Program-made: the position numbers and the translations under genes
Part shown: in pieces, positions 1 through 64,000 of the stretch
Layout of the letters: every line of letters starts with the position of its first letter
Position numbering within the stretch: the stretch's first letter is position 1
Origin: Oscillospiraceae bacterium
Lineage (GTDB): Bacteria; Bacillota; Clostridia; Oscillospirales; Ruminococcaceae
Assembly: GCA_021769525.1 (NCBI GenBank)
Contig: JAETSQ010000001.1
Span: forward strand, 1-64,000
Direction: 5' to 3'
DNA length: 64,000 bases
The notes under the pieces: generated by a model
The model's input: only the letters and a program-made list of their open reading frames with translations
Told to the model about the DNA's origin: nothing
The model's database searches: none

Positions 1-93
1 CCCCATCCAGGAAAGATCCAGTTGCTTTCCAAACGATTCTATGGTATGTTTCCGTGTTGAAAAACACATCATTCAAACAAGGAGGGATCCACT

Positions 94-1629
94 ATGAACA
101 TTGCCGCCTACTGCCGTGTTTCCACCGACAAAGAGGACCAGCTCAACAGCCTGGAAGCCCAAAAGCGGTTCTTCGCCGAGTACACCCAACGCACCGGAGA
201 TCACCTGATCCGTCTCTACGCTGACGAGGGCATCTCCGGCACCAAGACCAGGAACCGCAGGGAGTTCCTCCGCATGATCGCCGATGCGGAAAAGGGATTT
301 TTCCAAATGGTGGTAGTAAAAGACATCTCCAGATTTGCCCGGAACACCGTGGACCTTCTGCAAAACATCCGCAGGCTGAAAGCCCTGGGCATTGAGACCC
401 AGTTTCTCACCGCCAACATGACCAGTATGGGAAACAGCGAGTTCATCCTTACCATCTTCGGCGCCCTTGCCCAGGAGGAAAGCGCCAACACCTCCAAGCG
501 GGTCAAGTTCGGCAAGAAGCTCAACGCCGAAAAGGGCAGGGTCCCAAACCTGGTCTACGGCTACGATAAGACCCCCGGGGATTACTTCAACCTTACCATC
601 AACGAAGAGGAGGCCGCCGTTGTCCGCCGGATCTACCATCTGTACACCCGGGAGGGCTGCGGCGGGGGCAGTATCGCCAATCTCCTTAACGAAGAGGGGC
701 TCTGCACCAAACGGGGCTGCCTCTGGAGCCAGACCGCCGTCTGCCGTATCCTCCAAAACGAGCTGTACACCGGCAAGGTCATCAATGGCAAGGAGGAGGT
801 CACCGACTTCCTCACCGGCAAGCGGGCGGAAAAGGAGGAAGCGGACTGGATGATTACCCAGCGCCCCGACCTGGGCATCATCTCCCCGGAGCTGTTCCGG
901 GAAGCCCAGCGGGTCATGAAAAGCCGGGGACAGGCCTTCCGGGTGGACCGGGAGCGTCAGAGCAACAAGTACCTGTTCTCCACCCTCATCAAATGCAAGG
1001 AGTGCGGCTGGTCCTTCCGCCGCACCGTCCGCACCTATCGGAACACCTATGTCCGCTGGGTCTGCTCCGGTCACAACGGGCGGGGGGCGGAAAGCTGTCC
1101 CAACGGAGTGACGGTGGACGAGGAGGAGCTGATCCGGATCCTGGAGGAGTATTTCGCCAGACTGCTGCGGGAAAAGAAATCGGTCATCCGCTCGGTGGTG
1201 GAGCAGTTCCGGCGGGTGTACCGGGACAGGGACGAAACCCTGAACCAGGAACAGGAACTCCCCGTCCGGCTGGCAAAGCTCCGAAAGACCCGGCAGAGGT
1301 ATCTGGATCTGTACGCCGATGACCTCATCACCCGGAAAGAGCTGGATGAAAAGATGGGTGGGACCCGCCGGGAACTGGACCGGCTGGAAAACGAGCTGAA
1401 GCTGGTCTCCCAAAATCTGACCAAGGGGGAACAACTGGAAGGGATCCTGGAGCGCACCTTCCGGGAGATCGGGGACATCACCGATGTGCGGAGGATGACC
1501 AATGCCCAGCTGAAGCGGATTGTCCAGAAGATTGAGGTGGACAGAGAGGGGCATATCGACATCTATCTCCGCCTTCTGGGGGACCTTGGTCTGGAGGACA
1601 CCGTTCTGATTCGTAACGGCAGTACATAA
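94..1629 (+). CDS. Large serine recombinase (resolvase N-terminal domain, recombinase domain, zinc-ribbon, coiled coil)
   Basis: N-term AAYCRVSTDKEDQLNSLEAQ catalytic Ser region; DISRFARN; zinc ribbon CKECGW...C..C; C-terminal coiled coil; RBS aaggaggg upstream. Confidence 0.95.
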   Translation: MNIAAYCRVSTDKEDQLNSLEAQKRFFAEYTQRTGDHLIRLYADEGISGTKTRNRREFLRMIADAEKGFFQMVVVKDISRFARNTVDLLQNIRRLKALGIETQFLTANMTSMGNSEFILTIFGALAQEESANTSKRVKFGKKLNAEKGRVPNLVYGYDKTPGDYFNLTINEEEAAVVRRIYHLYTREGCGGGSIANLLNEEGLCTKRGCLWSQTAVCRILQNELYTGKVINGKEEVTDFLTGKRAEKEEADWMITQRPDLGIISPELFREAQRVMKSRGQAFRVDRERQSNKYLFSTLIKCKECGWSFRRTVRTYRNTYVRWVCSGHNGRGAESCPNGVTVDEEELIRILEEYFARLLREKKSVIRSVVEQFRRVYRDRDETLNQEQELPVRLAKLRKTRQRYLDLYADDLITRKELDEKMGGTRRELDRLENELKLVSQNLTKGEQLEGILERTFREIGDITDVRRMTNAQLKRIVQKIEVDREGHIDIYLRLLGDLGLEDTVLIRNGST

Positions 1630-1777
1630 GGATGTCACCGAGCGTCTCCCGGCCATCAACAACAAGCTCTACCGCCAGGTGAAGGCGGTGCTGGAAAAAA
1701 ATAAGCAGGAACGGCATATCCGGGGCGGGCAGGCCACCAAGCGGAAGTATGCCCACGGGGAAGCGGGGAGCAAATAA
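1613..1777 (+). pseudogene. Possible 3' remnant of a mobile-element-associated ORF (VTAVHKDVTERLPAINNKLYRQVKAVLEKNKQERHIRGGQATKRKYAHGEAGSK*)
   Basis: Open frame with no start of its own, overlapping the recombinase 3' end in another frame; basic, protein-like composition. Confidence 0.35.
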
Positions 1778-1848
1778 AAAGAGAACAAAGCGCAAAAAAC
1801 CGGAGGGCGCCCGCTGGCAAAGCGGGGAGCGGCTCTCCGGTTCGTGCG

Positions 1849-2376
1849 TTATTTGAAGGTCTCGAAGCGGTAGCCTGCCTTGCGCACCGTAACGATGTGC
1901 TTGCGGCCGAATTCCCCCAGCTTGTGCCGCAGGCACTTAACATGGGTGTCCACCGTGCGGCTGTCCCCGGAGTAGCCCAGCTCCCAAACGTTGCCCAAAA
2001 GCTGGGTCCGGGTGAGCACCTGGTTGCGGTTTTGCAGCAGGCAGGTGAGGAGCTGCAGCTCCCTGGGGGTGAGGGTGAGGGGCTTGCCTTCCAGAGTGGC
2101 CAGACGGCGGCGGCAGTCGATCTCCAGCCCGTCGCACCGCAGGAAGCTCTTCCCCAGGGGGATGGACTGCTGGAGCTCCTTGACATTGCCGGTAAAGGTG
2201 AGGGTGACCGGGTCCCCGTCGGGGATGGTGACGTTCACCGTGAGCCCCAGGAGCCCCTCCTCCAGCTGGGAGAGCTGTTCGGGAGCAGCCAGGCAGAGCC
2301 CTGCTCTGGAAAGACAGTTGGCGATGATGTCCCGCACCTGCTCCGGAGATCCGGAAAGCGAATTCTCATGTTTCAT
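1849..2376 (-). CDS. OmpR/PhoB-type winged-helix DNA-binding protein lacking a recognisable receiver domain
   Basis: C-term LTLTPRELQLLTCLLQNRNQVLTRTQLLGNVWELGYSGDSRTVDTHVKCLRHKLG...VRKAGYRF; start MKHENS preceded by GAGAGGAGC. Confidence 0.85.
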   Translation of the reverse strand: MKHENSLSGSPEQVRDIIANCLSRAGLCLAAPEQLSQLEEGLLGLTVNVTIPDGDPVTLTFTGNVKELQQSIPLGKSFLRCDGLEIDCRRRLATLEGKPLTLTPRELQLLTCLLQNRNQVLTRTQLLGNVWELGYSGDSRTVDTHVKCLRHKLGEFGRKHIVTVRKAGYRFETFK

Positions 2377-2559
2377 AGGGGGATGCTCCTCTCGTTTCAA
2401 TCGGGCCCGGTCATGGTGGACGCGCTTTTTATTGTGGATCAGTATACTACAAAGATATGACGATAGTGTGACGATTTTAAGGAAATGTGGTAAAATCCGC
2501 AAAAAATAGTAAAAAGGGCCCACGGGAGCAGAGAAGGGGAGAGGCCGGAAGAGAGTCCC

Positions 2560-3810
2560 CTACCGCACGCCCTTTACCTGGGAAAGGGAGATGGCGCGGG
2601 TGTGGGGGATGGCCTCCCAGACGGTGCTTTTGCGCACCAGGCAGAGGAGATTGAGGGGCATCCAGCTCATGATGAAGATCCAGTACCAGGCCATGGCCGG
2701 GAGCATGGGCCGGATGGGCTTTTTGTTGGCCGCCACCGCCAGCAGCGCCCCCAGGAAGGTGGTGAGGAAGGAGAGGTTCACCGCAAAGAAGATCTGGTGG
2801 AACAGGCTGGTGGCCGGGAACAGCCCGTAGCTGACCCCCAACAGGTCAAAGACGGCGCCGCCGGCCATAGCCAGCAGGCCCAGCACCTGCACCACCGGCA
2901 GGATGAAAAATAACAGGCTGTCCAGCGCCAGGAGGTTCCCCCTTGCCCCGCGGGAAAAGAGGGGGGCGGCGTACCGCTCCATGCACTGCACCATGCCGGT
3001 GGACCAGCGCTTTCGCTGTTTCCAGGACTGGGCAAAGGTGAGGGGCTGTTCGTCAAAGGTGACGGCCTCCGGCACCCACCAGATCTTTTCCCGTCTCATG
3101 GCGCAGAGGGCGGAAAATTCAATATCCTCGGTGATGGTGGCGGTCTTCCAGCCGCCCTGCCGCCGCAGCAGCTCCATGGACACCATAAAGCCGCTGCCGT
3201 TGATGATGGCCGAAAGCCCCAGATTGGACCGGGCCTGGCTGTAGAAGCGGTCCACCATCCAGTAGTAGATGGAGTAGCAGCCGGAGATGGGGGTGTCGGT
3301 GGGGTTTTTGCTGTCCCGGTAGGCCTGGGCCACCCTGGCCCCCGCCTGCCAGGCGTCGTTCATCCGCGAGAGAAAGTCCGGATGCACCAGGTTGTCCGCG
3401 TCAAAGACGCAGACGGCGTCGTACCGCTTCTCCCACCGGAAGATGCGGTTCAGGGCAAAGTCCAGCACCTCCCCCTTGGAGGAGGTGGGCACGGTGCAGT
3501 CCAGCACCGTGGCACCGGCCCTGCCCGCGGCAGGCCCGGTGCCGTCCGTGCAGTTATTGGGCACCACGATGATGTCAAAGAGCTCCTGGGGGTAGTTCTG
3601 GGCCCGCAGGCTCTCCACCAGCCCCCCGATGACCGCCTCCTCGTTGCGGGCGGCCACCAGGACGGCAAAGCGGGTCTTCGGCTCCCGGCGGGGGTATTCC
3701 TTCGGCTTTTTCAGGGAGAAGAGGGCGATGACAAAGAAATAGGCGGTGTAAGCGGTCATAGCCAGGCTGCACGCCCAGGCGAGAAAGGTCAGCAGTTGGG
3801 TAAAGTTCAT
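2560..3810 (-). CDS. Membrane glycosyltransferase family 2 (processive, QRKRW-type)
   Basis: N-terminal TM, AARNEEAVIGGLVESL, DADN, TEDIEFS, QRKRWSTGM, C-terminal TM helices. Confidence 0.92.
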   Translation of the reverse strand: MNFTQLLTFLAWACSLAMTAYTAYFFVIALFSLKKPKEYPRREPKTRFAVLVAARNEEAVIGGLVESLRAQNYPQELFDIIVVPNNCTDGTGPAAGRAGATVLDCTVPTSSKGEVLDFALNRIFRWEKRYDAVCVFDADNLVHPDFLSRMNDAWQAGARVAQAYRDSKNPTDTPISGCYSIYYWMVDRFYSQARSNLGLSAIINGSGFMVSMELLRRQGGWKTATITEDIEFSALCAMRREKIWWVPEAVTFDEQPLTFAQSWKQRKRWSTGMVQCMERYAAPLFSRGARGNLLALDSLLFFILPVVQVLGLLAMAGGAVFDLLGVSYGLFPATSLFHQIFFAVNLSFLTTFLGALLAVAANKKPIRPMLPAMAWYWIFIMSWMPLNLLCLVRKSTVWEAIPHTRAISLSQVKGVR

Positions 3811-4028
3811 TGGGAAACCTCCATGTCGGCCAGGCGGCGCGTCCGCCGCGTTTTGGGCCCCTTTGTAGAAGAAAACGAGGAAAAGGGCGGAAAGATTACA
3901 AAAAAGCGGAAAATTTTTGCCCCGCGAAAAAAATTCTCCCCAAAGCCGCCCCTTTCCCTTGTATTCCGGCCGGAAAAAAGGTACACTTTACTGTAGATCA
4001 TCACAACATTAGGGAGGAGACCCCGACT

Positions 4029-4817
4029 ATGGATAAAGACCGGAGGTTCGCGGTGCTCATCGACGCGGATAACGTCTCGGACAAGTATATCCGCCTCATT
4101 CTGGACGAGCTCTCCAACGACGGCACCATCACCTATAAGCGCATTTACGGGGACTGGACCCGCCCCGCCCTGAGCTCCTGGAAAAGCGTCCTGCTGGACT
4201 ATTCCATCAGCCCCATCCAGCAGTACGGCTACACCACCGGCAAAAACGCCACCGATTCCGCTATGATCATTGACGCCATGGACATCCTCTATACCGGCAA
4301 CGTGGAGGGCTTCTGCATCGTCTCCAGCGACAGCGATTTCACCCGCCTGGCCAGCCGCCTGCGGGAAGCGGGGAAGTTCGTCATCGGCATGGGGGAAAAG
4401 AAGACCCCCGCCCCCTTTGTGGCCGCCTGCAACCGCTTCACCTACCTGGAGGTGCTGGCCCAGCAGCCCGCCGCCGAGGAGACCGCCCCCCTGCCCCCGG
4501 TGGCCGGGGAGGACCGCATGGCCCTGCCCGCCATCAAGGCCGCCATCGAGGCCATCGCCGACGAGACCTCCGATGACGAGGGGTGGGCCTCGGTGAGCGA
4601 CATCGGCAATATCCTCATTAAAAGGTATCCGGACTTTGATGTCCGCAACTACGGCTTCAAAAAGCTCACCCGCTTTGTGGATTCCCTGGAGCTCTTCGAG
4701 ATGCGCACCGTTGCCGGCCGGGACGGCTCCGCCAAGGCGGTGCTGGTGCGGGCCCTCCCGCTCCCGCCGCCTCCGGCCCCCAAGAAAAGCGGACGGACCT
4801 CCCGGAGGAAGAAGTAG
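4029..4817 (+). CDS. NYN (LabA/DUF88-like) ribonuclease domain + OST-HTH/LOTUS domain protein
   Basis: AVLIDADNVS, DSAMIIDAMDILY, VSSDSDFTRLASRLRE; C-term ASVSDIGNILIKRYPDFDVRNYGFKKLTRFVDSL; RBS gggaggag. Confidence 0.9.
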   Translation: MDKDRRFAVLIDADNVSDKYIRLILDELSNDGTITYKRIYGDWTRPALSSWKSVLLDYSISPIQQYGYTTGKNATDSAMIIDAMDILYTGNVEGFCIVSSDSDFTRLASRLREAGKFVIGMGEKKTPAPFVAACNRFTYLEVLAQQPAAEETAPLPPVAGEDRMALPAIKAAIEAIADETSDDEGWASVSDIGNILIKRYPDFDVRNYGFKKLTRFVDSLELFEMRTVAGRDGSAKAVLVRALPLPPPPAPKKSGRTSRRKK

Positions 4818-4820
4818 GCC

Positions 4821-5504
4821 ATGGCCCCCTTATCCAAGGGGCCCCGGCGCCCCTCCGATACCATCGACCGCCTCCTGCGGTATATTCCCCTCACCGTCAC
4901 CGCCGCCCTCACCCTCTCCTGCGTCCTGGGGGCCCGGAAGTATACCCTGGAGGAGCTGCTGAACTACACACCGGAGTCCCTTCCCCTGGCGGCCCTCCTG
5001 CTCCTCTGCGCCTACGGGGTGAAGTCCCTCTCGGTGGTCTTTCCCATCTCCCTGCTCTACGTGGTCTCCGGGGTGATCTTTCCCCTGTGGGCCGCCTGGG
5101 GCCTGAACCTCCTGGGGCTCTGCATCTGCGTCACCCTGCCCTACTGGGTGGGGCGCATCTCCGGGCGGGAGGTGGCGGAGCGCATCTGCAACCGCCACCC
5201 CAAGGCCGCCCAGGCCGCCGGCATCGCCACCCGCAACGGGGTCTTTACCGCCTATCTGCTGCGGGTGCTGGGCTTCCTGCCTGGGGACCTGATGAGCATC
5301 CTCCTGGGGGCCCTGGGGATGAGCTACCGGGGGTATCTCATCGGCTCGGTGCTGGGGCTGCTGCCCGGTATGCTCATCCAGACCGCCCTGGGGGGCTACG
5401 CCCACCGGCCCTCCTCCCCGGTCTTTTGGCTCCTCTGCCTGCTGATGGTGGCCGTCTCCGCCGCCAGTGCCCTGGCCTACGCCCGCTACAGGCGGAAGGA
5501 ATAG
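4821..5504 (+). CDS. TVP38/TMEM64 (DedA/VTT) family membrane protein
   Basis: VVSGVIFPLWAAWGLNLLGLCICVTLPYWVGR and [30 protein letters not shown]. Confidence 0.88.
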   Translation: MAPLSKGPRRPSDTIDRLLRYIPLTVTAALTLSCVLGARKYTLEELLNYTPESLPLAALLLLCAYGVKSLSVVFPISLLYVVSGVIFPLWAAWGLNLLGLCICVTLPYWVGRISGREVAERICNRHPKAAQAAGIATRNGVFTAYLLRVLGFLPGDLMSILLGALGMSYRGYLIGSVLGLLPGMLIQTALGGYAHRPSSPVFWLLCLLMVAVSAASALAYARYRRKE

Positions 5505-5518
5505 AAAGGAGCCCGACC

Positions 5519-6130
5519 ATGACCGATTACCTGACCCTTCTGGAGACCTATTCCCCCGGCGACCCCAGGGAGGCGGCGGACAAGGCCCTGATGCTGGACT
5601 GCTGCCGCCGGTACGGGGAGAAGATCCTCACCAGGGAGGCCCTGGCCGCCCACATCACCGCTTCCGCCTTTGTGATGAGCCCGGATTTCCGGTGGGTGCT
5701 GATGGCCTGGCACAACATCTATAAAAGCTGGGCCTGGACCGGCGGCCACGCCGACGGGGAAAGGGACCTGCTGGCGGTGGCCCTGCGGGAGGCCCAGGAG
5801 GAGACCGGCGTCCAAAACCTCACCCCCCTCCGGGAGGCGCCCCTTTCCATGGAAGTCCTCACCGTCTGTCCGCACCAAAAGCGGGGAGAGGAGGTCTCCG
5901 CCCACCTGCACCTGAACTTTTCCTTTCTGCTGCTGGCCCCCAGGGAGGGGCAGCGCCTGCGGGAAAAACCGGACGAAAACAGCGGGGTGGACTGGCTCCC
6001 GGCGGATCGCCTGGCGGACTACTGCACCGAGCCGGAGATGCTCCCCGTCTACAGCCGCCTGGTCCGGAGAGCGCGGGCTGGCTTGGAAAAACCCTTCGCT
6101 TCGATCCCTCCCGCTGGAGAATGTGAATAA
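5519..6130 (+). CDS. NUDIX hydrolase
   Basis: Nudix box GGHADGERDLLAVALREAQEETGV; RBS aaagga upstream of ATG. Confidence 0.92.
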   Translation: MTDYLTLLETYSPGDPREAADKALMLDCCRRYGEKILTREALAAHITASAFVMSPDFRWVLMAWHNIYKSWAWTGGHADGERDLLAVALREAQEETGVQNLTPLREAPLSMEVLTVCPHQKRGEEVSAHLHLNFSFLLLAPREGQRLREKPDENSGVDWLPADRLADYCTEPEMLPVYSRLVRRARAGLEKPFASIPPAGECE

Positions 6131-6153
6131 ACCGCCCGGTTTTTCAAAAGATC

Positions 6154-6255
6154 CGCTGCCCTGCGAAAAGTTCGCCATTCTTCTTTTTGCTTCTTTTTCT
6201 TCTTTTGCAAGAAGAAAAAGAAGGCAGGGGCCGGGGCGGCAGCCCCGGAATCGGG
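6154..6255 (+). repeat. Dispersed intergenic two-hairpin element, copy R1
   Basis: CTTCTTTTTCTTCTT-TTGC-AAGAAGAAAAAGAAG followed by CCGGGGC-GGCA-GCCCCGG; related to copies at 7897 and 27421. Confidence 0.85.
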
Positions 6256-6333
6256 AGGAAAATCCTTGACTTTCCCCGCCAATCAGGCTAATATATTCCA
6301 GTAATCTCATTCTATAAAAGGTGGTCAAACACA

Positions 6334-7791
6334 ATGAGCTTTGATAAAGTCCGCACCCGCTTCGCCCCCAGCCCCACCGGCTATATGCACGTTGGGAACC
6401 TGCGCACCGCCCTGTACGCCTATCTCACCGCCAAGGCCCAGGACGGTACCTTCATCCTGCGCATCGAAGACACCGACCAGGAGCGGTATGTGGAGGGAGC
6501 GGTGGACATCATCTACAACACCCTGCGGGAGACCGGCCTTCTGTGGGACGAGGGCCCGGATGTGGGCGGCCCGGTGGGCCCCTATGTCCAGAGCCAGCGG
6601 ATGGGGATGTTCAAGGACTACGCCCTTCAGCTGGTGGAGAAGGGGGCGGCCTACTACTGCTTCTGCGATAAGGACCGGCTGGAGGAGGTCCGGGCGGTGC
6701 AGCAGGCTTCCGGCATGGCCCCCAAGTACGACGGCCACTGCCGCCACCTCACCCCGGAGGAGATCCGGGAGAAGCTGGACGCCGGCGTGCCCTACGTCAT
6801 CCGCCAGAAGGTCCCCACCGAGGGCACCGTCACCTTCCACGACCAGATCTTCGGGGACATCACCGTGGACTGCGCCGACCTGGACGACCAGGTGCTCATC
6901 AAGGCGGACGGGATGCCCACCTATAACTTCGCCAACGTGGTGGATGACCACACCATGGGCATCACCCATGTCATCCGGGGCAACGAGTACCTCTCCTCCA
7001 CCCCCAAGTACAACCTCCTGTATGAGGCCTTCGGCTGGGAGGTCCCGGTGTACATCCACTGCCCGCCGGTGATGAAGGACGCCACCCACAAGCTCAGCAA
7101 GCGCAACGGCGACGCCTCCTACGAGGACCTCATCGCCAAGGGGTACCTCAAGGACGCCGTCCTCAATTACATCGCCCTGCTGGGATGGAGCCCCAAGGGG
7201 GAGCGGGAGATCTTCACCCTGCCGGAGCTGGTGCGGGAGTGGGACCCCGCCGGTATCTCCAAATCTCCCGCCATCTTCGACGGCCAGAAGCTGCGGTACA
7301 TCAACGGCGAGTACATCCGGGCCCTTGCCCCGGAGCAGTTCTACGAAAAGGCCCTCCCCTGGATGCGCCAGACGGTGAAGAGCGAGACCGCCGACCTCCG
7401 GGCCCTGGCGGGGGTGCTCCAGGCCCGGTGCGAGGTCCTCTCCGACATCCCGGAGCAGGTGGATTTCATCGATGCCGTGCCGGAGTACGACCTCTCCCTC
7501 TACACCAATAAGAAGATGAAGACCACCCCGGAGACCAGCCTTGCGGCCCTCCGGGAGACGCTGCCCATCCTGGAGGCCCTGCCGGACTTCACCGCCGGGG
7601 CCATCCACGAGGCCCTCTTTGCGCGCATCGCCCAGCTGGAGGTGAAGAACGGCTGGCTGCTCTTCCCCCTGCGGGTGGCGGTGAGCGGCAAGCAGTTCAC
7701 CCCCGGCGGCGGCATCGAGCTCTGCGCCATCCTGGGCAAGGAGGAATCCCTCCGCCGTGTCCGGGCCGCCATCCAAAAGCTGGAGGGCTGA
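6334..7791 (+). CDS. gltX: Glutamyl-tRNA synthetase
   Basis: [31 protein letters not shown]; full length. Confidence 0.97.
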
Positions 7792-7804
7792 CAGAGGATC
7801 ACAG

Positions 7805-7850
7805 AAAAAAAGGAAGGACCTGGCAAAATGCCGGGTCCTTCCTTTTTGCA
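7805..7850 (+). terminator. Intrinsic terminator downstream of gltX
   Basis: aaaaaaaggaaggacctggcaaaatgccgggtccttcctttttg inverted repeat with T-run. Confidence 0.85.
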
Positions 7851-7896
7851 TGAAATGCCTTTGGTCCAAGAGGGCTGTTTTAGGGGGTGGCGAACC

Positions 7897-8015
7897 GCGC
7901 AGATTTTGGGATAGCCTGCTGCGTTGTAAATACTTTGGGCGTTCTTCTTTTTGCTTCTTTTTCTTCTTTCGCAAGAAGAAAAAGAAGGCAGGGCTGGGCG
8001 GCAGCCCAGATTGGC
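7897..8015 (+). repeat. Dispersed intergenic two-hairpin element, copy R2
   Basis: CTTCTTTTTCTTCTT-TCGC-AAGAAGAAAAAGAAG followed by CTGGGC-GGCA-GCCCAG; shared flanks gcgcagatttt...tgtaaatactttgg and attggc with R3. Confidence 0.9.
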
Positions 8016-8029
8016 ATAAGAGGAGGGGG

Positions 8030-9382
8030 CTATTTTACCACCAGGAGCCGGCTTTCGTTGGGGGCCAGGGTGAGATGCAGCAGGCCGTCCGCCGCCGGGA
8101 CCGCCTCCCCGCTCACCAGGTCGGTGCAGCAGCCGGACCCCGCCGGCAGGCGGATGGAGACAGGGGCCGCCTTTTCGTCGTTGTTCACCGCCACCAGCAC
8201 CCCCGCTTCCCCCAGGAGCCGCGCAAAGGCGTACTGGCGGTTGGTCAGCAGCAGCTCCTGGTAACGGCCGTGGATCAGAGCGGGCTGCTCCCTGCGGATG
8301 CGCCCCAGGGTCCGGATCCAGTCCAAAAGCGCCGGGTCCTCCGGGGCCTCCAGCGCCCTTTGCAGGTCCACCGCCGGGCGGAGGGGGTCGTCGTTCCCTC
8401 CTTCCTTCCGCCCCCGGATGCCCCACTCGGAGCCGTAGTAGAGGGAGGGGATGCCGGGAAGGGTGAAGAGAAGGGTGTGCACCGGGTAGATATGCCCCGG
8501 CACCCGAAGCTTCTCGGCGATGCGGTCCACATCGTGGTTATCCACAAAGGAGTAGAGCCGCATCCCCCGGTAGATGCCGCCGTTCTGGTCGAACTGACGG
8601 CGGATGGTGTGGGCGATCTCGAAGTAGTTGTGGTCGTTGTGGCCGGAATACAGGCCCTTGTGCAGCTCGTAGTTGGTGACGCTGTCCAGTTTGCCGCCGC
8701 CGATGTACCGGCTGTAGTCCCCATGGATCACCTCGCCCATGAGCCAGAAATCCGCCTTCTTTTCGTCCACGCACCGGCGCAGCTCCTGCAAGAAGGAGGG
8801 CTCCAGGCAGTCGGCGCAGTCCAGCCGGATGCCGTCGATGTCGAACCGGTCGATCCAGAAGCGGACCACCTCCAGGATGTAGTCCCGCACCCCCCGCTCC
8901 CGGTAGTTCAGGTTTGCCAGCTCAAAGCAGTTGTGCCAGGCCTCGTACCCGAATCCGTCGTTGTAGGGGGAGTTCCAATCAAAATGGACGCCCTTGTACC
9001 AGGAGCAGTAGGGGGAGCTCTGCCGGTTCTGCTGAATATCCCGGAAGGCGAAAAATTCCCGGCCTGTGTGGTTGAAGACGCCGTCCACCACCACCCGGAT
9101 CCCCAGGCGGTGGGCCTCCCCCACAAAATGCGCCAGGTCCTCGTTATCCCCCAGGCGGCGGTCCACCAGCCGGTAGTCCCTGGTGTCATAGCCGTGGGAG
9201 GTGGACTCAAACAGCGGCCCGATATAGACCGCCGTGCAGCCCAGGGAGGCGATGTGGGGCAGCCACCCCTCCAGCTCCCCGAAGCGGTGGGTGATCTCCG
9301 CCCCTTTGTTCCGTCTGGGGGCCCCGGTCATGCCGATGGGGTACATATGGTAAAAAACCGCTTCTTCAAACCACTTTCCCAT
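8030..9382 (-). CDS. GH13 alpha-amylase family glycoside hydrolase
   Basis: VVVDGVFNHTG, DGIRLDCADCLE, MGEVIHG, FVDNHDVDR. Confidence 0.95.
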   Translation of the reverse strand: MGKWFEEAVFYHMYPIGMTGAPRRNKGAEITHRFGELEGWLPHIASLGCTAVYIGPLFESTSHGYDTRDYRLVDRRLGDNEDLAHFVGEAHRLGIRVVVDGVFNHTGREFFAFRDIQQNRQSSPYCSWYKGVHFDWNSPYNDGFGYEAWHNCFELANLNYRERGVRDYILEVVRFWIDRFDIDGIRLDCADCLEPSFLQELRRCVDEKKADFWLMGEVIHGDYSRYIGGGKLDSVTNYELHKGLYSGHNDHNYFEIAHTIRRQFDQNGGIYRGMRLYSFVDNHDVDRIAEKLRVPGHIYPVHTLLFTLPGIPSLYYGSEWGIRGRKEGGNDDPLRPAVDLQRALEAPEDPALLDWIRTLGRIRREQPALIHGRYQELLLTNRQYAFARLLGEAGVLVAVNNDEKAAPVSIRLPAGSGCCTDLVSGEAVPAADGLLHLTLAPNESRLLVVK

Positions 9383-9472
9383 GATGCTCTCTCCTTTGAT
9401 GATGCGATGGACTGCGGCCCCGTTTGGCCGCGGCAGCGTGTATTTGGCCCGGACAGCGGAACAACGGAGGGA

Positions 9473-10966
9473 TCACTCCCCGGCCCATCCGGAAGCGCGC
9501 CCCACCGCTTTGTCCCAGCCGGCCAGCAGCTTTGTGCGGGTCTCCTCCGCCATCTCCGGCTGGTAGAGGCGGTCCAGGGTCCACTGGGCCCGGATGTCCG
9601 CCAGATCCTTCCAGACGCCGGTGGCAAGGCCCGCCAGGTAGGCGGCCCCCAGGGCGGTGGTCTCCCGGATCATGGGCCGGCGGATGGTGCAGCCCATGAT
9701 GTCCGCCTGGAACTGCATCAGGAAGTTGTTGGCGGAGGCGCCGCCGTCCACCCGCAGCTCCCGGAGCTTTTCCCCGGTGTCCCGCTCCATGGCCGCCAGC
9801 ACGTCACGGGTCTGGTAGGCGATGGCCTCCAGGGCGGCCCGGATGATGTGGTTCCTTCCCGTCCCTCTGGTAAGCCCCAGGATGGCCCCCCTGGCGTACA
9901 TATCCCAGTGGGGGGCCCCCAGGCCGGTGAAGGCGGGGACCACGTACACCCCGCCGCTGTCCTTTACACGGGTGGCGAAGTACTCGCTGTCGCCGCTGTC
10001 GCTGATGAGCCGCAGCTCGTCCCGGAGCCACTGGACCACCGCCCCGCCCACAAAGACGCTGCCCTCCAGGCAGTACTGCACCTTTCCCCCCAGCCCCATG
10101 GCAATGGTGGTAAGAAGGCCGCTCTGGCTCCGGATCCTCCGCTCCCCGGTGTTCATCAGCAGGAAGCACCCGGTGCCGTAGGTGTTCTTGGCCTCCCCGG
10201 CCTCAAAGCAGGTCTGGCCGAAGAGGGCGGCCTGCTGGTCCCCGGCGCAGCCGCAGACCGGTACCTCCACCCCCTGGATGTTGGCGGTCCCGTAGACCTC
10301 GCTGCACCCCCGGACCTCCGGCAGCATCTCCATGGGGATGTCCAAAGCCTCGCAGATGCGCTTGTCCCAGCACAGGTCCCGGATGTTATAGAGCATGGTG
10401 CGGCTGGCGTTGGTGCAGTCGGTGACATGGACGGCGCCGCCGGTGAGCTTCCAGATGAGCCAGGTATCCACCGTGCCGAAGAGGAGCTCTCCCTCCTTGG
10501 CCCGCTGCCGGGCGCCGGGAACGGTGTCCAGGATCCACTTTAATTTGGTGGCGGAGAAGTAGGCGTCCACCAAAAGCCCGGTGTTCTCCCGGATGTAGGC
10601 GGTGAGCTCCTTATCCGCCAGCAGCTCCTGGCAGATGGGGGCGGTGCGGCGGCACTGCCAGACGATGGCGTTGCAGATGGGCCGCCCCGTTTCTTTTTCC
10701 CAGACGATGGTGGTCTCCCGCTGGTTGGTGATGCCGATGCCGGCCACCTCCCGGACGTCGATGCCGCTCTGGGCCAGCACCTCCATCAGCACCCCGTACT
10801 GGGAAGAGTAGATCTCCATGGGGTCGTGCTCCACCCAGCCGGGGTGGGGGTAGTGCTGGGTAAATTCCTTCTGGGCCAGCCCCACGATGTTCTGCTCCCG
10901 GTCAAAGAGGATGGCGCGGGAGCTGGTGGTGCCCTGGTCCAGGGCGATGACATACTGCTTCATCAA
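9473..10966 (-). CDS. glpK: Glycerol kinase
   Basis: [65 protein letters not shown]. Confidence 0.97.
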
Positions 10967-11171
10967 TCAAAACCCCTTTCGTACAAAAGAAAAAGAGCCA
11001 GACCGGGGGGTTCTTCCCCCAGCCGCGTCTCCTGCACAACAGCACCTATATCATAGTGGAAAGGGAAGGCCCCTGTCAAGGCGGCGGCGGATTCTTGTAG
11101 GTTCCTACAGGAAAAGCCCTCGGTTTTTGGTAAATTCGCATGCTGCCACGGAAGAGCGTACCTGCATGAAA

Positions 11172-11214
11172 GCAAAAAGCCCGCCTTTCCGGTTTTTCCG
11201 GAGGGCGGGTTTTT
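11172..11214. terminator. Intrinsic terminator hairpin
   Basis: aaaaagcccgcctttccggtttttccggagggcgggttttta. Confidence 0.8.
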
Positions 11215-11357
11215 ATGCGGGCAGGCCGGGGAGGACAAATCGCGCGATCCTCCACCCCTCTTCCGTTTTCACCATGGTCACAGGGCCGCGCTCCAGCCGG
11301 TCTTCTGCGCAGGTGATGCAGCTGCCCGTCCGGCTCGGTGTAGACCGTACCCCCCGT
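11215..11357 (-). pseudogene. Frameshifted C-terminal gene remnant
   Basis: ITGGTVYTEPDGQ in one frame continues as ITCAEDRLERGPVTMVKTEEGWRIARFVLPGLPA* in the next; no intact ORF. Confidence 0.4.
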
Positions 11358-11359
11358 AA

Positions 11360-12178
11360 TCAGTCCTTATCGCTGGCAATATCAATAAGGTACTTGTGGA
11401 TCTGCAATTTATACTGTTCGTATAATCCCATATCAGTATACAGATCCTTGTAGAACTCAAAGAGGTTCAGCTTGGTCTCGATGGTCTGGGGGATCTTGGT
11501 CAGGCCAAAGCTGGTGGAGGTGATGCCCTTCTTGTTCTTGTAGTAATAGTAAAGGGGCAGTTGGATGGAGGCGAAGGTCTGGCAGTAGCGGATGTACTCC
11601 AGGTTGAAGAGGAAGTCCTCGCTCCACCCCAGCTCCTCGCTGCACCGGATGTGGTGGTCATGGATGATGGCGGTGCGGTAGAGCTTGTTCCACATCACCC
11701 CGTAGTAGAAGCTGGAGGGCTCCTCCATCAGCTGGGTGGCGAATTCCCGCTGGGTCAGCACCTTGTCCGTCTCCAAAAAGCCGTGGACGCTCTTGCGCTT
11801 TTTGCCCACCACCCGGTAGTAGTGGCAGATGACCATATCCGCCTGGGTCCGCTGGGCCCGCTCTACCAGCAGCTGGGTGGCCTCCATGGCCACCCGGTCA
11901 TCGGCGTCCACAAATTGCAGGTACTCCCCCCGCGCCCGGTCGATGGCGGCGTTGCGGGTGGCGGAGACCCCGCTGTTCTCCTGGTCCATCACCCGGATGC
12001 GGGGGTCGATGTCCCCGTACATCCGGCAGATGGGCAGGCTCACGTCCTTGCTGCCGTCGTTCACCAGCAGGATCTCGATGTTCTCATAGGTCTGCTTGCG
12101 GACGCTCTCGATGCAGGCGGCCAGGTGCGGGGCGGCGTTGTACACCGGGATGACGATGCTTACCAGGGGCTTTTCCAT
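11360..12178 (-). CDS. Glycosyltransferase family 2
   Basis: PLVSIVIPVYNAAPHLAACIESVRKQTYENIEILLVNDGSKD; ENSGVSATRNAAID; FVDADD. Confidence 0.95.
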   Translation of the reverse strand: MEKPLVSIVIPVYNAAPHLAACIESVRKQTYENIEILLVNDGSKDVSLPICRMYGDIDPRIRVMDQENSGVSATRNAAIDRARGEYLQFVDADDRVAMEATQLLVERAQRTQADMVICHYYRVVGKKRKSVHGFLETDKVLTQREFATQLMEEPSSFYYGVMWNKLYRTAIIHDHHIRCSEELGWSEDFLFNLEYIRYCQTFASIQLPLYYYYKNKKGITSTSFGLTKIPQTIETKLNLFEFYKDLYTDMGLYEQYKLQIHKYLIDIASDKD

Positions 12179-12233
12179 GGATTTGACCTCCAGGGCAGAA
12201 TTTTGTCACCCCTAGTTTAACACAAAGCGGGGG

Positions 12234-13586
12234 TTAATACAAGGGTATCTCCGGATTTGGGGGATACCGCCGCAGGAGGCCCGGCAGCTCCCGGAAGTAG
12301 ACCCAGATGAGCAGCAGGTCGGCGGCGATCCAGGCGGCGGGGTTGGCCAGGCAGACGGCCAGGTACTGGAGGGGCTCCACCAGGCAGAAGGCCACCGCCC
12401 ACCGGGCGGCCAGCTCAAAGACCCCGGCTGCCATGGCGGGCATCCCGAAGCCCAGCCCCTGGATGGAGTTGCGCAGCACCAGCAGCAGCCCAAGAGTGGG
12501 GAAGAAGAAGCTGTTCACCGCCAGGAAGCGGGCGGAGAGGGCCACCATCTCCTCCACCCCCTCCCCCGTGAGGAAGAGCCGGGAGAGGGGCGCCCCCAGG
12601 GCTACCGAGGCCCCCGTGGCGAAGAGGCAGTAGAGGAGGCTGGCCCCCAGGCCGGCCCGGAGCCCCGCCCGGACCCGGTCGATGCGCTCGGCCCCCAGGT
12701 TCTGGCCGCAGTAGGTGGCCATGGTGATGCCCATCGTGTCCAGAGGGCTCACCAGAAGGTTCTGCACCTTGTTCCCGGCGGTGACGGCGGCCACCACCCC
12801 GCTCCCCAGGGCGTTCACCGCCGCCTGGATGATGATAGTGCCTACCGCGGTGATGGAAAACTGGAGGGCCATGGGGAGCCCCATAAACAGGAGCTGGCGC
12901 AGCTCCGGCGCCCCAGGCCGCCAGTCCTCCCGCTCCGGCCGCAGGAGGGGGACCCGGCGGGCGATGTACAGAAGGCACAGCAGCCCGGAGATCCCCTGGG
13001 AAAGGACGGTGGCCCAGGCGGCTCCCGCCACCCCCATCCCAAAGCAGAGGATAAAGACCAGGTCCAGCACGATGTTCAGCAGAGCCGCGGCGGTGAGGAA
13101 GAAAAGGGGGGTGCGGCTGTCCCCCAGAGCCCGGAGGATGCCGGAAAGGAGATTATAGAGCATGGTGGCGGGGATGCCCCCGAAGATGATGACAATATAG
13201 AGGTAGGCGTCGGAGAAGATGTCCGCCGGGGTGTCCATGAGGGTGAGGATGGCGGGGGTGGAAAGAACGGTAACGGTGGTGAGGAACAGGGCGATCCCCG
13301 CCGAAAGGAGGACCGCCCCCGCCGCCGAGCGGCGCATCCGCCGGTAGTCCCCGGCGCCGAAGTGCTGGGCCACCGGGATGGAAAAGCCGCTGCACACCCC
13401 GGTGACGAACCCCAGCACCAGAAAGCTGAGGGAGCCGGTGGAGCCCACCCCGGCCAGGGCGGTGACCCCCACGAACCGCCCCACGATGAGGGTATCCGCC
13501 ATGTTGTAGAGCTGCTGGAACAGGTTCCCCAGCACCAGGGGCCCGCAAAAAAGAAGGATCACCCGTAAGGGATTCCCTCTTGTCAT
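12234..13586 (-). CDS. MATE family efflux transporter (start ambiguous: upstream TTG or ATG 13586)
   Basis: MTRGNPLRVILLFCGPLVLGNLFQQLYNMADTLIVGRFVG; 12-TM MATE pattern. Confidence 0.93.
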   Translation of the reverse strand: MTRGNPLRVILLFCGPLVLGNLFQQLYNMADTLIVGRFVGVTALAGVGSTGSLSFLVLGFVTGVCSGFSIPVAQHFGAGDYRRMRRSAAGAVLLSAGIALFLTTVTVLSTPAILTLMDTPADIFSDAYLYIVIIFGGIPATMLYNLLSGILRALGDSRTPLFFLTAAALLNIVLDLVFILCFGMGVAGAAWATVLSQGISGLLCLLYIARRVPLLRPEREDWRPGAPELRQLLFMGLPMALQFSITAVGTIIIQAAVNALGSGVVAAVTAGNKVQNLLVSPLDTMGITMATYCGQNLGAERIDRVRAGLRAGLGASLLYCLFATGASVALGAPLSRLFLTGEGVEEMVALSARFLAVNSFFFPTLGLLLVLRNSIQGLGFGMPAMAAGVFELAARWAVAFCLVEPLQYLAVCLANPAAWIAADLLLIWVYFRELPGLLRRYPPNPEIPLY

Positions 13587-13703
13587 ATCTTTGACCAAGA
13601 AAATCGCCGCCTCTTTGTAGAAATCGGCTAAATGATAATGCAATTTCCACAAAAAGTCAAGGGGAAATTTATGCAGAGAGTGCCCATACGCCTTGCGCAA
13701 AGG

Positions 13704-13733
13704 TAAGGACCGGGGTAGGGGCCCCGGTCCTTA
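13704..13733. terminator. Strong hairpin, possible terminator
   Basis: taaggaccgggg-taggg-ccccggtcctta; no clear T-tract. Confidence 0.5.
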
Positions 13734-13759
13734 TAGGGTGAAAACCGGATAAAGCCCGG

Positions 13760-15085
13760 TCAGTCGTGCTTGATGGCCTCCAGGGCGGAGATCTTGACCC
13801 CCCGGTTGGCGGGGAGGAAGCCGAAGACCACACCCACCAGGACGGAGAAGGCCAAAGCGATGGCCACCAGCCAGAAGGGGATGATGGAGAGGCGGCTCCC
13901 GGCTCCCAGCATCGCCTCGGCGACGAATTTGTTGACCCCCCAGGAGCCGGCGTAGCTGAGGCTCACCCCCATGATGCCCCCCAGCAGGCCGATCATCCCG
14001 GCCTCCAGGAGGAACATGATCCGGATGTCCCGCACCTCCGCGCCGATGACCTTCATGACGCCGATCTCCCTGGTGCGCTCGTAGATGGACATGATCATGG
14101 TGTTGGCGATGCCGATGGCGGCCACCAGCAGGGAGAAGCCCGCCAGCACCCCCAGCACGATCTGGATGGTGAGGGCCTGCTTCTGCATCATCTCCCGGCC
14201 GTCATTCATGGAGCCGCATTCAAAGCCCATGGCCCGGATGGCCTCCTGCACCCCGGCCACCGAGTCCACGTCCACGCACTTCACCCGCACGTCCTCGTAG
14301 TTTACCTTTTTGCTGTCCCCGGTCTTCTTGATGCCGTTCTGCTTGTTGTACTTCTGCTCCAGGGCCTTCATCTCGCTGATGTCCATAAAGGCCGCGTTGG
14401 TGGCCTCCCAGTTGGCATCGTTTTTCAGCAGCACCCCCGCGATCACCGGCTTCACCTCCAGGTCCTTGCCGGTGGGGTTTCCGTTCTGGTCGGTCTTCTG
14501 GCTGGGGATGTAGAGGATGAGCTTATCCTTCGTGACGTCCACATAGGGGTCCTTGATGCGCCCGTACTGGTCGGGGTAGGGGTCCACCCGGTTGTTGCGC
14601 TTCTTCTTGGTGTCGGAGAAGCGGTAGGCGAACTGTTCCCCCACCACCATGCTGTATTCCTTGTCCCGTTCCTCCAGGTACTTGCCTTCCTTCAGCTCGT
14701 ACCCCAGCTTTTCCAGGGCCTCCGGATAGACGCCGTAGAGCTGTGGGTAGCACTGGTAGCGGCCGTTTTTGGTCTTCATCTGGAAGTTCAGCTCCCAGTT
14801 CTGGTAGAAGGGGGTGGCGATGTCCACCCCCTCCAGGGCCTGGATCTGGGCCACGGCGGCGTCGTCCATCGTCACCTGGCTGTTCCAGTTGTAGACGTTG
14901 ATGACGGTGAGGTCCCCCCAGGAGGCCATCTGCTCATCGTAGGTGATGGAAAGGCCGATGCCGATGGAAACGGCAACGATGATGAGGGCCACGCCGATGA
15001 CCACCCCCAGGGCGGTGAGGAAGGTGCGCAGCTTCCGGCGGATGAGGTTCCGCAGGCAGATGGAAAGAATATCAGAGATTCGCAT
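13760..15085 (-). CDS. ABC transporter permease (MacB/FtsX family)
   Basis: N-terminal TM RKLRTFLTALGVVIGVALIIVAVSIG, MacB-like periplasmic domain, C-terminal ASLLVAAIGIANTMIMSIYERTREIGVMKVIGA. Confidence 0.93.
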   Translation of the reverse strand: MRISDILSICLRNLIRRKLRTFLTALGVVIGVALIIVAVSIGIGLSITYDEQMASWGDLTVINVYNWNSQVTMDDAAVAQIQALEGVDIATPFYQNWELNFQMKTKNGRYQCYPQLYGVYPEALEKLGYELKEGKYLEERDKEYSMVVGEQFAYRFSDTKKKRNNRVDPYPDQYGRIKDPYVDVTKDKLILYIPSQKTDQNGNPTGKDLEVKPVIAGVLLKNDANWEATNAAFMDISEMKALEQKYNKQNGIKKTGDSKKVNYEDVRVKCVDVDSVAGVQEAIRAMGFECGSMNDGREMMQKQALTIQIVLGVLAGFSLLVAAIGIANTMIMSIYERTREIGVMKVIGAEVRDIRIMFLLEAGMIGLLGGIMGVSLSYAGSWGVNKFVAEAMLGAGSRLSIIPFWLVAIALAFSVLVGVVFGFLPANRGVKISALEAIKHD

Positions 15086-16952
15086 CCTCTTCCTCGCTCC
15101 TCTTCTTCAGGATGTGCCTGCGGACCAGGAGGCCCACCACCAGGGCAGCCACCGCCACCCCTCCGGCGATGAAGGGCCAGGAGGGCTTTTTCTCCTCCCC
15201 GCCGTCATCCATCAGGCCGGGGTCCTCCATCATGCCGGGGTCAAACCCGCCGGGCATTTCCATCCCCGCCATGGGGTCCACCGCCGTGGTGGACCAGAGG
15301 ATGGTGGCGGTCTTCTCCTCCATGTTGGTGTCCTCGTAGGTGATCTTGATCTCCCCGCTGCAGACTCCCTCCCCGTTGGGGATGATGGCAAAGTCCGCGC
15401 TGCCGGTGGAACCGGAGGTGAGGTTCCCCAGGTTCTGCTGCTGGCCGGGGTTCTGGATGTCGCCGCTGATCTCGGCGGAGAGGTTGTAGACGTCGCTGCG
15501 GCCCTTGTTGACGAAGTTCACCGTCAGGTAGGTCTCCTCCCCCAGGTAGGCCTCGGCGGGGGTGTCCACGCCGGTCACCTGGAAGCGGTCGATCTGCACC
15601 ACCGGGATGGAGATGGTCTCCTGGGTGGAGTTATCCCGGCGGGAGACCAGGTGGTCGTCCACATACTGGTACTTCATGGAGATGTCGATGTTGTGGGACT
15701 GGGGCGCGGCGTTCACCTTAGCGGTGACCTGCACCGTCTGGGTCACCGAGCTTTCGGTGTCCAGGTGGTCCACGTAGAAGGTGTTGGAGGAGCTGGTGAG
15801 CATCAGCGCCTCCGGCATGGAGATGGTCACCATCATGTTGGTGACGTCGATATTCCGGCTGGTGTTATACAGGGTGATGGAGAGGGGGAAGGTCTCCCCG
15901 GCGGTGACGGTGCCGCCGTAGTTGTAGTTGCTGACGATGACATAGGGGGTCTGCATCTGCATATCGCTGTAATCCGGCTTCCCGTCGTCATCGTCTGCGG
16001 GGGGTGTGTAGACGTAGGGGACGCAGGAATCCACCGAAGTAGAAAACTGCGCATACACATAAGGGTCTGCATTTGTATCTTCACTGCGAACGGTAAAAGC
16101 CAAAGAACTTCCACTTCCGGTATATTGCAAAAGGGTTAATGTAACCCAGCAAATAACGCCGTCCGTGGTTTCTTGCACCTTATCAATGTTAATGGTTGCA
16201 TCAGTAGCGCTTCTGAATCTGAAACTGCCTCGGTCTACCAGAATCTGCACCTTTGGTTTAGAAGCAAAGATGTCCGCCTTTTTTACCCCTGGAATTGAAA
16301 ACTGTACCTGCACATTCACATATTGGTTCCGGTTGATAGAAGGATCTTTTTTATCATCCCGGCCAGGTATAAAGGTAGCATTTGCGTCATTGGTCTGGTC
16401 GGTTCCGTTATAAACGCGGGAAATCGTATAACTCATGTTGGAGGGCAAGGGGGTGTCAACGACATTGCCGTTTCCGCCACCACCGCCACCACCGCCGCCG
16501 CCGGAACCGGTGTTGCATTCCGAAACCACAAGATTCAGCTTTGTACTGTCAATAGAAAAATTGAGGTTGTTTTTGTTAGAATTATAATAGGACAGGTTCT
16601 CGAATGTTACGATCCATTTGTCGGAATCTCCGCCCGTCCCAGCTTCGATTTTGGAGGAGCCTCCGGTCGTAGGCATCTCAAACGCCCCATCATCCTTATT
16701 TACAGTTAGTGTACTACTCGCAGAAATAGAAGTTGTACCGGAAGGAGGCGTCACGGTGATTTTTATACTTACCTGCGCGTTTGCCGGAATCTTTCCACCG
16801 GTTAGTCCTTTTGTTATTTGATATGTGGCGGAGTAATTATTACCCAAATCCGCCGCCCACGCCACCATGCTGAAAAAGTACCCCAGGGTCCCCAGGATGA
16901 TAAGGGCGGCCAGGACGAAGGCGATGACCCGTTTGATGACCTTTGTTTTCAC
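15072..16952 (-). CDS. Secreted/membrane-anchored CARDB/COG1361-like protein partnering with the adjacent ABC transporter
   Basis: N-terminal TM, Ig-like/CARDB-like repeats, C-terminal TM IAGGVAVAALVVGLLV; poly-Gly linker; 4-bp spaced/overlapping with ABC genes. Confidence 0.8.
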   Translation of the reverse strand: MKTKVIKRVIAFVLAALIILGTLGYFFSMVAWAADLGNNYSATYQITKGLTGGKIPANAQVSIKITVTPPSGTTSISASSTLTVNKDDGAFEMPTTGGSSKIEAGTGGDSDKWIVTFENLSYYNSNKNNLNFSIDSTKLNLVVSECNTGSGGGGGGGGGGNGNVVDTPLPSNMSYTISRVYNGTDQTNDANATFIPGRDDKKDPSINRNQYVNVQVQFSIPGVKKADIFASKPKVQILVDRGSFRFRSATDATINIDKVQETTDGVICWVTLTLLQYTGSGSSLAFTVRSEDTNADPYVYAQFSTSVDSCVPYVYTPPADDDDGKPDYSDMQMQTPYVIVSNYNYGGTVTAGETFPLSITLYNTSRNIDVTNMMVTISMPEALMLTSSSNTFYVDHLDTESSVTQTVQVTAKVNAAPQSHNIDISMKYQYVDDHLVSRRDNSTQETISIPVVQIDRFQVTGVDTPAEAYLGEETYLTVNFVNKGRSDVYNLSAEISGDIQNPGQQQNLGNLTSGSTGSADFAIIPNGEGVCSGEIKITYEDTNMEEKTATILWSTTAVDPMAGMEMPGGFDPGMMEDPGLMDDGGEEKKPSWPFIAGGVAVAALVVGLLVRRHILKKRSEEEDANL

Positions 16953-17906
16953 TTACTTCTCCTCCAATGCTGCTGGTGTTTTTTCCTCGTTCTCCGGCCC
17001 CTGCCCAAAGGCGGCGTCCACCTCCGGGACGGCAGGGGGCTCTTTCTCTCGGTCCGCGGGTCCTTCCCCGCCGGGGGGCTCCGGGCTTTCCGCAGGCGGG
17101 TGCTCTGGCGGGGCTTCCGCCGCCGGGGGCTCCTCCTGGGGCGGCAGCTGGTCGTTTTCCCAGGCGGCCTTCCGGGCGGCCTCCTCCTTTTCCACGTCAA
17201 ACAGGGACTTGTTGGGGGTGTCCTTCACCACCTGGCCGTCCATGATGGTGACAATGCGGTCGGCGTAGTTTGCCAGGTTCCGGTCGTGGGTCACCAGCAC
17301 GATGGTGATCTTCTGCCGGCGGGAGAAGTTTAAAAACAGCTCCATGATCTCCCGTGTGGTCTTGGTATCCAGGTTGCCGGTGGGCTCGTCGGCAAAGACC
17401 ACCTTGGGCCGGGCCGCAAAGGCCCTGGCGATGCCCACGCGCTGCTGCTGTCCGCCGGACATCTCCGCCGGGGTGTGCTTCATCCGGCTCTCCAGCCCCA
17501 CCGCCTTTAGCATCTCCTTGGCGATGGCGGTGCGCTTTTTCTTCGCCATCCCCCGGAAGGTGAGGGGCATGGCCACATTTTCGATGGCGCTCATCCCCGG
17601 CAGGAGGTTGTAGGACTGGAAGACGAATCCGATGCTCTTCTGGCGGAAGTGGGCCAGCTGCTTCTCGGTCATTTTGGAGATGTTCTTCCCCAGGATGTAC
17701 ACGTTCCCTCTGGTGGGCTTTTCCAGCCCCGCCAGTTGGTTCAGGAGGGTGGACTTGCCGGAGCCGGAGGTGCCCAGGATGCAGCAGACCTGCCCCTCCT
17801 CGATCTCCAGGTTGATGCAGTCCAGCGCCACCACCACCTCGTCGCCCACCCGGTAGGCCTTGCGGAGGTCCACCGTTTTGATGATCGAAGCCAACTTCTT
17901 TCCCAC
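16953..17906 (-). CDS. ABC transporter ATP-binding protein (MacB/LolD-like), Pro/Glu-rich C-terminal tail; start uncertain
   Basis: Walker A LGTSGSGKSTLLNQLAG; signature MSGGQQQRVGIARAFA; Walker B VVFADEPTGNLD. Confidence 0.93.
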   Translation of the reverse strand: MGKKLASIIKTVDLRKAYRVGDEVVVALDCINLEIEEGQVCCILGTSGSGKSTLLNQLAGLEKPTRGNVYILGKNISKMTEKQLAHFRQKSIGFVFQSYNLLPGMSAIENVAMPLTFRGMAKKKRTAIAKEMLKAVGLESRMKHTPAEMSGGQQQRVGIARAFAARPKVVFADEPTGNLDTKTTREIMELFLNFSRRQKITIVLVTHDRNLANYADRIVTIMDGQVVKDTPNKSLFDVEKEEAARKAAWENDQLPPQEEPPAAEAPPEHPPAESPEPPGGEGPADREKEPPAVPEVDAAFGQGPENEEKTPAALEEK

Positions 17907-18242
17907 CGTCCATTCTGTCCGGACCGGAGGCCCGTCTAATACTATATGTATATACAACATATTACTATACTACAAATTGGAGAAGGCCGCAACTGTTTTC
18001 CCGTCAAAATTCCTGAAGATTTTCTGATTTTTCCGCCTCTTCCGGGGCCGCGGCAGGGAACACCTTATATAACGACAAAACGGCTTCATTTATTCGTGCC
18101 AAAAAAATTAAATTTTACTGCATTCCACCCCTTCGGGGGTTTGAAAAAAACTCCCGCTTTATGGTATACTAAAACAAATTCAAAATTGGCGGGCCTTCCT
18201 CCCCGCCTGTGTCACGGCTCATGTAATTTAAGGAGTGTCACC

Positions 18243-19118
18243 ATGGAACAGAACTACGTCATCCTCACCGATTCCTCCTGCGACCTGCCGGCGGAGCTGG
18301 CCCAGGAGCTGGAGCTCACCGTCCTGCCTCTCACCCTCACCCTGGGGGGCCGGGAATACGCCAACTACCTGGATGAGCGGGAGATCGGCTTCGGGGATTT
18401 CTACAGCCGTATCCGCCAGGGGGAGGTGGCGGTCACCGCCGCCGCCAACCTGGTGGCCTATCTTTCCCTCATGGAACCCATCCTCCGGTCCGGCAAGGAC
18501 ATCCTGATGATGGTCTTTTCCTCCGGCCTCAGCAGCACCTATCAGGTCGCCCTCCTGGCGGCGGAGGAGCTTTCCCCCCGTTATCCCCAGCGGAAGATCC
18601 TTGTAGTGGATACCCTCTGCGCCTCCATGGGCCAGGGGCTGCTGGTCTACCTGGCCGCCCGGCAGCGGGCGGAGGGCAGGAGCATCGAGGAGGTGCGGGA
18701 CTGGGCGGAACGGGAAAAGTACCACCTCTGCCACTGGTTCACCGTGGATGACCTTATGTACCTGAGGCGGGGCGGGAGGCTTTCCGCCGCCACCGCCCTG
18801 GTGGGCACCGCCCTGGGCATCAAGCCGGTGCTCCACGTGGATAACGAGGGCCATCTCATCAACGTGGGGAAGGCGCGGGGCCGCCGGGCCTCCCTCACCG
18901 CCCTGGTGGACCGGATGGCGGAGCTGGCGGTGGAGCCCCAGGGGCAGACGGTATTCATCAGCCACGGGGACTGCCCGGAGGACGCCAAGGCGGTGGAGCA
19001 GATGGTCCGGCAGCGCTTCGGGGTAAAGCAGGTGGTCATCAGCTACGTGGGCCCGGTGATCGGCGCCCACTCCGGCCCCGGCACCCTGGCCCTCTTCTTC
19101 CTGGGCCGGGAAAGGTAA
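18243..19118 (+). CDS. DegV family fatty-acid-binding protein
   Basis: VILTDSSCDLPAEL; FSSGLSSTYQVA; HCG-type ISHGDCPEDA; YVGPVIGAHSGPGTLALFFLG. Confidence 0.95.
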   Translation: MEQNYVILTDSSCDLPAELAQELELTVLPLTLTLGGREYANYLDEREIGFGDFYSRIRQGEVAVTAAANLVAYLSLMEPILRSGKDILMMVFSSGLSSTYQVALLAAEELSPRYPQRKILVVDTLCASMGQGLLVYLAARQRAEGRSIEEVRDWAEREKYHLCHWFTVDDLMYLRRGGRLSAATALVGTALGIKPVLHVDNEGHLINVGKARGRRASLTALVDRMAELAVEPQGQTVFISHGDCPEDAKAVEQMVRQRFGVKQVVISYVGPVIGAHSGPGTLALFFLGRER

Positions 19119-19174
19119 AGATTGACTTTTTTGGGCTTCGCTTCGGCGGGGCCTTATTTTTTTGCAATATCCTA

Positions 19175-19205
19175 TTGACATATAATATTATACGTTGTAT
19201 AATAT
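19175..19205 (+). promoter_or_regulatory. Sigma-A promoter overlapped by a perfect inverted repeat (candidate PadR operator)
   Basis: TTGACA-17 nt-TATAAT; ATATTATAC-GTT-GTATAATAT. Confidence 0.8.
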
Positions 19206-19251
19206 CGCCATAGCAACAATATTGTAAACGGATGAAAGGAGCGCGGGAGCC

Positions 19252-19587
19252 ATGACGATCACCCCCAATGCCGCCCTGATGGACGCCATCGTTCTTTCGG
19301 TCGTGGCAAGGGACGGCACCTACGGCTACAAGATCACCCAGGACATCCGGGCAGTGATGGAGATCTCCGAATCCACCCTCTATCCCGTCCTGCGTCGGCT
19401 GCAAAAGGACGGGTGCCTGGATGTGTACGACCAGGAATTTGCCGGCAGGAACCGGCGGTATTACCGCATCACCCCGCGGGGCCGCGCCCAGCTGGAGGAA
19501 GTCCTTGGGGAATGGGAAAGCTATAAGAGCAGGCTGGACGCCATCTTCTATGACGGAGCCTGCGGCAATGGAGGGAAAACGCCATGA
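19252..19587 (+). CDS. PadR family transcriptional regulator
   Basis: LMDAIVLSVVARDGTYGYKITQDIR...ESTLYPVLRRLQKDG...RRYYRITPRGRAQLEE. Confidence 0.95.
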   Translation: MTITPNAALMDAIVLSVVARDGTYGYKITQDIRAVMEISESTLYPVLRRLQKDGCLDVYDQEFAGRNRRYYRITPRGRAQLEEVLGEWESYKSRLDAIFYDGACGNGGKTP

Positions 19588-20303
19588 CAAAACAGGAATT
19601 TATGTACCGGCTGGCCCAGCAGCTCGTCTCCCTGCCGCCGGAGGAGCGCCTCTGCGCCCTGAAGTTCTACGATGAGTACTTCGCCGACGCGGGGGAGGAG
19701 AACTGGGAGGCGCTGCTGCGGGACCTGGGCAGCCCGGAGGAGGTGGCCCGCACCATCCGGGAGGATTTTGCCCAGCGCAACCCCGGTTACGAGCCCAGCG
19801 GCTCCTACGCTTACCGCCCCGGCCCCCAGTACCGGCCGGGCCAGGGCCCCCAGACCTATACCACCAGCCCGGAGACCTACGTCCAGCGGGGCTACGGCCC
19901 CCAGCCGGCGGTCTACCAAAAGCGCTCCGGCTGCGGCACCGTCCTGTTGGTGACGCTGCTGATCCTTGGCTCGCCCCTGTGGCTGGTGCTGCTCATCGCC
20001 GCCCTGGGGCTGGTCATCGGGCTGGCCGGCGCCCTGGTGGGCATCGTGATAGCGGCGGTGGTGGCGGTGGTCTCCCTGGTGGGAGCTGGGGTCCTCTGCG
20101 CCTGGGGGGCGGTCACCGCCATGGCCCTGACGCCGGGCCTGCGGCTGCTGGCCCTGGGCGCCGGCCTGATGATCACCGGAGGCGGGCTGCTGGCCCTGGT
20201 CCTCTGTGTCTGGCTGGCGGTGAATGTCCTCCCCCCGGTGTTCCGGTGGCTGGTGGACCTCTGCCGCAGGCCCTTCCAAAAACAGGACGGAGGTAAGATG
20301 TGA
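19584..20303 (+). CDS. DUF1700/HAAS-domain membrane protein
   Basis: MTKQEFMYRLAQQLVSLPPEERLCALKFYDEYFADAGEE...LGSPEEVARTI; multiple TM. Confidence 0.88.
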   Translation: MTKQEFMYRLAQQLVSLPPEERLCALKFYDEYFADAGEENWEALLRDLGSPEEVARTIREDFAQRNPGYEPSGSYAYRPGPQYRPGQGPQTYTTSPETYVQRGYGPQPAVYQKRSGCGTVLLVTLLILGSPLWLVLLIAALGLVIGLAGALVGIVIAAVVAVVSLVGAGVLCAWGAVTAMALTPGLRLLALGAGLMITGGGLLALVLCVWLAVNVLPPVFRWLVDLCRRPFQKQDGGKM

Positions 20304-21205
20304 TGCGCGGTTTTTATAAAGTGATCTGCGGAACGGCGGCGGCATTCCTTTCCCTGGGGCTGCTGCTGGGGGTGATGGGCCTGCTGATGGGGGGGCGTCC
20401 GGGGGAGCTGTATGCCTACAGCGAGGAGCTGGACATCCCCCTGGCGGGCCGGGGACGGTTCGGCTTCCTGGGCTGGGGCGGCTCCTGGGGGAACCCCCTC
20501 TACGGCCGGGATACGGTGGAGCAGACCTACACCCAGCAGAAGGACCAGATCCGCCGGCTGGATTTTGACCTTTCCTGCGCGGATGTCACCATCCGGGAGG
20601 GGGATGCCTTCTGGGTGAGGGCGGAGAAGATCAACGCCAAGCGTTTCCGCACCGAGATCGACGGGGACACCTGGGAGCTGGAGTGCGATGTCAAAAACGT
20701 GCGGCATATGGGGGGCGACCGTGCCCCCAGGATCACCGTCACCGTCCCCAAGGGCTTTGTGGCGGAGGAGCTGGAGCTGGACAGCGCCATGGGCGCCGTG
20801 GAGGTGAAGGGCCTGGCGGCCCAGGAGTCCGCCCTCCAGGTGGGGATGGGGGAAATGGTGGTCAAGGACTTTTCCTCCGGGGACTGTGACCTGGAGATCG
20901 GCATGGGCTCCCTGGAGCTTTCCGGCAGCATCACCGGCCGGGGGAGCATCGACTGCGGCATGGGCAGCGCCGCCCTTGCCCTGCGGGGGGAACCGGCGGA
21001 CTACGGGTACACCGCCACCGTGGGGATGGGCTCGGTGACCATCGGCGGGGAGGAGCTGGATGCGGACAGCTACCAGACCCCCGGCTCCGGGGAGCTCGCC
21101 GAGATCGCGGGCCTGGGGGCAGAGCGCTCCTGGAACACGGATGCCCCCAACTTCTTTTTCGTCAACTGCGGCATGGGCTCGGTGGACATCCGGTTCACTA
21201 AATAA
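20300..21205 (+). CDS. DUF4097-family beta-strand repeat protein
   Basis: Repeating MGxVEVKG/GMGSLELSG/GMGSAAL/GMGSVTIGG/GMGSVDIRF motifs. Confidence 0.88.
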   Translation: MMRGFYKVICGTAAAFLSLGLLLGVMGLLMGGRPGELYAYSEELDIPLAGRGRFGFLGWGGSWGNPLYGRDTVEQTYTQQKDQIRRLDFDLSCADVTIREGDAFWVRAEKINAKRFRTEIDGDTWELECDVKNVRHMGGDRAPRITVTVPKGFVAEELELDSAMGAVEVKGLAAQESALQVGMGEMVVKDFSSGDCDLEIGMGSLELSGSITGRGSIDCGMGSAALALRGEPADYGYTATVGMGSVTIGGEELDADSYQTPGSGELAEIAGLGAERSWNTDAPNFFFVNCGMGSVDIRFTK

Positions 21206-21217
21206 GGAGGTGCGGCG

Positions 21218-21589
21218 ATGTCGTTTTTGGGCAATCTTGTCTGGTTTCTTTTCGGCGGCCTTTGGATGGGCCTGGGATGGGTGCTGGCGGGGCTGCTGTG
21301 GAGCGTCACCATCGTGGGCATCCCCGTGGGGATGCAGTGCTTCAAGATGGCGGGGCTGGCCTTCTTCCCCTTCGGCAAGGAGGTGGTCTACGGCGGGGGG
21401 CTGGGCTCCTTTTTCCTCAATCTCCTTTGGCTGGCGGTGAGCGGCCTGCCCCTGGCCCTCCAGGCCATCGCCACCGGATGCGTCTTTTGTATCACGATCG
21501 TGGGCATCCCCTTCGGGATGCAGTGTTTCAAACTGGCGAAGCTCTCGCTGATGCCCTTTGCCACCAGCGTAGTGCCCGCCCGGTTATAG
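21218..21589 (+). CDS. YccF domain membrane protein
   Basis: Two repeats of TIVGIPVGMQCFKMAGLAFFPFGKEV / TIVGIPFGMQCFKLAKLSLMPFATSV. Confidence 0.93.
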   Translation: MSFLGNLVWFLFGGLWMGLGWVLAGLLWSVTIVGIPVGMQCFKMAGLAFFPFGKEVVYGGGLGSFFLNLLWLAVSGLPLALQAIATGCVFCITIVGIPFGMQCFKLAKLSLMPFATSVVPARL

Positions 21590-21604
21590 TAAGGAGGGAT
21601 CGAT

Positions 21605-21799
21605 ATGGGACCAAGAAAACTGTACCGTGTCCAGGAGGGCCGGAAACTCTGCGGGGTCTGCATGGGCGTCGCGGAATATCTGAACATGGATGTGACGTTG
21701 GTGCGCATCCTCTGGGCGGCGGCCACCCTCTGCTGGTCCGTCGGCTTCTGGGCCTACCTGCTCTGCGCCATCTTCCTGCCGGATAAGCCGGGAGCGTAA
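21605..21799 (+). CDS. PspC domain protein
   Basis: KLYRVQEGRKLCGVCMGVAEYLNMDVTLVRILWAAATL. Confidence 0.93.
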   Translation: MGPRKLYRVQEGRKLCGVCMGVAEYLNMDVTLVRILWAAATLCWSVGFWAYLLCAIFLPDKPGA

Positions 21800-21807
21800 C
21801 AAAACCA

Positions 21808-21846
21808 GAATCAGGCCCCTTCCGCCCGCCGGAAGGGGCCTGATCT
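21808..21846 (+). terminator. Intrinsic terminator
   Basis: aatcaggccccttccgcccgccggaaggggcctgat. Confidence 0.8.
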
Positions 21847-21948
21847 GTCTTTGTCAGCATTTCGTCAGAAGATCGCAAGGAAAAAAGGAAACCTTCCCGC
21901 CCCGCTTCTGGTAAACTGATGATGCCGCCGCCCAGACTGGCAGTTTTT

Positions 21949-23109
21949 TCAAAGCGTGTAGGAGAGGATGGGGGGCAGCTCCGGGCCGATGAGGGGCTTG
22001 CACCACTCCACAAAGGCGGGGGTGACGCCGTTGCCCGCCTCGTTGATGAACTCCGGAGGCATCAGCCGCTCGCGGAGCATCACCTCTTTGATGTCGATGA
22101 GGATGGGCTCCACCCGGTAGGGGTCGGTGGAGAGGCGGGAGAAGCCCACCATCTTGCCGCTCTCCCCGGTGAGGACGGCCCGGACAGCCAGCTCCCCGGC
22201 CAGCACTGCCTCCTCCCGGTCCACCGGGGACTGCCAGGCGATGGACGCCCGCCCCAGGAGCCCCGGCTTTTCGCTGCGGGCCTTGTACCCCAGCTCCCTG
22301 ATGATGAGGTTCGCCAGGTGGGCGCTCACATCCCCGAAGTAGGTGGCCCGCCCCACGGTGAAGATAGGATCGACGATGGGTTTTCCGTCCGCCCCGGTGA
22401 GGCCCTCACTGGCCACCACCACTCCGAAGCCCTTTTCCCGGATGAGCTTTTCCACATCGCTGAGGAAGCGCTCCGGGGAGAAGGTCCGCTCCGGCAGGTA
22501 GATGAGATCCGGCCCCGGCAGGCCGCACTGGGCGGCCAGGGCGCTGGCGGCGGTGATCCAGCCGGCGCTGCGGCCCAGGGCTTCGATGACCACCACGTGG
22601 ATGGGGAGGCTGCGGACGTCGGCGCAGACCTCCGCGGTGGAGGCGGCCATATACCGGGCGGCGCTGCCGTATCCGGGGGCGTGGTCGGTAACGGCGATGT
22701 CGTTATCGATGGTCTTGGGGATGCCCATCACCGGCACCCCCTGCTCCGCGCAGGCGGCGCAGAGCTTGCCGCAGGCGTCCATGGTGCCGTTGCCGCCGTT
22801 CATCACCACGGCGGTGATACCCAGTTCCCGGATGACCTGGGCCATGGCGGCGTAGTCCTCCGCCTCCAGGCAGTCCCGCGAGGTGCCGATGGCGGAAGCG
22901 GGGCTTTGGAGCAGCAGCCGCAGGCGCTCATCCGGCTCGGTCCCCAGGTCCTTCACCTGGCGGCGCAGCAGCCCCCCGGTCCCCCCGATGGCAGCGTAGA
23001 CCTTGCCCCCGCCAAGGCGGCGCTTTGCCTCCCGCACCGCCCCGTAGAGGGAGGAATTGATGACGGCGGTGGGGCCGCCACCGTGGATGATCAAAAGATT
23101 TTCGGCCAT
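21949..23109 (-). CDS. 6-phosphofructokinase family (PPi-PFK-like group)
   Basis: HGGGPTAVINSSLYGA; MNGGNGTMDACGKL; PKTIDNDIAVTDHAPGYGSAARYMA. Confidence 0.92.
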   Translation of the reverse strand: MAENLLIIHGGGPTAVINSSLYGAVREAKRRLGGGKVYAAIGGTGGLLRRQVKDLGTEPDERLRLLLQSPASAIGTSRDCLEAEDYAAMAQVIRELGITAVVMNGGNGTMDACGKLCAACAEQGVPVMGIPKTIDNDIAVTDHAPGYGSAARYMAASTAEVCADVRSLPIHVVVIEALGRSAGWITAASALAAQCGLPGPDLIYLPERTFSPERFLSDVEKLIREKGFGVVVASEGLTGADGKPIVDPIFTVGRATYFGDVSAHLANLIIRELGYKARSEKPGLLGRASIAWQSPVDREEAVLAGELAVRAVLTGESGKMVGFSRLSTDPYRVEPILIDIKEVMLRERLMPPEFINEAGNGVTPAFVEWCKPLIGPELPPILSYTL

Positions 23110-23330
23110 GACGCTCCTCCTTATTTATTGGTCCTGCTCCCCCCGGCGGCGTGCCGGGTCCGCGGTCCGGAGGGCCGCAAAGACGGCCCCGCCGGAAATA
23201 CCGACTCTATCATACCAAGTTTGACGGGATAGGGCAAGTAGGAAACTTTTTCTTCTGTTGCTTTTTTCCGGCGCAATGATTATACTGTATACTGTTTGAA
23301 TCAAGAAGCCAAAAAAGGAGGTGGTCCCCT

Positions 23331-24002
23331 GTGGCGGAGGCGATGCTGCGGCACCCCTATCCCTCGGTGGAAAAGGAGGGGATCCTGACCCACGGCGGCA
23401 GCCAGAACTGGATGAAGAAGTCCCTGGCTCAGAAATACGGCTGCGGCGTGGTGGCCGCCGCCGACCTGCTCATCTACCTGCACCGCTACGGGGAGGGTTG
23501 GGAAAGCGGGTACTTCCGGGGGCTGCCGGAGGGGCCTATCCCCTGGGAGATCTACGACTTCTACGCCGACCGTCTGCGGAAGCGGTACTTTCCCCTGATC
23601 CCTCCCTTCGGCCTCAACGCCCTGCTGCTGGCCGGGGGGCTGAACCGCTACTTCCGGGAGTACCGGCTCCCCCTGCGGGCGGGGTGGAAGCCCGCCTCCG
23701 GGGACCTCTGGCAGAGGGCGGAGGCGATGCTCCGGCGGGACATCCCGGTGATCCTCTGCATCGGCCCCAACTTCCCCTTCCTCTGGCAGAAGCGGGAGCT
23801 GCCCCTCTACAGGCCGGGGGCGGAGGGGAACTGCCCGGCGGGGGGCGTCCGGGCCCACTATGTCACCGTGGTGGGGATGGAGGGGGACTGGCTGACCGTC
23901 ACATCCTGGGGGCAGCTCTACCGCATCCGGCGGGAAGAATACGACCGCTACCGCCGGGAGCACAGCTGCGCCCTCTACTGCGGCATGGCGGAGATCCGGT
24001 GA
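23331..24002 (+). CDS. Peptidase C39-like (papain-fold) family protein, no signal peptide; GTG start
   Basis: YGCGVVAAADLLIYL (candidate Cys) and AHYVTVVGMEGDWLTVTSWGQLYRI (candidate His); RBS aaaggaggtgg. Confidence 0.65.
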   Translation: MAEAMLRHPYPSVEKEGILTHGGSQNWMKKSLAQKYGCGVVAAADLLIYLHRYGEGWESGYFRGLPEGPIPWEIYDFYADRLRKRYFPLIPPFGLNALLLAGGLNRYFREYRLPLRAGWKPASGDLWQRAEAMLRRDIPVILCIGPNFPFLWQKRELPLYRPGAEGNCPAGGVRAHYVTVVGMEGDWLTVTSWGQLYRIRREEYDRYRREHSCALYCGMAEIR

Positions 24003-24027
24003 AGAGAAAAAAGAAGGAGGCGGGAGA

Positions 24028-25986
24028 ATGAGCCGTCAGGAAGCGGCAGAACAATACAGCCGCGCCCAAAAGCGGGGGCGGAAATGCTACAAGAGCTGTG
24101 TGCTCCGGGGGCGCTACCCCTATCCCCAGGTGCTGGACGAGATCCTGGAGGAAGCAATGACAGTAGGACAGGTGGAGCTGGGACTGGCGGAGATACCCCT
24201 GGACCAGGTGGTGGGGACCAAGACCGAGGGCCGGCGCACCTCCTTTTCCGCGGACTTTATGCCCCTGCTGGATGTGGATACCGAATTTGCCACCAAGTGG
24301 ATCGACCTCTGCGAGGCCCACCTGGGGGACGAGGGGATACGGGACCCGGTGACCTGCTACGAGTACCTGGGGCGCTTTTACGTCCAGGAGGGGAACAAGC
24401 GGGTGAGCGTCTTAAAAAGCTACCAGTCGGCCACCATCCCGGCCCAGGTGATCCGGATGGTGCCGGTGTGGACCGAGGAGCCGGAGATCCTGGCCTACTA
24501 CGAATTTATGCAGGCCTACCAGAAGACAGGGCTCTACCAGGTGCGCTTTACCCAGACCGGCAGCTTCGCGAAGCTCCAGAGCGCCCTGGGGTACGAGGCG
24601 GAGCACGCCTGGACCGAGGATGAGCGCCGGAGCTTTATGTCCGGCTATTACACCTTCCTGCCCCTCTTCCAGAAGCTGGGGGGGGATTCTCTGCCTATCA
24701 CGGCGGCGGACGCGCTGCTCACCTGGCTGAAGGTCTATCCCTTTGGCGACCTGCGGGAGCAGCCCGCCGCCCAGATCCAGAAATCCCTCCGGGCCGTCTG
24801 GCCGGACATCCGGGGGCTCTGCCAGGAAAACCCCATCTCGGTGACCACCGAGGAGCAGGAGGACCCGGAAAAGGGCTTTTTGGAGCGGCTTTTCCGCTCC
24901 AAGGTGCCCACCCCCCTGAACGTGGCCTTTATCAGCGACCTCCTGCCGGAGGAGAGCGACTGGGCCAGGGCCCATGACCTGGGGCGCCAGTACCTGGAGA
25001 CGGTGCTGGAGGACCGGGTGGCGGTGCGGCACTACGACGGCGTTGGCTGCGGTCCCCAGGCGGACGAGGCCATCGAGACGGCCATCCGGGAGGGGGCCCA
25101 GGTGATCTTTGCCACCACGCCGCCCCTCATCGGGGCCTGCCGGAAGGCTGCCGCCCAGCATCCCCAGGTGCGCATCCTCAACTGCTCCGTCTCCATGCCC
25201 TACAGCGGGGTCCGGACCTACTACAGCCGCGTCTACGAGGGGGAGTTCATCGCCGGGGCGGTGGCGGGCATCCTGAGCCGGGACGGACAGATGGGCTACG
25301 TGGCCTCCAGCCCCATCTTCGGGGTCCCGGCGGGCATCAACGCCTTTGCCCTGGGGGCCCAGCTGACAAACCCCGGCGTCCGGGTGCGGCTGCGCTGGTC
25401 CTGCCTGGAGGAAAACGCCCTGGGGACCCTGGCCAAGGAGGGCATCGGCGTCATCTACAACCTGGACCTCCCCGCCCCGGACCGCACGCGGGAGGCCTGG
25501 GGCCTCTGCCAGGTCCAGGAGGACGGGAGCTTCCGCTCCCTGGCCGCCCCCTACTGGCACTGGGGGAGCGTCTACGTCCGGCTGGTGCGGATGATCCTGG
25601 AAGGGGGCTGGGACACGGCGGATTCCACCCAGGGGCGGGCGGTAAATTACTGGTGGGGGATGAACAGCCGCTCCATCGACATCCTGCTGGCGGAGGAGCT
25701 CCCCGCCGGGGTGCGGCAGCTGGCGGGCATCCTGCGCCAGGGGATCGTGGAGGGGACCGTTGCCCCCTTCAGCCGTCCGCTGCGGGACCAGCAGGGGAAC
25801 CAGCGCAACGACGGCACCCGCGCCCTCTCCATCGAGGAGATCCTCCACATGGACTGGCTCTGCGACTGCGTGGACGGGGCCATCCCCGGCTATGAGGAGC
25901 TGCTGCCCAAGGCCCGCCCCATCGTCCGCATCCAGGGGGTGTACCGGGACCAGATCCCGCCGGAAAAGGAGGCCCTGATCCTGTGA
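24028..25986 (+). CDS. ParB/Srx-like N-terminal domain fused to BMP-family (PnrA/Med-type) nucleoside-binding domain, predicted cytosolic
   Basis: ParB-like IPLDQV...DPVTCYEYLGRFYVQEGNKRVSVLK; BMP-like LNVAFISDLLPEESDWARAHDLGRQYLETVL...GAQVIFATTPPLIGACRKAAAQHPQVRILNCS...GEFIAGAVAGILSRDGQMGYVAS; no signal peptide. Confidence 0.8.
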   Translation: MSRQEAAEQYSRAQKRGRKCYKSCVLRGRYPYPQVLDEILEEAMTVGQVELGLAEIPLDQVVGTKTEGRRTSFSADFMPLLDVDTEFATKWIDLCEAHLGDEGIRDPVTCYEYLGRFYVQEGNKRVSVLKSYQSATIPAQVIRMVPVWTEEPEILAYYEFMQAYQKTGLYQVRFTQTGSFAKLQSALGYEAEHAWTEDERRSFMSGYYTFLPLFQKLGGDSLPITAADALLTWLKVYPFGDLREQPAAQIQKSLRAVWPDIRGLCQENPISVTTEEQEDPEKGFLERLFRSKVPTPLNVAFISDLLPEESDWARAHDLGRQYLETVLEDRVAVRHYDGVGCGPQADEAIETAIREGAQVIFATTPPLIGACRKAAAQHPQVRILNCSVSMPYSGVRTYYSRVYEGEFIAGAVAGILSRDGQMGYVASSPIFGVPAGINAFALGAQLTNPGVRVRLRWSCLEENALGTLAKEGIGVIYNLDLPAPDRTREAWGLCQVQEDGSFRSLAAPYWHWGSVYVRLVRMILEGGWDTADSTQGRAVNYWWGMNSRSIDILLAEELPAGVRQLAGILRQGIVEGTVAPFSRPLRDQQGNQRNDGTRALSIEEILHMDWLCDCVDGAIPGYEELLPKARPIVRIQGVYRDQIPPEKEALIL

Positions 25987-26573
25987 AGCTGCTGCTCATC
26001 TCCGATAAAGAAAGCGAATATCTGTGGGATTTCTATCAGCCGGGCCGCCTGGAGGGGATCGACCTCATCCTCTCCTGCGGCGACCTCCACGCCCAGTATC
26101 TCTCCTTTCTGGTGACCATGGGGGGGATGCCCCTCCTGTACGTCCACGGCAACCACGACAAGACCTACGACCGCCGCCCCCCGGAGGGGTGCGAGTGCAT
26201 CGAGGACAAGCTGGTGGTGCGGAAGGGGCTGCGGATCCTGGGGCTGGGGGGGAGCATCTGCTACAACGGCGGCCCCCACCAGTATACCGAGGGGCAGATG
26301 GCCTGGCGCATCCGGCGGCTGTGGTTCCAGCTCCGCCGGGCGGGGGGGGTGGATGTCGTGCTGACCCACGCCCCGGCCCAGAGCTACGGCGACGGGGAGG
26401 ACTACGCCCACCAGGGGTTCCGGTGCCTGCTGGACCTCATCGACCGGTACCGGCCCAAATACTTGGTCCACGGCCATGTGCACCCCAACTATGGGCTCCA
26501 GCTGCCCCGCGTGCTGAAGCGGGGGGATACCACCATCATCAACGCCTACGAGCGGTATATGCTGGAGTTTTAG
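25983..26573 (+). CDS. Metallophosphoesterase family protein
   Basis: LSCGDLHAQYL, VHGNHDK, VVLTHAPAQSYGDG, YLVHGHVHPNYG; overlaps preceding stop by 4 bp. Confidence 0.9.
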   Translation: MKLLLISDKESEYLWDFYQPGRLEGIDLILSCGDLHAQYLSFLVTMGGMPLLYVHGNHDKTYDRRPPEGCECIEDKLVVRKGLRILGLGGSICYNGGPHQYTEGQMAWRIRRLWFQLRRAGGVDVVLTHAPAQSYGDGEDYAHQGFRCLLDLIDRYRPKYLVHGHVHPNYGLQLPRVLKRGDTTIINAYERYMLEF

Positions 26574-26577
26574 GAGC

Positions 26578-27306
26578 CTATCCCTGGTACTGCTCCAGAT
26601 ATTCCGCCACCGAGCGGGTCATCTCCCGCGAAAAATCGGACTGATACTTCCGCCGGCAGAAGGCGGCCAGCCAGTCCTCGTAGGACTGCTTCCCCCGGTG
26701 GTAGTCCAGCATCCGCCGCAGCTCCTCCCCGTCCATAGAGCGGTAGGTGTTGGAGTGAACGATATGCTCCAGGGAGCAGCGCCGGGGCTTTGGGCGCTCC
26801 TGCTGCTGGGGGGTGGGCCGCCCGAAGACCAGCATCGCCGCCGGGAAGACGAACCGCGGCAGCCCCAGAAGGCGCCGCTGGTCCTGGCACCGCTCCAAAA
26901 TATCCCCGATGTAGCAGGAGCCGATGCCCAGGCTCTCCGCCGCCACCACGGCGTTCTGGGCGGCGATGAGGGCATCGGACACCGCCAGCAGCAGGTCCCC
27001 CACCCCAGGGGCGCGGGGGGAACAGCCGGCGTCCCGGTAGGCGTCGTACCACTTCTTGCAGTCGGCGCAGAACACCAGCACCAGGGGGGCCTTGGCGATG
27101 AAGGGCTGGTGGTCGCAGGTGACGGCCAGGGCGTCCTTCAGGTCCTGGCGGGTGATGTCCAGGATGGTATAGAGCTGCTGGTTCCCGGCGGTGGGGGCCT
27201 GGCAGGCGGCCTCCAAAATCAGGCGCTTTTCCTCCTGGGTGATGGCTGCATCCTCGTAGGCGCGGACCGACTTGCGCCGGAAGAGCTGCTGTATGACTTC
27301 GTTCAT
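26578..27306 (-). CDS. Nitroreductase family protein
   Basis: MNEVIQQLFRRKSVRAYEDAAITQEEKRLILEAACQAPTAGNQQ; SLGIGSCYIGDI. Confidence 0.93.
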   Translation of the reverse strand: MNEVIQQLFRRKSVRAYEDAAITQEEKRLILEAACQAPTAGNQQLYTILDITRQDLKDALAVTCDHQPFIAKAPLVLVFCADCKKWYDAYRDAGCSPRAPGVGDLLLAVSDALIAAQNAVVAAESLGIGSCYIGDILERCQDQRRLLGLPRFVFPAAMLVFGRPTPQQQERPKPRRCSLEHIVHSNTYRSMDGEELRRMLDYHRGKQSYEDWLAAFCRRKYQSDFSREMTRSVAEYLEQYQG

Positions 27307-27420
27307 GGTTTAGGACGGCCTCCTTTTTTCCGGATTTTTGGTTCCACCTGATTATAGCCTGTTTGGAGATAGGGTGCAAGGGGCCGGGGAGCGTGGGGAG
27401 TGTCCCAACGAGGAGTTAAA

Positions 27421-27540
27421 GCCAATCTGGGCTGCCGCCCAGCCCCGCCTTCTTTTTCTTTTCACGGGAAAAGAAAAAGAAGCAAAAAGAAAAGCGGCCA
27501 AAGTATTTACAGCGTAGTGAATCGACTTAAAATCTGCGCA
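27421..27540 (-). repeat. Dispersed intergenic two-hairpin element, copy R3 (inverted)
   Basis: Reverse complement reads CTTCTTTTTCTTTTC-CCGT-GAAAAGAAAAAGAAG then CTGGGC-GGCA-GCCCAG. Confidence 0.9.
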
Positions 27541-27562
27541 ATTTGGACACTTCCGGGAGAGT

Positions 27563-27609
27563 ACAAAAAAACAGAGGGACGCGGGTAAGGCGTCCCCCTG
27601 TTTTTTTTA
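27563..27609. terminator. Bidirectional intrinsic terminator
   Basis: aaaaaaacagagggacgcgggtaaggcgtccccctgtttttttt. Confidence 0.85.
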
Positions 27610-27621
27610 CAGGATGCTTCG

Positions 27622-28383
27622 TCAGGATTTCGGGAGCATCTCGAAGACCACCTGTACCTCGGCGGAGACGGTGCTACTGCCGGGGCGGACGGTGGTGCGG
27701 GATTTGAAGCTGTCCGCACCGCCGCCGACGTCCGGATTCATGGCCACCGCCTCATCGAAATTCCGCACGGTGGCCACCGCCCGGCTGGTCTCGTCGATCT
27801 TCTTCACCTGCCCCACCGTCTTGCCGGCCGCCTCGGCCAGAACCTCCGCCTTCTGACGGGCCAGGTCGATGGCATCGGCCAGGGCGGTGTTGTACATCTC
27901 GTCCTCGTTGCTCAAGAGGTACTCCACCCCGTTGAGCTCATTGGAGCCTGCGGCGATGGCGGCATCCACCACATCCCCGGCCTTGGTGATGTCCCGGACA
28001 TAGACGGTGAGATCGGTGCTCATGCGGTAGCCGTTGATGTTGCCGTTGTTGTCGTAGCTGTTCCACATATTCATGTTGGTGGTCTGGATGTCCTTTTCCT
28101 CGATGCCCATCTCCGCCAGGGCGGCCAGGGTGGCGTTGATGGCGGCGCTGTTTTCCTCACGGGCGACGCTGGGGGTGGCGGCCCGGCTGCTGACGCCCAC
28201 CGATACCTTGGCGACATCGGGGGTGGATTCCATGCCGGACCGGCCCGTCACGGTGATGGTCTCCGGCTCCCCCTCCTGGTGGAGGCGGACGGTGGTCTCC
28301 GCCGGGGCGGCGGCCCCTCCGGCGCATCCCGCCAGGGAGAATACCAGCAGAACGGCCAGCGCTAAGATCATGAATTTTTCCAT
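27622..28383 (-). CDS. SIMPL domain (DUF541) lipoprotein
   Basis: Lipobox FSLAGCAGG; ITVTGRSGMESTPDVAKVSVGVSSRA...ALADAIDLARQKAEVLAEAAG. Confidence 0.92.
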   Translation of the reverse strand: MEKFMILALAVLLVFSLAGCAGGAAAPAETTVRLHQEGEPETITVTGRSGMESTPDVAKVSVGVSSRAATPSVAREENSAAINATLAALAEMGIEEKDIQTTNMNMWNSYDNNGNINGYRMSTDLTVYVRDITKAGDVVDAAIAAGSNELNGVEYLLSNEDEMYNTALADAIDLARQKAEVLAEAAGKTVGQVKKIDETSRAVATVRNFDEAVAMNPDVGGGADSFKSRTTVRPGSSTVSAEVQVVFEMLPKS

Positions 28384-28517
28384 AATGATGACGGCTCCTT
28401 TCTGTTTTTTGGGCTTACAGTTATTTAGTGGCGAAAAAAAGCCCGATTGTTGCACCCGCCGGAGATCCCGCAAAAAAATCCCCCCGCTCCGCTTTTTGGG
28501 GGGAGAGGGGGGCAGAT

Positions 28518-28904
28518 TCAGGTCTTTTTGATAAATTCCCGGCCGCACCGGGGGCAGGTGATGGCGATGGCGCCCCGGCCCTTGGGGACCCGCAGCTGCT
28601 GGCGGCAGCCGGGGCAGCGGTAGTACCGGTGGGTGCGGTCCTGGGCCCGGCGCGTCAGACGCTCCCAGCGGCCCCGGAGCCGCTGGACGTACTGGAGGAA
28701 GAGCCCGTTTTCCCTGGCGCGGGCGGAGATGTTCCGGGAGAGCATCCGGTAGTAGGCCAGCCCCAGCAGCACAAAGCCCAGCACCGCCAGAAACCAGAAG
28801 CGGCCGCGGGTGAACATCACCAGCACCATGGAGAGCAGCAGCATGGCGAAGGAGAGCTGATCCACCCCATACCGCCCCATCATAAATCTGCGAAACCAGT
28901 TCAC
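28518..28904 (-). CDS. Small membrane protein with C-terminal zinc ribbon
   Basis: TM segments; YRCPGCRQQLRVPKGRGAIAITCPRCGREF. Confidence 0.8.
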   Translation of the reverse strand: MNWFRRFMMGRYGVDQLSFAMLLLSMVLVMFTRGRFWFLAVLGFVLLGLAYYRMLSRNISARARENGLFLQYVQRLRGRWERLTRRAQDRTHRYYRCPGCRQQLRVPKGRGAIAITCPRCGREFIKKT

Positions 28905-29047
28905 AAAAAAGCCTCCTTAAAGGGAACTTGTATCCTGCTCTTTTATAATAGCACCGGAGGCGGGGCGGTTTGGTGAACAGTCTGAAAACTTTCGGGGGAT
29001 GTTCCGTGACGGGGGAGGGTAACAAGTGAGAAAAAGAAGACTTTGCG

Positions 29048-29764
29048 CTACACGCCCACCGTTTCTTCCGCGTCTTCTTCGTCGCCGGCGAATTCCCACT
29101 GGCTGAGGAGATCCCCGAAGAGGTCCCCCAGGGTGGCAGCGGGGGGCGGGGCGGCGCTGGGGGCGTTCATCAGCTCCCTGGTGATGCGGGTGCGCTCCGC
29201 AAAGGCCTCCTTATCGTGAAGGAGGGTGAGGAGGACGGCGGAATTTTCCGCGTCGTCCGCCGCGCTGTGCTGGCTGCCGGCGAAGTTTACCTCGATGCCG
29301 CCGATGGCGTTCTTGAGGGAGATGCGGTTGCGCTTGGAAAGGCCCAGCAGCCGGGTGTAGATCCGCTGGAAGTCGATCCACCGGCGGAAGGGGCGGGGCG
29401 GTTTTTCCGGCCAGAGGCCCTTGGCGGCGCACTCCTGGAAGAGCTGGCGCTTATCGCTGTCGCTCCAGGCGTAGGTGCGGGCGGGCTCCTCCCCGATCCA
29501 GGCGAGGAAGTCCTCCAGGGCCTCCGGAAGGGGCTTTGCATGGGCCACGTCCCCTTCGGTGATGCCAGTGACCCTGGTGCAGGTGGCGCTGATGGGGAAG
29601 TGCTGGGGCTTTACGTAGGCGGAGTACTTCCCCACCTGGACATAGTTTTGGTCCAGCTTCACCGCGCCGATCTCCACGATCTCGTGGAGCAGGGCGGCGG
29701 GGACCTCCTCGTGCCCCCGGCGGGGGGCCTGGTTCATCTCAAAATCCAAAAAGATATGCTGCAT
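29048..29764 (-). CDS. DnaQ-like 3'-5' exonuclease (RNase T/DNA pol III epsilon fold)
   Basis: HIFLDFEMNQAP, EIVEIGAVKLD, YAWSDSDKRQL, SQHSAADDAENSAVLL. Confidence 0.9.
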   Translation of the reverse strand: MQHIFLDFEMNQAPRRGHEEVPAALLHEIVEIGAVKLDQNYVQVGKYSAYVKPQHFPISATCTRVTGITEGDVAHAKPLPEALEDFLAWIGEEPARTYAWSDSDKRQLFQECAAKGLWPEKPPRPFRRWIDFQRIYTRLLGLSKRNRISLKNAIGGIEVNFAGSQHSAADDAENSAVLLTLLHDKEAFAERTRITRELMNAPSAAPPPAATLGDLFGDLLSQWEFAGDEEDAEETVGV

Positions 29765-30912
29765 CACAGTCCCTCCGCCGGGGCGATGACCCCGTCCTCG
29801 GAGACGGCGATGGGGCTGATCTCGAACCGGGTGTAGCGGATGAGGTTTTTGAGCCGGGCGCGCTCGTCGGCGGAATAGAAGAGGTAGGAGATGCCCTCCT
29901 TCCGGGCGCGGGCGGTGCGGCCGATGCGGTGGACGTAGGTCTCGTTGTCCTGGGGGAAGTCGTAGTTCACCACCGCGTCGATGTCGGTGACATCGATGCC
30001 TCTGGCGGCCACGTCGGTGGCTACCATCACCGGGATCTCCCCCTCCTTGAACCTCGCCATCACCCGGTTGCGGTCCTTCTGGATCATATCCCCGTGGATG
30101 CACTGGGCGGGAAGACCCTGACGGGTGAGCATATCGCAGATCATGGCGGTATTGTACTTGGTGTTGCAGAAGATGAGCACCCGGTCCAGGTCCTCTTTTT
30201 TCAGGATGGCGAGGAGGTCCAGAAAACGCTTGCGGCCGGTGGTGCAGCAGCAGTACTGGGTGATGCGGGGGCGGCTCTCCTCCACCGGGCGTACGGTGAT
30301 CTCCTCCGCGTCCCGCTGGTAGAGCCAGCCGATGTCCATCACCTCCCGGCTGATGGTGGCGGAGAACATCACCATCTGCTCCTTTTTGGGGAGGCTGTCC
30401 AGGATCTTCCGCACGTCCTTGAAGAAGCCCATATCCAGCATCTCGTCCGCCTCGTCCAGGACAACGGTGGTCACCTTCCCCAGGCGGATGGTGCGGCGCT
30501 TCATGTGGTCCAGCATCCGGCCGGGAGTGGCTACCACGATCTGGGGGTTTTTCTTCAGCGCCTCGATCTGGGGGTTCATGGCCTGTCCGCCGTAGATGGC
30601 GGCCACCCGCACCCCCTCCTTGTACTTTGCCAGGGCCCGCAGCTCGTCCACGATCTGGGTGCAGAGCTCCCGCGTGGGGCAGAGGACCACCGACTGGATC
30701 CAGGGGGCATCCCGGACCAGGGCCCGCTCCACCAGGGGGATGCCGAAGGCGCAGGTCTTGCCGGTGCCGGTGGGGGCCTTGGCGATGATCTCCCTGCCGG
30801 AGAGCATGACCGGGATGGCTTTTTCCTGGACCTCGGTCATCTGGGAAAAGCCCATATCCTCCACCGCCCGGAGGGTTTCCGGGGATACCCCGGCAAGTTC
30901 TTTGAATTCCAT
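29764..30912 (-). CDS. DEAD-box RNA helicase
   Basis: APTGTGKTCAF, TPGRMLDH, VLDEADEMLD, SAT, ARGIDV, HRIGRTARA. Confidence 0.96.
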   Translation of the reverse strand: MEFKELAGVSPETLRAVEDMGFSQMTEVQEKAIPVMLSGREIIAKAPTGTGKTCAFGIPLVERALVRDAPWIQSVVLCPTRELCTQIVDELRALAKYKEGVRVAAIYGGQAMNPQIEALKKNPQIVVATPGRMLDHMKRRTIRLGKVTTVVLDEADEMLDMGFFKDVRKILDSLPKKEQMVMFSATISREVMDIGWLYQRDAEEITVRPVEESRPRITQYCCCTTGRKRFLDLLAILKKEDLDRVLIFCNTKYNTAMICDMLTRQGLPAQCIHGDMIQKDRNRVMARFKEGEIPVMVATDVAARGIDVTDIDAVVNYDFPQDNETYVHRIGRTARARKEGISYLFYSADERARLKNLIRYTRFEISPIAVSEDGVIAPAEGL

Positions 30913-31159
30913 ACTGTCGTTCCTTTCTTGGCGCGCGGGCATGCCTGTTTTCCCGCGCTTTGGCTCATATCAGCCATTATAGCACAGACGGGACAAAAAC
31001 TCCAGCGGAAAATCTCCCCGAAGCGGTGCCTGCTTTGGGCAGCGCCCCGGACGGGCAGAAGCGAGGTGTTCGGCCGCTCTCCGCCCGCTTGCTTCTTGGG
31101 GAAAATGTGGTATACTATCATTATAGATCCGTTCCGGAGAAACAAGGGGGGGCAGGGGA

Positions 31160-31702
31160 GTGAAGTGGCTGGAGCACCTGAAAACCGTGGGCCACCACCG
31201 GAGGCTGGTGTGCAAGGCCTGCTTTGCGGTGGGGCTCTACCGCCAGGGGCTTTGCCACGACCTTTCCAAATACGCCCCGGTGGAGTTCCTGGTGGGGGCA
31301 AAGTACTACCAGGGGGACCACAGCCCCAACGAGGCGGAGCGGCTGGAAAAGGGCTACAGCGCCGCCTGGCTCCATCACAAGGGGCGTAACAAGCACCACC
31401 TGGAGTACTGGATCGACTACAGCCCCGCCGGGGACCACGCCCTGACAGGCTGCCGGATGCCCCCAAAATACGTGGTGGAGATGTTCTGCGACCGGATGGC
31501 CGCCAGCAAGACCTACCTGGGCGCCGCTTATACCGATGCCTCCCCCTGGGAATACTACCGGCGCAGCCGGGACCACTACCTCCTGCACCCAGAGACCCAG
31601 GAGCTGCTGGAGCGCCTGCTCCTGCTCCTCCGGGACCGGGGAGAAGAGGCCGCCTTCCGGTATATCCGGGAGGAAGTTTTGAGAAAACGCCCCAGGGATT
31701 GA
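31160..31702 (+). CDS. DUF5662 family protein
   Basis: HLKTVGHHRRLVCKACFAVGLYRQGLCHDLSKYAPVEF...HHKGRNKHHLEYW. Confidence 0.88.
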   Translation: MKWLEHLKTVGHHRRLVCKACFAVGLYRQGLCHDLSKYAPVEFLVGAKYYQGDHSPNEAERLEKGYSAAWLHHKGRNKHHLEYWIDYSPAGDHALTGCRMPPKYVVEMFCDRMAASKTYLGAAYTDASPWEYYRRSRDHYLLHPETQELLERLLLLLRDRGEEAAFRYIREEVLRKRPRD

Positions 31703-31808
31703 CAGCGGGGCGGAAAAGCACTATAATTGCCATAGGTATCCTCTGCGGATGGACAGTCGGGTCATTCTACCCGATTATTTATATACTTAATAGTTAAGGT
31801 GATTAAAT

Positions 31809-32897
31809 ATGAACGACGACTACATCCTCCGCCTCCGGAACATCACCAAGTCCTTTGGGGAGACCCAGGTGCTGCGGGGGATCAGCATTGACATCCGCCA
31901 GGGGGAATTCATCACCTTCCTGGGCTCCAGCGGCTGCGGCAAGACCACCACCCTGCGGATCATCGCCGGGCTGGAGGAGCCGGACAGCGGCGAGGTGCTG
32001 CTGGAGGGCCGGGACGTCACCGCCCTGGCCCCCAACAGGCGGGATGTGAACACCGTGTTCCAGAGCTACGCCCTCTTCCCCCATATGACGGTGGAGCAGA
32101 ACGTGGCCTACAGCCTGCGGCTGAAGAAGGTCCCCAAGGCAGAGCAGCAGAGGACCGCTCAGGAGCTGCTGGAGCTGGTGCAGCTGGCCGGGTACGAAAA
32201 GCGGATGCCCGCGGAGCTTTCCGGCGGGCAGCGGCAGCGGGTAGCCATCGCCAGGGCCCTGGCGGGGCGGCCCAGGGTGCTGCTGCTGGACGAGCCCCTG
32301 GGGGCCCTGGACCTCCAGCTCCGCCGCCAGATGCAGGTGGAACTGAAGCGCCTCCAGAAGAAGCTGGGGGTCACCTTCCTCTACATCACCCACGACCAGG
32401 AGGAGGCCCTGAACATGAGCGACCGCATCGTGGTGATGCGGGAGGGCCGCTTTGAGCAGATCGGGACACCGGGGGAGGTGTACGACCACCCCCGCACCGC
32501 CTTTGTGGCCCGCTTTGTGGGCAGCGCCAACGTCATCCGGGGGGTGGCCCGGCAAAGCGGGGAGGAGCTCCGCCTGGAGACGGTGGGGGGCTGGGTCCCC
32601 CTGCTGCCGGGGGAGAAAAACTTCCCCGACGGGGCGGCGGTATCCCTGGCGGTGCGCAGCGAGCAGCTGCAATTCGCCCGGACAGAGACCGGCGCCTCCC
32701 AGGAGGAGGGCATCCGGGCGGAGGTGAAGGAAAAGAGCTTTGCCGGGGGGATGCTGCGCATCACCTTCGCCCTGGCGGACGGGGAGGAAGTGGTGGCCAG
32801 CCGCCACGGCATCGACCTGGACCTGCATCCGGGGGAGAGGGTCCTCCTTTCCTGGGACCCCCGCACCGCCCCGGTGGTGGAGGAGGACGAGGCATGA
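31809..32897 (+). CDS. potA: Spermidine/putrescine ABC transporter ATP-binding protein
   Basis: LGSSGCGKTTTLRIIAGLEEPDSGEVLLEGRDVTALAPNRRDVNTVFQSYALFPHMTVEQNVAYSLR; LSGGQRQRVAIARAL. Confidence 0.96.
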   Translation: MNDDYILRLRNITKSFGETQVLRGISIDIRQGEFITFLGSSGCGKTTTLRIIAGLEEPDSGEVLLEGRDVTALAPNRRDVNTVFQSYALFPHMTVEQNVAYSLRLKKVPKAEQQRTAQELLELVQLAGYEKRMPAELSGGQRQRVAIARALAGRPRVLLLDEPLGALDLQLRRQMQVELKRLQKKLGVTFLYITHDQEEALNMSDRIVVMREGRFEQIGTPGEVYDHPRTAFVARFVGSANVIRGVARQSGEELRLETVGGWVPLLPGEKNFPDGAAVSLAVRSEQLQFARTETGASQEEGIRAEVKEKSFAGGMLRITFALADGEEVVASRHGIDLDLHPGERVLLSWDPRTAPVVEEDEA

Positions 32898-33760
32898 AGC
32901 AGAAAAGGCTGAAAAAACAGGGCCCCGCCTGGCTCATGGCGCTGCCCCTCTATCTTTTCACCCTGGTGTTCGTGCTGGGGCCGCTGGTGTATATGCTGAT
33001 CCTCAGCTTTCTGCGGCGGGCGGAAGTGTGGGGGGTAACGAACCAGTTCACCCTGGAAAACTACAAGAACATCCTGGCCCCGGTGTACCTGCGGACCTTT
33101 GTGGAATCCTTCCGGCTGGCCGTCACCAGCACCCTGCTCATCGCCCTCATCGGCTACCCCTTCGGCTACTTTATGGCGAAGCTCCGGGGGCGCTGGAAGC
33201 AGGCCGCCATGCTGGCGCTGATGATCCCCTTCTGGACAAGCTCCCTCATCCGGCTGTACGGGTGGATCATCATCCTCCGCTCCGGCGGGACGCTGGACCG
33301 GCTGCTGATGGGGCTGGGCCTCACCGATTCCCCCCTGCGGATGCTGTACACCTACCCGGCGGTGGTGGCGGGGATGGTCTACGCCCTGCTGCCCTTTATG
33401 ATCCTGGCGGTGTATTCCAGCGCCGAGAAGATGGACTGGAGCCTGGTGGAAGCGGCCAGGGACCTGGGGGCCTCCGCCCCGGCGGCCTTCCTCACCGTCA
33501 CCTTCCGCCTCACCCTGCCGGGGCTCCTCTCCGGGGTGATCCTCACCTTCATCCCCTCCATGGGCCTCTTCTTCATCGCGGACATCCTGGGGGGGAACAA
33601 GGTGGTGCTGGTGGGCAGCGTCATCCAGGACCAGCTGACCCAGGCCCATAACTGGCCCTTTGCCGCCGCCCTCAGCGTGGTGCTGATGATCCTCACCAGC
33701 CTGATGATCTGGTTCTACCGCAAGGTGGCCCATGTGAAGGAACTGGAGGGCCTGCTATGA
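32894..33760 (+). CDS. potB: Spermidine/putrescine ABC transporter permease
   Basis: 6-TM permease with EAARDLGASAPAAFLTVTFRLTLPGLLSG; operon position. Confidence 0.94.
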   Translation: MKQKRLKKQGPAWLMALPLYLFTLVFVLGPLVYMLILSFLRRAEVWGVTNQFTLENYKNILAPVYLRTFVESFRLAVTSTLLIALIGYPFGYFMAKLRGRWKQAAMLALMIPFWTSSLIRLYGWIIILRSGGTLDRLLMGLGLTDSPLRMLYTYPAVVAGMVYALLPFMILAVYSSAEKMDWSLVEAARDLGASAPAAFLTVTFRLTLPGLLSGVILTFIPSMGLFFIADILGGNKVVLVGSVIQDQLTQAHNWPFAAALSVVLMILTSLMIWFYRKVAHVKELEGLL

Positions 33761-34539
33761 AGAACCGCACAAAGCTGCCCGGCCTTTACCTTGCCCTGAT
33801 GCTGGCGCTGATGTACCTGCCCATCCTGTTGGTGGCGGTCTACTCCTTCAACGACGGGCGGCTCAGCTCGGTGTGGGAGGGCTTTTCCCTGCGGTGGTAC
33901 GGGGTGCTGCTGCGGGACGCCGCCATCTTTGAGGCGTTGGGCAACAGCCTTATCCTGGCGGTCCTCTCCTGCCTTTCTGCCGCCGTCATCGGCACCCTGG
34001 GGGCGGTGGGGATGCACCGGCTCCACAGCCGCACCAAGGGGGCCGTCGAGTACCTTTCCACCCTGCCCATCATGATCCCGGAGATCATCCTGGGGATGGT
34101 GTTCATGGCCTTCTTTTCCCTGCTGGGGCTGCCCTTCGGCATGACCACCCTGGTGATCGGGCACACTGCCTTTTGTATCCCCTATGTCTTTATGCTGGTG
34201 AAGGCCCGCCTGGCGGGGATGGACCCCTCCCTGGCGGAGGCGGCCAGGGACCTGGGGGCCGGGGAGGCGCGGGTCTTCTTTGACATCACCCTGCCCCTCA
34301 TCACCCCCGCCATCCTCTCCGGGATGCTGCTGAGCTTTGCCATGAGCATGGACGATGTCATCATCAGCATCTTCGTCACCGGGGTGAAGGTGAACACCCT
34401 GCCCATCAAGATCTATTCCCAGATCAAATTCGGCGTCACGCCGGAGATCAACGCCCTCTGCACCCTGATGCTCCTGGCCACCGTCCTGCTGGTGCTCCTT
34501 TCCCAGTGGATCGGCAGGCCCCGGAAGTCCGACGGGTGA
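33757..34539 (+). CDS. potC: Spermidine/putrescine ABC transporter permease
   Basis: EAARDLGAGEARVFFDITLPLITPAILSGMLLSFAMSMDDVIISIFV. Confidence 0.94.
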   Translation: MKNRTKLPGLYLALMLALMYLPILLVAVYSFNDGRLSSVWEGFSLRWYGVLLRDAAIFEALGNSLILAVLSCLSAAVIGTLGAVGMHRLHSRTKGAVEYLSTLPIMIPEIILGMVFMAFFSLLGLPFGMTTLVIGHTAFCIPYVFMLVKARLAGMDPSLAEAARDLGAGEARVFFDITLPLITPAILSGMLLSFAMSMDDVIISIFVTGVKVNTLPIKIYSQIKFGVTPEINALCTLMLLATVLLVLLSQWIGRPRKSDG

Positions 34540-34542
34540 GTG

Positions 34543-34706
34543 AGAACCTGTATTCATAGCCGGATGATGCCAGCAGAGCAAGGGATTTTTCCGCCCTGCA
34601 AGGCAAAAACCCGCAGGAATACTTGATGTATTACAAGGGGTTTTAACGCAGCAGGACGGAAAAAGACCCGGTCTGATGGCATTAGATGGTTGTGAATACA
34701 GGTTCT
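34543..34706. repeat. Nested palindromic intergenic element (MITE-like) between potC and potD
   Basis: Outer arms AGAACCTGTATTCA / TGAATACAGGTTCT; inner arms GGGATTTTTCCGCCC and GGACGGAAAAAGACCC pairing imperfectly. Confidence 0.75.
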
Positions 34707-34739
34707 GAGATAGAAAGCAACGAAACAGGAGGTATTTCC

Positions 34740-35786
34740 ATGAAGAAGATCATCGCGGCAGCCCTGGCTCTGGTGCTGGTCCTGGCCCTGGCGGCGGGGT
34801 GCGGCAAGGCATCCGGCGGCGGCACGGTGACCCTCTACACCTGGGAGGGGATGTTCCCCCCGGAGGTGCTGGAGGGCTTCACCAAGGAGACCGGCATCGC
34901 CATCAATTACGCCAATTTTGATACCGACGAGAATATGCTGGCCCGGCTGGAGGCGGCCGGCGGCGGGGACTACGACGTGGTCATCGCCGATGACTACATC
35001 ATCGAGACGGTGATCGCCGAGGGGCTGGCCCAGAAGCTGGATACCGGCAAACTTTCCGGCTGGGGGAACATCAACCCGGTGTATCAGGGGCAGTTCTTTG
35101 ACCCCGCCAACGAGTACACCGTCCCCTACGGCTCCGGGGTGCAGACCATCGTCTACGACCCCGCGCGGGTCCAGAAGGAGATCACCGGCTACGCCGACCT
35201 GTGGGACCCCTCCCTCAAGGATAACCTGGCGGTGATCGGCAATTACCGGGTCATCAACGGCATGGCCCTGAAGGTGATGGGGGAGAGCTACAACACCGAG
35301 GATACCGCCGTCATCGAGGCCGCCGGCAAGAAGCTGCTGGAGCTGGCCCCCAATGTCCGCCTCATCAAAAACGACAACCTCCAGGATGACCTCCTCAGCG
35401 GGGAGGTGGGGGCCGCGGTGATGTACACCTCCCAGGTGACTCTGGCCAAGCTCCAGAACCCGGCCCTTAAGGTGGTCTACCCCAAGGAGGGGGTGGGCTT
35501 TGGCATCATGGGGACCTTTATCCCCGCTAAGGCTCCCAACGCCGAGGCGGCCTATAAGTTCATCGACTACATCCTGCGGCCGGAGATCGCCGCCCAGTGC
35601 TTTGAGTACATGGGGTACTACTGCACCAACAAGGCGGCGGACGAGAAGATCAATGAGGCCTACCGGGAGTTTCTGACCCTGCCGGAGGGCATCACCGGCG
35701 GGGAGATGGTGCAGACCGTCTCCGCCGCCGCGGAGGAGGCCCACAACAAGGCCTGGACCGAGTTCCGGGCCGCTTGCGGGGCGTGA
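34740..35786 (+). CDS. potD: Spermidine/putrescine ABC transporter substrate-binding lipoprotein
   Basis: Signal/lipobox LALAAGCGK; VTLYTWEGMFPPEVLEGFTKETGIAINY; VPYGSGVQTIVYD. Confidence 0.94.
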   Translation: MKKIIAAALALVLVLALAAGCGKASGGGTVTLYTWEGMFPPEVLEGFTKETGIAINYANFDTDENMLARLEAAGGGDYDVVIADDYIIETVIAEGLAQKLDTGKLSGWGNINPVYQGQFFDPANEYTVPYGSGVQTIVYDPARVQKEITGYADLWDPSLKDNLAVIGNYRVINGMALKVMGESYNTEDTAVIEAAGKKLLELAPNVRLIKNDNLQDDLLSGEVGAAVMYTSQVTLAKLQNPALKVVYPKEGVGFGIMGTFIPAKAPNAEAAYKFIDYILRPEIAAQCFEYMGYYCTNKAADEKINEAYREFLTLPEGITGGEMVQTVSAAAEEAHNKAWTEFRAACGA

Positions 35787-35814
35787 TATGGAAGGATGAT
35801 CTTATGAGCCCGTC

Positions 35815-36006
35815 CCTGCGGGGGGAACCCCTCCGTCAGCTACGCTCAGCCCTAACGGGCCGCTTCGCGTCCCTTCGGGCACGTGGGCTACGCCCAACCT
35901 CCCCTTTCAGGGGAGGCTCTGGCGGGGCGCAAAGTTATCCTTTCTGCCAAGGGCTCCCCTGAAAGGGGAGCTGGCATTTCCCGAAGGGAAATGTCTGAGG
36001 GGTTCT
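35815..36006 (+). repeat. Intergenic hairpin-module mosaic repeat, member P1
   Basis: ctaacgggccgcttcgcgtcccttcgggcacgtgggctacgcccaacctcccctttcaggggaggctctggcgg...ggctcccctgaaaggggagctggcatttcccgaagggaaatgtctgagggg; near-identical to P2. Confidence 0.92.
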
Positions 36007-36097
36007 TTTCGCCCCGGCGAAGTCACGTAGCCCAGGATCTTCCGCAGAAGACCCCTGCGTCTAGCCTCCCAGTGGCATATTTTTGAGACCGTAAAAC

Positions 36098-36153
36098 CAA
36101 AAAACCTTCCGCTCTCTGGGAACTTTCCCAAAGGGTGGAAGGCTTTTTTGCGG
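36098..36153. terminator. Intrinsic terminator
   Basis: aaaaaaccttccgctctctgggaactttcccaaagggtggaaggctttttt. Confidence 0.75.
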
Positions 36154-36173
36154 CTTTGTTTAGCCCGCCGGGA

Positions 36174-37283
36174 TTATTTCACCGTCACCAGCTCATAGGA
36201 GCGGGTGCCGATGCCCAGCTTTTCCGCGTGCTCCAGGCAGACCTGCCAGTTGGTCACCGGAGCGGCGGAGGTGAAGCGGTCCGCCGCGGGGTCGCAGTTC
36301 TGGATGACGCTGCCGGGGACGGGGGGCATCTTGTTGCAGGCATCGGCGCAGGCCTGATCCAGGGCCACCGGGTCGAAGGAGGCGAAGAAGCCCACATCCG
36401 GGATGATGGGGATGTCGTTTTCCCCGTGGCAGTCGCAGTTGGGGGAGACATCGATGACCAGGCTGACGTGGAAGTGGGGGCGCCCCTCCAGCACCGCCCA
36501 GGCGTACTCCGCCATCTTTTTGCAGAGGATGTCGCAGCTGTGGTCGCTGGGGGGCTTGATGGCGTCAAAGTTGCAGGCCCCAAGACAGCGGCCGCACCCC
36601 ACGCACTTTCCGTGGTCGATGGAGGCCTTGCCGTCCCCGCCGTAGGAGATGGCGTCGTGGGCGCACTGGCGGGTGCAGGCCCGGCAGCCGGTGCAGAGGC
36701 TCCCCACCACGTGGGGCTTGCCGCTGGCGTGCTGCTCCATCTTGCCGGCGCGGCTGCCGCAGCCCATGCCCAGGTTTTTCAGAGCCCCGCCGAAGCCGGT
36801 CTGCTCGTGGCCCTTAAAGTGGTTCACCGAGATGATGATGTCCGCGTCCATGACGGCGTGGCCGATCTTGGCCTCCTTTACGTACTCGCCGCAGGGGACC
36901 GGCACCAGGGTCTCGTCGGTGCCCTTGAGGCCGTCGGCGATGATGACCTGACAGCCGGTGGTGAGGGGGCCGAAGCCGTGAAGGGCCGCCACGTCCAGGT
37001 GGTCGATGGCGTTTTTGCGGCTGCCCACGTAGAGGGTGTTGCAGTCGGTGAGGAAGGGGATGCCCCCCAGGCTCCTCACCACATCGGCCACCACCTTTAC
37101 ATAGTTGGGGCGCAGGTAGGCCAGGTTCCCCTCTTCCCCGAAGTGGAGCTTCAGGGCGGTGAAGCGGTTGGAGAAATCGATGGTGCCGATGCCGGCGGTG
37201 CGGATGAGCTTTTCCAGCTTCCGCAGGAGGTTGGTGGTGGTGCCCACGTGGAGATCGGTGTAATAGACTTTGGCAGGGTTCAT
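36174..37283 (-). CDS. DUF362 family protein with two 4Fe-4S motifs
   Basis: TDLHVGTTTNLLRKLEKLI; CTGCRACTRQCAHDAI, CVGCGRCLGACNFDAI; MGCGSRAGK. Confidence 0.92.
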   Translation of the reverse strand: MNPAKVYYTDLHVGTTTNLLRKLEKLIRTAGIGTIDFSNRFTALKLHFGEEGNLAYLRPNYVKVVADVVRSLGGIPFLTDCNTLYVGSRKNAIDHLDVAALHGFGPLTTGCQVIIADGLKGTDETLVPVPCGEYVKEAKIGHAVMDADIIISVNHFKGHEQTGFGGALKNLGMGCGSRAGKMEQHASGKPHVVGSLCTGCRACTRQCAHDAISYGGDGKASIDHGKCVGCGRCLGACNFDAIKPPSDHSCDILCKKMAEYAWAVLEGRPHFHVSLVIDVSPNCDCHGENDIPIIPDVGFFASFDPVALDQACADACNKMPPVPGSVIQNCDPAADRFTSAAPVTNWQVCLEHAEKLGIGTRSYELVTVK

Positions 37284-37525
37284 GGCGTTCTCTCCTTTGC
37301 GGCGTATTTTTTCTCCCCCATTGTACCCTATCTTTGGAGGAAAGTAAAGGCGGTGCCGGGGGACTTTGACCGCCGGCTGTGAATTATGCGGTGCCGCCGC
37401 CGGCTTTTCAGTGGAAAATTTTATGAAAAATTCATAGTTTTTTTGGAAGAAATATGGTACACTAAATAAAATAGGATTTTAACACTTTAACAGAGCGGAA
37501 GGGAACCTTCCCAAGGCAAGGAGAA

Positions 37526-38560
37526 ATGCACCCTATGGTGGAACAGATCATCAACATCGAGCGGATGGAGCACGCCCTCACCCTCTTTGGCAGCCGGGAC
37601 GAGAACATCCGCCAGATCGAACAGACCTACGGCGTGACGGTGCTCTTCCGGGGCACCGACCTGAAGGTGAGCGGCGAGGCGGAGGCGGTGATGAGCGCCG
37701 TCCGCTGCATCGAGGGGCTCCTGAGCATGGTGGAGCAGGGGGAGGAGCTCACCAGCCAGAACATCCGGTACGTGGCCTCCCTGGTGGAGGAGGGCAAGGA
37801 GCAGGAGGTCCGGGGGCTCAACCGGGACGTCATCTGCATCACCGCCAAGGGGAAGCCCCTAAAGGCTCGGACCCTGGGCCAGCAGGGGTATGTGGACGCC
37901 ATCCGCCAGAACACCGTCACCTTCGGCATCGGGCCGGCGGGCACCGGCAAGACCTACCTGGCGGTGGCCATGGCGGTGAAGGCCTTCCGGGCCCACGAGG
38001 TGAACCGGATCATCCTCACCCGCCCGGCGGTGGAGGCGGGGGAGAAGCTGGGATTTCTGCCCGGCGACCTCCAGAACAAGGTGGACCCCTACCTGCGGCC
38101 CCTTTACGACGCCCTCTTTGATATGCTGGGGGCGGAGAACTTCCAGAAGTACCAGGAGCGGGGGAACATCGAGGTGGCGCCCCTGGCCTATATGCGGGGG
38201 CGTACCCTGGACGACAGCTTCATCATCCTGGACGAGGCCCAGAACACCACCCCGGAGCAGATGAAGATGTTCCTCACCCGCCTGGGGGCGGGCTCCAGGG
38301 CGGTGATCACCGGGGATGTCACCCAGATCGACCTCCCGGACGCCCGGCGCAGCGGCCTGGTGGAGGCCGCCAAGATCCTGCGGGGGGTGGAGGACATCGC
38401 CATCATCCAGTTCACCGAAAAGGACGTGGTGCGCCACAAGCTGGTGCAGGACATCATCCGGGCCTACGAAAAATACTACAGCGACAGCCGCCGGGGGAAC
38501 CGGGAGAGCCGCGGACCGTCCCGGCGGGAGGAACACAGGGACTACCGGGAAAGAAAGTAA
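37526..38560 (+). CDS. PhoH family protein
   Basis: [22 protein letters not shown]-type [57 protein letters not shown]. Confidence 0.96.
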
Positions 38561-38598
38561 TAGGCGGAAAATAGACGCAGTAAAGGGGGCAGTTTTAC

Positions 38599-39108
38599 GT
38601 GGACAAGGTAAAGGTACACATCACGAACCGGCAGAGAGAGGTGAAGATCCCCACGGGGATACGCCTGCTGATCCGCCGCTGCTGCAACGCCGTCCTGCGG
38701 ATGGAGGACTTTGCGGGGAATGTGGAGGTGAGCGTCAGCTTTCTGAACAACGCCCAGATCCGGGAGCTGAACCGGGACCACCGGGGCAAGGACATCCCCA
38801 CCGACGTCCTCTCCTTCCCCATGGGGGAAAACGGGGTCTACGACATCAACATGGAGACCGGAGCCAGCGTCCTGGGGGACATCGTCATCTCGGTGGAGAA
38901 GGCGGTGGAGCAGGCGGAGCTGTACGGGCACACCCTCCAGCGGGAGATCGGGTTCCTCACCGTCCACTCCATGCTCCACCTGCTGGGGTACGACCACGAG
39001 GAGGGGGGCCTTGCCGCCGCCCTGATGCGGGAGAAGGAAGAGGAAGTGCTGGAGCGGCTGGGCCTGACCCGCGATGTCTCCTACACCCCGCCCCGCGCCC
39101 ACAGCTGA
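38599..39108 (+). CDS. ybeY: rRNA maturation RNase YbeY (GTG start)
   Basis: LNRDHRGKDIPTDVLSFPM; TVHSMLHLLGYDHE (HxxxHxxxxxH). Confidence 0.96.
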   Translation: MDKVKVHITNRQREVKIPTGIRLLIRRCCNAVLRMEDFAGNVEVSVSFLNNAQIRELNRDHRGKDIPTDVLSFPMGENGVYDINMETGASVLGDIVISVEKAVEQAELYGHTLQREIGFLTVHSMLHLLGYDHEEGGLAAALMREKEEEVLERLGLTRDVSYTPPRAHS

Positions 39109-39114
39109 GGGAGG

Positions 39115-40035
39115 ATGGAAGAAATGAGCAGCAGCCGCACCGCTTTCATCGCCCTGGTGGGTAAACCCAACGCCGGCAAGAGCAGCCTTTTAAACCGCCT
39201 GGTGGGGGAGAAGGTGGCCATCGTCACCCAAAAGCCCCAGACCACCCGCACCCGGATCACCGGCATCCTCACCAAGGGGGAGGTCCAACTGGTATTCATC
39301 GACACCCCCGGCCTTTTAAAGGCCAAGGACGCCCTGGGCCGCTACATGGTGAAGCAGGTCCGGGACTCGGTGGCGGATGTGGACCTGGCGGTGCTGGTCG
39401 CCGAGCCGGGGCCGGAGCTTTCCAAGGCGGACCTGGAGCTGGTGGAGAACTTCCGGCGGCTGCGCCTCCCCGCCGTGGCCGTCATCAACAAGGTGGACAC
39501 CGTGGAAAAGAAGGAATCGCTGCTGCCCAAGATGGCGGCGCTGGGGGAGGCCTACGATTTTTCCCACATCCTTCCCATCAGCGCCCTCACCGGGGAGGGG
39601 GTGGAGGAGCTGCTCTCCATCCTGCTGGAGAGCGCCCAGGAGGGGGTCCACTTCTTCCCGGACGACGCCCTCACCGACCAGCCGGAGCGGGTCCTCTGCG
39701 CCGAGATGATCCGGGAAAAGCTGCTGCTGCATATGCGGGACGAGGTGCCCCACGGGGTGGCGGTGGTGGTGGAGGAGATGAAGGACCGCCCGGCGGAGGA
39801 TTGCCGGGGCGGGGAGCCCATCACCGATATTTCCGCCATGATCTACTGCGAGCGGGACGGCCACAAGGGCATGATCATCGGCAAGGGGGGGCAGATGCTC
39901 AAGGCCATCGCCTCCGAGGCCCGGCAGGACATGGAGTCCTTCCTGGGGGTGCGGGTGAATCTCCAGTGCCGGGTAAAGACCAAGGAGGCCTGGAAAAGCA
40001 GCGAGGTGCAGCTTCGGAACCTGGGGTTCCGGTAA
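39115..40035 (+). CDS. era: GTPase Era
   Basis: VALVGKPNAGKSSLLNRLVGEKVAIVTQKPQTTRTRITGI; C-terminal KH domain GHKGMIIGKGGQMLKAIASEAR. Confidence 0.97.
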   Translation: MEEMSSSRTAFIALVGKPNAGKSSLLNRLVGEKVAIVTQKPQTTRTRITGILTKGEVQLVFIDTPGLLKAKDALGRYMVKQVRDSVADVDLAVLVAEPGPELSKADLELVENFRRLRLPAVAVINKVDTVEKKESLLPKMAALGEAYDFSHILPISALTGEGVEELLSILLESAQEGVHFFPDDALTDQPERVLCAEMIREKLLLHMRDEVPHGVAVVVEEMKDRPAEDCRGGEPITDISAMIYCERDGHKGMIIGKGGQMLKAIASEARQDMESFLGVRVNLQCRVKTKEAWKSSEVQLRNLGFR

Positions 40036-40167
40036 GAGGGGCGGGGACTTCGCCCCAACCGGGTGACGCAGGCGGGAGACCGGCATAATTTTAAGAAGTT
40101 GTACCATTAGCCGAAGTGTGCGGATCGTCGGCTATTGGCACGGCTTCTAAGGGAAGGACGTTTATTT

Positions 40168-40608
40168 ATGTTACAGCTATGGGCAACAGTCACCACCGTC
40201 GTCAACACCGCCCTGGGGGTGGCGGGCCTGGGGGTGGCGGCTTACGCCGTCTCGGCAAAGCCGTCCCTGGTCCTCTTTTACTACGGGGTGGCGGCCATCT
40301 GCATCATCGGGGCCATCGTGGGCTTTGTGAACATGTGGTTCCTCCACGAGGCCGTCCGCCGCAGCGAGGAAAAGAACCGCCCCATCCGGGAGGAACGGGA
40401 GCGGAAGAAGGCGGAGCGGGCCGCCAAGCGGGCGGAGCGGGAGGCCCTCCGGGCCGAGAAGCAGGCGGCCAAAGCCGCCGCTAAGGCCCCCCAGGAGCCT
40501 GCCGCGCAGATGCCGCCGGTCCCCGGAGAGGATGAGGTCGCTCCGGAGGAGGCCGTTCCAGGAGAACAGCCGCCAGAAGATGCTGGGGACGTTACGGTGC
40601 TGGAATGA
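40168..40608 (+). CDS. Hypothetical membrane protein with charged Lys/Glu/Ala-rich helix
   Basis: Two N-terminal TM segments then RREERERKKAERAAKRAEREALRAEKQAAKAAAK; RBS gggaagga 5' of ATG. Confidence 0.65.
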   Translation: MLQLWATVTTVVNTALGVAGLGVAAYAVSAKPSLVLFYYGVAAICIIGAIVGFVNMWFLHEAVRRSEEKNRPIREERERKKAERAAKRAEREALRAEKQAAKAAAKAPQEPAAQMPPVPGEDEVAPEEAVPGEQPPEDAGDVTVLE

Positions 40609-40686
40609 AATAGGGGGGCGGAGGCACCCTCCGTTGGGTAGGCGCATGGCGGTAGCGCCGCCGCAAACCAAGACCAAGAAAGAGGC

Positions 40687-40881
40687 CCTGCGGGGGAACC
40701 CCTCCACCGCCTCCGGCGGCCAGCCCTAACGGGCCGCTTCGCGTCCCTTCGGGCACATGGGCTACGCCCACCCTCCCCTTTCAGGGGAGGCTCTGGCGGA
40801 GCGCAAAGTTATCAGTTCTGCCAAGGGCTCCCCTGAAAGGGGAGCTGGCATTTCCTGAAGGGAAATGTCTGAGGGGTTTTC
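40687..40881 (+). repeat. Intergenic hairpin-module mosaic repeat, member P2
   Basis: Near-identical over ~190 bp to 35815-36006. Confidence 0.92.
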
Positions 40882-41133
40882 CCGTTGGGTAGGCGAAAGA
40901 AATTTTAGCAGCAAAAATAAAACCCGGCAATCGGGTAAAAATCCCCGCTGGGTAGGCGCAAGAAACCCCGGCAGGCGCCGCCCGCCGCGGCGTACCGCTG
41001 GCTGTCAAGGCTAAATTATTGGAAAATCCACCGGCATTTCCCACTGATAACCTCCTTTTTTGGGGCGCAAACTGTAGGGCAGAGAGGGACGCGCGGGTGC
41101 CTGTCCGCCGCCCTGCAGGGAGGTGCCGAAAGG

Positions 41134-41328
41134 ATGAACCAGCGGGAACGGGACTGTTGGGAACAGTTTTGCAGAACCGGTCTGATTTCCGACTATCTGG
41201 AGTACCGGAGCGCGGCAGGGTACAGCTGCCGGACTCCGGCGGAGGGGTTTGTCCCTGAGGAGGGGGAGCAGAATGCAGCTTGGGACCAGGGCGGTGGTGC
41301 TCTCGGCCAAAAATCTGGAGGAGCATGA
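41134..41328 (+). CDS. YqzL-like small protein upstream of recO
   Basis: RDCWEQFCRTGLISDYLEYRS resembles YqzL pattern; position immediately before recO. Confidence 0.5.
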   Translation: MNQRERDCWEQFCRTGLISDYLEYRSAAGYSCRTPAEGFVPEEGEQNAAWDQGGGALGQKSGGA

Positions 41329-42031
41329 CCGGCTGGTGGTGCTCCTCACCGAGGACCTGGGGGTGGTGACCGCCTACGCCAAGGGGGCCCGCCGCCAGAA
41401 GGGGACCATGTCCTCCGCCACCGAGCAGCTCTCCTACTCCGCCTTCCAGCTCTTCCGGAACCGGGAGCACACCTTTGTGGACCGGGCGGAGACCGAGACG
41501 GTCTTCTTTGCCATCCGCCAGGATATGGAGCGGCTGGCCCTGGCCTCCTACTTCTGCCAGCTCTGCCGGGAGCTGATCCCGGAGGGGGAGACCCAGCCGG
41601 AATACCTGCACCTGATGATGAACACCCTCACCCTGCTGGACCGGGGGCAGACGCCCCTCAGCCAGCTGAAGGCGGTCTTTGAGCTGCGGCTGCTGACCAT
41701 GTCCGGGTATATGCCGGACCTGGTGGCCTGCGCCGCCTGCGGGGACTTTACCGGGGAGGGCATCCTCTTTGCCCCCGCGGCGGGAACGGTCTACTGCGGG
41801 GACTGCGCCCCCAAGGCGGGGAATACCCCCCTGATGCCCCTGGAGCCGGGGGTGTTCCAGGCCATGCGCCACATCATCTACAGCGATTTCGGCAAGCTCT
41901 TCTCCTTCCGCCTGCCGGCGGAGGGGCTGGAGCGCCTGGCCGCCGCCAGCGAGGCCTACCTCCTGGCCCAGGTGGAGCGGGTGCTGCCCGCTTTGGACTT
42001 CTATAAAACCATCAAAGCGCCCATCCTGTGA
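41273..42031 (+). CDS. recO: DNA repair protein RecO
   Basis: GTRAVVLSAKNLEEHDRLVVLLTEDLGVVTAYAKGARR; CAACGDFTGEGILFAPAAGTVYCGDC. Confidence 0.95.
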   Translation: MQLGTRAVVLSAKNLEEHDRLVVLLTEDLGVVTAYAKGARRQKGTMSSATEQLSYSAFQLFRNREHTFVDRAETETVFFAIRQDMERLALASYFCQLCRELIPEGETQPEYLHLMMNTLTLLDRGQTPLSQLKAVFELRLLTMSGYMPDLVACAACGDFTGEGILFAPAAGTVYCGDCAPKAGNTPLMPLEPGVFQAMRHIIYSDFGKLFSFRLPAEGLERLAAASEAYLLAQVERVLPALDFYKTIKAPIL

Positions 42032-42048
42032 CAGAAAGGAGTTTTCCT

Positions 42049-43038
42049 ATGCCCATCCAGAAGCATAAGCTCCCCCTGCTCCAAAAGCTCCTTCTTGCCG
42101 AGACCGACGAGGATCACCCCCTGACCCTGGAAGAGATCATCCGGGAGCTGGGGCGGCAGGGGATCACCGCCGAGCGCAAGAGCCTCTACCACGACCTGGA
42201 CGTGCTGCGGGACTGCGGCCTGGACATCATCTGCACCCGCAGGGAGGGGCACACCGTCTACTTTGTGGGGGAGCGGGAGTTCCAACTGCCGGAGCTGAAG
42301 CTCCTGGTGGACGCGGTGCAGTCCTCCCGCTTCATCACCAGGCACAAGAGCGAGCAGCTCATCCGCAAGCTGGAGCACCTCACCAGCCGCCATCTGGCGG
42401 GGCAGCTCCGGCGGTCGGTGTATGTCTCCGGCCGGGTGAAGACCACCAACGAGCGCATCTACCTCAATGTGGACGCCATCCATACCGCCATCGCCCAGGG
42501 CAAGAAGATCGCCTTCCGGTACTTTAAGTACGATGCCGGCCGCAAGAAGATCCCCCAGAACCACGGGGAGGAATACGTTGTCAGCCCCTACGCCCTCACC
42601 TGGGGGGAGGAGAACTACTACCTCATCTGCCACTACCCCAAGTACGGCATCACCAACTTCCGGGTGGACCGGATGGACCGCGCCCGTGTGCTGGAGGAGG
42701 ACGCACTTCCCTCCCGGCAGGCGGGGGGCGGGAACGAGCTGGACCTCTCCCAGTACAGCCAGCGGACCTTCGGGATGTACAACGGCCCCCTGCGGGAGCT
42801 GGAGGTGCAGTTCGCCGGCCACCTGGCGGAGGCGGTGCTGGACCGGTTTGGGGATGCGGCTTTCCTGGTGGACCGGAAGGACGGGACCTTCGTGGCCACC
42901 TTCCGGGTGAAGATCAGCCCCATCTTCTTTGGATGGCTGATGAACTTCGGCACCGACGCCAAGATACTGGCCCCGGCGGATGTGGCCCGCCAGTACGCCC
43001 AGGCCGCCCGCGGGGTGGCGGAGATGTACGAGCAATAG
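42049..43038 (+). CDS. WYL-domain transcriptional regulator
   Basis: HTH N-terminus LTLEEIIRELGRQGITAERKSLYHDLDVL; WYL-like YVVSPYALTWGEENYYLICHYPKYGITNFRVDRM. Confidence 0.93.
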   Translation: MPIQKHKLPLLQKLLLAETDEDHPLTLEEIIRELGRQGITAERKSLYHDLDVLRDCGLDIICTRREGHTVYFVGEREFQLPELKLLVDAVQSSRFITRHKSEQLIRKLEHLTSRHLAGQLRRSVYVSGRVKTTNERIYLNVDAIHTAIAQGKKIAFRYFKYDAGRKKIPQNHGEEYVVSPYALTWGEENYYLICHYPKYGITNFRVDRMDRARVLEEDALPSRQAGGGNELDLSQYSQRTFGMYNGPLRELEVQFAGHLAEAVLDRFGDAAFLVDRKDGTFVATFRVKISPIFFGWLMNFGTDAKILAPADVARQYAQAARGVAEMYEQ

Positions 43039-43285
43039 CCTGACACAAAGGGCCGCAGCAAACGGATGCCCACATGGAAGAAGCGAAAAAGAGGAAACAG
43101 AAAAGGGCCGCTATCCAGCCGGGTGGCGGCCTCGGCCTGTGGGGGAGACCATTGAGGCCACCTCCGGAACAGTCCGCGCCATCCGGATTGAACCGGAGGG
43201 GGATCTGTAGTACAATAATAAAAAGCAAAATTTCCCCGCTCTGCCAAGGGAAAAGCGAATTGAAGAGAAGAAAGGAACCTTCCCG

Positions 43286-44587
43286 ATGAAATATTTTCTG
43301 GCGATCCTTTTGGCGCTGCTCCTGGTCCTGGGGGCCGCTGCCTTGGTCCTGGCTATCGGCTGGCGGGAGGAGACCATCCCTCCGCCCTCCTCCTCGGCGG
43401 TGCTCCAGTCCCTGCGGAAGGAGGCCCTCACACCGGTGCTGAAGCTGGAGGGAACGGTGGTCCGGCCGGGGGTCGTGGCGCGGGGAGAGGAGACGGTCCC
43501 GGACAGCCTTTCCGGGATCTGCGGCAGCGCCACGGTCCGGGAGGAAGGGACCCTGCCGGAGATCTCCTTCGGCCAGCAGCCGGACCGGGTCACCGCCGCC
43601 CTCCGCCGGGAGGATGCCGGAGAGGGGGAGACCCTCCTTTTTACCGGGACGCTGGAGGAACTGGCGGAGATGGACACACCGGCCAACGGCAGCTACCTGC
43701 TGGACCTCTGGGCTGTTTGGGACGGGGAGGAAGAGGGCTTTTGCGGGACGGCGGGATACCGTGTCGCCCTTACCTATGAGCTGCCCATCCGGCTGACCGT
43801 CGACCGCCAGGAGCTGCCCCAGGGGTATTTCTTCCTCCTGCGGGCCAGCAATCTCCCGGAGGGGGTGGAGGAGGTCACCGCCACCACCGACATTGAGTTT
43901 ACCCCCACCTTCTACCCCTACCAGGGGGAGATGGTGGCCCTGATGCCCGCGCGGTACAACCGCAGCGCCGGGGAGTACCATATCACCCTCACCGCCGGGG
44001 AGGAGAGCCGGGACTTCACCATCAACGTGACCGACGGGGGCTTTGCCGTATCGGTCCAGCAGTTCGAGGTGGACCCGGAGATCGCCAATTCCACGGTGAA
44101 CAGCCCGGAGGCCAACGCCGTCTACACCCAGGTGACCCGTCCCCTGAAGCAGATGGGGGATCCGGAGAAATACTGGGAGGGGCCCTTTATCCTGCCCCTG
44201 GATCCCAAATACAAGACCTCCAGCAGCACCTTCGGCCGCATCCGGATCATCAACGGGGTCTGGGAGCAGCACGCCGGCATCGACTACCCCGCCCCGGAGG
44301 GCACCCAGGTGTGGGCCCCCAACAACGGCCGTGTGCTTTACGCCGATTTCCTCCAGCTGACAGGGAATACCATCTGCATCGAGCACGGCTTCGGCCTCAA
44401 GAGCTGGTACTACCACCTCAGCGCGGTGGAGGTGGAGGCCGGGCAGATGGTGAAGACCGGCGACCCCATCGGGCGGGTGGGCACCACCGGGTTTTCCACC
44501 GGGCCGCACCTGCACTTCACCATGTCCGTCAACAACGTCTATGTCAACCCGGAGCAGTGCCTGGGGGAGGATGTCCTGGGGGAGTGA
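43286..44587 (+). CDS. M23 family metallopeptidase
   Basis: HAGIDYPAPEGTQVWAPNNGRVLYADF...ICIEHGFGLKSWYYHLS...TGFSTGPHLHFTM. Confidence 0.94.
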   Translation: MKYFLAILLALLLVLGAAALVLAIGWREETIPPPSSSAVLQSLRKEALTPVLKLEGTVVRPGVVARGEETVPDSLSGICGSATVREEGTLPEISFGQQPDRVTAALRREDAGEGETLLFTGTLEELAEMDTPANGSYLLDLWAVWDGEEEGFCGTAGYRVALTYELPIRLTVDRQELPQGYFFLLRASNLPEGVEEVTATTDIEFTPTFYPYQGEMVALMPARYNRSAGEYHITLTAGEESRDFTINVTDGGFAVSVQQFEVDPEIANSTVNSPEANAVYTQVTRPLKQMGDPEKYWEGPFILPLDPKYKTSSSTFGRIRIINGVWEQHAGIDYPAPEGTQVWAPNNGRVLYADFLQLTGNTICIEHGFGLKSWYYHLSAVEVEAGQMVKTGDPIGRVGTTGFSTGPHLHFTMSVNNVYVNPEQCLGEDVLGE

Positions 44588-44715
44588 GGGGCTTGCGGCC
44601 GGCCGGGGCCTCGCAGGGCGCGTTTTGAAGCCAGCCGCCGCAAAGCCGCGGCTCTTGGGCCGGGATGGGCAACGCCCCGGATCGGCAAAAACAGCGTGTT
44701 TGGTCATATCCCCTC

Positions 44716-44744
44716 TTTACAAATCCCCGTTTTTCTGCTATGCT
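44716..44744 (+). promoter_or_regulatory. Sigma-A-like promoter for ECF S-component gene
   Basis: TTTACA-17 nt-TATGCT. Confidence 0.6.
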
Positions 44745-44750
44745 ATAAAG

Positions 44751-44899
44751 CAGAGACGGCGGCTAAGAAGGCCGCCGGGAGGTCCCTGCCTCCTGCGCCC
44801 CCGAAGGGGCTTTCCGTACGCAGAATCAGCAATGGAAGAGGACAAGGCCACGAAGGCGTTGCCGGAGGAACCGGCGGTGTTTTCGCGGCCTTTTTTCTT
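44751..44899 (+). ncRNA. Structured 5' leader with intrinsic terminator (candidate riboswitch/attenuator)
   Basis: Hairpins GGCGGC/GCCGCC, GGAGG/CCTCC, GCCCC-CGAA-GGGGC; terminator aaggcc...ggcctttttt at 44844-44899 directly before the RBS. Confidence 0.6.
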
Positions 44900-44921
44900 T
44901 TCGGAACAGGAGGCTTTTCCA

Positions 44922-45476
44922 ATGAATCAAAAGACAAAGGACCTTGTTTTTGCCGCTCTCTGTGTGGCCCTGGGGCTCATCGTCCCCCAGGTGTTCCACC
45001 TCATCCCCTTTGTGGGGGCCGTCCCCAACCTGGGGGGCGTGTTCCTGCCTATGCACATCCCGGTGCTTCTTTGCGGCTTCCTCTGCGGATGGAAGTACGG
45101 GGCGGCCTGCGGGGCCATCGTACCCTTCCTCTCCTCCGTCGTCACCGGGATGCCGGTGCTGTGGCCCCAGGGTGTCTCCATGATCTTTGAGCTGGCGGTC
45201 TACGGCCTGGTCACCGGCCTGCTTTACCGGGGGCTGGGGCGGAATGTGTATCTTTCCCTCATCGCTGCCATGGCGGCGGGGCGCGTCGTTTCCGGCGTGG
45301 CTAAGGCGGTGTTCTTCGGCATGGCGGGCAAGCCCTTCGGTATGGCGGCCTTTATCAGCGGCGCCTTCACCACCGCCGTTCCGGGCATCATCCTCCAGCT
45401 GATCCTGCTGCCGGTGCTGGTGACGGCCCTGGAAAGGGCCGGGGCTGTCCCCGCCCGCAAGAAAGCGGCGGCCTAA
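44922..45476 (+). CDS. ECF transporter S component (substrate not determined; pantothenate/vitamin type possible)
   Basis: TKDLVFAALCVALGLIVPQVFHLIP...FLPMHIPVLLCGFLCGWKYGAACGAIVPFLSSVVTGMP; 5-6 TM; RBS aggagg. Confidence 0.88.
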   Translation: MNQKTKDLVFAALCVALGLIVPQVFHLIPFVGAVPNLGGVFLPMHIPVLLCGFLCGWKYGAACGAIVPFLSSVVTGMPVLWPQGVSMIFELAVYGLVTGLLYRGLGRNVYLSLIAAMAAGRVVSGVAKAVFFGMAGKPFGMAAFISGAFTTAVPGIILQLILLPVLVTALERAGAVPARKKAAA

Positions 45477-45552
45477 AAATAAGAGCTCGCTCGAAAATTC
45501 CGGGGCGTCCGGCGTGGGAGGAACGAACCTGCCGGAACCAATCCCTGGGCAG

Positions 45553-45588
45553 CAAAAAGCAGGACCCTTTTCGGGTCCTGCTTTTTGT
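45553..45588. terminator. Bidirectional intrinsic terminator
   Basis: aaaaagcaggacccttttcgggtcctgcttttt. Confidence 0.9.
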
Positions 45589-45660
45589 GGTGCGTCAGCC
45601 GGAAAAAAACGGCTGGCAGCGAGCTTTTTCGTTTTGTCTTTGGGGACGGAGCGCAGATTT

Positions 45661-46035
45661 TTACTTCAGCTCCACCTTGGCGCCGGCTTCCTCCAGCTTC
45701 TTCTTCAGCTCCTCGGCCTCGGCGGTGGGGACAGCCTCCTTGATGGGCTTGGGGGCGCCGTCTACCAGCTCCTTGGCTTCCTTCAGGCCCAGGCCGGTGA
45801 TCTCCTTCACCAGCTTGATAACGGGCATCTTGGAAGCACCGGGATCCACCAGGACCACATCGAACTCGGTCTTGGCATCGGCAGCGGGGGCGGCAGCGGC
45901 GGGGCCGGCCACCATGACGGGAGCGGCGGCGGAAACGCCGAACTCCTCCTCGATGGCCTTGACCAGCTCGGCCAGCTCCATAACGGTCAGGGTCTTTACT
46001 TCTTCTACAAATTTTGTGATCTTCTCAGAAGCCAT
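45661..46035 (-). CDS. rplL: 50S ribosomal protein L7/L12
   Basis: [26 protein letters not shown]...[41 protein letters not shown]. Confidence 0.98.
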
Positions 46036-46070
46036 TACAATTTACCTCCTATGATCGGTTTTTTGTTTTG

Positions 46071-46610
46071 TTATTCGGCGGCGGGGGCCTCAGCGGGGGC
46101 AGCGGCGGCGCCCTCGGACTGCTTCTCGGCCACGGCGTTCAGGGCCACGGCCAGGCCGCGGATGTTGCCGTTGAGGGCTATGCACAGCATGGTGAGCAGC
46201 TCGTTCTTGCCGGGGAGCTTGGCGACCCGCTCCACTCCGGCGGCGTCCAGCACTTCCTTTTCCATAAAGCCCGCTTTGATGGTGAATTTGCCCTTGGAAT
46301 CCTCGGCAAACTTGTGGAGGATCTTCGCGGCGGCGATGGGGTCCTCCTCGGAGAGGGCGAAGGCGGTGGTGCCGGTCATGGACTCCGCCAGGGCGGAAAA
46401 ACCGGTGCTCTCCGCGGCGCGGCGCATGATGTTGTTCTTGATGACGGCGTAATGGACGCCGGCCTCACGCAGCTCCTTGCGCAGCTTGGTGTCGTCCGCC
46501 ACGGTGATGCCGCGGTAGTCCACCAGGACACCGGCCACGGATTTTTCGATGCGGGCCTTCAGGGCGTCCACCTGCTCCTGCTTCGCCTGGATGATATTCT
46601 TGTTAGCCAA
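46071..46610 (-). CDS. rplJ: 50S ribosomal protein L10
   Basis: VLVDYRGITVADDTKLRKELREAGVHYAVIKNNIMRRA. Confidence 0.97.
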   Translation of the reverse strand: MANKNIIQAKQEQVDALKARIEKSVAGVLVDYRGITVADDTKLRKELREAGVHYAVIKNNIMRRAAESTGFSALAESMTGTTAFALSEEDPIAAAKILHKFAEDSKGKFTIKAGFMEKEVLDAAGVERVAKLPGKNELLTMLCIALNGNIRGLAVALNAVAEKQSEGAAAAPAEAPAAE

Positions 46611-46619
46611 AATCGTTCA

Positions 46620-46806
46620 CCTCCCGATCGTTCAGTTCTAAACAAAAAAGCTCCTTCCAACGCACCGTGGAAAGAGCGTGACCGGAAAGTCCGGCCTCCC
46701 TTGGGAGGCGGGCTTTGTATCGCAACACGTCAATTCCTCGGCAGGCGGTTGGCACCATTATGCCCCCAAAAGACGGGGACACCTGCTGTCTTTGGATGAA
46801 CAGCTC
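46620..46806 (-). ncRNA. Ribosomal protein L10 leader
   Basis: Minus strand CAGCAGGTG...CCTGCCGAGGA core motif, followed by attenuator-like GCTCTTTCCA...TGGAAGGAGCTTTTTT upstream of rplJ. Confidence 0.85.
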
Positions 46807-46810
46807 CTAT

Positions 46811-46839
46811 ATTATACGGAAAAGGGGACGGAAAGTCAA
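46811..46839 (-). promoter_or_regulatory. rplJ promoter
   Basis: Minus strand TTGACT-17 nt-TATAAT. Confidence 0.75.
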
Positions 46840-48149
46840 GGGGTCTGGCCGGCTTTTTTGCGAGAGTTTTTCCATTCCAGGGTCCGGCCCCGCACCACCC
46901 GCCAGAGGGCGGCCACCCCGATGAGGTTGGGGACCATCATGGCGCCGTTCAGGAGGTCGGAGAGGCTCCACACCAGGGTGAGGCGGGCAGGGGCGGCCAG
47001 GACCATCACCAGGAGGTAGCAGAGGCGGTAGAGGGTGACGGCCCTCCGGCTCTCCCCGGTGAGCCAGGAGACGGCCCGCTCCCCATAGTAGCCCCACCCT
47101 AGGACGGTGGAGAAGGCGAAGAGGAGGATGGAAAGGCTCACCACCCGGCCCCCCAGGGGGCCCAGGGCGGCGGAGAAGACGGCGGAGGTGAGGGCGGCCC
47201 CGTCCAGGCCGGAGCGCCACAGGTCCCCCCCGGAGAGGATGACCAGGGCGGTGAAGCCGCACATGAGGATGGTATCCACAAAGACCTCCAGGATGCCCCA
47301 GCAGCCCTGTTCCGCCGGGCTCCGGGCCGCCGCCCCGGCGTGGGCGATGGGGGCGGAGCCCAGGCCCGCCTCGTTGGTGAAGACGCCCCTGGCTACCCCG
47401 AAGTGGACCGCCCGGCGCACGGTGTACCCCGCCGCGCCCCCTGCCGCCGCCTGGGGGGTGAAGGCGCACCGGAGGATGAGGGACAAGGCGCCGGGGACCG
47501 CCGCCGCGTTTTTCACCAGCACCAGCGCCCCGGCCCCCAGGTAGAGGAAGGCCATCAGGGGGACGAAGGCGGCGGCAAAGGCCCCGATCCGCCGCAGGCC
47601 CCCCATCATCACCAGGCCGGCCAGCAGGGCCATAGCGCAGCCGGTGAGGAGGGGCGGCAGGCCGAAATCCTGGGCCATGGTCTGGGCCACCGCCCCCACC
47701 TGGGCGGCGTTGCCGATGCCGAAGGAGGCCAGGGCGCAGAAGAGGCAGAACACCCCCGCCAGCCAGGGCATCCCCAGCCCGCGGGCGAGGTACTCCATGG
47801 GCCCCCCGTGCCAGCGGCCCTCCCGGTCCCGGCTGCGGTATTCCACTGCCAGCAGCACCTCGGCGTACTTGGTGGCCATCCCCAGCAGGGCGGAGCACCA
47901 CATCCAGAAGACCGCCCCCGGTCCCCCGGCCACGATGGCGGTGGCCACCCCGGCGATGTTCCCGGTGCCCAAGGTGCCGGCCAGGGCGGTGGAGACCGCC
48001 TGAAAGGGGCTGATGCCGTCCTCCCGCCGCCCCCGCCGGCGGAAGAAGGAGCCCAGGGTGGCCCGCAGCACCAGTCCCGGCCGCCGCAGGGGCAGGAACC
48101 CCGTCACCAGGGAGAGCCACAGCCCCGCCCCCACCAGAAGAAACACCAT
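46836..48149 (-). CDS. Amino acid carrier protein (AGCS; Na+:alanine/glycine symporter)
   Basis: AVSTALAGTLGTGNIAGVATAIVAGGPGAVFWMW; GVARGVFTNEAGLGSAPIAHA. Confidence 0.95.
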   Translation of the reverse strand: MVFLLVGAGLWLSLVTGFLPLRRPGLVLRATLGSFFRRRGRREDGISPFQAVSTALAGTLGTGNIAGVATAIVAGGPGAVFWMWCSALLGMATKYAEVLLAVEYRSRDREGRWHGGPMEYLARGLGMPWLAGVFCLFCALASFGIGNAAQVGAVAQTMAQDFGLPPLLTGCAMALLAGLVMMGGLRRIGAFAAAFVPLMAFLYLGAGALVLVKNAAAVPGALSLILRCAFTPQAAAGGAAGYTVRRAVHFGVARGVFTNEAGLGSAPIAHAGAAARSPAEQGCWGILEVFVDTILMCGFTALVILSGGDLWRSGLDGAALTSAVFSAALGPLGGRVVSLSILLFAFSTVLGWGYYGERAVSWLTGESRRAVTLYRLCYLLVMVLAAPARLTLVWSLSDLLNGAMMVPNLIGVAALWRVVRGRTLEWKNSRKKAGQTP

Positions 48150-48265
48150 CTCCCCGCCTCCCCGCTCATAGTTTATATAATCCTATGGGGGAGCGGGGTG
48201 GTTCATGCAAAAAGAGCCCCCGTGTAGGGGGGCTCCGGAAGCTGATTGGAAGAGGAAAAAGTGCT

Positions 48266-50560
48266 TTATCCGCGGTAGTAGTTGATGAGGCAGCCGGCGG
48301 TGAGAATATCTTTTTCATCGGGGGTGAGGCCGCCGACGGAGAGGGTGATCTCCTTCACGCCGCCGTCCCGGATGACATAGGCCTTGATGGCCTCGTTGCC
48401 GGTGAGGATGGCCTCCCGGATGTTGGGGACGAAGACGTAGCAGCCCTTGGCCAGGGCGCCCTTATCCTGGGTGAGGAAGGGGACGATGCCCCAGTTGATG
48501 CAGTTGGAGCGGTAGCGCTTGGTGGCGTACTCCTGGGCGATGTTGGCCCAGGCCCCCACCACCCGCTGGCAGGAGGCCGCCTGCTCGCGGGCGGAACCGT
48601 CGCCGGGCTTGTCGGCGTAGATGGTGCTGCCAAAGCCCACGGCCAGGGGGTCGATGTCTTCAAAGCCGGGGATGGCGCGGATGGCCTTGTAGGCGGCGGC
48701 GACACCGGCGTCCTTGGCGGCGGGGTCCTCGCCGGCCTCCCGGCCCTGCTCCAGGGCCAGCACCGCCTTGGCCTCCTCCACATAGGCGGGGTCCTTGCGG
48801 CTGAGGGTGAACTCCGCCAGGCGCAGGGGGTTGGAGCGGTAGGAGGAGGTCTCGCCGGAGGGGATCAGCTCATCGGTGGTGGTGACGGGGTCATCGATGT
48901 AGCTCACCAGCTTTAGAAGCATATGGTCGGTGAGGGAGGGGATGGCGGGCCAGTCCTTGATGTTGGGACCGAACTTCAGCTCCACCGAGAGGTCCTCCCT
49001 GCCCCAGCCGTCAAAGACCCGCTTTTCGTAGATGGATCTATCGAAGAAGTACTTGGGGGCGGAGTAGTTCACGTCCAGGTCGGTGGCGGCGGTGAGCCGC
49101 CCGCCGTTGATGGCGGTGGCAGCGATGGACCGGGCGTCCATCAGGGCCACATAGGAGATCTGGCCCTCGCCGGGCTTGGAGCCCTCCCGGTTGGGGAAGT
49201 TGCGGGTGGTGTGGCGGATGGAGAACTCCTGGTTGGCGGGGGTGTCCCCGGCGCCGAAGCAGGGGCCGCAGAAGCACTCCCGGACCAGGGCCCCGGCGCT
49301 GACGATCTTCTGGATGGCGCCGTTTTTCACCAGCTCCAGGTAGGCGGGCAGGCTGCCGGGGTAGACGCTCATGGTGAAGGTGCCGTTGCCGATGGACTGG
49401 CCGTCCAGGATGTCCGCCACGGCGCAGACGTTATCGAAGGTGCCGCCGGAGCAGCCGGCCACCAGGCCCTGGTCCACCCAGATCTCGCCGTTTCTGATCT
49501 TCTGATCCAGGGTGAACTCAAACTTGGCGTTTTCGAACTGCTTGCGGCCCGCGTCGGTGACGGCGGCCATCACATCGGCGGGATGGGCCTTCAGCTCCGC
49601 GATGGTGTAAGTATTGCTGGGGTGGAAGGGCATGGCGATGGTGGGCTCCACGGTGGCGAGGTCCACATACACCAAGCCGTCGTAGTAGGCCACGTCGGCG
49701 GGCCGGATCCGCTTGTAGGCTTCCTTGCGGCCGTGGATGTCGTAGTATTCCTCCACCTTTTCGTCGGTGCGCCAGATGGAGCTCCAGCAGGTGGTCTCGG
49801 TGGTCATGACGTCGATGCCGTTGCGGTACTCCACCGGCAGGTTCCCCACGCCGTCCCCGATGAACTCCATCACCCGGTTTTTGACATAGCCGCAGGCGTA
49901 GACCTTGCCGATGATGGAGAGGGCCACATCCTGGGGGCCGACCCCCTTCTGGGGCTTGCCGGTGAGGTAGATGCCGATGACGCCGGGGCAGGCAAAGTCG
50001 TAGGTGCGGCCCAGGAGCTGCTTTGCCAGCTCGCCGCCCCCTTCGCCCACCGCCATGGTGCCCAGGGCGCCGTAGCGGGTGTGGCTGTCGCTGCCCAGGA
50101 TCATCCGGCCGCAGCCGGACATCATCTCCCGGTTGTAGCTGTGGATGACGGCCATGTTGGTGGGGACGTAGATGCCGCCGTACTTCTTGGCGGCGGAAAG
50201 GGCAAACATGTGGTCATCCTCGTTGATGGTGCCCCCCACGGCGCAGAGGCTGTTGTGGCAGTTGGTGAGGACGTAGGGGATGGGGAACTTCTCCATCCCG
50301 GAGGCGCGGGCGGTCTGGATGATGCCCACATAGGTGATGTCGTGGGAGGTGATGGAATCGAACTTGATGCGGAGGTTATCGGGGTCCTGGGAGGTGTTGT
50401 GGGCCTCGATGATCCCGTAGGCCATGGTGCCCTTTTTGGCCTCTTCCTTGGTGATCTCCCTGCCGGTCTTCTGCCGCAGGGCGGCGGCCGCGTGGCCGTC
50501 GTCGGGGATGATCTCGGTCTGATTTACAAGGTACACGCCGGTGTCGTAGAGCTTTACCAT
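48266..50560 (-). CDS. Aconitase-superfamily hydratase (YbhJ-like)
   Basis: LGSDSHTRYGALGTMAVGEGGGELAKQLLG; VAGCSGGTFDNV; ECFCGPCFGAGDTPANQEFSIRHTTRNFPNREG; C-terminal swivel. Confidence 0.9.
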   Translation of the reverse strand: MVKLYDTGVYLVNQTEIIPDDGHAAAALRQKTGREITKEEAKKGTMAYGIIEAHNTSQDPDNLRIKFDSITSHDITYVGIIQTARASGMEKFPIPYVLTNCHNSLCAVGGTINEDDHMFALSAAKKYGGIYVPTNMAVIHSYNREMMSGCGRMILGSDSHTRYGALGTMAVGEGGGELAKQLLGRTYDFACPGVIGIYLTGKPQKGVGPQDVALSIIGKVYACGYVKNRVMEFIGDGVGNLPVEYRNGIDVMTTETTCWSSIWRTDEKVEEYYDIHGRKEAYKRIRPADVAYYDGLVYVDLATVEPTIAMPFHPSNTYTIAELKAHPADVMAAVTDAGRKQFENAKFEFTLDQKIRNGEIWVDQGLVAGCSGGTFDNVCAVADILDGQSIGNGTFTMSVYPGSLPAYLELVKNGAIQKIVSAGALVRECFCGPCFGAGDTPANQEFSIRHTTRNFPNREGSKPGEGQISYVALMDARSIAATAINGGRLTAATDLDVNYSAPKYFFDRSIYEKRVFDGWGREDLSVELKFGPNIKDWPAIPSLTDHMLLKLVSYIDDPVTTTDELIPSGETSSYRSNPLRLAEFTLSRKDPAYVEEAKAVLALEQGREAGEDPAAKDAGVAAAYKAIRAIPGFEDIDPLAVGFGSTIYADKPGDGSAREQAASCQRVVGAWANIAQEYATKRYRSNCINWGIVPFLTQDKGALAKGCYVFVPNIREAILTGNEAIKAYVIRDGGVKEITLSVGGLTPDEKDILTAGCLINYYRG

Positions 50561-50623
50561 AATGTTTTTCCTCTTTTCCTATGTTCTGCCCCATCGGGGC
50601 CTGTGTCCCTGTGTGAAAGTATG

Positions 50624-50971
50624 CTACACGATGGTTTCGCCTAGTAAGATTTTAGGCATTGTGGTTAAGCACCGGTTCCATCTTTTGTAAAACCGCTCTA
50701 GTCCAAGCATGGAAACGCGGGCATGGGTCTCTTCGTCTGCAAGGGTCCAGTGCAAAATATAGGTGACCTTGCCCACCCATTTCGTCAGGCGGATGGGGGG
50801 CTTTCCCGTTTTGACAGCGTTAAAATCCTCCTGCCGGTGTGTGCGTTTGATATACTTTACGTCGATTACGCCGGGCTGGGAAAGATAGAAGCTGGCGACC
50901 TCTCCCATCAAGGCTTCAATTTCCTCTTGCTTATCAACCTTTGCTTCATAAATGCAAATTTCATGAAACAA
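50624..50971 (-). CDS. Small conserved-looking protein, possible dimeric alpha/beta-barrel (ABM-like); probable TTG start
   Basis: LFHEICIYEAKVDKQEEIEALMGEVASFYLSQPGVIDVKYIKRTHRQEDF; AAAGGGGGCG 5' of TTG; no ATG with RBS. Confidence 0.6.
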   Translation of the reverse strand: MFHEICIYEAKVDKQEEIEALMGEVASFYLSQPGVIDVKYIKRTHRQEDFNAVKTGKPPIRLTKWVGKVTYILHWTLADEETHARVSMLGLERFYKRWNRCLTTMPKILLGETIV

Positions 50972-51177
50972 TCTGGACGCCCCCTTTACAATATCCTTTC
51001 CGCCGCCTGGGCTGGCAAGGGTAGCGCTTTCGGCCCCGCCCTTTTTGATACCCTCTTGTTTAATTTCTGGTTTTATTATATAATAGAGCATGGTATAAAT
51101 CAAATACAGATTTCTTTTGGGAAGGTATAGATTTTTTCTATACCCTGCCAAAAGGGACAGCAAGGAGGATGCCTCGG

Positions 51178-52260
51178 ATGGCTCAGGTATTATTGACATT
51201 GGCGGTGGGGCTGGGATGCGGCTACCTGTTTTTCCGCCTCAAGTTCCCCGGCGGCCTGATCGTGGGGGCCATCATCGGGGTGGCCGCCCTGAACATCGGC
51301 TTTGAGGCCGCCAGCTTCCCCACCGCGGCCCGGTCCCTGGCGCAGATCACCGCCGGGTCCTTCATCGGCTGCTCGGTGAGCAAGGCGGACCTGAAAAATC
51401 TTCCCCGCATCCTGCGGCCCCTCCTGATCCTCGTCGCCGGGTACATCGTCCTGAATCTTACCGTGGGGATGGTGGTCTACCACATCTCCTCCATGGACCT
51501 GGTCACCAGCTTTATGTGCTGCGTCCCCGGCGGCATGACCGACATCCCCATCATCGCCGCGGATATGGATGCCAACGTCCCCTATGTGGCGGTGATGCAG
51601 TTCATCCGGATGGCGGTGGGGGTAGGGTTCTTCCCCCTGCTCATCGCCAGGGTGGCGAATCCTACAGCTCCTGTCCGGGAGGTCTCCCCGGCCCCGGAGG
51701 CCGCCGCTCCTGTCCCGGAAGCCGCCGCCCCGGCTTCCGCGGCCAAACTGGAGAAGGACAAGGGCCCCGCGGTCATCCTGGTCACCGTGGCGGTGGGGAC
51801 CGTCTTCGGCCTCCTGGGGAAGAAGCTGGGCATCCCGGCGGGGATCATCCTCTTTTCCACCGTCAGCGTGCTGATCTTCAAGCTGGTCTTCGGCAGGGCC
51901 TACATCCCCCGGTGGCTCAAGCGGGCCGCCCAGGTGATGACCGGCTGCTACATCGGGACCTGCTTTGGCCGGAAGGAGCTGACGGAGCTGCGCCTGCTGA
52001 TCCTTCCGGCGGTGCTGCTTCTGCTGGGGTATGTCCTCAACTGCTTCTTTATGGGCTGGCTCCTTCCCAAGGTGACCCACCTGAACCGGGCGGAGGCCAT
52101 GCTCATCGCCACCCCGGCGGGGGCCTCGGATATGGCCCTCATCTCCTCCGATGTGGGGGTGGACAGCCCGGATGTCTGCTTCATCCAGATCCTGCGCATG
52201 ATCATCGTGGTCACCGTCTTCCCCCATATCATCAACCTTGCGGTCTGGCTGGCCGGATAG
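51178..52260 (+). CDS. AbrB-family (COG3180) membrane protein/transporter
   Basis: GLGCGYLFFRLKFPGGLIVGAIIGVAALN...FMCCVPGGMTDIPIIAADMDANVPYVAVMQFIRM; duplicated 5-TM halves. Confidence 0.9.
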   Translation: MAQVLLTLAVGLGCGYLFFRLKFPGGLIVGAIIGVAALNIGFEAASFPTAARSLAQITAGSFIGCSVSKADLKNLPRILRPLLILVAGYIVLNLTVGMVVYHISSMDLVTSFMCCVPGGMTDIPIIAADMDANVPYVAVMQFIRMAVGVGFFPLLIARVANPTAPVREVSPAPEAAAPVPEAAAPASAAKLEKDKGPAVILVTVAVGTVFGLLGKKLGIPAGIILFSTVSVLIFKLVFGRAYIPRWLKRAAQVMTGCYIGTCFGRKELTELRLLILPAVLLLLGYVLNCFFMGWLLPKVTHLNRAEAMLIATPAGASDMALISSDVGVDSPDVCFIQILRMIIVVTVFPHIINLAVWLAG

Positions 52261-52272
52261 GTACGAACCTTC

Positions 52273-52303
52273 AAAAAGCCCTCCTATGTCAGGAGGGCTT
52301 TTT
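52273..52303 (+). terminator. Intrinsic terminator
   Basis: aaaaagccctcctatgtcaggagggcttttt. Confidence 0.9.
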
Positions 52304-52370
52304 GGCTGTCGAAAGACTTTACTCTAGGGGCAGTGGTTTGCGCACCCACGGGCGAAAAAGTGTGAAAAGG

Positions 52371-52622
52371 CTGCCACCGCAGCGGCGTTTCGGAGCGCGA
52401 CCGCCCTGCAGGGGCGGCTCTTGGCGCGGAGATGGGGCCGTGAGGCCCCTCTTTTCGCGTAGAGCTGGCCGGTCGCGAAGCGAAGCGGACGCGATGGAGG
52501 CCCCGGTGGGGCCTCCAAGGCCACGTTCCCGACCGCAGGGAGGGATCCGTAGGGAGCGGATAACCCCGCCGATCGCGGCGGGCTTCAGCTTGTCGAAAAA
52601 ACTTTTTCGACAAGCTGAAGCT
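52371..52622 (-). repeat. Intergenic hairpin-module mosaic repeat, member P4 (tandem hairpin array ending in 38-bp palindrome)
   Basis: accgccctgcaggggcggc, ggggccgtgaggcccc, gaggccccggtggggcctc, cccgccgatcgcggcggg, cttcagcttgtcgaaaaa-ac-tttttcgacaagctgaag; shares ccacgttcccgaccgcagggagggat with P3. Confidence 0.8.
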
Positions 52623-54246
52623 CTCCCGGCACGCTGGGGTCCGGGGAGACCAGCCGGGCGATGCCGTTGCAGAGGCCGGCAAAGGTCCGGGCGGGGAGCT
52701 CGCTCCCCTCGCCGCCCCCTTCCGCAAAGATGACGATGGCGTACCGGGGCTCCTGGGCGGGATAGAACCCGGCAAACCACCCGTGGAGCACCTCCTCCTC
52801 CCCCCGGAACACCCCGGTCTGGGCGGTGGCGGTCTTGCCCCCGGCGCCGCCCCGGTCCGGACGGGCGTGGGTGCCGCTGCCGTGCTCCACCACACCGATG
52901 AGCATTTCCCGCAGGGCGGCGGCGGTGGAGCCGGACATGATCCGGCGGCTGGGGCCCTTCTCCTCCCGGCGGTCCTCGATGTTCCCGCCGTCCTGGGTAG
53001 TGCCCAGGTAGACCGACGGGGTGACCGAATACCCCCCGTTGGCGATGGAGGATACCATCTGGGCCACCTGGACCGGGGTGGCGGTGAGCCCTCCCTGGCC
53101 GAAGGAGAGGTTCGCCAGGTCCCCTCCCTGGAGCTCCCCGGCGGGCGGCAGGTCCCCGGCCGCCGCCGTCACCCCCTCCGCCAGCCGCACCGGGGAGCCG
53201 AAGCCCATCCCATAGGCCATGGACCACAGGGCATTGCCCCCCACGTGCATCCCCAGGTTGATGAAATAGGGGTTGCAGGATTTTTCCAGGGCCTCCGGCA
53301 TGGTGAGGCTGCCGTGGCCGTAGCGGTAATGGCAGTGGTATTTCTGCTCCCCCAGCTGGTAGTATCCGACACACTGGTGGCTGTAGCCGGTGCCGTACCC
53401 CTGCTCCAGGGCCGCGGCGGCCACGCAGAGCTTAAAGGTGGAGCCCACGTTGTAGGCCCCCAGGGCCCGGTTGAAGAAGGGGCTGTCCGCCGCCTCCAGG
53501 GAATCCTCCATTCGGGAAAGGTCGTAGGATGGCCGGCTCACCATGGCCAGCAGCTCCCCCGTTTTTACATCCATCACCACGGCGGCCCCCTTGGGGATGG
53601 CGTCCATGGCCTGCTCGGCGCACTCCTGGATGCCCCGGTCCAGGGTGAGCACCACGCCGCCCCGCGGGGCGGTCCGCTGGTCCACCACCTCGGAGGCGGT
53701 GCCCTCCACCGCGCTGCGGTTGGCGTCCACAAAGTACCGGGCGTAGACGCTGCCGCCCATCTCCCGCAGGAGGGCATCGTACCCCTTTTCCACCCCGGTC
53801 ACCCCGTGGCCGCTTTCGTCCACATATCCCAGCAGGTGCACCGCCGGCTGTGGCCCGGAGTACCGCACCGGAAGCTGGAAGGCCGCCGCTCCCTCCGCCA
53901 GGGGGTAGGGCAGCCACCGGGAGCTGCGCACCACCATAGGCCGCCCCTGGCGCAGCACCTCCAGGGCCTCGGCCAGCTCCTCCTTGGGGAGGAGCTGCCG
54001 CAGCAGCTCCATCCCCTCCGGGGTGGGGGAGACCGCCAGGGCGGTCTGGTAGCTCCGGTTCACCAGGGGTTTTCCGTGGCGGTCGTAGATGGTCCCCCGG
54101 CTGCTGCCCAGCTCCAGCAGGGAGGTGCTCTGCCGGACCGCCGCCTGGGCCAGATTTTCCCCCTGCCCCAGCACCGAAAGGCGCACGATGAGCACTGTCA
54201 TACAGAACAGCAGAAACCCGTGGAGCCACACCACCCGCTTTTCCAT
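52585..54246 (-). CDS. Penicillin-binding protein, transpeptidase (PBP2/FtsI/SpoVD-like)
   Basis: GTIYDRHGKPLVNRSYQTALAVSP; GAYNVGSTFKLCVAAAALEQG (SxxK); SCN-type KSCNPYF; GGAGGKTATAQTG (KTG). Confidence 0.94.
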   Translation of the reverse strand: MEKRVVWLHGFLLFCMTVLIVRLSVLGQGENLAQAAVRQSTSLLELGSSRGTIYDRHGKPLVNRSYQTALAVSPTPEGMELLRQLLPKEELAEALEVLRQGRPMVVRSSRWLPYPLAEGAAAFQLPVRYSGPQPAVHLLGYVDESGHGVTGVEKGYDALLREMGGSVYARYFVDANRSAVEGTASEVVDQRTAPRGGVVLTLDRGIQECAEQAMDAIPKGAAVVMDVKTGELLAMVSRPSYDLSRMEDSLEAADSPFFNRALGAYNVGSTFKLCVAAAALEQGYGTGYSHQCVGYYQLGEQKYHCHYRYGHGSLTMPEALEKSCNPYFINLGMHVGGNALWSMAYGMGFGSPVRLAEGVTAAAGDLPPAGELQGGDLANLSFGQGGLTATPVQVAQMVSSIANGGYSVTPSVYLGTTQDGGNIEDRREEKGPSRRIMSGSTAAALREMLIGVVEHGSGTHARPDRGGAGGKTATAQTGVFRGEEEVLHGWFAGFYPAQEPRYAIVIFAEGGGEGSELPARTFAGLCNGIARLVSPDPSVPGELQLVEKVFSTS

Positions 54247-54330
54247 CTTCCTCCGCCCCTTTCTATCTCTGTATTATTTTCCCATGGGTCTCTGATTATA
54301 CCCGGCGGGAGGGAACGCTGCGCTGGGCCA

Positions 54331-54526
54331 TTGTCGAAACTCCCTCAGTCAGCCTGCAGCTGACAGCTCCCTCTGGGAGGGAGCCTCCAGCCTGTCGCCT
54401 CCGCCAGGGCCTCCCCTGAAAGGGGAGGTTGGGCGTAGCCCACGTTCCCGACCGCAGGGAGGGATGAGCGAAGCGAGGCGGAGGGGTTCCCCCGCGGGGC
54501 CAAGCCTCCCTCGGCGAGGGAGGCTT
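54331..54526 (-). repeat. Intergenic hairpin-module mosaic repeat, member P3 (inverted vs P1/P2)
   Basis: cctcccctgaaaggggaggttgggcgtagcccacgttcccgaccgcagggagggatgagcgaagcgaggcggaggggttcccccgc. Confidence 0.88.
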
Positions 54527-54608
54527 ATTTCCTGCCGCCTTTGACTTCCTGGGGAAAAGGTCGTAAAATAGAAAAAACCTTTGCGGCGCAAAAAGGAGGA
54601 TGCCAGGG

Positions 54609-55781
54609 ATGCGGTTTCTTCACCTTTCGGATCTGCACTTCGGCAGGAGCCTGTGCGAATACAGCCTTTTGCCGGACCAGGAGCACTGGTGCCGGGGGCT
54701 GCTGGAGCACCTGGAGGCAGAGCGGTACGACGCGGTGCTCATCGCCGGGGACCTGTACGACCGGGCGGTACCCAGCGGCGACGCGGTGGCCCTCTGCGAC
54801 TGGTTCCTGGGGGAGCTGGCGGGACGGCTCTCCCTGCCGGTGCTCTGCATCGCCGGCAACCACGACAGCCCCCAGCGCCTCAGCTTCGCCTCCTCCCTCT
54901 ACCGGGCGGGCGGGCTGTATATGGCGGCGATCCCCCGGCGGGAGCTGTGCCGGGTCACCCTCCGGGACCGGTGGGGGGAGGTGGACTTCTTCCTGCTGCC
55001 CTATCTCTCCCCCGGCGACGGGCGGGGGCTCTTCCCGGAGGCGGAGATCCACACCTTCCAGGATGCCTACGCCGCCCTCATGAGGGAGAACCGGGAGCTT
55101 TTGGACCGCTGCCCCCGGAAGGTGCTGCTGGCCCACGGCTTTTTTGCCCGGAGCGCCGGGGGGGAGGAGACGGAGCTCCTCACCAGCGATTCGGAGGTGA
55201 GCGTCGGGGGGAGCGACCTGGTGGATGCCGCCCTCTTTGACGGCTTCAGCTACTGCGCCCTGGGGCATCTCCACGCCTGCCAGCAGGCGGGGAGCCCCCG
55301 GATGTGGTACAGCGGCAGCCCCCTGAAATACTCCGTATCCGAGGAAGGGCAGCAAAAGCACGCCTTGGCGGTGGAGCTGGACGGAGCGGGGGCGGTCTGC
55401 GTCACGCCGGTGGAGGTCCCTGCCCTGCGGGACGTGCGCACGGTGCGGGGCACCATGGAGGAGCTGCTGGCGCCCACGGGCGGCGGCTTTTCCTCCGATG
55501 ATTACGTCCAGATCACGGTGCTGACCCAGGGGACGGTGCTGGGGGCCTCCCGGCAGCTGCGCAACGTCTACCCCAATTATCTGCAGATACGCTACCAGAA
55601 CCCGGTCTTGCAGGAGATCTCCCTGGGGGGACAGGAGGGGATGACTCGCCTCTCCCTGGAGGAAGGGTATTTGCGGTTTTACCGCCAGGTGACGGGGAAG
55701 GAGCTCTCCCCCCAGGCCGGGCGGATGCTGAAAAGGCTGTGCCGGGAAATGGAAGAGAGCCGGGAGGAGGAGACGGAATGA
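54609..55781 (+). CDS. sbcD: Exonuclease subunit SbcD
   Basis: MRFLHLSDLHFGRSLCEYSLLPDQ; VLIAGDLYDRAVPS; IAGNHDSPQRLSFAS; YCALGHLHACQ. Confidence 0.96.
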   Translation: MRFLHLSDLHFGRSLCEYSLLPDQEHWCRGLLEHLEAERYDAVLIAGDLYDRAVPSGDAVALCDWFLGELAGRLSLPVLCIAGNHDSPQRLSFASSLYRAGGLYMAAIPRRELCRVTLRDRWGEVDFFLLPYLSPGDGRGLFPEAEIHTFQDAYAALMRENRELLDRCPRKVLLAHGFFARSAGGEETELLTSDSEVSVGGSDLVDAALFDGFSYCALGHLHACQQAGSPRMWYSGSPLKYSVSEEGQQKHALAVELDGAGAVCVTPVEVPALRDVRTVRGTMEELLAPTGGGFSSDDYVQITVLTQGTVLGASRQLRNVYPNYLQIRYQNPVLQEISLGGQEGMTRLSLEEGYLRFYRQVTGKELSPQAGRMLKRLCREMEESREEETE

Positions 55782-58750
55782 GGCCGGTAACTTTGACCCT
55801 GAGCGCCTTCGGGCCCTACCGGGAGGAGGAGGTCCTGGATTTTTCCGCCGCCTGGGAGGCGGGGATGTTCCTCATCAGCGGGCCCACCGGGGCGGGCAAG
55901 ACCACCATCTTTGACGCCATCACCTTCGCCCTCTACGGCAAGGCCAGCGGCAGCGCCCGCCAGAGCGAGGACTTCCGGTGCCACAGCGCCGCCCCGGACC
56001 GGGAGTGCTTTGTGGAGCTGCGCTTTCTCTTGGAGGGGAAGGAGTATACCGTCCGCCGCCGCCCCGCCCAGCAGATGCTGGGGAAGCGGGGGAAGATGAA
56101 GTCCCTGGCCCACCAGGCGGTGCTGTCCCTCCCGGACGGGCGGGTGCTGGATTCCCTCACCGAGGTGGGGGAGATGCTCCAGTCCCTCCTGGGCATCAAC
56201 TGCGAGCAGTTCCGGAAGATCGTCATGCTGGCCCAGGGGGAGTTCAAGCAGCTGCTGGAGGCCCCCAGCCGGGAGAAGAGCACCCTTTTCCGCAAGATCT
56301 TCGGCACCGACCAGTACGACGCCTTCACCGCACGGCTCCAGCAGGCCCGGCGGGAGCTGGAGCAGCGGCTGGGGGAGCGGGGCCGGCAGATGGACCGCCT
56401 GGCGGAGGGCCTCCTGCGGGAGGGGGTGGAGGAGCTGGCGGCGTACCCGAACCCCTCCACCCTGCCCGCGGAGACCCTGGCCGGTCTGGTGGAGCCGGTC
56501 CTGGCCCGGAAGGAGGGGGAGAGGAAGGCCCTGGAGGAGTCCATCCAAAAGCTGGTGGCCCGGCGGGAGGAGCTGGACCTGGCCGGCGCCAGGACCCTGG
56601 CGCAGCGCTTTACGCGGCTGGCCCAGCTGGAGGCCCAGCAGGCCGCCCTCCGGGAGGCATCGGGGGAGCTTGCGGAAAAGGAGGCGCTGCTCCGGGCCAT
56701 CGACGCCGCCGAGAAGGTGGATCTTCGGGAGACCCACCGCAATACCCTCCTGGCCTCCATCCGGGGGCACCGGGAGGAGGCGGAGGGGCTGGAAAGGACC
56801 CTGAAGGAGGAGCAGGAGGCTCTGAACGCCCTCCGGCAGGAGATGGAGGAAAAGCCCCGGCGGCAGGCGGAGCTCCAGGAACTGGAGGAACGGCTGGAGC
56901 AGTTGAAAAAGGCCCTCGTCCTTCTGGAACAGCGGGAAGCGCTGCAAGGGGAGCTGGAGGAGCAGGCAAAGGAGGAAAAGCAACTGGCCCGCCGGGAGGA
57001 ACAGGCGAAGCTGCTGGAGGAATACTGCGTCCTGCGGGAGGAGGGGCTCCGCCGCAAGGCCCTGCTGGACCAGGGACAGGCCCTGCTGTCCAAGGGGAAG
57101 CAGGCGGCAAAGGCGGCGGAGGAATACCGCCGCCGGGAGGAAGCGTACCTGGCCGGGCAGCGGGACCTGCTGCGGGAGCAGGCGGCCCTGCTGGCCCTGG
57201 AACTGCGGGAGGGGGAGCCCTGCCCCGTCTGCGGTTCCCCGGAGCACCCCGCTCCCGCCCGGAGCCCCGGCGGCGTCACCCAGGGGGAGGTGGAGCGGCG
57301 GCAGCGGGAGATGGAAAAGGCCCTCTCCGCCGCCAGCCAGGGGGAGGGGGAGGCGAAGGCAGCCCTCTCCGCCCTGCTGCCCCACTGGCCGGAGCTTTCC
57401 CTGGAGGGGCTTTGGCGGGGGGACGGCCTGCTGGAGGGGCGGTTGTCGGCGCTTTCCGCCAACCTGGAGCAGGACCGGGCGGCGCTGCGCTCCCTGACGG
57501 AGCAGTGGTCCGCCCTGGGGGGAGACCGCGCTCTCCTCGCCCGTTCCACCCCGGAGACTGCGGCGGCGGAGAAAAACCGCGCCGCCGGGGAGCTGGCCCG
57601 GTGCGGCGGCCGCCTGCGGGCCCTCCGGGAGCAGCTTGCCCCTCTGGACACCGCCCTGGGGCAGCTCCCGGTTCCCCTTCGGGAGGGGGACCTCCCCCAA
57701 AAGGCCCGGACCCTGGCGGACCAAAAGCAGAAGCTGGCAGAGCGTCTGGCCCTGCTGGACCAGCGGGTGAACGCCGCCCAGGTATCTCTATCCGGGCTGG
57801 AGGGACGGCTGTCCACCCTGCGGGCTGTCTTGGCCCAGGAGGAGGAGGACGCCAGGGTGAAAAAGGAGGAGCTGCGCCGGGCCATGGAGGAGAGCGGCTT
57901 CACCGACCGGGAGACCTACCGGTCGGTTCTGGCCCAGCTCCCGGTCCGGGAGGCCCTGCGCCGCCAGGTGGAGGACCAGAAGGAGCTCCGGACCTCGGTG
58001 GAGGCAAACCTGCGGGAGCTGAAAAAGGAGCTGGCGGAAAAGGAGGCCCCCCGGCTGCCCCTGCTGGAGGAGCAGGAGGCGGCCCTGCGCCGGGAGGAGG
58101 AGGAAAAGCGGCGGCAGCTCTCGGACCTCACCGCTTCTCTGGCCCTGTGCCGGCGCGGCTGGGAGGAGCTGAAGGAGGTCAGCCTTGCCAGCCAGAAGCT
58201 GGCGGAGGAGGCCGCCATCGCCGCGGAGCTGGCCCGGCGTGCCGCCGGGGATAACGAGAGCCGGATGAACTTTGAGACCTTCATCCTTTCCTCCTACTTT
58301 GAGGATATTGTGAAGATGTGCAACCTCCACCTGGCGGACCTCACCGGCGGGCGGTATCAGCTCTGCCGCAGCACCGCCGCCGCCCGTCACGGGGCGGCCT
58401 CCGGCCTGGACCTGGAGGTGCTGGACCAGGATGCCGGCGTCCGGCGCCCGGTCTCCACCCTTTCCGGCGGGGAGAGCTTCAAGGCCTCCCTGGCCCTGGC
58501 CCTGGGGCTGGCGGATGTGGTGCAGTATCACTCCGGCTCCATCCCCATCGAGACGCTTTTTGTGGACGAGGGCTTCACCACCCTGGATGAGCGCTCCCTC
58601 CGGAGCGCGGCGGATGCCCTCCTCTCCCTGGGCTCCACCGGCAGGCTGGTGGGCATCATCAGCCATTCCGAGAGCCTGCGGGAGTACATCCCCACCATCC
58701 TCTCTGTCACCGCCGGGCGGGACGGGAGCCATGCAGCATTCCGGGGATGA
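55778..58750 (+). CDS. sbcC: AAA/SMC-like exonuclease subunit SbcC
   Basis: MRPVTLTLSAFGPYREEEVLDFSA; ISGPTGAGKTTIFDAI; zinc hook CPVCGSPEHPAP; LSGGESFKASLALALGLADVVQ. Confidence 0.96.
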   Translation: MRPVTLTLSAFGPYREEEVLDFSAAWEAGMFLISGPTGAGKTTIFDAITFALYGKASGSARQSEDFRCHSAAPDRECFVELRFLLEGKEYTVRRRPAQQMLGKRGKMKSLAHQAVLSLPDGRVLDSLTEVGEMLQSLLGINCEQFRKIVMLAQGEFKQLLEAPSREKSTLFRKIFGTDQYDAFTARLQQARRELEQRLGERGRQMDRLAEGLLREGVEELAAYPNPSTLPAETLAGLVEPVLARKEGERKALEESIQKLVARREELDLAGARTLAQRFTRLAQLEAQQAALREASGELAEKEALLRAIDAAEKVDLRETHRNTLLASIRGHREEAEGLERTLKEEQEALNALRQEMEEKPRRQAELQELEERLEQLKKALVLLEQREALQGELEEQAKEEKQLARREEQAKLLEEYCVLREEGLRRKALLDQGQALLSKGKQAAKAAEEYRRREEAYLAGQRDLLREQAALLALELREGEPCPVCGSPEHPAPARSPGGVTQGEVERRQREMEKALSAASQGEGEAKAALSALLPHWPELSLEGLWRGDGLLEGRLSALSANLEQDRAALRSLTEQWSALGGDRALLARSTPETAAAEKNRAAGELARCGGRLRALREQLAPLDTALGQLPVPLREGDLPQKARTLADQKQKLAERLALLDQRVNAAQVSLSGLEGRLSTLRAVLAQEEEDARVKKEELRRAMEESGFTDRETYRSVLAQLPVREALRRQVEDQKELRTSVEANLRELKKELAEKEAPRLPLLEEQEAALRREEEEKRRQLSDLTASLALCRRGWEELKEVSLASQKLAEEAAIAAELARRAAGDNESRMNFETFILSSYFEDIVKMCNLHLADLTGGRYQLCRSTAAARHGAASGLDLEVLDQDAGVRRPVSTLSGGESFKASLALALGLADVVQYHSGSIPIETLFVDEGFTTLDERSLRSAADALLSLGSTGRLVGIISHSESLREYIPTILSVTAGRDGSHAAFRG

Positions 58751-58755
58751 CGGAG

Positions 58756-58832
58756 GTGCGGCTGCTCCCTCCGCCTCGCTTTGCCCATCCCTCCCTACGG
58801 TCGGGAAGGGACGCGAAGCGGCCTGTTAGTGG
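58756..58832 (+). repeat. Intergenic hairpin-module mosaic repeat, member P5 (rearranged)
   Basis: cctccgcctcgctttgcccatccctccctacggtcgggaagggacgcgaagcggcctgttagtgg. Confidence 0.7.
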
Positions 58833-58869
58833 TAACCCCCCGGATCCGCCAACAGCAGGTTTGAACTCT

Positions 58870-58924
58870 TGACACAAGTCCGAAATCATACTATAATGGT
58901 TGCCTGTAGTCCGAAATCATACTT
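58870..58924 (+). promoter_or_regulatory. MarR-operon promoter with two identical 16-bp candidate operators
   Basis: TTGACA-17-TATAAT; AGTCCGAAATCATACT at 58878-58893 and 58909-58924. Confidence 0.85.
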
Positions 58925-58949
58925 GTGGACGGGAAAGGAGGAATGGCAG

Positions 58950-59417
58950 ATGGAACCTTGCCAGGATGGCACTTTGCGGGAATTCAGCAGGCTTTACAGG
59001 GAGTACGACAGCATCTTCCACAGCATCGCCCTGGCGGTGGGCCTTTCCGACAGCGCCCTGACGGTCCTCTACCATATCCAGGAGCTGGGGGACGGCTGCC
59101 TCCAGCGGGACATCGCCGCCTCCGCCTGGGTCAGCAAGCAGACCATCCACTCCACCATTCGCCAGCTCCGGGAGCGGGGCTATCTTTCCCTCTGCCCCGG
59201 CAGGGGGCGGGATATGCACATCCACCTTACCGAAAAGGGGAGGATGCTGGTCCGGGAACAGATCCTTCCTATTATGCAGATGGAAAGCGATGCTTTCCAG
59301 GCCCTGACACCGGGGGAACGCCGGGAGCTGCTGCGCCTTACCGCGGGATATATCTCTGCCCTCCGGGAGCTGGCGGAGGCGCATATCCGCCGGCGGGGGG
59401 AGGCCGCTCCCCATTGA
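58950..59417 (+). CDS. MarR family transcriptional regulator
   Basis: LSDSALTVLYHIQELGDGCLQRDIAASAWVSKQTIHSTIRQLRERGYLSLCPGRGRDMHIHLTEKGR; RBS aaaggagg. Confidence 0.93.
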   Translation: MEPCQDGTLREFSRLYREYDSIFHSIALAVGLSDSALTVLYHIQELGDGCLQRDIAASAWVSKQTIHSTIRQLRERGYLSLCPGRGRDMHIHLTEKGRMLVREQILPIMQMESDAFQALTPGERRELLRLTAGYISALRELAEAHIRRRGEAAPH

Positions 59418-59500
59418 CGGCCTGCCTCCACACAGATCGCTAAGGGCCCGATGAGGGCCTGTAATTTTTTGTGATAATATACTATAAGGATAAAACAGCT

Positions 59501-60835
59501 ATGAATATACAACTTTCGGATCACTTCGACTACCCAAGGCTGCTGCGCTTTGTCTTCCCCTCGGTGGTGATGATGGTCTTTACTTCCATCTACAGCGTGG
59601 TGGACGGGTTCTTCGTCTCCAACTACGCGGGCAAGACCCCCTACGCGGCGCTGAACCTCATCTTCCCCGTGCTGGGCATCTACGGAGCCGTGGGCTTTAT
59701 GATCGGCACCGGCGGCAGCGCCATCGTGGGCCGCCTCCTGGGGGAGCAGAGGCCGGAGCAGGCCAACCGCTGCTTTTCCATGATGGTGGAGGCCGCCGTC
59801 GTCAGCGGCGCGGTCCTCACCCTGGCGGCCATCCTGCTGATGCGCCCCGTCTCCGTCTTCCTGAAGGCGGAGGGGGAGATGCTGGAATACTGTGTCCTCT
59901 ACGGCGACATCCTCTCCCTGGCCCTGGTGCCCTTTATGCTCCAGAACGTCTTCCAGAGCTTCCTGGTGACGGCGGAGCGCCCCAAGATGGGCCTGTGGGT
60001 GACGGTGGCCGCCGGCGTTACCAACATCGCCCTGGATCTTCTCTTTGTGGCCGTGTTCCGCTGGGGGCTGGCGGGGGCCGCTGCCGCCACCGCCCTCAGC
60101 CAAACGGTGGGCGGGGTCGTCCCGCTCCTCTATTTCCTCTCCGGAAAAAACGAGATCCTGCACCTTTCCTGGGTCAGGCCGGACTGGAAGGTGCTGTGGG
60201 ATACCTGCACCAACGGTTTTTCGGAGGTGATGAGCAACATCTCCTCCGCGGTGGTGGGCATCCTCTACAACTTCCAGCTCATCCGCCTGGCGGGGGAGGA
60301 CGGCGTGGCGGCCTTCGGTACCATTATGTACGTAAACTTCTTCTTCCTGGCCATCTCCCTGGGCTACTCCATCGGCAGCTCCCCCATCATCAGCTACCAC
60401 TACGGAGCGGAAAATTACCGGGAGCTCCAGGGGCTCTTTAAAAAGAGCCTGATCCTGAACGGGATCATCGGGGCGGCTATGACGGCGGCCTCGGTGCTGG
60501 TGGCCCGGCCGCTGACGGGCATCTTTGTGGGGTACGACCCGGTGCTCTTTGAGATGACGGTGCGGGGGTTCCTCATCTACTCCCTGCGGTATATCTTTTC
60601 CGGCATCGTCATCTTCGCGTCGGGGTTCTTCACCGCCCTGGGGGACGGCCTCACCTCGGCGGTGATCTCCTTCCTGCGGGCCATCATCTTCCAGGTGGCT
60701 ATGATCCTCATCCTGCCGGAGCTCCTGGGGCTGGACGGCATCTGGCTGGTGGGCATCACCGCGGAAACGCTGGCGGTGCTGGTGGCCTGCTTCTTCTTCG
60801 GCGCCAAGCGGGACCAGTTCCATTACATCCCATAA
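59501..60835 (+). CDS. MATE family efflux transporter
   Basis: PRLLRFVFPSVVMMVFTSIYSVVDGFFVSNYAGKTPYAALNLIFP; 12 TM. Confidence 0.95.
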   Translation: MNIQLSDHFDYPRLLRFVFPSVVMMVFTSIYSVVDGFFVSNYAGKTPYAALNLIFPVLGIYGAVGFMIGTGGSAIVGRLLGEQRPEQANRCFSMMVEAAVVSGAVLTLAAILLMRPVSVFLKAEGEMLEYCVLYGDILSLALVPFMLQNVFQSFLVTAERPKMGLWVTVAAGVTNIALDLLFVAVFRWGLAGAAAATALSQTVGGVVPLLYFLSGKNEILHLSWVRPDWKVLWDTCTNGFSEVMSNISSAVVGILYNFQLIRLAGEDGVAAFGTIMYVNFFFLAISLGYSIGSSPIISYHYGAENYRELQGLFKKSLILNGIIGAAMTAASVLVARPLTGIFVGYDPVLFEMTVRGFLIYSLRYIFSGIVIFASGFFTALGDGLTSAVISFLRAIIFQVAMILILPELLGLDGIWLVGITAETLAVLVACFFFGAKRDQFHYIP

Positions 60836-61035
60836 TGAATGATGGCTAATGGCGGGCCCCGCTTGTACACACTTTTTTAAAATAAGATTTATCGTTTTTC
60901 CAAATAATCTTCAAATCCGTGTCATATTGGCGGGGTATGATAGAGACACACCAAAGGAAAGCCGCCGGGACGGAATAGTCCAAGCGGCGGCCCACATACA
61001 ATATAGACCGTGGATGAAAAAAGGAGGAGCCGTTT

Positions 61036-62439
61036 ATGAGCACAGGCTACGATAACAATAACAATAACAACAACCCCGGCAGCAGCCCCCAGACCGGCGG
61101 GCGCGGCGGATGGTCCCCCTACCAGGGGGACCAGGGACGCCAGGAATTCTTCCAGCGGTACAGCAGTGTCTTTCAGGAGCCCTCCGGCAGCTACCAGGGC
61201 AGCTACAGCACCCCCAACCCGCCGCCCCCCAGCTACCAGCCCCAGCCCCCGGTAAAGGAAAAGAAGCAGCGTTCCGGCAAGGGCCTGGGTGCCGGTCTCA
61301 TCGCCGCCTGCATGGTGATCTCGGTGGCGGGAGGAGCCCTGGGGAGCTGGGGGATGAACTACCTCTCCCGCCAGGAGGGCACCGTTTTCTACCAGGCGGT
61401 GAGCGGTGCCGAAAAGGACAGCAGCACCGGAGACGGTGAGCCGGCGCCCGCCAACGGCGTCCAGGCCGGGTACACCGGCGGGGCCCTTTCGGTGAGCGGG
61501 ATCGCGGCCCTGGCCTCCCCCTCGGTGGTGGAGATCAGCACCGAGACCGTCACCCGCAGCAGCTTCCTGGGGCAGTATGTCCAGAGCGGGGCGGGCAGCG
61601 GGGTCATCTTCTCGGAGGACGGCATCGTAGTCACCAACGACCACGTGGTGGACGGAGCCAGTACCATCACCGTGCGCACCAAGGACGGCACCAGCTATGA
61701 AGCCACCCTCCTGGGGACCGATTCCAAGACGGACATCGCCGTCCTGAAGATCGAGGCCACCGGCCTTACCCCCGCCATCCTGGGGGATTCCGACGCCCTT
61801 TCGGTGGGGGAATACGCCATGGCTATCGGCAACCCGCTGGGACAGCTGGGAGGCACCGTCACCGACGGCATCGTCAGCGCCCTGAGCCGGGAAGTGAATG
61901 TCAACGGGGAGAACATGACCCTTCTCCAGACCAACGCGGCCATCAACCCCGGAAATTCCGGCGGCGGCCTCTTTAACGAGAAGGGGGAGCTCATCGGCAT
62001 CGTCAACGCCAAATCCTCCAGGGGGGCCTCCTCCTCCGGCGCCAGCATCGAGGGACTGGGATTTGCCATCCCGGTGAACACCGTCAAGAACTCGGTGCAG
62101 GAGCTGCTGGACTACGGCTATGTCCGGGGCCGCCCGGCCCTGGGTGTCACCCTGCTGAACGTAAGTGACGCCCAGACCGCCTTCCAGTACCGGGTCAGCC
62201 GCATGGGAGTCTATGTCCAGAGCGTCACCGAGGGCGGCGCCGCCGAGAAGGCCGGTGTCCAGGTGGGGGACTGCATCATCGCCCTTGGGGACGTGGCTGT
62301 CTCCACCCACGCGGATGTAAAGAGCCAGCTCAACAACTACGCCGTGGGGGACGTGGTCCAGCTCCAGGTGATCCGGGACGGCAGGACCCTCACCCTGAAT
62401 GTCACCCTGGAAGAGTTTAAGCCCGCTACCGAGAACTGA
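61036..62439 (+). CDS. HtrA/DegP-like trypsin-family serine protease with PDZ domain
   Basis: TNDHVVDGAS, DIAVLKIEA, NAAINPGNSGGGLFNEKGELIGIVNAKSS; C-terminal PDZ. Confidence 0.96.
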   Translation: MSTGYDNNNNNNNPGSSPQTGGRGGWSPYQGDQGRQEFFQRYSSVFQEPSGSYQGSYSTPNPPPPSYQPQPPVKEKKQRSGKGLGAGLIAACMVISVAGGALGSWGMNYLSRQEGTVFYQAVSGAEKDSSTGDGEPAPANGVQAGYTGGALSVSGIAALASPSVVEISTETVTRSSFLGQYVQSGAGSGVIFSEDGIVVTNDHVVDGASTITVRTKDGTSYEATLLGTDSKTDIAVLKIEATGLTPAILGDSDALSVGEYAMAIGNPLGQLGGTVTDGIVSALSREVNVNGENMTLLQTNAAINPGNSGGGLFNEKGELIGIVNAKSSRGASSSGASIEGLGFAIPVNTVKNSVQELLDYGYVRGRPALGVTLLNVSDAQTAFQYRVSRMGVYVQSVTEGGAAEKAGVQVGDCIIALGDVAVSTHADVKSQLNNYAVGDVVQLQVIRDGRTLTLNVTLEEFKPATEN

Positions 62440-62646
62440 TATGGTTTCGGCCGCCCCCCAGGCCACGGTCTGGGGAGGCGGGACCCCGCCGGGGAGCGGA
62501 TCCCAGAGCCCATAGGGAGGAATGAAAAATTCCAATATATTTCTCTACCTGCCGGGTGGACGGAATACCGGCCCGGCAGGCGGGAAAGCCAAACCTGGTC
62601 CGGGGCGGTCGCCGTCCGGATTTTTTTGTTGTCCGGGGGGAATACA

Positions 62647-62684
62647 AAGCGGCTCCAAAGAGGAAACCCTCTCCGGAGCCGCTT
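62647..62684. terminator. Hairpin/terminator downstream of purA
   Basis: aagcggctccaaagaggaaaccctctccggagccgctt. Confidence 0.7.
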
Positions 62685-62699
62685 GCGTATATCCCAAGA

Positions 62700-63971
62700 T
62701 CACCGCTCAATATAGGCGTCCCGGTCCGCCCCCACCGAGACGTACCGGATGGGGCAGCCCACCGCCTTCTCCAGGTACTCCACATAGGCCCGCGCGGCGG
62801 CGGGCAGCTCCTGCCACCGGCGGCAGGAACGGATGTCGCACTCCCAGCCGGGGAGGAACTCCAGCACCGGCCGGGCCCGGTCCAGTTTGCCGCCGCCGGG
62901 GAAGTCCTTGGTGGGCTTGCCGTCCACCTCGTACCAGGTGCAGACGGGGATCTCCGTCAGGTAGGAGAGGACATCCAGCTTGGTGAGGGCCAGGGCATCC
63001 GCCCCCTGCATCCGCACCCCGTAGCGGCTGGCGGGGACATCGAAGGGCCCCACCCGCCGGGGACGCCCGGTGGCCGCGCCGTATTCCCCGCCGGCTTCCC
63101 GGAGGGCCTCCGCCCGCTCCCCGAACAGTTCGCAGGTGAAGGGCCCCTCCCCCACGCAGGTGGAGTAGGCCTTCATCACCCCCACCACCTGGTCCAGCTT
63201 TTTGCCGGGGATGCCCGCCCCGATGGGGGCGTAGGCCGCCAGGGTGGTGGAGGAGGAGGTAAAGGGGTAGATGCCGTAGTCGATGTCCCGAAGGGCCCCC
63301 AGCTGGGCCTCAAAGAGGATGTCCTTCCCGGCGGCGATGGATTCCTCCAGGAAGAGGCCGGTATCGCAGATGTAGGGGAGCAGCGGCTCCCCGTTTTCCC
63401 GGAGCCAGCGGAGGGTCTCGTCAAAATCTTCCGCAGGGGCCCCGTAGCCCCGCTCCAGCAGGAGGTTCTTCCACTCCAGCAGCCGGGAGAGGTGCCGCTC
63501 CAGCCGCTCCGGTTCCAGCAGGTCCTCCATCCGCAGGGCCTTCTTCATATATTTGTCCCCGTAGATGGGGGCGATGCCCCGGCGGGTGGAGCCGTATTTT
63601 TCCCCGGCCAGCCGGTCCTCCTCCAGGCAGTCCTGGCGGACGTTGGCGGGGAGGCAGATGGCGGCCTTGCCGCTGATGCGCAGGTTTTCCGGGCCGATCT
63701 TTACCCCGCGGGCGGCAAGGCGCTCCATCTCCCCCCGCAGGTGGGCGATGTCGATGACCATGCCGGGGCCCAGGACGTTCACCACCTCCGGGCGGAGGAT
63801 GCCGGAGGGCAGCAGGTTCAGGACAAATTTTTCCCCCTGTACATAGATGGTGTGGCCGGCGTTGTTGCCCCCCTGGTAGCGGGCCACCACCGAATACTTC
63901 CGGGAGAGGAGGTCCACCATCCGGCCCTTCCCCTCGTCTCCCCAGTTGATGCCTACAATAGCGGTCAGCAT
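62700..63971 (-). CDS. purA: Adenylosuccinate synthetase
   Basis: AIVGINWGDEGKGRMVDLLS; YQGGNNAGHTIYV; STRRGIAPIYGDKYMKKALRM. Confidence 0.96.
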   Translation of the reverse strand: MLTAIVGINWGDEGKGRMVDLLSRKYSVVARYQGGNNAGHTIYVQGEKFVLNLLPSGILRPEVVNVLGPGMVIDIAHLRGEMERLAARGVKIGPENLRISGKAAICLPANVRQDCLEEDRLAGEKYGSTRRGIAPIYGDKYMKKALRMEDLLEPERLERHLSRLLEWKNLLLERGYGAPAEDFDETLRWLRENGEPLLPYICDTGLFLEESIAAGKDILFEAQLGALRDIDYGIYPFTSSSTTLAAYAPIGAGIPGKKLDQVVGVMKAYSTCVGEGPFTCELFGERAEALREAGGEYGAATGRPRRVGPFDVPASRYGVRMQGADALALTKLDVLSYLTEIPVCTWYEVDGKPTKDFPGGGKLDRARPVLEFLPGWECDIRSCRRWQELPAAARAYVEYLEKAVGCPIRYVSVGADRDAYIER

Positions 63972-64000
63972 GATCCGTTCCTCCTTATTTCGCCCCTGGC

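Follow-up and report, generated by a model that had tools for sequence, protein, structure and literature searches.

What kind of element is R2, a copy of a dispersed hairpin sequence lying between two genes, and what holds its sequence together? An initial annotation of the window (the whole 64,000-nt stretch analysed here) had described it as a discrete unit of about 120 nt, and had noted that R2 and an inverted copy at 27421 share the same landmarks. Both copies do carry these landmarks, and their arms are 88% complementary over 97 nt. The unit is also dispersed, since R2 as a BLASTN query finds about 40 separate places in the window genome (2.04 Mb, 46 contigs), and a pattern describing its core has 100 matches there when the reversed pattern has none. 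The proposed length does not hold, as the complete unit is about 160 nt long and ends in terminal inverted repeats. We consider it probable (roughly 0.6), from sequence comparison, that R2 represents a truncated non-autonomous MITE whose core is an independent structural element kept by selection for a triple-helix fold (Table 1).

The gene to the left of R2 is gltX (6334-7791, confirmed by Pfam PF00749 and PF19269); downstream of it, a hairpin with a T run occupies 7810-7847. R2 lies beyond this hairpin and ahead of a convergent amylase-family gene (8030-9382, minus strand), whose stop codon (8030-8032) is 43 nt from the R2 core and 15 nt from the end of the ATTGGC motif. None of the congeners whose DNA downstream of gltX was examined has the element there, so that R2 does not belong to the end of the gltX transcript; the annotation had also held that it is not simply the terminator of that gene. 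Copy R1 sits between a NUDIX-like gene (assigned by eye) and gltX. The annotation had recognised no named family for the element; Rfam likewise gives no match to R2 at the gathering score in the window, and a search of ten loci at a lax threshold gave only sub-gathering matches that we judged to be chance. The Rfam search of the window places a ribosomal protein L10 leader at 46635-46813 on the minus strand (50.2 bits, above its gathering score).

Table 1. Positions of R2, its parts and the other copies in the window.
Feature	Position	Strand	Basis
R2, copy of the ~160-nt mobile unit, truncated at its 3' end	7883-8015	+	sequence, BLASTN
R2 left terminal inverted repeat, degenerate, GGGGGTGGCGAAC (consensus GGGAGTG[G/T]CCAAA)	7883-7895	+	sequence
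R2 5' stem, CGCAG (7898-7902) / CTGCG (7919-7923)	7898-7923	+	sequence; DNA fold
R2 Y1, putative third strand, TTCTTCTTTTT, exact mirror of Y2	7942-7952	+	sequence
R2 G linker, single base, near-invariant between genomes	7953	+	comparison of loci
R2 basal stem, 5' side, CTTC (partner 7984-7987)	7954-7957	+	sequence, folding
R2 Y2, TTTTTCTTCTT, Watson-Crick partner of R	7958-7968	+	sequence, RNA/DNA folding
R2 loop, TCGC	7969-7972	+	sequence
R2 R, purine strand, AAGAAGAAAAA	7973-7983	+	sequence
R2 basal stem, 3' side, GAAG	7984-7987	+	sequence
R2 GC hairpin, CTGGGC-GGCA-GCCCAG	7994-8009	+	sequence
R2 tail motif, ATTGGC	8010-8015	+	sequence; common to the copy at 27421
R1, further copy (core 6178-6223, GC hairpin 6232-6247)	6178-6247	+	BLASTN, sequence
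R3, full copy (159 nt) bearing the terminal inverted repeats at both ends (core 27449-27494, GC hairpin 27427-27442)	27396-27554	-	sequence

Sixteen copies from the window genome and a congener (G002) are complete units of 147-163 nt, bounded by the 13-bp ends GGGAGTG[G/T]CCAAA and TTTGG[C/A]CACTCCC. Both ends were found on 16-17 units, the left end on 28 of 89 copies and the right end, which is absent from R2, on 23 of 89. Aligning the flanks for target-site duplications, as the annotation had proposed, revealed them: flanking 8-mers agree at six or more of the eight positions in six of 17 units and at all eight in four of these (GTTTTTTC, CTGGGCAA, TTGGAAGA and CTCTAAAA), compared with a mean of 0.57 and a maximum of 4 matching units in 5000 permutations. 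Several further units have a duplication offset by one base, so that the target duplication is 8-9 bp long. Terminal inverted repeats combined with target duplications indicate that the copies in this genus were moved by transposition; judging by these ends, the family in the window genus is a MITE and R2 one of its truncated copies. As to an autonomous parent, no paired ends around a transposase were found among the matches listed, and the paired ends in congeners enclose, among the same matches, only the short unit. The family is also mosaic, given that an alternative 5' half ('...GTGCCTGGAGTCTT...') substitutes for the usual one in some copies and that some loci join an inverted variant core to the usual core. 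Composites such as those at L007, L024, L025 and L036 pair a variant core, whose stem is CTTCTTTTTCTCAC / GTGAGAAAAAGAAG, with the usual one, the two being inverted about a common middle. Many loci from the contig scan belong to Angelakisella sp. RACS_027 and share sequence with G002, so that Angelakisella is probably the genus of the window. A second family of dispersed repeats, with CCTCCCCTTTCAGGGGAGG and GCTTCGCGTCCC motifs, occurs in the window at 35830-36004, 40704-40878, 54399-54485 and 58767-58840, in direct and inverted copies, and its units are also found beside triplex cores elsewhere in the genome (L159, L219).

A pyrimidine run precedes the long A/T stem of the annotation; what that description missed is a mirror repeat, and a covariation of three strands that extends far outside the genus. 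The stem is part of a Y1-G-stem-Y2-loop-R block in which Y1 mirrors Y2 exactly and R is complementary to Y2. In R2 the order is Y1, G, CTTC, Y2, TCGC, R and GAAG. On its sequence, this layout is the design of an intramolecular pyrimidine-motif triple helix with Y1 parallel to R. R3 bears the TTTTTCTTTTC variant in all three strands (Y2 TTTTTCTTTTC, Y1 CTTTTCTTTTT, R GAAAAGAAAAA), so that two triads differ from those of R2 and all six partner bases are consistent, and in L022 and L027 a different triad is altered in all three strands. The 1-nt linker is G in 205 of 207 cases, a count in which duplicate loci are still included. Among 295 elements there are 61 Y2 sequences and 40 different 5' strands of the basal stem, which is thus variable yet paired, and the stem of the GC hairpin also varies between copies with compensating changes. 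RNA and DNA folding programs recover only the hairpins. We infer from the three-strand pattern that a triple helix forms in the core; points against it are that triads of the C.G-C type require protonation and that the linker forces a tight crossing over the basal stem. Similar GGTTACTTTTT hairpins are presumably found in Pseudomonas as well.

One strand of the core would fold into a hairpin whose major groove could accept Y1 as a third strand, through T.A-T and C.G-C triads, and the core would be retained by selection on this fold. The triple helix would be a compact fold of a single strand that works in cis at gene borders. As with REP hairpins, to which we draw an analogy, the fold was most likely recognised or needed in dispersal, and may have been tolerated or co-opted at gene ends. 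The next most likely role would be one in RNA, either in 3'-end protection or in the end of transcription.

Outside the genus the core recurs in other Oscillospirales and, sporadically, in other phyla. Of 396 genomes from the order, 16 match a single exact pattern; the figures are 3 of 200 for the phylum and, for the phylum of a Deltaproteobacterium, 1 of 198, the query genome itself. These counts are lower limits because the pattern covers only some Y2 sequences. Single or few copies appear in Gemmatimonadota (13), Bacteroides (4) and others, and R2 has no match in plasmid and phage collections. In four genomes with contiguous DNA the element abuts coding sequence, gene positions being those of a home-made gene caller. 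From the right end of the hairpin to the stop codon of a minus-strand gene the median distance is 0 nt in genomes G120 (17 cases) and G304 (11 cases), 2 nt in G458 (25 cases) and 12 nt in G460 (6 cases). For plus-strand genes on the right, the median distances to the start are 11, 15.5, 99 and 28.5 nt, respectively. The left side is mostly 60-900 nt from a gene, and only one of 102 elements was called within a gene. Since the neighbouring gene can run in either direction, one RNA strand fails to explain this positional rule. Exact abutment to stop codons raises the question of how such repeats insert or persist. G120 and G304 are about 90% identical, and at several sites an element of one is missing or replaced in the other, which indicates turnover outside the genus of the window too; terminal repeats were not recognised in these two genomes. 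At one site where G120 has a triplex unit, G304 has another repeat with the ends TTTACAA...TTGTAAA (L246, ~12231-12358). Several loci of G383 (L141, L156, L167, L196-L202) have two tandem triplex hairpins behind a GC-rich hairpin. Elements also occur at tRNA genes: one adjoins the CCA end of a tRNA (L183), and in G094 three near-identical cores (L140, L155, L166) come right after a tRNA 3' end, copies that were probably duplicated together with the tRNA.

An element at gene ends could work in RNA, where a plus-strand triple helix and hairpin would protect or terminate transcripts in the manner of ENE/MALAT1 or telomerase-type triplexes. The telomerase RNA pseudoknot triplex has the same Y1-Y2-R order and likewise a parallel Y1, and a GC-rich hairpin often stands ahead of Y1 in other genomes. 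The precedent of plants, in which a retrotransposon ENE triple helix protects the RNA of the element (PMC12501189), also speaks for such a role. Wobble pairs would be expected to reveal the strand that is used, and there are 9 in the plus sense versus 3 in the minus sense, but this excess is not significant (p=0.15). GNRA loops point to the other strand (16 of 111 in the minus sense versus 2 in the plus sense), a comparison that is confounded by loop composition. The right-hand gene lies in either direction, so that neither RNA strand regularly carries the transcript of the adjacent gene, and we regard an RNA role as unlikely.

A second alternative is that the family is a plain MITE or REP-like long-hairpin repeat and that the mirror strand simply follows from the low complexity of the pyrimidine sequence, devoid of structural meaning. 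The terminal repeats and target duplications agree with this, and part of the match is easy to obtain, as permuted low-complexity pyrimidine tracts already reach a mirror identity of about 0.7 from composition alone. Because our search patterns themselves contained part of the mirror, the comparison was made on hairpins that no pattern had selected. A mirror of 7 or longer is present in 45 of the 57 such pyrimidine-arm hairpins whose stem reaches 11 or more. In a set of 32 (records with Y2 not starting with TTTTTCT, which are not phylogenetically independent) the mirror identity is 0.953, with 27 exact cases, and the direct-repeat identity 0.676, whereas permutation of the same set yields 0.705 (sd 0.024, maximum 0.786 of 1000). 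With a register of t=5 (a 5-bp basal stem) applied to all hairpins there is no excess (0.742 vs 0.733), probably because most copies do not follow this register. Where DNA is contiguous, the mirror strand accompanies 92 of 104 pyrimidine-arm hairpins of four genomes (G120 26/27, G304 15/18, G458 35/42, G460 16/17), 10 of 19 in G383, where it is full-length in only 3 of 19, 7 of 8 in G271 and none of 3 in Lawsonibacter G456. The stretches of G383, G271 and part of G458, G304 and G120 were picked for containing matches, and those of G460, G456 and the other G120 DNA came from contig starts, at most 20 kb of each. Shuffled three times, the G458 DNA contains no pyrimidine-arm hairpins. Most pyrimidine-arm hairpins have the mirror even at 62% GC, and some mirrors are 13-14 nt long in mixed C/T sequence, so that the plain-repeat explanation seems highly improbable to us. 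Slippage and template switching yield direct and inverted repeats. To our knowledge neither gives rise to a mirror copy, which makes mutation alone a poor account and selection on a Hoogsteen partner the simplest reading.

The least probable explanation, that ordinary terminators of neighbouring genes have spread and the A/T block is just a pyrimidine tract, can point to the minus strand of R1 and R2, in which the GC hairpin and the TGCCTTCTTT after it together resemble a terminator, and to the frequent abutment of the right end to stop codons in other genomes, but the GC hairpin is absent from those genomes while the mirror block is kept, elements also lie just upstream of start codons, gltX has a terminator of its own, and no reason is offered for an exact mirror of Y2. 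The annotation had argued that R2 is not simply the gltX terminator. On the plus strand no U run directly follows the GC hairpin of R2. The minus strand, terminator-like with its C/T-rich tail after the hairpin, is partly in conflict with the annotation; some copies may therefore double as terminators.

The putative triple-helix core may have a wider significance. We suggest tentatively, at somewhat less than even odds, that cores of this type are natural intramolecular triple-helix elements of a class that has so far gone undescribed. Such a class would have up to 14 in-register triads and a fixed single-G crossing, a density of about 40-90 per Mb in several Oscillospirales genomes, sporadic members in other phyla and a location at the edges of coding sequences, and would be under selection for the triple helix itself. 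Triple helices are rarely backed by comparative sequence evidence, and here many independent copies show three-strand covariation, so that the use of a triple helix in bacteria, and the strand that forms it, could be tested with short synthetic oligonucleotides.

We found no description of the R2 element in the literature, and several known systems share parts of its organisation. RNA major-groove triple helices (telomerase, MALAT1/ENE) have U.A-U triads and a short crossing linker, and the telomerase RNA pseudoknot shares the Y1-Y2-R order; the R2 family differs from them in its up to 14 proposed consecutive triads and in lacking both a poly(A) strand and a pseudoknot stem that encloses the triads. 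MITEs with 8-9-bp target duplications are similarly short and non-coding, with terminal inverted repeats, but the R2 family has no autonomous partner among the matches listed, and its triplex core occurs elsewhere without these ends. REP/BIME sequences, which are associated with RAYT (TnpA-REP), are also extragenic hairpins of species-specific sequence and mosaic units, in tens to a hundred copies and often beside stop codons; here there is an additional mirror strand, a different foot sequence and no consistent Y1 transposase. The link to RAYT/TnpA-REP that the annotation suggested had to be abandoned, as a search for PF01797 (Y1, IS200-like transposase) in 37 genomes gave no consistent association: the domain has no match in G120 (37 copies of the element, 98% completeness) or G271, and is present in genomes that lack the element. 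Among described systems, the intrastrand-triplex (PIT/TM-ECO) repeat comes closest. Intrastrand triplex motifs, including A/T-rich ones, have been described and counted across bacteria, and TM-ECO (BoxC, PIT) in detail; A TM-ECO triplex was observed in vitro, footprinting in vivo gave no support for a stable one, and the loci of TM-ECO are unstable (Holder et al. 2015, PMC4666352). The general motif (PIT/ITxF) is defined by three consecutive blocks able to form at least 8 triads, with loops of 1-6 nt (PMC4666352), and R2, with 11 potential triads and loops of 4 (TCGC) and 5 (GCTTC) nt, agrees with this definition by its sequence. Both kinds consist of a single-strand Y/R/Y or Y/R/R block in many near-identical extragenic copies, and both are patchy among close relatives. 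R2 departs from the TM-ECO (BoxC) consensus CCCTCNCCC N3-6 GGGNGAGGG N3 GGGNGAGGG in being A/T-rich and in having GCTTC between Y1 and Y2. TM-ECO is G/C-rich and of the purine motif, with a second loop of 3 nt, whereas the R2 family has an A/T-rich block whose second loop consists of one G and a self-complementary stem of 4-5 bp, set within a larger unit and located at the edges of genes.

Follow-up and report, generated by a model that had tools for sequence, protein, structure and literature searches.

A high-copy intergenic repeat of Clostridia with a core predicted to fold into a pseudoknotted triple helix

The closest described systems are the BoxC/PIT/TM_ECO repeats (Holder et al. 2015, PMC4666352), which are short, intergenic and present in high copy number, and each of which has three tracts able to form a single triplex. 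The definition of an intrastrand triplex (ITxF) used for them comprises Hoogsteen, pyrimidine and purine tracts in this order, 6–15 nt long, with loops of 1–6 nt, and TM_ECO has no known role in promoters or mRNA (PMC4666352). Bacterial triplex repeats have so far been catalogued from sequence patterns and folding in vitro. The main paper gives no indication that the triplex is preserved in evolution, and the text of PMC4666352 contains no analysis of covariation or compensatory change. H-type pseudoknots with a third strand in the major groove are represented by the SAM-V riboswitch (PMC6061858) and telomerase RNA (PMC4689454), whereas bacterial MITEs and REP/BIME elements offer comparisons for the dispersal of such repeats.

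Here we describe a repeat found in about 100 copies between genes of a gut bacterium, some of them within a small transposon-like element. Copies R1, R2 and R3 lie in the window, the whole 64,000-nucleotide stretch of DNA that was analysed. The repeat resembles BoxC/PIT/TM_ECO in length, intergenic position, copy number and three-tract organization, its tract order being that of class IV of the BoxC/PIT/TM_ECO paper on one strand and of class II on the other (PMC4666352). Unlike TM_ECO, which is G/C-rich, of the purine motif and proteobacterial (PMC4666352), it is A/T-rich, of the pyrimidine motif and found in Clostridia. Its core has a different sequence, which does not fit the TM_ECO/BoxC consensus CCCTCNCCC..GGGNGAGGG..GGGNGAGGG, and a loop-tail pseudoknot and MITE ends come in addition. 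The predicted fold shares its H-type topology and major-groove third strand with SAM-V and telomerase RNA, but its helix S1 has only 2 bp and its triplex 11–14 triads, versus a third strand of 7 nt in SAM-V (PMC6061858). Also unlike SAM-V, the repeat has no fixed 5'-UTR position, its orientation being inconsistent, and it reaches about 100 copies per genome. It is similar to bacterial MITEs in its size of about 160 bp, terminal inverted repeats (TIRs) of at least 12 bp, target duplications of 8–9 bp and absence of an ORF; however, conservation is much stronger in the inner core than in the ends and flanks, and many copies lack those ends. With REP/BIME it shares intergenic palindromic mosaic units, some of them arrayed in another genus, but it has no tie to a Y1 (RAYT-type) transposase.

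Copies of the repeat and organization of R3

A 12-mer stem arm matches the window ten times with at most one mismatch, versus 0.08 matches expected in shuffled sequence. The stem pattern was found at 100 sites of the source genome (2.04 Mb, 46 contigs) with at most three mismatches and at 99 with at most two, whereas the reversed pattern, used as a control, was found at none. The set comprised 92 copies from this genome and 65 from others, of which G503 contributed one.

The first-pass annotation had described R3 as a dispersed two-hairpin element. Dispersal holds genome-wide, but the unit is bigger than the annotated extent, and only the first hairpin is conserved: the second is of several types across copies and is absent from some. 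The comparison of R3 with R2 was accurate. Stem positions 13 and 15 are altered on both arms, 15 of the 15 pairs are retained, and the loops are CCGT and TCGC as given (Table 1). That annotation missed the third strand, the loop-tail pairing and the MITE ends with target duplications. The neighbours of R3 are two minus-strand genes, one of the SIMPL family and one for a nitroreductase; R3 comes just after a terminator-like hairpin.

The stem is directly preceded on its 5' side by a pyrimidine tract, whose sequence is TTCTTCTTTTT in both R1 and R2 and, in R3, CTTTTCTTTTT. This tract mirrors the half of the stem's 5' arm that adjoins the loop and can therefore lie in the groove as a parallel Hoogsteen third strand (T.A-T, C.G-C). 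C.G-C triads require protonated cytosine, at a cost in stability at neutral pH. The dinucleotide 5' of this tract pairs antiparallel with two bases of the loop (helix S1). Together S1, the third strand and the stem (S2) can apparently make an H-type pseudoknot with a third strand of 11–14 triads. As judged from the sequences, the conserved object is thus probably a pseudoknotted hairpin with a third strand, not merely two hairpins.

Table 1. Positions of R3 and its parts, of the sister copies and of other features in the window
Feature	Coordinates	Strand	Remarks
R3 full-length MITE, 159 bp	27396..27554	-	TIR spacing common to 15 full-length copies, mostly 159–163 bp
R3 5' terminal inverted repeat GGAAGTGTCCAAA	27542..27554	-	
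R3 3' terminal inverted repeat TTGGGACACTCCC	27396..27408	-	
R3 imperfect target duplication	27387..27395	.	7/9 match to 27555..27563; exact duplications in other copies
R3 tail dinucleotide CG	27495..27496	-	predicted to pair with loop CG (helix S1); covariation with loop
R3 third strand CTTTTCTTTTT, 11 nt	27484..27494	-	predicted parallel to purine arm
R3 single-G linker	27483..27483	-	near-constant across elements of both genera
R3 stem-loop CTTCTTTTTCTTTTC-CCGT-GAAAAGAAAAAGAAG	27449..27482	-	
R3 stem S2 pyrimidine arm	27468..27482	-	
R3 tetraloop CCGT	27464..27467	-	
R3 stem S2 purine arm	27449..27463	-	
R3 second hairpin, GC-rich	27427..27442	-	type differs among copies
Terminator-like hairpin	27576..27596		R3 comes just after
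R1 core	6176..6223	+	tail CA, loop TTGC, linker 6189
R1 core parts	third strand 6178..6188; stem 6190..6204 with 6209..6223	+	
R2 core	7940..7987	+	tail CG, loop TCGC, linker 7953
R2 core parts	third strand 7942..7952; stem 7954..7968 with 7973..7987	+	
R2 stem-loop CTTCTTTTTCTTCTT-TCGC-AAGAAGAAAAAGAAG	7954..7987	+	
Second dispersed GC-rich hairpin repeat family (CTCCCCTTTCAGGGGAG and neighbours)	35830..36004; 40704..40878; 54400..54485; 58767..58840		
Ribosomal protein L10 leader, RF00557	46635..46813		sole Rfam match in the window

Covariation of the stem, the third strand and the loop-tail helix

The outcome named as refuting the first-pass reading was a larger alignment with mismatched stems as frequent as paired ones. 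In an alignment of 42 distinct cores, 99.7% of the stem cells and 96.4% of the loop-tail cells are standard pairs, versus only 67–75% in shifted controls, and five stem pairs are altered on both sides. For S1 and S2 combined, 99.3% of the cells are paired, versus 94.7% after shuffling, and the covariation score of 0.206 (0.111 after shuffling) was reached in 0 of 500 shuffles, which leave relatedness uncorrected. Pairing across the alignment and the two-sided stem changes thus support a structure conserved through compensatory change. With a mean column identity of 89%, the wording 'without conserved sequence' was an overstatement.

The tail-loop combinations are CG/CG (109), CA/TG (33), GG/CC (7), TG/CA (3) and TT/AA (3). 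Watson-Crick pairing at both tail-loop positions is seen in 155 of 165 elements (mean 85 and maximum 102 after permutation), and 466 of the 489 triads in 43 distinct cores are canonical (mean 394, maximum 426 in 2000 permutations), neither permutation being corrected for relatedness of the copies, most of whose variation sorts into a few subfamilies. The exceptions at the changing tail-loop pair include three G.T wobbles and no A.C; across the 42 distinct cores this S1 pair is G-C in 29, A-U in 9 and G-U in 3. Both features looked for in an H-type pseudoknot with an L1 major-groove triplex, covariation within S1 and covariation between the third strand and S2, were thus found. The loop of one element, L169, is inverted (GGAA), which disrupts its loop-tail pairing.

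The third strand also follows rare stems. For the stem CTTCTC/GAGAAG a tract CTCTTCTTTTT was predicted in advance, and L074 carries exactly that. Stems with CTTCC/GGAAG are accompanied by the tract TTCTTCTTTTC, and L077 combines the stem CTTCTTTTCCTTTTC with the tract CTTTTCCTTTT. Changes in length are tracked too (AAGAAAAAAG with TTCTTTTTTC; AAGAAAAAAAG with TTCTTTTTTTC). L052 also has CTCTTCTTTTT, with 10 nt duplicated inside its third tract. In a search for stems that was blind to the third tract, the tract was present at 15 of the 22 stems found over 400 kb of the source genome and at 3 of 3 in the window. The remaining seven stems belong to a second subfamily, in which the third strand is shorter and imperfect (8/10). 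This subfamily, GTTCTTTTTTG CTTCTTTTTTCTCA [CGGG/CCGG/CCAG/CGAG] TGAGAAAAAAGAAG, has about seven sites per 400 kb (e.g. L235, L239, L240, L244 and L247 of the source genome), and in it tail CG occurs with loop CG and tail GG with loop CC. With a third strand of 11–14 nt, a loop of 3–4 nt and a gap of 1 nt after the third strand (5 nt if the clamp at the bottom of the stem is open), the elements fall within the ITxF limits. No report of the three strands of a triplex changing together in bacterial repeats was found in the literature searched.

Elements of other sequence that obey the same rule occur in one genus of a different family of the same order, namely in G503 (MAG RGIG9149, from water deer), G433, G484 and G464 (one copy, with a mismatch); an example is CTTTCCTTTCTCTT / CTTCTCTTTCCTTTC / GAAAGGAAAGAGAAG. 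The geometry is constant across the two genera, with a one-base G linker and a number of triads equal to the stem length minus four (15 and 11, 17 and 13, 18 and 14, respectively). A scan of G503 (338 kb), again blind to the third tract, found the tract at 29 of 30 purine-pyrimidine hairpins. In this genus a GC hairpin stands before the third tract. At gene ends in one segment of G503 (L211, C17:20001-40000) elements are arrayed in tandem, in twos or threes, at a spacing of about 150 bp, with different subfamilies mixed within each array.

Elements at the same loci were compared with G002 (MAG Angelakisella sp. RACS_027; at least this genome and G503 are metagenome assemblies), whose genes are mostly 85–90% identical to those of the source genome. 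Ten loci carry an element at the same place and in the same orientation. At about half of them, R3 included, the stem is of a different type in the two genomes, with a third strand that differs accordingly, and at two (L001/L098 and L034/L099) the tail-loop pair has also switched, from A-T to G-C. Other sites differ in the presence of an element; for example, G002 has elements at L137, L101 (two) and L120 where the corresponding places of the window are empty. The second genus and the same-locus switches are stronger evidence of covariation than the shuffles and permutations, from which kinship is not removed.

Mobility and candidate partners

Both TIRs (consensus GGGAGTGKCCAAA...) are present in 15 copies, mostly 159–163 bp long, and seven copies are bordered by exact or near-exact target duplications of 8–9 bp (e.g. 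TATAAAGGC, TTGGAAGA, GCCGCTTTT and GTTTTTTC). No such duplications were found with mismatched flanks in the source-genome and G002 sets. These copies thus have the two hallmarks of MITEs, inverted termini and target-site duplication. About 80% of the copies have no recognisable inverted repeats, and the 5' and 3' modules around the core are mosaic between copies, suggesting that the core either moves together with several kinds of context or persists in them.

No autonomous partner was found among the Y1 and IS256-type transposases sought. An IS256-type partner was suggested by the 8–9-bp duplications and the end sequence; none is encoded in the source, G002, G503 or G433 genomes, of which at least G002 and G503 are MAGs, a type of assembly that often misses IS copies, and the ends of the IS256 copies in G001 do not match. 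The source genome has one Y1 transposase, whereas Y1_Tnp is absent from the element-bearing G002 and G503 and present 15 times in the element-free G001, which speaks against mobilization by Y1/RAYT. The main type has no exact match in viral contigs, and two viral matches of the other type are runs of pyrimidines that lack a purine arm. Searches gave no phage match and, for plasmids, one weak match in Haliovirga. No mobilizing gene was recognized in two dense clusters: judged by names read off translations, L211 has ordinary genes and L133 has parA, parB and serS. In L133, a G002 locus, five elements surround these three genes, and the one immediately 5' of the serS start is a variant with a lengthened triplex. 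Rfam gave nothing above the gathering score on the cores tested in other loci.

Explanations and significance

We consider it fairly probable that this is a mobile repeat whose core is selected for a triplex-pseudoknot fold of a single strand. R3 would be a copy of a repeat that is, or once was, mobile and whose full form is a MITE of about 160 bp, and selection would keep the fold of the pyrimidine-rich strand within the conserved 48-nt core. In this fold, the two bases 5' of the third strand would pair with two tetraloop bases (S1), and the 11–14-nt pyrimidine tract would descend the major groove of the 15–18-bp stem S2, parallel to the purine arm, and connect to the other arm via the single G. 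The result would be an H-type pseudoknot with a pyrimidine-motif triple helix. We infer that it forms in the cell, as RNA or single-stranded DNA, and serves the element rather than the neighbouring mRNA, perhaps by marking the element for a transposition partner acting in trans or by blocking polymerases and nucleases between transcription units.

Genes around the copies were called within this analysis with codon models. The copies are intergenic and have no strict orientation to genes in the two genomes examined (7 -E-, 6 +E+ and 3 +E- in the source genome; 9 -E-, 9 +E-, 5 +E+ and 3 -E+ in G503), which makes an mRNA regulator unlikely. Accordingly, control or protection of host transcripts by a structure in the 5'- or 3'-UTR is an improbable function, even though a few copies stand immediately before ribosome-binding sites, such as that of serS, and the stop codon of an antisense next gene is often 11–40 nt from the purine arm; R3 itself sits past its terminator-like hairpin. 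For action at the level of DNA, orientation would be immaterial. An intrastrand, H-DNA-like triplex in supercoiled or replicating DNA, working as a supercoil sink or replication roadblock in the manner of BoxC/PIT/TM_ECO elements, is a possibility that we take seriously but doubt. It is consistent with the lack of strict orientation, with the frequent position of copies directly past terminators, between transcription units, and with the opposite strand, which has the class II purine-motif arrangement, a triplex that forms in DNA (as defined in PMC4666352). On the other hand, the 4-bp clamp at the bottom of the stem is compensated (CTTC/GAAG, CCTC/GAGG, GTTC/GAAC, GTAC/GTAC and others). The clamp thus pairs and leaves one linker base, which would suit A-form RNA better than B-DNA. 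In addition, G.T exceeds A.C among pyrimidine-strand exceptions in both main-family helices, in small counts over distinct cores. The one-base linker across the paired clamp and the few wobble exceptions slightly favour RNA over DNA.

The two remaining accounts dispense with the triplex. If the copies were plain intrinsic terminators, their T-rich tracts would merely resemble a third strand; the plus strand of R3, a GC hairpin followed by the pyrimidine arm, does score as terminator-like, and the other genus has its GC hairpin ahead of the third tract. However, a T-tract cannot explain C positions that match the stem base by base, coordinated length changes of three strands are left unexplained and the T-run does not come immediately after the hairpin, so that we give this account very little credence. 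Hardly more credible is the recent spread of a few master copies without structural selection, the third tract being a by-product of tandem duplication. High copy number and strong identity agree with it, and the tract is partly like a direct repeat of the arm (mean 0.84 in the best register). Nevertheless, a direct or Watson-Crick copy is perfect in 7 cores versus 32 for the mirror, and the mirror model in a fixed register against the direct-repeat model in its best register gave 29 wins, 9 ties and 5 losses; direct-repeat and alternative-hairpin accounts of the tract fitted less well. Mirror repeats are not produced by ordinary copying, and the same rule holds with different sequences in another family.

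In two genera the third strand changes in step with the other two, at individual bases and in length. The existence of such triplexes in cells thereby becomes directly testable, and structural work would gain a long natural triple helix, of RNA or DNA, that comes in many variants. More tentatively, the core may be a transcribed RNA domain with 11–14 consecutive pyrimidine-motif triads closed off by a 2-bp pseudoknot, which mobile repeats of two or more Clostridia families carry and need in order to be maintained. If so, it would represent a new class of natural structured element.
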